From assembly GCA_029862935.1 (NCBI GenBank), contig JAOTWK010000022.1, positions 1 to 20,078 on the forward strand: a stretch of DNA of 20,078 nt. The letters run 5' to 3'. The position numbers were made by a program, and so were the translations under genes. How positions within the stretch are numbered: position 1 is the first letter of the stretch; each line of letters starts with the position of its first letter. Source of the stretch: Gemmatimonadota bacterium. Its GTDB lineage: Bacteria; Gemmatimonadota; Gemmatimonadetes; Gemmatimonadales; GWC2-71-9. Shown piece after piece: positions 1 through 20,078 of the stretch. Under the pieces are notes generated by a model. It was given only the letters and a program-made list of their open reading frames with translations. It did no database searches and was not told the origin of the DNA.

Positions 1-92
1 CTTGCGGCCAGGCCGATACGGTTCATGTTGGCTGTGAGAAGGAGGCATATGGAACTTCGGTCGCCCGCTCGGAGGCACCACAGATGTTGATG
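1..92 (+). promoter_or_regulatory. Leader or end of an upstream frame before the aldolase gene
   Basis: This left-edge stretch has no complete gene. The frame starting at base 1 is open up to a TGA at 88-90, and that TGA shares a base with an ATG at 90-92 (TGATG), which is in frame with the aldolase. An AAGGAGG at 39-45 precedes an ATG at 49 by only 3 nt, giving a possible 13-codon Arg-rich leader peptide ending at the same TGA. A second ribosome-binding site, GGAGG at 71-75, sits 8 nt before the ATG at 84. The edge is therefore either the tail of an upstream gene coupled to the aldolase or simply its leader. The predicted peptide does not look like a conserved protein end, so the leader reading is slightly preferred. 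Confidence 0.25.
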
Positions 93-812
93 GATCGGCC
101 AGGCCGGATGGAACGACGGGAACTCGTGCTCGGCGAGGGTGTGGGCGCGAGCCCGGCGCTCACCATGTGGCAGGCGTTGCTCGACCGTGTTGCGCGGCAC
201 GCCGACTGGCCACGCCCCCTTTTGCTGTGCCACTACGGCGCGCGGCTCAGCCGGAACGGTTTGAACGCCGGAGGATGCGGGAATCTCTCGGCGCGTGCGC
301 GCGACGGCGACGCGATCTACATCACGACGCGCGGCGTGGACAAAGCGTACCTCACCCCGCGGTTCATCCGGCGGCTCACGCTGAAGATCGAAGACGCCTC
401 TCACCGCGGCGTGAGCATCGAGTTTCCGATGCACCGCGCATGCTACCTGGCACGCACATCGATAGGCGCGGTAGTACACACGCACGCACCGGCACTCACC
501 GCCTTACCGCTCCGCGGAATCGACCTCGAAACGGCCCTCCCGGAAATGCCGGCTGCCGTGGGTGGCGTGCAGTGCCGGCCCTACGCCGAAGCTGGATCGG
601 TCGCGCTTGCGGAGTCCGTCGGCAACGCGGTGGGCGACGGTGTCTCACTCATCTTGCTCGAGCGACACGGTGCCGTCGCGGTCGGTGCAGACCTGGGTGA
701 AGCCGTGCGGCGGATGGAGCTCGGCGAGCTCGCCGCCATCACCGTCCTCTTGACCATCGGCGAGGGACGTGACTGGCTACTCAGGCATCGCGAGAAGTTG
801 GAAGGACAATGA
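84..812 (+). CDS. Class II aldolase/adducin-family protein
   Basis: A 242-residue zinc-dependent class II aldolase/adducin-fold protein. The family includes L-fuculose-phosphate and related sugar-phosphate aldolases, L-ribulose-5-phosphate 4-epimerase and methylthioribulose-1-phosphate dehydratase (MtnB). Visible motifs are GNLSAR (66-71), which fits the phosphate-binding region, E113 in SIEFPMH at the position of the catalytic Glu of FucA, the metal pair H132 and H134 in VHTHAP, and the third metal His H195 in LERHG. All key residues are present, so it should be active. The sub-function cannot be fixed: no other methionine-salvage or fucose genes are visible beside it. The first 28 or so residues precede the conserved domain. 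The ATG at 84 has GGAGG 8 nt upstream, and the ATG at 90 is an alternative. The gene ends 12 nt before the end of the convergent M20 gene. Confidence 0.85.
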   Translation: MLMDRPGRMERRELVLGEGVGASPALTMWQALLDRVARHADWPRPLLLCHYGARLSRNGLNAGGCGNLSARARDGDAIYITTRGVDKAYLTPRFIRRLTLKIEDASHRGVSIEFPMHRACYLARTSIGAVVHTHAPALTALPLRGIDLETALPEMPAAVGGVQCRPYAEAGSVALAESVGNAVGDGVSLILLERHGAVAVGADLGEAVRRMELGELAAITVLLTIGEGRDWLLRHREKLEGQ

Positions 813-824
813 GACGCCAGGTGT

Positions 825-2060
825 CTAGTTCTTCGCTAGATAATCGATCACCACCGCCGCCATCACTCTCGCACCCACGAAGATCGACTCTTCGTCAGCC
901 ACGTAGTTGGGGCTGTGGGGCATGCCCACGTAACCCAACTCACTGTTGGACACGCCGAGCCAATACAGCGCACCTGGAATGTGCTGCTGGTACAGCGCGA
1001 AGTCTTCGCTGAAGTAGGGCGTGACGGTATTCGACTCGAGGAGACCGTCCGGCCCCACGACGGAACGAATCGTCTCGAGCGTGGAGCGAACGAGCGCGAC
1101 GTCGTTCGCCATGTCGGGAAGGTAGAGATCTTCGTAGTTGAGCTCGTAGGCGACGCCGTCGAACTCGACCGCCGCCACTGCCAGCTCGATCTCACGTTTG
1201 GCCCGGGCGCGCGCTGTGGGGCTGCCCGCCCGCACCATGCCTCGAACCACCCAGTCGTCGTGATCGGGACGCCGATGCGGTCGGCCGATCATGGCAAGCA
1301 CAACGTCTTCCGGCGCTCCTCCATCGTCCCGACTAGCAGATGACGCGGCCCGCGCGTACGCCGCGGCGGCCTGTTCGAGGTCACCTTCTCCCCGCACGGT
1401 GAGCGTGACCCGGTCGAGGCCGGGCAGCGCGATCCCTTCAGTGCTGCCGATCTGTCCCACCTCTAACGGCGCCGAGTGGTACGCGAAGATCGCCTCTGGC
1501 GCGGGGTCGCTCAGCACACCCTCGTCGATCATCGCCCGAGCGCCACGGATGTTCTCCTCCGCAGGCTGAAAGATGAACTTCACCGTCCCCGCGAGCTGGT
1601 CCCTGACCTCACTCAGCGACTCGGCTAGGGCAAGTCCTACCGTGGTGTGGATGTCGTGACCGCAAATGTGACGCACGCCGGGGGTCTCCGATCTGAAGGG
1701 GACGGGGTCGGGCGCGTTGGAAAACACTGCATCCATGTCCGCTCTAAACGCGACCACTGGACCCGGCTTGGCACCTCGCAAGATGCCCACGACACCGTGC
1801 CCACCGACGCTACTTTGGACTTCCAGGCCGAGCGTGCGCAGCCGCTCCGCCACCACCTCGGCCGTCCGCGCTTCTTGCCCCGAGACTTCGGGATGCCGGT
1901 GAATATCACGCCGAATCTCGATGAGTTCGGTGCGCTGGGCTTCGAGACGGCGATCGATGCGTTCGATGAGAGCCTGCGTTTGCGCGGAACCCGGAGCAGC
2001 CTCCACGGCAATGAGCGACGAAGTGACAAACGCGAGTCTGACAGCCGAGGATGTTCTCAT
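825..2060 (-). CDS. Exported M20 amidohydrolase (HipO/AbgB-like)
   Basis: A 411-residue member of the M20 metallopeptidase family, subgroup of N-acyl amino acid and hippurate amidohydrolases, which cut an acyl group from an amino acid or a similar amide. A Sec-type signal ending near AQT (26-28) predicts export. Metal-site residues are visible: C133 and H135 in HICGHDIH, E168-E169 in QPAEEN, H195 in YHSAP and H382 in MPHSPN. RADMDA (106-111) is also typical. The HRHPE motif (54-58) fits the N-terminal helix of the subgroup. Oddities are an Ile in place of the usual Ala before the metal Cys, and an inserted lid or dimerisation domain (about 200-310) that lacks the usual GGHAAxPH stretch; LTVRGEGDLEQ stands there instead. 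This may change dimerisation or substrate choice. It converges on the aldolase with a 12-nt gap, and its start has only a weak AAGAG ribosome-binding site. Confidence 0.88.
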   Translation of the reverse strand: MRTSSAVRLAFVTSSLIAVEAAPGSAQTQALIERIDRRLEAQRTELIEIRRDIHRHPEVSGQEARTAEVVAERLRTLGLEVQSSVGGHGVVGILRGAKPGPVVAFRADMDAVFSNAPDPVPFRSETPGVRHICGHDIHTTVGLALAESLSEVRDQLAGTVKFIFQPAEENIRGARAMIDEGVLSDPAPEAIFAYHSAPLEVGQIGSTEGIALPGLDRVTLTVRGEGDLEQAAAAYARAASSASRDDGGAPEDVVLAMIGRPHRRPDHDDWVVRGMVRAGSPTARARAKREIELAVAAVEFDGVAYELNYEDLYLPDMANDVALVRSTLETIRSVVGPDGLLESNTVTPYFSEDFALYQQHIPGALYWLGVSNSELGYVGMPHSPNYVADEESIFVGARVMAAVVIDYLAKN

Positions 2061-2147
2061 CGATCTCTTCCCGTGGGTGCTCTGATGGCCGGCGTGCGGG
2101 TAACCGTCATACGATCGGGCAGGTCGGTTGGTTTCGGGGCAACGGAA

Positions 2148-2239
2148 AGAGACGGTCGATGACGCGGTGACACTGGTCTCGTTGTGCGTCGTCTATGTCG
2201 TCGTTGTCGCCTAGTCTTCAGAGTCGTCTGCGTCGTCAG
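2148..2239. repeat. Short-period repeat block (10-nt then 9-nt units)
   Basis: The 201-nt spacer 2061-2261 between two minus-strand genes holds no convincing gene. From 2151 there are two degenerate 10-nt units beginning GACGGTCGAT and GACGCGGTGA. From 2186 come six consecutive 9-nt units built on GTCGTC: GCGTCGTCT, ATGTCGTCG, TTGTCGCCT, AGTCTTCAG, AGTCGTCTG and CGTCGTCAG. The same unit types recur at 4645-4724, 12648-12753 and 14277-14353. The block lies just downstream of the minus-strand gene ending at 2262 and upstream of the M20 gene, where it could affect transcript ends or be a tolerated intergenic element. Confidence 0.6.
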
Positions 2240-2261
2240 TACCTCTGATCCAACCCGATCC

Positions 2262-3278
2262 CTACCGCCGAATGCTCGGCCGCGATGTCTCGAGAATGAT
2301 CCGAGGACCAGGACGGCGGCCTTGATTCGCGGCAGTCGCGCGGCGCACTTCGGCATCCCACGCCTCGAGCGCCGCTTGATTGGCCGCCACGTTTTGGGGA
2401 AGGGGTTTGCCGGGTCGCTTCTCGAAGAAGCCGATGATGCCCGCCGCGCTGAAGGCCACCGCGAGGGCCACACGCGGACCGTCGCGATCGGTGAACGCGG
2501 GCATCACGAACCACGACAGGGTAGCCGCACCCAAGCCCAATCCCAGCCGCACCAACGCAGGCTTCACGGGGCTTCGCTCTGGGAGCAGCGTCGGTTGTGG
2601 GGGCAGCGTCTGCGTGCCGACGCTCGAGCGCTCGAGACGAACCGGGACATCGAGGATGCGCCGGACTCTCCCGTCTCCGCTCAATGATGCAAAGCTCCAG
2701 ACGTAGAGCCCACTCGCAAGCGTCGCATCTCGCGCACCCGCCCCGTCCCACGTGACCGAGAGACTGTCTGTCACCCGCCTGTCGTGCAGCGTTCGGACGA
2801 CCTCCCCGTTGGACCGTTCGATCCGAACCCGGACGACGTGCGGTCCGCTGGGAATGACGCGCGCAGTGAGCCCGCCGCGTCCCGGCTCGAATCTCGCCCG
2901 TCGTGGGACGTCTACCGACACGGCCGGTGTTGCATATCGCACGGCGTCGTAGGCCCGCGTGACGTCCGGCGGGAACACGAGCGGGTCGAGCCGGTATCGC
3001 GGCTCGCGCAACACGATCCGGCGGAACGCCGCGCGCGACGAGTCCTGTCGGTTGCGGTAGAATTCCGCCGCGCCCAGATAGGCTTCGGTCGAGAGCACTT
3101 CGGTATCGGGAAGATCTCGTGAGGCAAGCGCCAGTCGGAGGAGTCGCGCGGCGGCCTCCATCTCGAGCGCTCGATACGCCGTGAGCCCCTGATCTCGGAG
3201 CTCGGGACCCGTCTGCGCGGGCGCGGGCGCCACCCAGGTGGCCACGAAGAGGACCACGAGGAGCCCGCGTCGGCTCAC
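2262..3278 (-). CDS. Exported TPR/FlgD-like protein, kinase partner
   Basis: A 338-residue protein of unknown function. It starts with a signal peptide (cleavage near APAQT, 19-23), followed by a helical region (about 25-110) with TPR-like spacing, where short helices flank LRLALASRD and FRRIVLREPRY. Residues 120-205 look like a FlgD-type Ig fold: VTWDGAGARD followed by LASGLYVWSF is the usual signature of that fold. Two hydrophobic segments (about 241-261 and 269-286) suggest a C-terminal membrane hairpin. The start codon GTG shares four bases (GTGA) with the stop of the upstream Ser/Thr kinase gene, so the two are translationally coupled and probably work together, for instance as a membrane sensor or a substrate of the kinase. 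That role is inference from position. No enzyme motif is seen. Confidence 0.75.
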   Translation of the reverse strand: MSRRGLLVVLFVATWVAPAPAQTGPELRDQGLTAYRALEMEAAARLLRLALASRDLPDTEVLSTEAYLGAAEFYRNRQDSSRAAFRRIVLREPRYRLDPLVFPPDVTRAYDAVRYATPAVSVDVPRRARFEPGRGGLTARVIPSGPHVVRVRIERSNGEVVRTLHDRRVTDSLSVTWDGAGARDATLASGLYVWSFASLSGDGRVRRILDVPVRLERSSVGTQTLPPQPTLLPERSPVKPALVRLGLGLGAATLSWFVMPAFTDRDGPRVALAVAFSAAGIIGFFEKRPGKPLPQNVAANQAALEAWDAEVRRATAANQGRRPGPRIILETSRPSIRR

Positions 3279-4561
3279 GGCTCGGGCCGCAACACGATAT
3301 CGGTGAGCCGGAGTTCCTGTCCCGGAGTCAACTCGACGCGTCGCTCGAATGTTACGTACCCCTCCCGTTCGACTCGCACGACGTGTGGACCGGCCCCAAG
3401 GGGGAGATTGAGCGCGGGCGTGTTTCCAGCATAACTCCCGTCAATATACAACTCGCCCCACGGGTCGGCGCTAATCCACACATGCCCGACTTCCGCGGCA
3501 GCAGACGCTCGCTCGCCACCAAAGAGACCGAGGCTGCCGACCGGGGTAAACGATAGCACAGCCCACGTGGCCAGAGCGCCAGCCGCTGCGCTCACCGCCA
3601 GTGGCAGGTACCGCCGGCTGCCACGCTGGCGCGAACGGACCGGAACACGCTCGGTGATGGCCTCGCTCACTTCTGTCGACACGCGCGGTTCTGGCGCCCG
3701 AGGCGGACGCCGACCCCCGATCGCCGACAGGAAATCGACCACCGAATCAAACCGCTCCTCTGGCTCCTTGCTCATCGCGCGCACGACACCTTCGACCAGA
3801 GGCTCAGGCAGATCGGAGAGGAACTCGGAGAGGAGGGGCGGCGGCGTCGTGCAGTGCATCTGGATGATGTCGGCTACCGTCTCCGCTTCGAACGGATGCC
3901 TACCCGTGAGCAACTCGAACACCACCACCGCGAGCGAATACTGATCCGATCGACCGTCAAGTGATCGGCCGAAGAGTTGCTCGGGGGACATGTATGCCGG
4001 CGTGCCGATCGTGCCCCCGGTTTGGGTGAGTTTGGCATCGGGGACTTTGGCCACACCAAAATCGCACACGTACGCCCAATTGCTCTCGTCCAGCATGATG
4101 TTCGCGGGCTTCATGTCACGGTGGACCACGCCCCGCCGATGGGCGTAGTCGAGCGCGCTCGCTGTCTGCTCGGCAAGACTCAGCACGCTCAACCGGCTCA
4201 GCCGACCAACCTCGCGCAGGGTCTCCGACAACGAGCTGCCGTTGATGTACTTCATGGTGTACCACAGGAACCCCGGCGCCTCGCCGAACCGGTGAATCGC
4301 AGCGATGTGCGGGTGCTCTAACGAAGCGGCAATCTGCGCTTCATGGCGGAATCGATCCGACGCCGACTTCTCCAGCGCCAGCGAGAGCGGGAAGATCTTG
4401 AGCGCTACCGGACGCTTGAGGGTAAGCTCCTCAGCAAGAAATACCACGGACATGCCCCCGCGTCCGAGCAACCGGTCGATCTGGTACTCGTCCCCGAGCG
4501 CTGCCCGGACGGCAGCTTCGATCTCTTCAATCGCGGTCTGGCTGGACTGTGAATCGGTCAT
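3275..4561 (-). CDS. Membrane Ser/Thr protein kinase with PEGA domain
   Basis: A 428-residue Hanks-type (PknB-like) Ser/Thr kinase. In order: the glycine loop GRGGMS (33-38), the ATP lysine K55 in VALK, E74 in helix C, the catalytic loop HRDMKPAN (147-154), DFG (167-169) and the activation/P+1 segment GTPAYMSPEQ (186-195). All catalytic residues are present. A basic linker (about 280-317) leads to one transmembrane helix (about 319-340). The last 70 residues (359-428) form a PEGA domain, with VWISADPWGELYIDG and GPHVVRVEREGY as its typical repeats, expected outside the inner membrane. It signals by phosphorylating Ser/Thr on partners, probably in response to an envelope cue. Its 3' end overlaps the next gene by GTGA. 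No strong ribosome-binding site is visible before the ATG. The gene diverges from the lipoprotein gene across a repeat-rich spacer. Confidence 0.93.
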   Translation of the reverse strand: MTDSQSSQTAIEEIEAAVRAALGDEYQIDRLLGRGGMSVVFLAEELTLKRPVALKIFPLSLALEKSASDRFRHEAQIAASLEHPHIAAIHRFGEAPGFLWYTMKYINGSSLSETLREVGRLSRLSVLSLAEQTASALDYAHRRGVVHRDMKPANIMLDESNWAYVCDFGVAKVPDAKLTQTGGTIGTPAYMSPEQLFGRSLDGRSDQYSLAVVVFELLTGRHPFEAETVADIIQMHCTTPPPLLSEFLSDLPEPLVEGVVRAMSKEPEERFDSVVDFLSAIGGRRPPRAPEPRVSTEVSEAITERVPVRSRQRGSRRYLPLAVSAAAGALATWAVLSFTPVGSLGLFGGERASAAAEVGHVWISADPWGELYIDGSYAGNTPALNLPLGAGPHVVRVEREGYVTFERRVELTPGQELRLTDIVLRPEP

Positions 4562-4611
4562 GCTGGGTCAGCACACCCCGTGGGAGATGGGATAGACAAA
4601 ACTAATGGTTT

Positions 4612-4760
4612 GGCTTTCAGCTATCAGCCGTCAGCTGTGGGTCAGACGGTCCAGGACGGTCAAAGACGGTCCGGGACGGATGGAGACGGGACGATAGGTC
4701 GTCTGAGTCGTCTCCATCGTCCTCAGCTCCCTCCCCCCTCCCCTTCTCCCCCCTCCGCAG
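4612..4760. repeat. Composite repeat: 7-nt, 10-nt, 9-nt and C-rich units
   Basis: This block fills most of the spacer between the divergent kinase and lipoprotein genes. Reading along +, there are 7-nt units at 4612-4639 (GGCTTTC, AGCTATC, AGCCGTC, AGCTGTG) and then five exact-period 10-nt units at 4645-4694 (GACGGTCCAG, GACGGTCAAA, GACGGTCCGG, GACGGATGGA, GACGGGACGA). Next are 9-nt units at 4698-4724 (GTCGTCTGA, GTCGTCTCC, ATCGTCCTC), then a C-rich tract at 4727-4756. It is the most complete copy of the element in the window. The 13-base TTCAGCTATCAGC at 4616-4628 recurs exactly at 5678-5690, so the lipoprotein gene is flanked by it. Confidence 0.75.
4673..4723. other. Long hairpin within the composite repeat
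   Basis: Bases 4679-4688 (GATGGAGACG) pair perfectly with 4709-4718 (CGTCTCCATC). Past a single-base bulge at 4678 the pairing continues with 4673-4677 against 4719-4723, for about 15 bp in all and a 20-nt loop. No T-run follows on either strand, so it is not a standard terminator. It arises from the GACGG units meeting the CGTC units of the same element, and it lies between two divergent start codons. Confidence 0.5.
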
Positions 4761-4786
4761 GCCATGTTTCGCCCAGGAGGTACGTC

Positions 4787-5653
4787 ATGCCACACCGTCT
4801 TACCCTACTCGCGCTCCTCGTGCTCCTCGCTCTCCCGGCTTGCGGAGGCACACGTGCCCCGGCGCCACCGTCACCCGATGCCGCCGTGCTCCTGCGCCTG
4901 GCGCCGCCAGTCGGCCAAGTTTCACGGTACCAGGGAATCATCGAGACCACCATGGAAATGCCCGATATGCCCATGATGGCCTCACCCACCACCGTGCGGC
5001 AAACGGTGCACTCGACCCAGACCGTGCTCGCCGCCGATGGTGACACACGCCATCTCACCGTCATCATCGATTCGGTCGCAATCGACGCCCCCGGGGTGTT
5101 CGGCATGATGGGTCAGTCGGCGCTGATGATGGAGGGACTCACCCAACGCATTGCGATGACGACCCGCGGCGAAATCGTGAGCAGCGAAATCGAGGATTCG
5201 ACACTGACTACGGAGCTGCGGCAGGCTATGGGAACCGTCCAGGACGTGGTGAGCGGGCTATCGCTCGAGTTGCCGGCGGAGCCGGTGTCGTGGGGAGCGA
5301 CTTGGAGGGTACCCGTCGAAAAGAGCGTTCCGCTCGGCAACATCGGCAGCATGAATCAGTCGATGGAGTTCACCTACCGGTTCGAGCGGCTCGAGCTTCG
5401 CGATGGTGCGAGACACGCGATGCTCGCGTTCTCCGGACCAATCCGCCAGACGATGCGCTCCGACTCGACCGCGTCCATGCAGTTGGAGATGGAGCTCGAA
5501 GGGGAATTCACGGGACAGATGGATCTGAACATCGACGCAGGTCGCGTGGAAGCAATGCAGGCGACCATGGGATTCGACGGCTTCATGACCGCGATGGAAC
5601 AGGACATCACGATGGTGATGACGATGAAGATGGAGCAGGCGCTGGTTCCCTGA
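4787..5653 (+). CDS. Methionine-rich lipoprotein of unknown function
   Basis: A 288-residue predicted lipoprotein. The start is set at the ATG at 4787 because AGGAGG (4775-4780) lies 6 nt before it and the peptide begins with a clean signal: MPHRLT, a run of Leu/Ala, then LPAC with the lipid-bearing Cys at residue 19. An upstream in-frame ATG at 4580 would read through the repeat block and is rejected. The mature part is rich in beta-strand-like Thr/Val segments and unusually rich in Met: 26 of about 270 residues, including MEMPDMPMM near residues 50-58 and MVMTMKM near the end. No catalytic motif is seen. The layout resembles large envelope lipoproteins annotated only as DUFs, such as the DUF6263 type, but that link is weak. 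It is transcribed away from the kinase gene. Confidence 0.8.
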   Translation: MPHRLTLLALLVLLALPACGGTRAPAPPSPDAAVLLRLAPPVGQVSRYQGIIETTMEMPDMPMMASPTTVRQTVHSTQTVLAADGDTRHLTVIIDSVAIDAPGVFGMMGQSALMMEGLTQRIAMTTRGEIVSSEIEDSTLTTELRQAMGTVQDVVSGLSLELPAEPVSWGATWRVPVEKSVPLGNIGSMNQSMEFTYRFERLELRDGARHAMLAFSGPIRQTMRSDSTASMQLEMELEGEFTGQMDLNIDAGRVEAMQATMGFDGFMTAMEQDITMVMTMKMEQALVP

Positions 5654-5788
5654 CAGGTGGGCCGTTAGCCGTCAGCCTTCAGCTATCAGCTACTGCCGCC
5701 CAGCCGCTGTCGCGGCGGCGATGAACGACAAGGGCGATGGAAGACGATGAGAAGGCGATGATCACTGCCGCGTTGCCGCCCTGGCGGT

Positions 5789-5860
5789 GCTCCTCTGCCC
5801 CCTCTGCCCCTCCTGCCCCTCCTGCCCTCCCTGCGCCTCTGTCTTCTCCTGCCGCCGCTC
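5789..5860. repeat. C-rich 9-nt tandem array
   Basis: Eight consecutive 9-nt units run without a break in register: GCTCCTCTG, CCCCCTCTG, CCCCTCCTG, CCCCTCCTG, CCCTCCCTG, CGCCTCTGT, CTTCTCCTG and CCGCCGCTC. The same unit CCCCTCCTG recurs at 14367-14375 after the 10-nt units there. The minus strand is a polypurine G-rich tract. Confidence 0.75.
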
Positions 5861-5962
5861 CATCTAGGGCAGACTCAACGACGCTCTCCCGCGAAGGCCA
5901 AGCACGAGGGCGTTCTCGATCGCGGGGTCCATCCCAGGATTCACGACCCATTGAACGTTCGG

Positions 5963-6110
5963 CTTCGGCCGTCATTGATCTCAACGGTCCCTCTTCCGGC
6001 ACCGCGGACGCTCTGAGGCGGGCATGATGAGCTCCAGCATCTTCGACCGTCGTTGACCGTTCTGGACTTTCTTGGGCCGTCCTTGATCTCAACCGCCCCT
6101 CTTCCGGCCC
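5963..6110. repeat. 40-nt imperfect direct repeat with 10-nt substructure
   Basis: Bases 5963-6002 and 6071-6110 match at 35 of 40 positions, with starts 108 nt apart. Both contain TTGATCTCAAC and CTCTTCCGGC. From 6041 the sequence falls into seven 10-nt blocks (CTTCGACCGT, CGTTGACCGT, TCTGGACTTT, CTTGGGCCGT and so on). These are the reverse complement of the GACGGTCNNN units seen at 4645 and 14277, so the element occurs in both orientations. Confidence 0.7.
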
Positions 6111-6141
6111 TGCGGCCGGTCGATTAGCTTGTTTCAGCGTT

Positions 6142-6215
6142 CGGTGCACCAGGTGAGTGCACCGCTAGGGACCAGCACTGTAAGGGGATCTGGCACTTGC
6201 GCGGATCCCCTTTTT
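6142..6215 (+). ncRNA. Candidate small RNA or leader: two hairpins, last a terminator
   Basis: Bases 6142-6149 (CGGTGCAC) pair perfectly with 6157-6164 (GTGCACCG) across a 7-nt loop. Eighteen nt further on is a textbook intrinsic terminator (6182-6215). No open frame of note covers the pair, and the last upstream gene ends 490 nt away, so the terminator probably serves a transcript starting nearby. A short RNA starting around 6110-6140 is the simplest reading. Alternatives are the far end of the lipoprotein transcript, or an attenuated long leader of the cold-shock gene that starts at 6361. No promoter could be identified with confidence. Confidence 0.35.
6182..6215 (+). terminator. Intrinsic terminator
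   Basis: A perfect 9-bp stem, AAGGGGATC (6182-6190) with GATCCCCTT (6204-6212), encloses a 13-nt loop and runs into TTTTT at 6211-6215. It is the clearest rho-independent terminator in the window and acts on + strand transcription. GCGGATCCCC at 6201-6210 is repeated exactly at 6232-6241. Confidence 0.85.
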
Positions 6216-6360
6216 GCTCGTATCCCCGCCTGCGGATCCCCCTGGGGCTCACCGTCGGCAGCGCGACGCGGACGCACCTTCCGCGCAGAACGGATGCACG
6301 ATCGGCTGGTACGGTACACCCGGACTCCGACGTACATCACCACGGCACAGGAGTACGGCA

Positions 6361-6573
6361 ATGCGTGTAAGCGGCACAGTCAAGTGGTTCAACGAGCGCA
6401 AGGGCTTTGGATTCCTCACCCGTGACGACGGGGAAAAAGACTGTTTCGTGCACCACAGCGCGATTCAGGGCTCGGGCTTCAAGACCCTGCGTGAGGGCGA
6501 GCGTGTGGAGTTCGACGTCGTGGAGGGCCAGAAAGGCCCGGCGGCCGAGAACGTCACGAAGGCGGGCGAGTAA
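6361..6573 (+). CDS. Cold-shock domain protein
   Basis: A 70-residue single-domain CspA-family protein that binds single-stranded RNA and DNA and loosens RNA structure. It has the opening [11 protein letters not shown] typical of the family, RNP1-type KGFGFL (14-19) and RNP2-type CFVHHSAI (28-35). The length is standard. The ATG at 6361 follows AGGAG (6349-6353) by 7 nt; an upstream in-frame ATG at 6214 lies at the terminator and is rejected. The 145 nt between that terminator and the start form a long potential leader, as is common for cold-shock genes, whose leaders often control translation by temperature. The next gene is rpsU, after a strong hairpin. Confidence 0.95.
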
Positions 6574-6592
6574 GCTGCGCTCTCTGACGAAC

Positions 6593-6630
6593 GACGGGGC
6601 CACCCTGAGAGCGCCACGGGTGGCCCCGTC
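6593..6630 (+). terminator. Strong hairpin between csp and rpsU
   Basis: A 13-bp perfect GC-rich stem, GACGGGGCCACCC (6593-6605) with GGGTGGCCCCGTC (6618-6630), has a 12-nt loop. No T-run follows; CGCTCATTCC comes next. It may be a partial terminator that lowers rpsU expression relative to the cold-shock gene, an mRNA 3' stabiliser, or a structure near the rpsU leader. Confidence 0.55.
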
Positions 6631-6660
6631 GCTCATTCCATCCATCCGAACGGAGCCCGC

Positions 6661-6855
6661 ATGACGGAAGTGATTCTGAACGATAATGACCGGGTGGAAT
6701 GGGCGATCAAGCACTTTCGCCGGCAGGTCCAGCGCTCCGGCATCTTGCGGGATCTGAGGAAGAAGCGCTTTTACGTGAAGCCGAGTAAGGCGAAGCGGAT
6801 CAAAGCGGCAGCCGCGCTGCGGCGGAAGCACCGGTCGAAACGACGATTCAGCTAA
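6661..6855 (+). CDS. rpsU: Ribosomal protein bS21
   Basis: A 64-residue bS21, a small-subunit protein near the anti-Shine-Dalgarno end of 16S rRNA that helps start translation. Diagnostic segments are WAIKHFRRQVQRSGIL (15-30), the family's Arg-rich helix, and the basic tail ALRRKHRSKRRF. Length is typical. The ribosome-binding site is weak (GGAGCCCGC before the ATG). It follows the cold-shock gene by 87 nt in the same direction, so the two are probably co-transcribed or share control. A comparable arrangement of an RNA-binding-protein gene before rpsU is known in cyanobacteria. The end lies 1 nt before a possible early ATG of the radical SAM gene. Confidence 0.95.
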   Translation: MTEVILNDNDRVEWAIKHFRRQVQRSGILRDLRKKRFYVKPSKAKRIKAAAALRRKHRSKRRFS

Positions 6856-6994
6856 CATGAGCGACGCCGGTCGGGGGGCGATCCAACGAGGGCACCCGAC
6901 AGGGAAGAGGGAGAACACAACACACCGAGCGAGCACCTGTGCCTCGACGAGAGAGACCCGGAGCCGCTCGGACGCCACATTAAGAGGAGGACCT

Positions 6995-8560
6995 GTGCGT
7001 CCAAAGCGCGTCGGGATTATCGACCTGGTCACGAAGGGACCGACGAGGACACTGTGGGGCCGCGTGATGAACGCCAATATGGCGAGCATCATGCCGCAAA
7101 TACTGGGTGTCTGGTGTGAAGAGGACGGGCACGACGTCAGCTTCGTGTGCTACACGGGATTCGAAGACCTGGTCGACGAACTGCCTCAAGACGTGGACGT
7201 CGTGTTCATCGGCGCGTTCACACAGGCCGCACAGCTCGCTTACGCCGTGAGCAACCTGTTTCGCTCGCGTGGTGCCGTGACCGTCCTCGGAGGACCACAC
7301 GCGCGCTGTTATCCCGAGGACTCTCGGAAGTATTTCGACTACGTGCTCGGCTTCACCGATCGGGAGCAGGTCCGTGAGGTCCTACGGGACCCGGCCCCCC
7401 ACCGACCGATGGGCCTGCATCTCGAGTCCTCGCAACAGCCGACGTCGCTCCCAGGGGTGCGCCAGCGCTGGAGCTACGTCGAGCGTACGCTCGCCAAGGC
7501 TCCCCTCATCAAGATCGTCCCGATGCTCGGCAGTCTCGGCTGCCCCTACACGTGCAGCTTCTGCATTGACTCGGAAGTTCCCTATCAACCCCTGGACTTC
7601 GACGTCCTGAAGGACGACCTCCGGTTTCTGCAACAACGCTTTCGTCGTCCGCGGGTTGCCTGGCACGATCCCAACTTCGGCGTCCGCTTCAATGATTACA
7701 TGGAGGCCATCGAAGAGGCCGTGCCGCCGGGAGCCATCGACTTCATCGCGGAGAGCAGTCTTTCCCTGCTCTCTGTACGGCACCTCTCGCGGCTCAAGCG
7801 GAACGGGTTCAAGGCAATCCTCCCGGGGATCGAGTCGTGGTTCGACCTGGGGAACAAGTCGAAGACCGGCAACACCGAGGGCCTCCCGAAGGTCATGCGC
7901 GTCGCCGAACACGTGCGAAAGATCCAGGAACACATCCCGTACGTGCAGACCAACTTCGTGCTGGGACTCGACAGCGATGTGGGCACTGAGCCGTTCGACC
8001 TGACCAAGCGGTTCCTCGACATGGTGCCGGCGGCGTTCCCGGCGTTTTCGCTCCTGTCGGCCTTCGGACGCGCTGCGCCGCTCAACCTGCAGTATCAGCG
8101 CGAGAACCGGGTGCTGCCGTTCCCGTTCCATTTCCTGAACAACAATCACGCCATGAACGTAAAGCCGGCCAACTATGACTGGCCCGAGTTCTACGACAAC
8201 GTCATTGGCCTCAGCAAGCACACGTTCTCGTGGCGAGCCATCTATGCCCGATTCCGGGCGATCAAACCGACGATCCCACGGTTGATGAACGTCGTTCGTG
8301 CCGTGTCGTCCGAGGGCTTCGGCCGCATCCGGTTCTACAAGCAGGTGCGCGACCTGCTCGAGCACGATCGGAAGTTCCGCGACTACTTCGAGGGTGAGAG
8401 CACGACCCTCCCCACGTTCTTCCTGGAGCGCGTACGGCACGACCTGGGGCCGCTGTGGTCTTGGTTGCCGAAAGGCGCGCTGTACCACGATCCCAACGCC
8501 TACCTCGCGGCGAGCGCCGTCGAGGCGCCGGTCGTCCAACTCACCCGGGCCACGGCATAG
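6995..8560 (+). CDS. Radical SAM protein with B12-binding-like N-terminus
   Basis: A 521-residue protein, counted from a GTG at 6995 that follows AGGAGG (6985-6990). The in-frame ATG at 6857, 1 nt after rpsU, would add a 46-residue Arg/Thr/Ser-rich stretch with no conserved look and is disfavoured. Residues 1-130 resemble the Rossmann-like cobalamin-binding domain of B12-radical SAM proteins (VDVVFIGAF, VLGGPHA), but the usual DxHxxG cobalt-ligand motif is absent. The radical SAM 4Fe-4S motif is intact: C183, C187 and C190 in GCPYTCSFC, followed by a TIM-barrel-like region with LPGIESWFDLGNKSK and QTNFVLGLDSD. It should cleave S-adenosylmethionine to a 5'-deoxyadenosyl radical; the substrate is unknown. 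The C-terminal 150 residues are Arg/Tyr-rich. No tailoring or scaffold gene is adjacent. Confidence 0.82.
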   Translation: MRPKRVGIIDLVTKGPTRTLWGRVMNANMASIMPQILGVWCEEDGHDVSFVCYTGFEDLVDELPQDVDVVFIGAFTQAAQLAYAVSNLFRSRGAVTVLGGPHARCYPEDSRKYFDYVLGFTDREQVREVLRDPAPHRPMGLHLESSQQPTSLPGVRQRWSYVERTLAKAPLIKIVPMLGSLGCPYTCSFCIDSEVPYQPLDFDVLKDDLRFLQQRFRRPRVAWHDPNFGVRFNDYMEAIEEAVPPGAIDFIAESSLSLLSVRHLSRLKRNGFKAILPGIESWFDLGNKSKTGNTEGLPKVMRVAEHVRKIQEHIPYVQTNFVLGLDSDVGTEPFDLTKRFLDMVPAAFPAFSLLSAFGRAAPLNLQYQRENRVLPFPFHFLNNNHAMNVKPANYDWPEFYDNVIGLSKHTFSWRAIYARFRAIKPTIPRLMNVVRAVSSEGFGRIRFYKQVRDLLEHDRKFRDYFEGESTTLPTFFLERVRHDLGPLWSWLPKGALYHDPNAYLAASAVEAPVVQLTRATA

Positions 8561-8579
8561 CGGCGGACTCCTTCTCCGC

Positions 8580-8620
8580 GGGCTCTCGCACAAAGAGAGC
8601 CCCGGGCGTCAAAGAGACGC
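8580..8620 (+). terminator. Tandem hairpins after the radical SAM gene
   Basis: Two adjacent hairpins lie 20 nt past the stop codon: GGGCTCTC (8580-8587) with GAGAGCCC (8595-8602), then GCGTC (8606-8610) with GACGC (8616-8620). There is no T-run. Position and strength suggest a transcript end for the radical SAM gene. The rest of the 175-nt spacer before the GH16 gene shows nothing else I can name. Confidence 0.5.
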
Positions 8621-8735
8621 GCGGGACTCTTGCAGTATCGCGCGAGGCTACCGCGAGCACCCAGACATCAGCGCGGCCCGACAGGCATCTGCGGCGCGTT
8701 GGACCTCCCCGCTCCATACCAACGACGTCCCCACA

Positions 8736-10205
8736 ATGACCCATCGGCGCTTCCCCTTCCTCATTGCTGTCACCTTACTGCTCACCGCCTGCACGGCACG
8801 GGACCCCAAGTGCGATGTAGAGCCGCTCGCGTACCCGATTGTTGATTTCGAGGGGCTCACCCCTGGTGAGTCGGTGGACTTCACGGCCCGACTCGTCAAA
8901 CGGAGCTTCACGGACAACGAAGAGCTGGAAGAAGACCTCGTCTTCGACGTCGACGGCCAATCTCGTCAGCTGACCTGGACGCTTCCCCGGAGGCTTTCCA
9001 TCGATCTCAATGAGGGACAGCAAGTCGAGGTGTTCATCCGGAAGACAATGGGGTTCGAGGGCTCCGCAACCGGCATCCGGATCCGGGACGAAGACGGAGT
9101 CGTTCTGCTCGTGGACGACGGTGTCTACGGGAACGCGCTGCGCCCGAACGAAATGGAGCCGTTCAGCTTCTCGCAGGAGGATGCCGGGTGCCGCAATCGC
9201 ACGAACCAGCCCGGGCAACTCAACAACTTCTTCCTCGTCGCGGAAGAAGGGGGTGCACGGGTAGAGCTGATGCACGGAAGCCAAGGCAATCTCGAGGTGG
9301 GCGGGCGCACGTACTCCGTCCTGGCCGTCAAGAGCACGGCTCGGGTCGATGACGTCCAATGGACCGACGCGCCGTACAGCCACCAAGCGTTCGTGATCGC
9401 CCGGAACCAACACGACTCCCGCGCGGGACGCGATGCAGGTCAGGACCCCGACTGGGAACTCGCCTGGGCCGATGAGTTCGGCGGCAGCGTCATCGACCAG
9501 CAGAGCTGGACGCCGGTGGTCATGCCAGATCCCCACAACGAAGAGCTGCAGTATTACACCGACCGAGTGGACGCCGCGCCCGGCGCCAATGCCTGGTTGG
9601 AAGACGGTGCGCTGGTCATCGAGGCGCGACGCGAGGACTTCGAGCATCGGCGGTACACCTCGGCGCGGCTCAACACGAAGGGCAAACGGGAATTTCGTTA
9701 CGGTCGCTTCGAAGCGCGAATTCGGCAGCCGGGAGAAGTGGGGATGTGGCCCGCGTTCTGGTTGCTTGGCGGCAACATCGATGAAGTCGGTTGGCCGCGC
9801 TGCGGCGAGATCGACATCCTGGAGGGCAAGGGACGACTCTCGGATTGGACCTCCGGCGCCATTCACCGCGGTCCCGATGGGGCCAGCAACCGAATCACAG
9901 CGGCGGAATTTCGACTCGATTCCGGCAGCTTCCACGACGAGTGGCACGTATTCGCTGTGGAGTGGGAGCCCGAGCGCATTCGCTGGTATGTCGACGGGGT
10001 CGAGTTTCACACCACAGTGAAGACGCCCGGCGAAGACCCTGCCTACTGGCCATTCGACGAGGGCCACGCGTTCTACATCATCTTGAATCTGGCGGTGGGT
10101 GGCTGGTTCGATAACCCGCACTTGCCGCCGGACGACTTGTCACCGCAACACCTCTACGTAGACTACGTGCGCGTGTATCGCCGCACTGCCTCACAAGTGC
10201 CTTGA
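8736..10205 (+). CDS. GH16 beta-glucanase lipoprotein (laminarinase-like)
   Basis: A 489-residue lipoprotein. The signal ends in LLTAC with the lipid-bearing Cys at residue 19, so the enzyme should sit on the envelope. Residues 240-485 are a glycoside hydrolase family 16 domain: WADEFGG near its start, MWPAFWLLG (337-345), the catalytic GEIDILEG with nucleophile E358 and acid/base E363, and the C-terminal VDYVRVYRR (475-483). GH16 enzymes cut beta-1,3 or mixed beta-glucans, and this one looks closest to laminarinases. Residues 20-235 form an extra beta-rich domain I do not recognise (WTLPRRLSIDLNEGQ near its middle), perhaps a glycan-binding or spacer module. The ATG at 8736 is chosen because it opens the signal peptide; no clear ribosome-binding site precedes it. 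It ends tail to tail with the GH13 gene, 34 nt apart. Confidence 0.9.
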   Translation: MTHRRFPFLIAVTLLLTACTARDPKCDVEPLAYPIVDFEGLTPGESVDFTARLVKRSFTDNEELEEDLVFDVDGQSRQLTWTLPRRLSIDLNEGQQVEVFIRKTMGFEGSATGIRIRDEDGVVLLVDDGVYGNALRPNEMEPFSFSQEDAGCRNRTNQPGQLNNFFLVAEEGGARVELMHGSQGNLEVGGRTYSVLAVKSTARVDDVQWTDAPYSHQAFVIARNQHDSRAGRDAGQDPDWELAWADEFGGSVIDQQSWTPVVMPDPHNEELQYYTDRVDAAPGANAWLEDGALVIEARREDFEHRRYTSARLNTKGKREFRYGRFEARIRQPGEVGMWPAFWLLGGNIDEVGWPRCGEIDILEGKGRLSDWTSGAIHRGPDGASNRITAAEFRLDSGSFHDEWHVFAVEWEPERIRWYVDGVEFHTTVKTPGEDPAYWPFDEGHAFYIILNLAVGGWFDNPHLPPDDLSPQHLYVDYVRVYRRTASQVP

Positions 10206-10239
10206 GGAGAGCAAGACTTCCGGCCCGGCACAGAACCCG

Positions 10240-12603
10240 CTAGTCCCGCACCCAGATCAAGAAGGATCCCGCCGGGACCGGGATTTCGTGCACTCCGCCC
10301 GATAGCACTGCGAATTCGCCACCAACCCCAACGACATGATCCACCCGCTCGCGATCGCCGACCTGTCGCCAGTCGCCGTTGGAGAGTTCGAACCGGAATG
10401 ACCCCTGTGCGGTGCCGCTGTTCGCCAGTACGAGCACGCGCTCACCGACAACATAGCCGAGCAAATGACCGTTATCGGGCGTGATCCACCGGTGCTGCTC
10501 GGCCGGTACGTGAGCCACGCGGAACACACTGCCGTACTCCGACAGCCGAAGTGCGATGAGACCACGCCAGTAGTCACGCATCGCCGCGTGATCGGATCCA
10601 GGAGCGAGATTGTTCCACACGAACTGGTTGGGTGCGCGTAGGTTGTACGTGTCGTCGCGTCCCTTGAAGTGGATCGGCCCGCTGGCGGTCTCGCGCACGA
10701 ACTCCTCCAACGGCGCCAGGCCTTTTGAACGCAACATCTCGGTGCCGCCGTGGATCACGATTGGCCCCGCCGACGTGAAGAGGAGCCCCGCGGCGATCCG
10801 CATCGCTCCCAGATCCACACCGTCCAATCCGTTGTGGTTCTCGAGCGCGTACCGGTCTGCCAGTGCCCAGTTGTCGTGAATGTCCAAGTAGGAGATCCCG
10901 TTCGTGGAAAGCGGCTCTTCCACATACGCATTGGCGAGTGCCACCATCGTGGCCTTGCGCACCTTCGCGTCCCCACCCGCCCAGCCACGATCGTTCACGT
11001 CGAACGGACTGCCCTTGAAGGCGTTGCGGGCGTCGTCCTGGAAGAACGTGATCGGCGCGTCGGCCTTGTACCATGCCCAATCGGGGTTCGCCCTCACGTC
11101 CGGATCACTCGGTGCGATCCACGCCTCACCATAGATGATCAGGTCTTGGGGAAGCTCCCGCTTCACGTGGCGTAACGTCTGCTCGTCTACTTGACCCGCG
11201 AGGTCGATCCGAAAGCCGTCCACGCCCAGCTCGTCGACCCAGTGCCGCATCTGGTCCAGGATCCAGCGCTGCACCATCGGTCGGTCTTCCGACTTGACCT
11301 CGTTGCCGAACGGACCGATGTGCTGTACATCGTCATCGGTGCGGAAGTAGTGCGGCATGTCCAACACGTTGAAATTGAACAGCAGGTGCCTGCCGTCCAT
11401 GTTCTCGCCGGTGTGGTTGGGAACGAAGTCGATGATGACCGAGATTCCCTTGTCATGAAACGCGCGCACCAACTCCTTGAACTGCTCGCGTTCCGACCCG
11501 GGCAGCGCGTCGCGTGATCGGTAGCGGCTTTCCACCGCAAAGGCGTGAGTCGTGCGGTAGCCCCACTGATAGTTCTCCCTGTCGATCCCCATGGCATGCG
11601 CAAACGAGTCGTTCGCGAACGCGTCCTGCCACTCCGCATCCGGGTAGTGCAGATACTCCTGCATGGGCATCAAGTGCACGACGTTGATGCCCAGGTCCAC
11701 CAAATAGTCGAATCCAATGGGCTCGCCGTGCGCGTTGACCAGCCCCGAGCGGGCCATGGCGGGGATCGTCCCGGTTTCGGTCGTCGTGACCGGCAACAGA
11801 TCGGTGAAGTCCTGGATATGTACCTCGTAGGCGACCACGTCTTCCATTGGCGGCCGACCACCCCGCACGGGCGGTGGTGGTGGACTGTCGCGCCACACGC
11901 GCGACTTGCCGTACGAGTCATCGCTCACCAGCGCGTACGGATCCGAGATGTGCACGGGGTGGCTCTTGTAAAAGTAGTTGCCGGGATCGCTGGGGCCGTG
12001 CACGGTGAAATCGTACCAGATGCCATGCTGGTCGCCGGCGACCGAGATTCCCCATACCCCGCCTGCGTCCTGCACCATGTCGATAACGCGCATGGCCCCA
12101 TCGGGATCGTCGGTTGGCTCCCGATACAGGTACAGCCGCACGGCATCAGCGCGTGGCGAGAATATGCGGAACGTCGTCCTGGTACCATCGGGAGCCACCA
12201 TCGCGCCCAGTGGTTTCGTCGAATACAGATTACGAAAGATGGGGTCGCGCCGCACGAGAGTCGAAACGCCGAGATCCGGGATCTCGAGATAGTGGACACG
12301 CATGGGATCCAGCGGGGTGCCCGGAATCACCAGCGATTCGGTGGCCGTGTTCGGCAGCACCTTGGCAATCGGCAGCGTGCGACCTAGAGCATCCGTCAGG
12401 CGATAGCTTGTCACCTCCGACGGCCTGTCAGCCCCCAAAAGGCTCAACCAAATAGCGGCTGGGCCGTATATCTCTGCGCGGAACCGGACAGCGGACGCGG
12501 TGTCCTGGGCCACGGCATGGGCACCCAGCAGAAGGCTGAGGGAGAGCATGACGGCGGTACTCAAGGCCTGCGCTGAGAGACACGCGCGTATCCCTGCGCT
12601 CAT
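10240..12603 (-). CDS. Exported GH13 pullulanase-type alpha-glucan hydrolase
   Basis: A 787-residue exported enzyme with a signal peptide ending near AVAQD (30-34). Residues about 130-235 are a CBM48-like beta-sandwich (TTFRIFSPRADAVRLYLY). The catalytic barrel (about 250-680) holds the four GH13 regions: DFVPNHT (392-398), GFRIDLA with nucleophile D467, YGEAW with acid/base E493, and DIHDN with D577. YQWGYRTTHAF (345-355) is close to the YNWGYdP signature of pullulanases and isoamylases, here with TT in place of the usual acidic/Pro pair. Family knowledge points to hydrolysis of alpha-1,6 (or alpha-1,4) links in starch, glycogen or pullulan outside the cytoplasm. Region I has a Pro where many have Tyr. 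The ATG at 12603 has GAGGA 5 nt upstream. It is transcribed towards the GH16 gene; no transporter or regulator is adjacent. Confidence 0.9.
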   Translation of the reverse strand: MSAGIRACLSAQALSTAVMLSLSLLLGAHAVAQDTASAVRFRAEIYGPAAIWLSLLGADRPSEVTSYRLTDALGRTLPIAKVLPNTATESLVIPGTPLDPMRVHYLEIPDLGVSTLVRRDPIFRNLYSTKPLGAMVAPDGTRTTFRIFSPRADAVRLYLYREPTDDPDGAMRVIDMVQDAGGVWGISVAGDQHGIWYDFTVHGPSDPGNYFYKSHPVHISDPYALVSDDSYGKSRVWRDSPPPPPVRGGRPPMEDVVAYEVHIQDFTDLLPVTTTETGTIPAMARSGLVNAHGEPIGFDYLVDLGINVVHLMPMQEYLHYPDAEWQDAFANDSFAHAMGIDRENYQWGYRTTHAFAVESRYRSRDALPGSEREQFKELVRAFHDKGISVIIDFVPNHTGENMDGRHLLFNFNVLDMPHYFRTDDDVQHIGPFGNEVKSEDRPMVQRWILDQMRHWVDELGVDGFRIDLAGQVDEQTLRHVKRELPQDLIIYGEAWIAPSDPDVRANPDWAWYKADAPITFFQDDARNAFKGSPFDVNDRGWAGGDAKVRKATMVALANAYVEEPLSTNGISYLDIHDNWALADRYALENHNGLDGVDLGAMRIAAGLLFTSAGPIVIHGGTEMLRSKGLAPLEEFVRETASGPIHFKGRDDTYNLRAPNQFVWNNLAPGSDHAAMRDYWRGLIALRLSEYGSVFRVAHVPAEQHRWITPDNGHLLGYVVGERVLVLANSGTAQGSFRFELSNGDWRQVGDRERVDHVVGVGGEFAVLSGGVHEIPVPAGSFLIWVRD

Positions 12604-12647
12604 CCAGGTCCTCGAACGTGTAGGTGACCCGGTAATGTACTGGAGGC

Positions 12648-12753
12648 GACGGCCGGAGGGACGACGAGGACGACTGTGACGACATGGACGACTGTGCGGG
12701 TCACATCAGTCGTGTGAGTCGTCTGAGTCGTCTGTGTCGTCTAAGTCGTCACC
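12648..12753. repeat. 9-nt repeat arrays forming an interrupted inverted repeat
   Basis: This lies between the divergent GH13 and sulfurtransferase genes. The left arm has GACGGCCGGAGG (12648-12659) and four 9-nt units, GACGACGAG, GACGACTGT, GACGACATG and GACGACTGT (12660-12695). After a 13-nt centre come five units, GTCGTGTGA, GTCGTCTGA, GTCGTCTGT, GTCGTCTAA and GTCGTCACC (12709-12753). The GACGAC blocks pair with the GTCGTC blocks in register, giving a long hairpin of 6-bp steps with 3-nt internal loops. Confidence 0.75.
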
Positions 12754-12772
12754 TCACATTGCCCTGATCGCC

Positions 12773-12806
12773 GGGGGGGGGAGAGGGGTGGCATCGGGGA
12801 ACAGGG
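12773..12806 (+). promoter_or_regulatory. G-quadruplex-type tract with a G9 run
   Basis: Runs of 9, 4, 4 and 3 G (12773-12781, 12785-12788, 12796-12799, 12804-12806) are separated by loops of 3, 7 and 4 nt. This fits the standard four-run quadruplex pattern on the + strand. It lies 70 nt before the start of the sulfurtransferase gene, in its likely leader or promoter. The G9 run could also vary in length by slippage. Function is not shown by the sequence. Confidence 0.45.
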
Positions 12807-12876
12807 ATAACCTCTGTCGGGTTTTATCGGTATGGTCCGATTCTGCCGAGACCCGGCGTTCACGAAGGGGGGCATC

Positions 12877-13740
12877 ATGTCCGACATTGCCAAGCGCGGG
12901 TACGTCAATCCCAACGTGCTCGTCGATACCGATTGGGTGGCACAGCATCTCGACGATCCGACGGTGCGGATCATAGAGTCGAACGAAGATCCGCTGCTCT
13001 ATTCGTCCGGCCACATCCCGGGCGCCGTCGAGGTGGACTGGACGCGCGACCTCAACGATCCGGTGCGGCGCGATTACCTCGAGCGCCCCGGCTTCGAAGC
13101 GCTGATGCGCCGGATCGGCGTGGCACAAAACACGATGGTCGTGTTCTACGGCGACAAGAACAACTGGTGGGCGACCTACGCGTTCTGGATCTTCCAGCTC
13201 TTCGAACATTCGAAGGCCAAGGTGATGGATGGCGGCCGGCTCAAGTGGGAGCAGGAGGACCGTCCCATGACCACCGATGTGCCGAGCCATCCCGCCACGA
13301 AGTACCAGGCACCTGAGCGGGACGACACGCGGATCCGAGCATTCCGCGAGGAAGTGCTCGCTCATATTCAAGCCAACGGCCAGCTGGTGGACGTGCGGAG
13401 CCCCGAGGAGTACTCCGGGGAGCGGCTCCACATGCCGGCCTACCCCAACGAGGGCGCACTTCGTGGCGGACACATTCCGGGTGCCGCCAACGTACCATGG
13501 GCCCGTGCCGTCAACACGGACGACGGGACGTTCAAGGCCGCCGACCAGCTCCGTGCCATCTACCAGCGGGAAGTCGGGCTCGATCAGCAAGACGAGGTCA
13601 TCGCCTATTGCCGTATCGGCGAGCGGTCGAGCCACACGTGGTTTGTGCTCACCCACCTGCTCGGCTTCCCCAACGTCCGCAACTACGACGGCAGCTGGAC
13701 CGAATGGGGAAACCTGGTGAACGTTCCCATCGAGCGATAG
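12877..13740 (+). CDS. Thiosulfate sulfurtransferase (tandem rhodanese)
   Basis: A 287-residue two-domain rhodanese. The N-terminal domain (about 10-130) is inactive, as is normal for the family. The C-terminal domain (about 155-285) has the active-site loop CRIGERS with the persulfide Cys C245. The Arg-Ile-Gly-Glu-Arg loop favours thiosulfate as donor, as in mycobacterial CysA-type thiosulfate:cyanide sulfurtransferases, rather than the CGSGVT loop of 3-mercaptopyruvate enzymes. YDGSWTEWG (270-278) is also a family mark. It moves sulfane sulfur to cyanide or, in cells, to thiol acceptors. The start is set at 12877 by the GGGGGG purine run (12867-12872) before the ATG; an in-frame ATG at 12832 is possible but has poor support. 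A SufE-like gene follows 65 nt downstream in the same direction. Confidence 0.92.
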
Positions 13741-13805
13741 CGTCCCTTGCGCAGCATACGCGGCTGGGCGCACCCGTTCTCGATGCTGCACTGGGCGGAG
13801 AATGG

Positions 13806-14252
13806 ATGACCGAACATCCGGAACGACTCACGAAGTTCCTGCGTCTGATCGGGCGGACGCAGGATCGGCAGGAGCGAATTCAGCTCTTGATCGATATTGC
13901 ACGGCGGTTCCAGCCCGTGGCGCCCGCGATCGCGAGCCCGCCCTACGCCTCCCAGTTCAAGGTGCCAGCGTGCGAGTCACAGGCGTACGTGTTCCCCGAG
14001 CCCCATGACAACGGCACGCTCACGTTTCACTTTGCGGTCGAAAACCCGCAAGGTATCTCGGCGATGGCGATGGCAGTGATCTTGGGCGATGCCTTGTCAG
14101 GCGCCCCGCTCGATCAGGTTGCAGCCGTGTCGACCGACGTCGTGTACGAGATCTTCGGACGTGAGCTGTCAATGGGAAAGAGCATGGGGCTCACCGGCAT
14201 GGTGAACCTGGTGACGAGCTTTGCCCGGAGCCGGTTGGAAGGGCGCATGTAG
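13806..14252 (+). CDS. sufE: SufE-like Fe-S sulfur acceptor
   Basis: A 148-residue SufE-family protein. SufE takes persulfide sulfur from the cysteine desulfurase SufS on its own Cys and passes it to the SufBCD scaffold. The acceptor Cys is C56 in VPACESQAY, aligned with the usual GCQSxV loop. The family's C-terminal end is visible: a GREL turn, then MGLTGMVNLV. The ATG at 13806 has GGAG about 7 nt upstream; longer in-frame extensions run into the sulfurtransferase gene. No sufB, sufC, sufD or sufS gene is in the window, and the neighbour is a thiosulfate sulfurtransferase. This suggests, by inference, that thiosulfate-derived sulfur could be fed to SufE. Confidence 0.88.
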   Translation: MTEHPERLTKFLRLIGRTQDRQERIQLLIDIARRFQPVAPAIASPPYASQFKVPACESQAYVFPEPHDNGTLTFHFAVENPQGISAMAMAVILGDALSGAPLDQVAAVSTDVVYEIFGRELSMGKSMGLTGMVNLVTSFARSRLEGRM

Positions 14253-14375
14253 CTGTCGGCTGGCAGCGTGGCTGCGGACGGACTACGACGGTCGGAGACG
14301 GCCCAAGACGGACCGAGACGAGTCTAGTGCTCGTCAACGTCGCCGATATCGTCTCTGCTCCTCCTGCCCCTCCTG
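14251..14375. repeat. Composite repeat: 7-nt, 10-nt, GTC and C-rich units
   Basis: It starts at the sufE stop codon. There are 7-nt units (AGCTGTC, GGCTGGC, AGCGTGG, 14251-14271), then five 10-nt units (GACGGACTAC, GACGGTCGGA, GACGGCCCAA, GACGGACCGA, GACGAGTCTA, 14277-14326). CGTC-bearing units at 14332-14353 and C-rich 9-nt units CTCCTCCTG and CCCCTCCTG (14358-14375) follow. The order is the same as at 4612-4760. The remaining 90 nt before the exchanger gene contain a TATAGC (14428-14433) that could be a -10 box, but no matching -35 was found. Confidence 0.75.
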
Positions 14376-14465
14376 CCTAGGCTGGGCGATGGTCCGCGCC
14401 CCGCCATCCTACCGACGCCTTCCACGCTATAGCTTACAGGGCCCACAAACGGAGAACTCAACACC

Positions 14466-15410
14466 GTGGCGGTGACCATCGCGCTCCTTGTGGGAGCGCT
14501 GGCGCTACTGTATGTCGGCGGAGAGGCGCTCGTTCGCGGAGCGTCGACACTGGCGTCGCAGCTCGGCGTCTCCGCTCTGGCCATTGGGCTCACCGTGGTC
14601 GCATTCGGAACGAGCACCCCAGAGTTGGCGGTGTCGGTCGACGCGGCGCTCGCAGGAGCAATCGACATCTCCGTCGGCAACGTCGTCGGCTCCAACATTG
14701 CGAACGTCACGCTCATCCTCGGTCTGGCAGCCCTCATTCGCCCGGCGGTCGTCCAGGCCAAGGTCGTCCTCCTCGACACACCCCTCATGATCCTCGCGTC
14801 TGTTGCCCTCGTCGGTGTACTCGCGAACGGCGTAGCCTCACGGTTAGAGGGCGCCTTGCTCGTACTCGGATTGGCGATCTACGTCGTGTTCACCTTCTGG
14901 GAAGGACGGCGAGAGTCAGGTCGGATTCGTGATGAATTTTCCGCGGCAGTTCCAAAGTCTCCCACCAGGGCGATATGGAGTGTGATCTTCGTGCTCGTCG
15001 GGTTGGGATTGCTCGCAGGTGGCGGTCACCTCCTGGTCACCGTGGCCGTCTCGCTCGCAACCTCCCTAGGTGTCAGCCAGGCGACAATCGGCCTCACCAT
15101 CGTTGCGGTGGGTACCAGCCTCCCAGAACTCGCGACGTCTGTCATCGCCTCCGCGCGTGGTCAGGGCGACATTGCCGTCGGCAACGTCGTCGGAAGTAAC
15201 ATGTTCAACATCCTCGGCATTCTGGGTACCACCGCGGTCATTCATCCACTGAGATTGGGAGGCATCAGCGTGATCGATCTCGGTACGATGGTGGCGGCCT
15301 CAGGCGCTCTCATGATTCTGCTGTACGCCCGTCATCGGCTCGGTCGTGTGGCCGGATCCCTCCTCCTCGCAAGCTTCGTCGCCTATGTAGGCTGGCTGAT
15401 CGCCGCCTGA
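14466..15410 (+). CDS. YrbG-type Na+/Ca2+ exchanger
   Basis: A 314-residue inner-membrane cation antiporter of the Ca2+/cation antiporter (CaCA) superfamily, YrbG subgroup, with about ten hydrophobic segments. The two inverted alpha-repeats that bind the cation are intact: GTSTPE (48-53) with GNVVGSNIAN (71-80), and GTSLPE (216-221) with GNVVGSNMFN (239-248). The two Glu residues E53 and E221 are the expected ligands. A short charged loop (about 146-165) divides the halves. It probably exports Ca2+ in exchange for Na+ or H+. The start is a GTG with GGAG 11 nt upstream, a little far. It converges on the permease gene of the right-hand operon with a 37-nt gap. Confidence 0.92.
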   Translation: MAVTIALLVGALALLYVGGEALVRGASTLASQLGVSALAIGLTVVAFGTSTPELAVSVDAALAGAIDISVGNVVGSNIANVTLILGLAALIRPAVVQAKVVLLDTPLMILASVALVGVLANGVASRLEGALLVLGLAIYVVFTFWEGRRESGRIRDEFSAAVPKSPTRAIWSVIFVLVGLGLLAGGGHLLVTVAVSLATSLGVSQATIGLTIVAVGTSLPELATSVIASARGQGDIAVGNVVGSNMFNILGILGTTAVIHPLRLGGISVIDLGTMVAASGALMILLYARHRLGRVAGSLLLASFVAYVGWLIAA

Positions 15411-15447
15411 GCTTGGTCGACCTCGGTCGAGCCTCCACTGCGTTCAC

Positions 15448-16467
15448 TCAACGACCGACATGCGTCGGGAGATAGCGGCTGGAGCGGTACAGCGCGTAGT
15501 CCACACCCGCCAACAGGACCAACGCCCCGGCCGCCCACATCAGCAGGTCGGCACTCAGGGGAATGAGAATCAGCGAGGTCACGAACTCCACGAGAATGAG
15601 GAAGATCAGTAGCCAGGCGATGTGGTGGCGAGTCATCCAACCGCACAACATAGCGCCGACCGGCGCGCCCACCACCACGATGGGCACGGCTGCCAGCCAC
15701 CATGCCTGGATCTGAGGTGTGAAGTCGTCGAGCACGAACAGATGCAGGCCGAAACCGACCAACGAGTTTCCCGCCATCAGGATCACCGACGTTGGCGTGG
15801 CCACTTTTTCGCTCACCCTGAAGAGCAAGACCAGCAGCGCAAACGTGACGATGTCGATACCATTGCCCACCAAGCCACTCATGATGCCGCCAAGAAGACC
15901 GGCCAGTGCGAGCAGCATCACTTCCCGCCCGCCGAACAGGGATAGGTCGCTGTGGGTAGCGCGATCAACGCGATTCAGCAACCACAGGGTAACGGCGAAG
16001 CTGGCCAACATGAGGGTGAAGCTGATGCGGACCACCACCGGCGACACGAGCGGCGACAGCCAGAAACTGCTGAGCGCGATACCGGGGATACCGGCGAGAC
16101 TGGCACACAGTATCGCTCGCCAGCTCACCCGGATACGCATGAACAGGATCAGCAGCGACGCGGCCGTCATGCCGACGCTCTGGATAGCCAGGGAGAAGAT
16201 CCGCGCATCGGAGGGCGCGATCGCGAGCACCTTGGTGAAGATCGGGAATGCCACCGCCCCACCACCTTCGCTGGTGGCACCCGCAATGAGCGAGCCGAAC
16301 GCCATTGTGAGGCTGACGGGCCAATGCGTCTCTAGAGCCTGCACCGCCCGCTGACCGCCCCACAGAAACCACGCCGTCCACACCAGGAGCGTCATGACGG
16401 CGTGAAAGTAGGGCGTGGACCGAGGCGCTCGCCTCCTGACGCCTCTTGAGAGACGGGTGTCGATCAT
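15448..16467 (-). CDS. TauE/SafE (TSUP) family membrane permease
   Basis: A 339-residue protein with about eight or nine hydrophobic segments. The glycine-rich stretches GSLIAGATSEGGGAVAFP and LAGLLGGIMSGLVGNGID mark the two repeats of the sulfite exporter TauE/SafE (TSUP) family, whose members move sulfite, taurine-derived sulfonates, thiosulfate or other small organic anions. The start is placed at the ATG at 16467, whose four bases ATGA overlap the stop of the upstream amidohydrolase gene. A longer frame to 16608 would lie inside that gene and begins with a basic, non-membrane sequence. It is the last gene of the right-hand operon and, by position, probably exports or imports that pathway's product or substrate. 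Its cargo cannot be read from sequence. Confidence 0.88.
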   Translation of the reverse strand: MIDTRLSRGVRRRAPRSTPYFHAVMTLLVWTAWFLWGGQRAVQALETHWPVSLTMAFGSLIAGATSEGGGAVAFPIFTKVLAIAPSDARIFSLAIQSVGMTAASLLILFMRIRVSWRAILCASLAGIPGIALSSFWLSPLVSPVVVRISFTLMLASFAVTLWLLNRVDRATHSDLSLFGGREVMLLALAGLLGGIMSGLVGNGIDIVTFALLVLLFRVSEKVATPTSVILMAGNSLVGFGLHLFVLDDFTPQIQAWWLAAVPIVVVGAPVGAMLCGWMTRHHIAWLLIFLILVEFVTSLILIPLSADLLMWAAGALVLLAGVDYALYRSSRYLPTHVGR

Positions 16468-17183
16468 CGGCGCCGACTTTGCGAGTCGAAGATACCGGCG
16501 ACGGCGTCGACCATGCGGCGTTGGACACCGGGTTGCCCCACGAGTCGTTGATTCAACTCGATCTCGATCCCGATGTAGCGGCCGGCTGGAAGTTGTCGTC
16601 GACACCACGTGGTGAACCCGTCGCTGGTACCGCGGTACGGGTAGTTCCTTCGCACCGAGAAGCCGCGTGCTTCGAGAAGGCTCTCGAGCTCGTTGGCCAG
16701 CTGACGTTCCCGTGTTCGGCCAGGATCGTATAGCAGCCCGACATCCACGCGACGTACCATGCCGTGCAGTATGGGCGTGAAACTGTGGATGCTCAGGTGA
16801 ACGCAGCCGCCGGCACCTCGGGTGGCGCGTTCGATGACGCGGAGTGCCTCAGTTCGCCAGGGCGCGTGATAGGTCGCGATCCGGCGCGCACGCTCCGCCG
16901 AGGTGAGCGCCGCGTTGCCCGGCACCCGAGTGCCGAAGGCCACCTTTGGCACGACACGCGGATGATGCGGACTCCGATTGAGATCGGCGACGAGCCGAGA
17001 GTATGTGCCTACGACCGCCGGGCACTCCAGTTGTGCCGCAAGCGCGCGTGCGAGCCGCGCCGCGCCCTTGTCCCACGCGATGTGCGACTTCCGCTGGATG
17101 GCACTCAGGCCGAGCGATCCCACACTCCGCGGGAACCGCCGGCTAGCATGCTCGCAGGTGAGAACGAGCCCTCGTCGACTCAC
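16464..17183 (-). CDS. N-formylglutamate amidohydrolase-family protein
   Basis: A 239-residue zinc amidohydrolase-like protein of the N-formylglutamate amidohydrolase (FGase) family, which is related in fold to zinc carboxypeptidases. Motifs are LTCEHAS with E11 and H12, HIAWDKG (34-40), SRLVADLNRS (62-71), SIHSFTP with H133 and GIEIELNQ with E207 and E209. These fit the metal site and general base. The start is given as the GTG at 17183, which forms a GTGA overlap with the stop of the upstream ligase gene; the GTG at 17192 would add three residues. There are no histidine-degradation genes nearby, so classical N-formylglutamate breakdown (HutG) is unlikely. In this operon it more likely removes an acyl group or cuts an amide bond in the ligases' product; this is inference. 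Confidence 0.87.
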   Translation of the reverse strand: MSRRGLVLTCEHASRRFPRSVGSLGLSAIQRKSHIAWDKGAARLARALAAQLECPAVVGTYSRLVADLNRSPHHPRVVPKVAFGTRVPGNAALTSAERARRIATYHAPWRTEALRVIERATRGAGGCVHLSIHSFTPILHGMVRRVDVGLLYDPGRTRERQLANELESLLEARGFSVRRNYPYRGTSDGFTTWCRRQLPAGRYIGIEIELNQRLVGQPGVQRRMVDAVAGIFDSQSRRR

Positions 17184-18427
17184 CCGTCCCACGGCCGGTT
17201 GACGCGCAGGCAGGCGGCGAGCTCCTCGTATACCTCACGGATGGCGGCCTGCTGCTTCGGTCCGCTCCTGTCCGCGTGGCGCCGCACTCGCGACACGATA
17301 CGCTCCGAAAGGTTGCCGCGGGCGATGCGGTCGGTCACCAGCGAAAGGTAGGCGCGCTCTGCCACGGGAACGCGTGATTGGATCTGATCCGCCAGCAGCT
17401 CCAGTACGTCTCGGGCCGTGCGCGACCGCGTGCGGCGTCCCCTCAAGTGAGGCGCCTCGACGGTCGCGGCCCGTCCGCGTTGAATCACCGCCGTGAAGTC
17501 GCTGACGAGCACGTGGTGGTCTGGCAGCGCCATGCTCCCGTCCTCGAGTTGCGCCACCATCCATCGGAGCGCCGCCCGGATGAAGACCGCGACCGCGACG
17601 TCCGCCTTGACGCACTCTTGCATGTCGAGCACGCGGATCTCGATAGCGCGGCGCATGAAGCGCATGATCGCGCCACGGGAATTTACCCATTCGTGCTGCA
17701 GGATGTCCCCGCCAGGGACGTCGTCCAGGGCACGGTAAATGGGCTGGAGAATTCGGCGCCGGTAGTCGCGGTACGACCCGACGAGCTCCGGCACGACGGC
17801 GCCTGCGATCAGCGGAATGCGACGCTGATTGTCACGGTAGAAGGCCAGCCGATTGTCGACATGCGGCCCAATGCGCCCTTCGTAGACCGGGGAGCTGGCT
17901 GAGAGCGCCGGCAGGTACGGGATCAAACAGGCGATCGCATTGTGGAGTCGCATCGTCTGCTCTTCCGTACCGAACGGGAGGTTGACGTGACTCGCCTGCA
18001 CGTTGAGCCAGCCGTGTCCGCGTATTCCAAATATGCGGTCGTACGTGCCGTAGATGCGGCGTCCGGCACGGCGCCATAACTGGGTCTCTTCTGGACGCAT
18101 GAACGGGTGCATGCCCGTTGGGAGAAGGCGGGCACCGAACTGTGAGTCCAGCAGCGTCGCGAACCGGTCGAGCCCGTTGACGAGCTGCCGCTCGATCCGG
18201 TCGAGGCTTCGCTGCGGCCGGATCGTTTTGATCTCGAACACGTGCGCGGCCAGTTCGTTCGAGAACCCCACGTTGGCGGATTCGATATCGGAGGTCGGCC
18301 GTCCGCCATGTCGGTGAAAGGCCGCCTCGACGAGGCACTGTGGGGTGAGATCCGCGTCGACCACTGGATATTCGAGCTCGAGGCCGACGACCTCGAACAG
18401 CCGGTACGGGCGCCGCTCCGCGGTCAT
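17180..18427 (-). CDS. GCS2-like carboxylate-amine ligase
   Basis: A 415-residue ATP-dependent ligase of the glutamate-cysteine ligase family 2 (GCS2/YbdK, COOH-NH2 ligase) group, with a glutamine-synthetase-like fold. Members join a carboxylate, often the gamma-carboxyl of Glu, to an amine. Visible active-site elements are GLELEY with E17 and E19, SNELAAHVFEIKT with E58 and E65, ASHVNLPFG (145-153), SASSPVYEG (176-184) and EIRVLDMQE (263-271), all in family order. The Arg-rich C-terminal half (330-415) is longer than in minimal YbdK proteins. It overlaps the ATP-grasp gene upstream by ATGA and the amidohydrolase gene downstream by GTGA. The substrate is unknown; gamma-glutamyl-amino acid formation is the family default. 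Confidence 0.87.
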   Translation of the reverse strand: MTAERRPYRLFEVVGLELEYPVVDADLTPQCLVEAAFHRHGGRPTSDIESANVGFSNELAAHVFEIKTIRPQRSLDRIERQLVNGLDRFATLLDSQFGARLLPTGMHPFMRPEETQLWRRAGRRIYGTYDRIFGIRGHGWLNVQASHVNLPFGTEEQTMRLHNAIACLIPYLPALSASSPVYEGRIGPHVDNRLAFYRDNQRRIPLIAGAVVPELVGSYRDYRRRILQPIYRALDDVPGGDILQHEWVNSRGAIMRFMRRAIEIRVLDMQECVKADVAVAVFIRAALRWMVAQLEDGSMALPDHHVLVSDFTAVIQRGRAATVEAPHLRGRRTRSRTARDVLELLADQIQSRVPVAERAYLSLVTDRIARGNLSERIVSRVRRHADRSGPKQQAAIREVYEELAACLRVNRPWDG

Positions 18428-20043
18428 GACTCGGTGCGTCGGTCGCGCGGGGCGCGAATGCGGTTCAGCAGCGTGCTGATGATCGCATCGTAGATCCCGT
18501 CCCGCTCAACGGCGTCCTCGTCACCCTCCATGATATTGGGATTGTCGTTCACCTCGATCACGACCGCGCCCGCTTTGGTCTCCTTGAGGTCCACGCCGTA
18601 GAGACCCTCCCCAATGAGGGAGGCCGAGTCGAGCGCCAGGCGGGAGACGTCCGCCGGCACCTCGGAAAAGGGGACCGCTTCCACCTTGCCGTAGCGAGTC
18701 CTGCCCGTCTTCCAGCGGCCCACGATCTGCCAGTGGTCTTTGACCATGTGGTACTTCGCCGCAAAGAGCAGCGCGCCGTCGAGCACGCCGATACGCCAGT
18801 CGAACGGCGTCGGTGTGAACTCCTGCGCGATCAGGAGCGGGGAGCGCCGGAACATCTCCTTGCTCAGGCGCTCGAACTCCTCGATCGTCGTTGCCTTCTT
18901 CACTGCGTGCGAGAACGTTCCGTCGGGCACCTTGAGGATCATCGGAAAACCAAGTGCGGCCACCTCGGCCGAAGGCGTCGTGCGCGAAATGATTTCGGTG
19001 TGCGGAGTCGGGATCGCGTGCTTTTCAAACAGTTCGTGCAGGTACACTTTGTTACTGCATCGCATGATCGACCGCGGGTCGTCGATCACCGGGATATCGA
19101 GACTTTCAGCGACTCGACTGAACGTGAACGCGTAGTGGTCGATGGCCGTCACCGTGCGGATGAACAGGGCGTCGTACTCCGCAAGCCTCGAGAGATCCTC
19201 GCGCCCAATCACTTCGAACAGTGCGTTGCGCCGCTCTGCTGCCCGCTCGAACCGTTCGAGCGTCCCTTCGTCGGTCGGCGAGTAGGGGTCCTGTTCGTCG
19301 AACAGGCAGGCAATCCGGAACGGACGATCTTCCGTGGTGTCCGCCGTACGGCGGCGCAGCCGATCCTTGCCCAACTCGCTCTTCAGCAGCTCGGTCTCAT
19401 CGGCGTTGAGCGTGTCCAGCGACACCGGACAGATCTGCCCGATCTGCCATTCTTCCTCGTCGGGGTCCCAGTAGAGACGGATGCGGAGCAACGGGACTGG
19501 ATACACCTTGAACACCGCCGACGCGATGCGGCGGAATTCGGGCTCAGTGGTCCGGCCCAGGATGCTCGTGATCTCGCGATACGTGCGTGAGACTCGCTCG
19601 TACCGCGGTACCGCATCACCACCCGCGGCGGCCATCATCGGTTGCGGCGGCTGTTCCGCCTTCGGACCGGGATCGGGTTCCGGAACAATGAGACGTGGGA
19701 TCAAACGGTGGCCGCCCCTGGCGATCCGGTACTCGATCGTTTCGAGTCCGGCCTCCTGCAGCGTCCGGAAGTAGACGAACGGGTCGGTGATTGCCTGAAT
19801 CGTTTCCAGCGTCGGGATCGTGCGGTGCTTCCGCGCCTCGCCGAGCAGCGACACGTAATACCCACGACTCAAGTACTGGAACGACCGGCACAGGTTCACG
19901 ATCGTCAGCCCCTCATCGACCGTCTGCCCCTCGCCAGCGAGATAATCGTCTGCCGTCACCAGTTGGACGTCGTCGAGCTTCCGCCCCGCGGGAAGATCGG
20001 TCACGACCACCACGCTGCTGCGGGGCTTGCGCGGTGCGGTCAT
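18424..20043 (-). CDS. RLAN-domain RimK-like ATP-grasp ligase
   Basis: A 539-residue two-part ligase. Residues about 10-165 match the RimK-like ATP-grasp N-terminal (RLAN) domain, recognised from CRSFQYLSRGYYVSLLGEAR (52-71) and the following HRTIPT. A middle section (240-300) is the pre-ATP-grasp fold. The ATP-grasp proper (about 305-530) has SNK (330-332), PMILKVPDG with K371, QEFTP (407-411), DWR (415-417), GVDLKE with D485, and the metal loop EVNDNPN with E497 and N499/N501/N503. Family members join amino acids to peptides or proteins (RimK, glutathione synthetase, cyanophycin-type enzymes). The ATG at 20043 sits in an ATGA that would overlap a gene beyond the edge. No strong ribosome-binding site is seen, in keeping with coupled translation. 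Confidence 0.9.
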   Translation of the reverse strand: MTAPRKPRSSVVVVTDLPAGRKLDDVQLVTADDYLAGEGQTVDEGLTIVNLCRSFQYLSRGYYVSLLGEARKHRTIPTLETIQAITDPFVYFRTLQEAGLETIEYRIARGGHRLIPRLIVPEPDPGPKAEQPPQPMMAAAGGDAVPRYERVSRTYREITSILGRTTEPEFRRIASAVFKVYPVPLLRIRLYWDPDEEEWQIGQICPVSLDTLNADETELLKSELGKDRLRRRTADTTEDRPFRIACLFDEQDPYSPTDEGTLERFERAAERRNALFEVIGREDLSRLAEYDALFIRTVTAIDHYAFTFSRVAESLDIPVIDDPRSIMRCSNKVYLHELFEKHAIPTPHTEIISRTTPSAEVAALGFPMILKVPDGTFSHAVKKATTIEEFERLSKEMFRRSPLLIAQEFTPTPFDWRIGVLDGALLFAAKYHMVKDHWQIVGRWKTGRTRYGKVEAVPFSEVPADVSRLALDSASLIGEGLYGVDLKETKAGAVVIEVNDNPNIMEGDEDAVERDGIYDAIISTLLNRIRAPRDRRTES

Positions 20044-20078
20044 GTGGCGCCTCGTCGCGCACCGAGCGTCAGCAGCAC
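20040..20078 (-). CDS. Possible C-terminal end of an upstream operon gene (cut by the window)
   Basis: On the minus strand the frame entering from the right edge is open for 12 codons (VLLTLGARRGAT) and stops at a TGA (20042-20040) that overlaps the ATP-grasp start as ATGA. The other three junctions of this operon have exactly this arrangement, so a fifth gene is likely. Too little is present to name the product. Confidence 0.45.
   Translation of the reverse strand: MLLTLGARRGAT

Follow-up and report, generated by a model that had tools for sequence, protein, structure and literature searches.

At one end of a 20,078-nt stretch of a Gemmatimonadota contig (JAOTWK010000022.1; hereafter the window, meaning the whole stretch analysed), four minus-strand genes for two amide ligases, an amidohydrolase and a permease follow one another with overlapping stop and start codons, raising the question of which of them act together and what they make. 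A sequence-only reading had proposed a joint operon of all four genes. Comparison with related loci upholds the grouping and alters its membership, bringing in a probable C39-like (papain-fold) cysteine peptidase encoded immediately upstream and removing the permease.

Organization of the locus

The four open reading frames and the three 4-nt junctions of that proposal were all confirmed, at the positions given here (all minus strand). The first gene (18424..20043, 539 aa) combines an RLAN domain with a RimK/LysX-like ATP-grasp ligase, scoring 105.5 bits against PF14401 (RLAN) and 33.6 bits against PF08443 (RimK), where the curated Pfam gathering scores used as thresholds are 25 and 21. Through an ATGA stop/start overlap (18424..18427) it is joined to the gene for a GCS2-type carboxylate-amine ligase (17180..18427, 415 aa; PF04107, 96.9 bits against a cut-off of 21), which in turn overlaps by GTGA (17180..17183) the GTG-initiated gene for an N-formylglutamate amidohydrolase-like hydrolase, here called FGase (16464..17183, 239 aa; PF05013, 128.2 against 28.9 bits). 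The last gene encodes a TSUP/TauE-like permease (15448..16467, 339 aa; PF01925, 67.4 against 32.6 bits) and its ATGA overlap with FGase (16464..16467) is seen in the window only. A 4-nt overlap is possible at up to 48 of 75 homologous RLAN-ATP-grasp/GCS2 junctions and up to 18 of 50 GCS2/FGase junctions, both being upper values in which the start codon closest to the stop was taken. Given these overlaps and a gene order repeated in three phyla, gene coupling exceeds chance.

All the acidic, His, Arg and Lys residues examined at conserved positions are intact in the RLAN-ATP-grasp ligase, GCS2 and FGase of the window, which agrees with the earlier suggestion that all three enzymes have intact predicted active sites; the catalytic roles of these positions we take to be those of the respective enzyme families. 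In alignments of chosen subsets of loci, GCS2 residues E17, E19, E58, E65 and E263, some of which presumably bind Mg as in the family, are kept in 73 of 73 sequences, and FGase has 25 invariant columns across 21 sequences (the window and 20 module relatives). The best sequence match of FGase among solved structures is 2odf.

The upstream gene

A minus-strand frame at 20040..20078 (VLLTLGARRGAT*, 12 codons and a stop) shares an ATGA overlap with the RLAN gene and exits the window at position 20078. The C39 proteins encoded immediately upstream of RLAN in two related loci end in ...TYDAVLLTLGRPVPNS (L086), with the first six residues identical to the window frame, and in ...TYDAVLLTLRPRPRTHSQH (L087). 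Judged by the resemblance of these 12 codons to such C-termini, the gene beyond 20078, which the sequence-only reading had missed while asking what lay there, very probably encodes a C39-like peptidase. Relatives of this papain-like enzyme carry a Cys-His-Asp triad and an oxyanion Gln, all invariant in 24 of 24 aligned sequences (44 relatives had been found at that stage), the window's own gene showing only its 12 C-terminal codons.

Conservation of the module

The survey covered 141 neighbourhoods of RLAN ATP-grasp genes in three phyla, the ligase being present in 38 of 395 sampled genomes of Gemmatimonadota (about one in ten), 74 of 294 of Planctomycetota (one in four) and 29 of 194 of Verrucomicrobiota (one in seven). 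Family searches of whole genomes were used in place of an exact-pattern scan of genome contigs, which returned only 4 loci; left out were a verrucomicrobial genome showing a partial match together with a stop (G806) and the second copies present in two genomes (G739 and G375). GCS2 accompanies the ligase in 93 of the 141 neighbourhoods and all four genes (C39, RLAN-ATP-grasp, GCS2 and FGase) occur together in 50, with C39 > RLAN-ATP-grasp > GCS2 > FGase the commonest same-strand order (48 of 141, among 20 arrangements), as detected with profiles built from the same loci as those counted. C39 is more constant than FGase, being present in 86 of the 93 GCS2 loci versus 51 (within 4.5 kb, C39 is absent from 7 and FGase from 42, contig ends cutting some of these). 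Neither GCS2 nor GNAT is found in 11 of the 141 loci, and a contig end cannot explain at least 8 of them.

The two ligases are fused into one ORF in 18 loci, which form a single clade (support 99) nested in a group of 25 rows (support 96) to which the window also belongs. A window-type GCS2 (best match at least 113 bits; other GCS2s score below 40 bits) was detected in 34 of the 395 Gemmatimonadota genomes, 32 of which also have RLAN; in the other two it lies at a contig edge adjoining FGase and between a truncated C39 and FGase, respectively. In addition, an annotated Gammaproteobacteria record has overlapping genes of the RimK family, the GCS2 family and FGase. The view that the two ligases and FGase belong together is thus sustained, since they are adjacent with overlaps, and sometimes fused, in three phyla and in this record. 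The ligases and the FGase-like hydrolase form a conserved module together with C39, whose members, we infer, act in a single pathway and in the order set out below. RLAN ligases are also found outside the module, as indicated by plasmids, in which at least 80% of the ligase is covered in 11 records and GCS2 occurs in 1 record only, and by one P. aeruginosa plasmid copy that has none of C39, GNAT, GCS2 and FGase annotated within 4 kb of it.

The TSUP permease

A TSUP relative was detected in none of the 141 RLAN neighbourhoods, and every blastp match in the first 61 of them had an E value of at least 4. When the window TSUP was used as query against the five nearest genomes, four gave no match and the fifth a single weak one (E 7.7e-5), at a distance of about 1 Mb from the module. 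When the 120 best listed relatives of each protein are compared, with equal contig size as the only proxy for a shared contig, RLAN and GCS2 relatives share 27 equal-sized contigs, whereas TSUP and GCS2 relatives (118 and 120) share none, and TSUP and RLAN relatives (118 and 119) share one contig size, of 1647 b, a length that could not accommodate both complete genes. Because it is missing from all 141 neighbourhoods, TSUP looks like a locally added, private 3' rider outside the conserved module, and on these comparisons it was rejected as a pathway member. The earlier idea that it moves the product or a sulfur substrate is not supported by the same neighbourhoods or by the single distant match in the nearest genomes, and the minimal gene set need not include TSUP. 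Of the gene order originally put forward for comparison across genomes, therefore, the co-occurrence of the ligases holds, the place of FGase holds in part, given the GCS2 loci that lack it, and that of TSUP does not.

A recurrent downstream gene in the place of TSUP was also sought and rejected. Downstream ORFs of at least 120 aa, starting -40 to +120 b from the module end in 58 of the 93 GCS2 loci, with the longest taken per locus and many looking like chance ORFs, gave only 5 blastp clusters (2, 2, 2, 3 and 5 loci).

Relationship to characterized systems

The claim that the operon differs from glutathione and RimK systems is borne out by the NCBIfam models for RimK, LysX, GSH synthetase, YbdK and HutG, none of whose cut-offs is reached. 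Like the RimK/RimB modification of ribosomal protein S6, the module pairs a RimK-type ATP-grasp ligase with a hydrolase, but the window ligase has an additional N-terminal RLAN domain, it is accompanied by GCS2, FGase and a papain-like enzyme rather than the aspartic protease RimB, and it scores 79.7 bits against the RimK alpha-L-glutamate ligase model (rimK_fam, TIGR00768; cut-off 143.4). It likewise falls below the cut-off for LysX/ArgX of the amino-group carrier protein pathway (LysX_arch, TIGR02144; 80.5 against 275.6 bits). The window GCS2 is 14-18% identical to YbdK and plant glutamate-cysteine ligase, is partnered by an RLAN-ATP-grasp ligase and not by a GSH synthetase, and scores 54.6 bits on the YbdK-type model (TIGR02050, gshA_cyan_rel; cut-off 176.4); the sole GSH-synthetase model listed, NF009110, yields 17.9 against 408 bits. 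FGase shares PF05013 with the N-formylglutamate deformylase HutG, but sits in a ligase module and scores 21.5 against the 278.75 bits of TIGR02017. An anti-phage defence system was considered and rejected, as PADLOC yielded no family at E 0.01 for any of the four window proteins, nor for the C39 of one relative or a GNAT-DUF3335 protein.

Proposed product and alternative explanations

We lean towards a module that acts in the cytosol and builds a small, peptide-like metabolite non-ribosomally; the linkage, order, fusion, same-strand exclusion and conserved positions are observed. GCS2 would use ATP to activate a carboxylate and form one amide, of gamma-glutamyl type by family resemblance. The RLAN-RimK-like ligase would spend ATP on a second amide bond that attaches an amino acid, as its relatives RimK and LysX/ArgX attach L-glutamate or a similar residue, and amide bonds in the product, or in an intermediate that carries a cap, would be hydrolysed or recycled by the papain-like C39 enzyme and FGase. 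Structurally, the ATP-grasp domain, which fills the listed matches of the whole model, is closest to ArgX/LysX, acting on LysW, and RimK, acting on ribosomal protein S6, and as these enzymes act on proteins the acceptor may be a protein. In that case amino acids could be written onto it by the RLAN-RimK ligase and GCS2, and erased by the papain-like enzyme together with FGase, in the manner of RimK/RimB on S6; such tagging appears rather unlikely.

A product made without a linked precursor peptide is favoured by the region upstream of C39, in that none of the small ORFs of 20-130 aa found up to 2.5 kb before 90 C39 genes recurs outside close relatives (2,532 ORFs on the upstream side, no cluster exceeding 7 loci). 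Eleven of the 12 largest clusters shown come from one set of close relatives (L146-L161), and the distance and length of the remaining one (5 loci) point to the N-terminus of C39 itself. With no widely recurrent small ORF there, and with downstream genes recurring in at most 5 loci, it is improbable that the ligases modify a ribosomal precursor whose leader is removed by the C39-like peptidase, as in a graspetide-like RiPP, even though the module C39 profile aligns with the peptidase domains of ComA and PCAT and PMC10318531 describes C39 peptidases of ABC transporters cutting double-glycine leaders. Equally improbable is the joint production or movement of a low-molecular-weight thiol or sulfur compound by GCS2, ATP-grasp, FGase and TSUP. 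The GCS2 family does include glutamate-cysteine ligases, TSUP overlaps FGase, and sulfur bacteria are among the few relatives of TSUP that are named, but the proposal rested mainly on TSUP and loses its main support with the absence of that gene from the neighbourhoods and the near absence of contig sizes shared between its relatives and those of the ligases; moreover, the SufE and rhodanese genes of the window lie on the opposite strand, beyond CaCA.

Exchange of GCS2 and GNAT

In the preferred reading, a small non-ribosomal peptide amide, one bond would be made by the RimK/LysX-like ligase and the other by GCS2 or, in sister systems, by GNAT acylation. GNAT is found in 37 of the 48 RLAN loci lacking GCS2. 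As same-strand partners within 4.5 kb, GCS2 occurs in 93 loci, GNAT in 37 and both in 0 (Fisher p 2e-24, kinship ignored). On a quick ATP-grasp tree of 139 loci and the window (L103 and L139, with the ligase domain cut or missing, left out), 41 of whose 136 inner branches are weakly supported, GCS2 and GNAT are exchanged in about four changes, well-supported branches forcing fewer (2 for the GNAT label). DUF3335 was detected in 15 of the 141 neighbourhoods, and pairs of GNAT-DUF3335 with an RLAN 'RimK family protein' resemble the window in combining an RLAN-ATP-grasp ligase with a papain-like C39/DUF3335 partner, but have GNAT where the window system has GCS2; none of the 37 GNAT loci has a same-strand FGase within 4.5 kb.

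Since GNAT replaces GCS2 in these systems, the GCS2 step is probably one of N-capping or acylation, which could be supplied by a ligase as well as by an acyl-CoA enzyme. In the synthesis of N-acetylglutaminylglutamine amide (NAGGN), a GNAT cap and an ATP-grasp amide bond give an acylated dipeptide osmolyte. The module is conceptually similar, but the window has GCS2 in place of GNAT, no asparagine-synthase-like match was found among the scanned ORFs, and the sister-system GNAT-DUF3335 protein scores 31.8 against the TIGR03103 cut-off of 569. Tentatively, a widespread capped-peptide pathway may span Gemmatimonadota, Planctomycetota, Verrucomicrobiota and some Pseudomonadota. Its RLAN-RimK ligase would be the fixed core, the cap would come from one of two chemistries of unrelated evolutionary origin, GNAT acyl transfer or ATP-driven amide formation by GCS2, and a papain-like enzyme in the cytosol, possibly a transpeptidase, would act on the product.

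Neither a description of the operon nor an identified product for RLAN systems was found in the literature searched; the amidoligase survey of Iyer et al. (2009), from which the Pfam RLAN text reportedly cites RimK/GCS2 fusions, may already list the linkage. The minimal set of C39, RLAN-ATP-grasp, GCS2 and FGase, with its fusions and the GNAT/GCS2 swap, offers a compact, testable starting point for identifying the product. DUF3335-GNAT fusions are mentioned, citing Iyer 2009, in PMC10318531.

The RLAN-ATP-grasp Operon and its Conservation

The minus-strand operon comprises four overlapping genes, encoding an RLAN-ATP-grasp ligase (18424-20043), a GCS2 ligase (17180-18427), an FGase-like amidohydrolase (16464-17183) and a TSUP protein (15448-16467); the positions and the ATGA, GTGA and ATGA junctions were confirmed as described in the sequence-only reading. 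Pfam assigned RLAN and RimK-like ATP-grasp, GCS2, FGase and TauE/TSUP domains, every one above cut-off. None of the window's proteins reached the NCBIfam cut-offs for RimK, LysX, GSH synthetase, YbdK or HutG.

Of the genomes sampled, RLAN (PF14401) was detected in 38 of 395 from Gemmatimonadota, 74 of 294 from Planctomycetota and 29 of 194 from Verrucomicrobiota; none of 14 control genomes gave a hit. The 141 neighbourhoods read derive from Gemmatimonadota (39, including locus L002), Planctomycetota (74) and Verrucomicrobiota (28), with genes called using profiles grown on these same loci from the proteins of the window and its relatives. The commonest of 20 arrangements (48/141) is a C39-like peptidase gene followed by RLAN-ATP-grasp, GCS2 and FGase; a further 21 neighbourhoods show this order without FGase, and in 14 the C39 gene precedes a single ORF in which RLAN-ATP-grasp and GCS2 are fused. 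Counting genes on the same strand within 4.5 kb, GCS2 is found in 93 loci, accompanied by C39 in 86 and by FGase in 51 (42 lack FGase), and all four module genes occur together in 50 of the 141. This recurrence of the linkage in three phyla supports the proposal that the ligases and the FGase-like hydrolase act in a joint pathway; overall, the earlier interpretation is partly supported.

When four GCS2 candidates were scored per Gemmatimonadota genome, 34 of 395 contained the window type (best match at least 113 bits), the other listed matches falling below 40 bits save the second piece of one split gene (96 bits). RLAN is present in 32 of these 34. In one of the remaining two, GCS2 lies at a contig edge with FGase adjoining, and in the other a truncated C39 gene abuts a truncated GCS2 gene, followed by FGase. 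At L206 (3982-6491), a locus from a genome without RLAN, C39 is reduced to its initial 100 profile positions; a start-less GCS2 follows immediately, then a complete FGase, an arrangement that would fit either loss of the RLAN gene or a collapsed assembly.

In the protein collection, 27 contig sizes are common to the best 120 GCS2 and best 119 RLAN relatives, each list running to at most 120 entries and equal size being only a proxy for the same contig. The annotated record of Legionella adelaidensis contains consecutive genes for a "RimK family protein", a "glutamate-cysteine ligase family protein" and an "N-formylglutamate amidohydrolase", with 8- and 4-nt overlaps and nothing shown 5′ of the trio.

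The Gene Beyond the Window Edge

The open frame crossing the window edge at 20078 reads VLLTLGARRGAT, then a stop, and shares an ATGA overlap with the RLAN start. In relatives' loci L001, L002 and L003 the RLAN ligase is preceded by a protein of 239-267 aa scoring above the Peptidase_C39_2 cut-off, and the C39 C-termini of near relatives L086 and L087 are DAVLLTLGRPVPNS and DAVLLTLRPRPRTHSQH, respectively. The first gene of the operon therefore probably encodes a papain-fold, C39-like protein, an assignment that draws on position as much as on sequence since only six residues of the edge frame are identical to the L086 terminus. All 24 relatives aligned retain the Gln, Cys, His and Asp of the C39-like protein.

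Exchange of GCS2 and GNAT

Among the 48 loci without a nearby GCS2, 37 carry a GNAT gene on the same strand, joined in 15 by a papain-like DUF3335 gene (in one case on the opposite strand). GCS2 and GNAT never share a strand in the 141 loci (Fisher p 2e-24, with no correction for kinship); an other-strand GNAT is present in two GCS2 loci. In a tree of the ATP-grasp domain from 139 loci and the window, constructed by a quick method and with 41 of 136 inner branches below 80 support, four changes between GCS2 and GNAT are needed, and the well-supported branches alone require the GNAT label to change at least twice. These patterns suggest that the RLAN ligase constitutes a fixed core and that GCS2 or GNAT provides an exchangeable second acylation step.

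In this tree the window lies nearest to L086 and L001, which belong to the Gemmatimonadota set, so its host is probably a gemmatimonadete. The RLAN-ATP-grasp-GCS2 fusion forms a single clade (support 99). Together with L118 and the unfused clade of six rows that contains the window (support 86), it makes up a 25-row group (support 96) within which the tree gives no clear branching order. Nine Planctomycetota loci (L122, L123 and seven similar) encode RLAN and ATP-grasp as separate ORFs followed by GNAT; in the midpoint-rooted tree, these loci sit on a branch that is both long and well supported.

Multiple instances of operonic linkage between ATP-grasp ligases and COOH-NH2 ligase or GNAT families are noted in PMC4431377, which cites Iyer 2009 for them and adds that linked ligases often form successive bonds and that such a product might be capped by a GNAT; a passage of PMC10318531 refers to DUF3335-GNAT fusions with the same survey as its source. 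The general kind of system had thus already been predicted. A literature search found no paper describing the gene set, the exchange or the product. The module is well conserved and testable.

Counting against the grouping, RLAN ligases also occur on their own, and FGase is absent from the 42 GCS2 loci noted above. Neither GCS2 nor GNAT lies on the same strand in 11 of the 141 loci, three of which (L102, L103 and L139) end at contig ends. Eleven plasmid records cover at least 80% of the RLAN ligase, GCS2 being present in the Legionella record only, and no module partner is annotated within 4 kb of the copy on a P. aeruginosa plasmid.

The TSUP Gene and Other Neighbors

Membership of the TSUP protein in the pathway, also put forward in the sequence-only reading, is not supported, TSUP relatives being absent from all 141 neighbourhoods, and the suggested thiol product was likewise not upheld. 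With contig size again as the proxy, 118 TSUP relatives share no equal-sized contig with the best 120 GCS2 relatives and one (1647 b) with the best 119 RLAN relatives. The TSUP protein had no match in NCBIfam; its cluster has members on two contigs, the longer of 29,609 b, with no equal-sized contig among the RLAN and GCS2 relatives listed, and Thiomargarita and other Thiotrichaceae are among the few sources named for its relatives. At the corresponding place in L002 (9950-11179), a same-strand ORF for a CorA-type Mg2+ transporter overlaps or follows the end of FGase, and this family is also present in L087 and L077.

Convergent with the operon is a plus-strand Na+/Ca2+ exchanger gene (14466-15410), relatives of which lie near RLAN ligases in three of the 141 neighbourhoods (L002, L068 and L087), a proximity that may be due to chance. 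On the same strand as the exchanger, the gene for a two-domain rhodanese (12832-13740) and, after it, a SufE-domain gene (PF02657, within ORF 13497-14252) may form a sulfur-mobilisation pair. Within 8298-12603, a plus-strand GH16-domain ORF lies tail to tail with a minus-strand gene for an isoamylase-type alpha-amylase-domain protein. A cold-shock-domain gene (within 6214-6573) is located directly upstream of a plus-strand radical SAM gene (6857-8560), whose product has a B12-binding-like stretch below the family cut-off. In five loci (L092, L093, L094, L096 and L099) a common gene family occurs on the other strand, no more than ∼6 kb from the RLAN-ATP-grasp-GCS2 fusion gene; its L092 member, the only one scanned, is a Peptidase S51.
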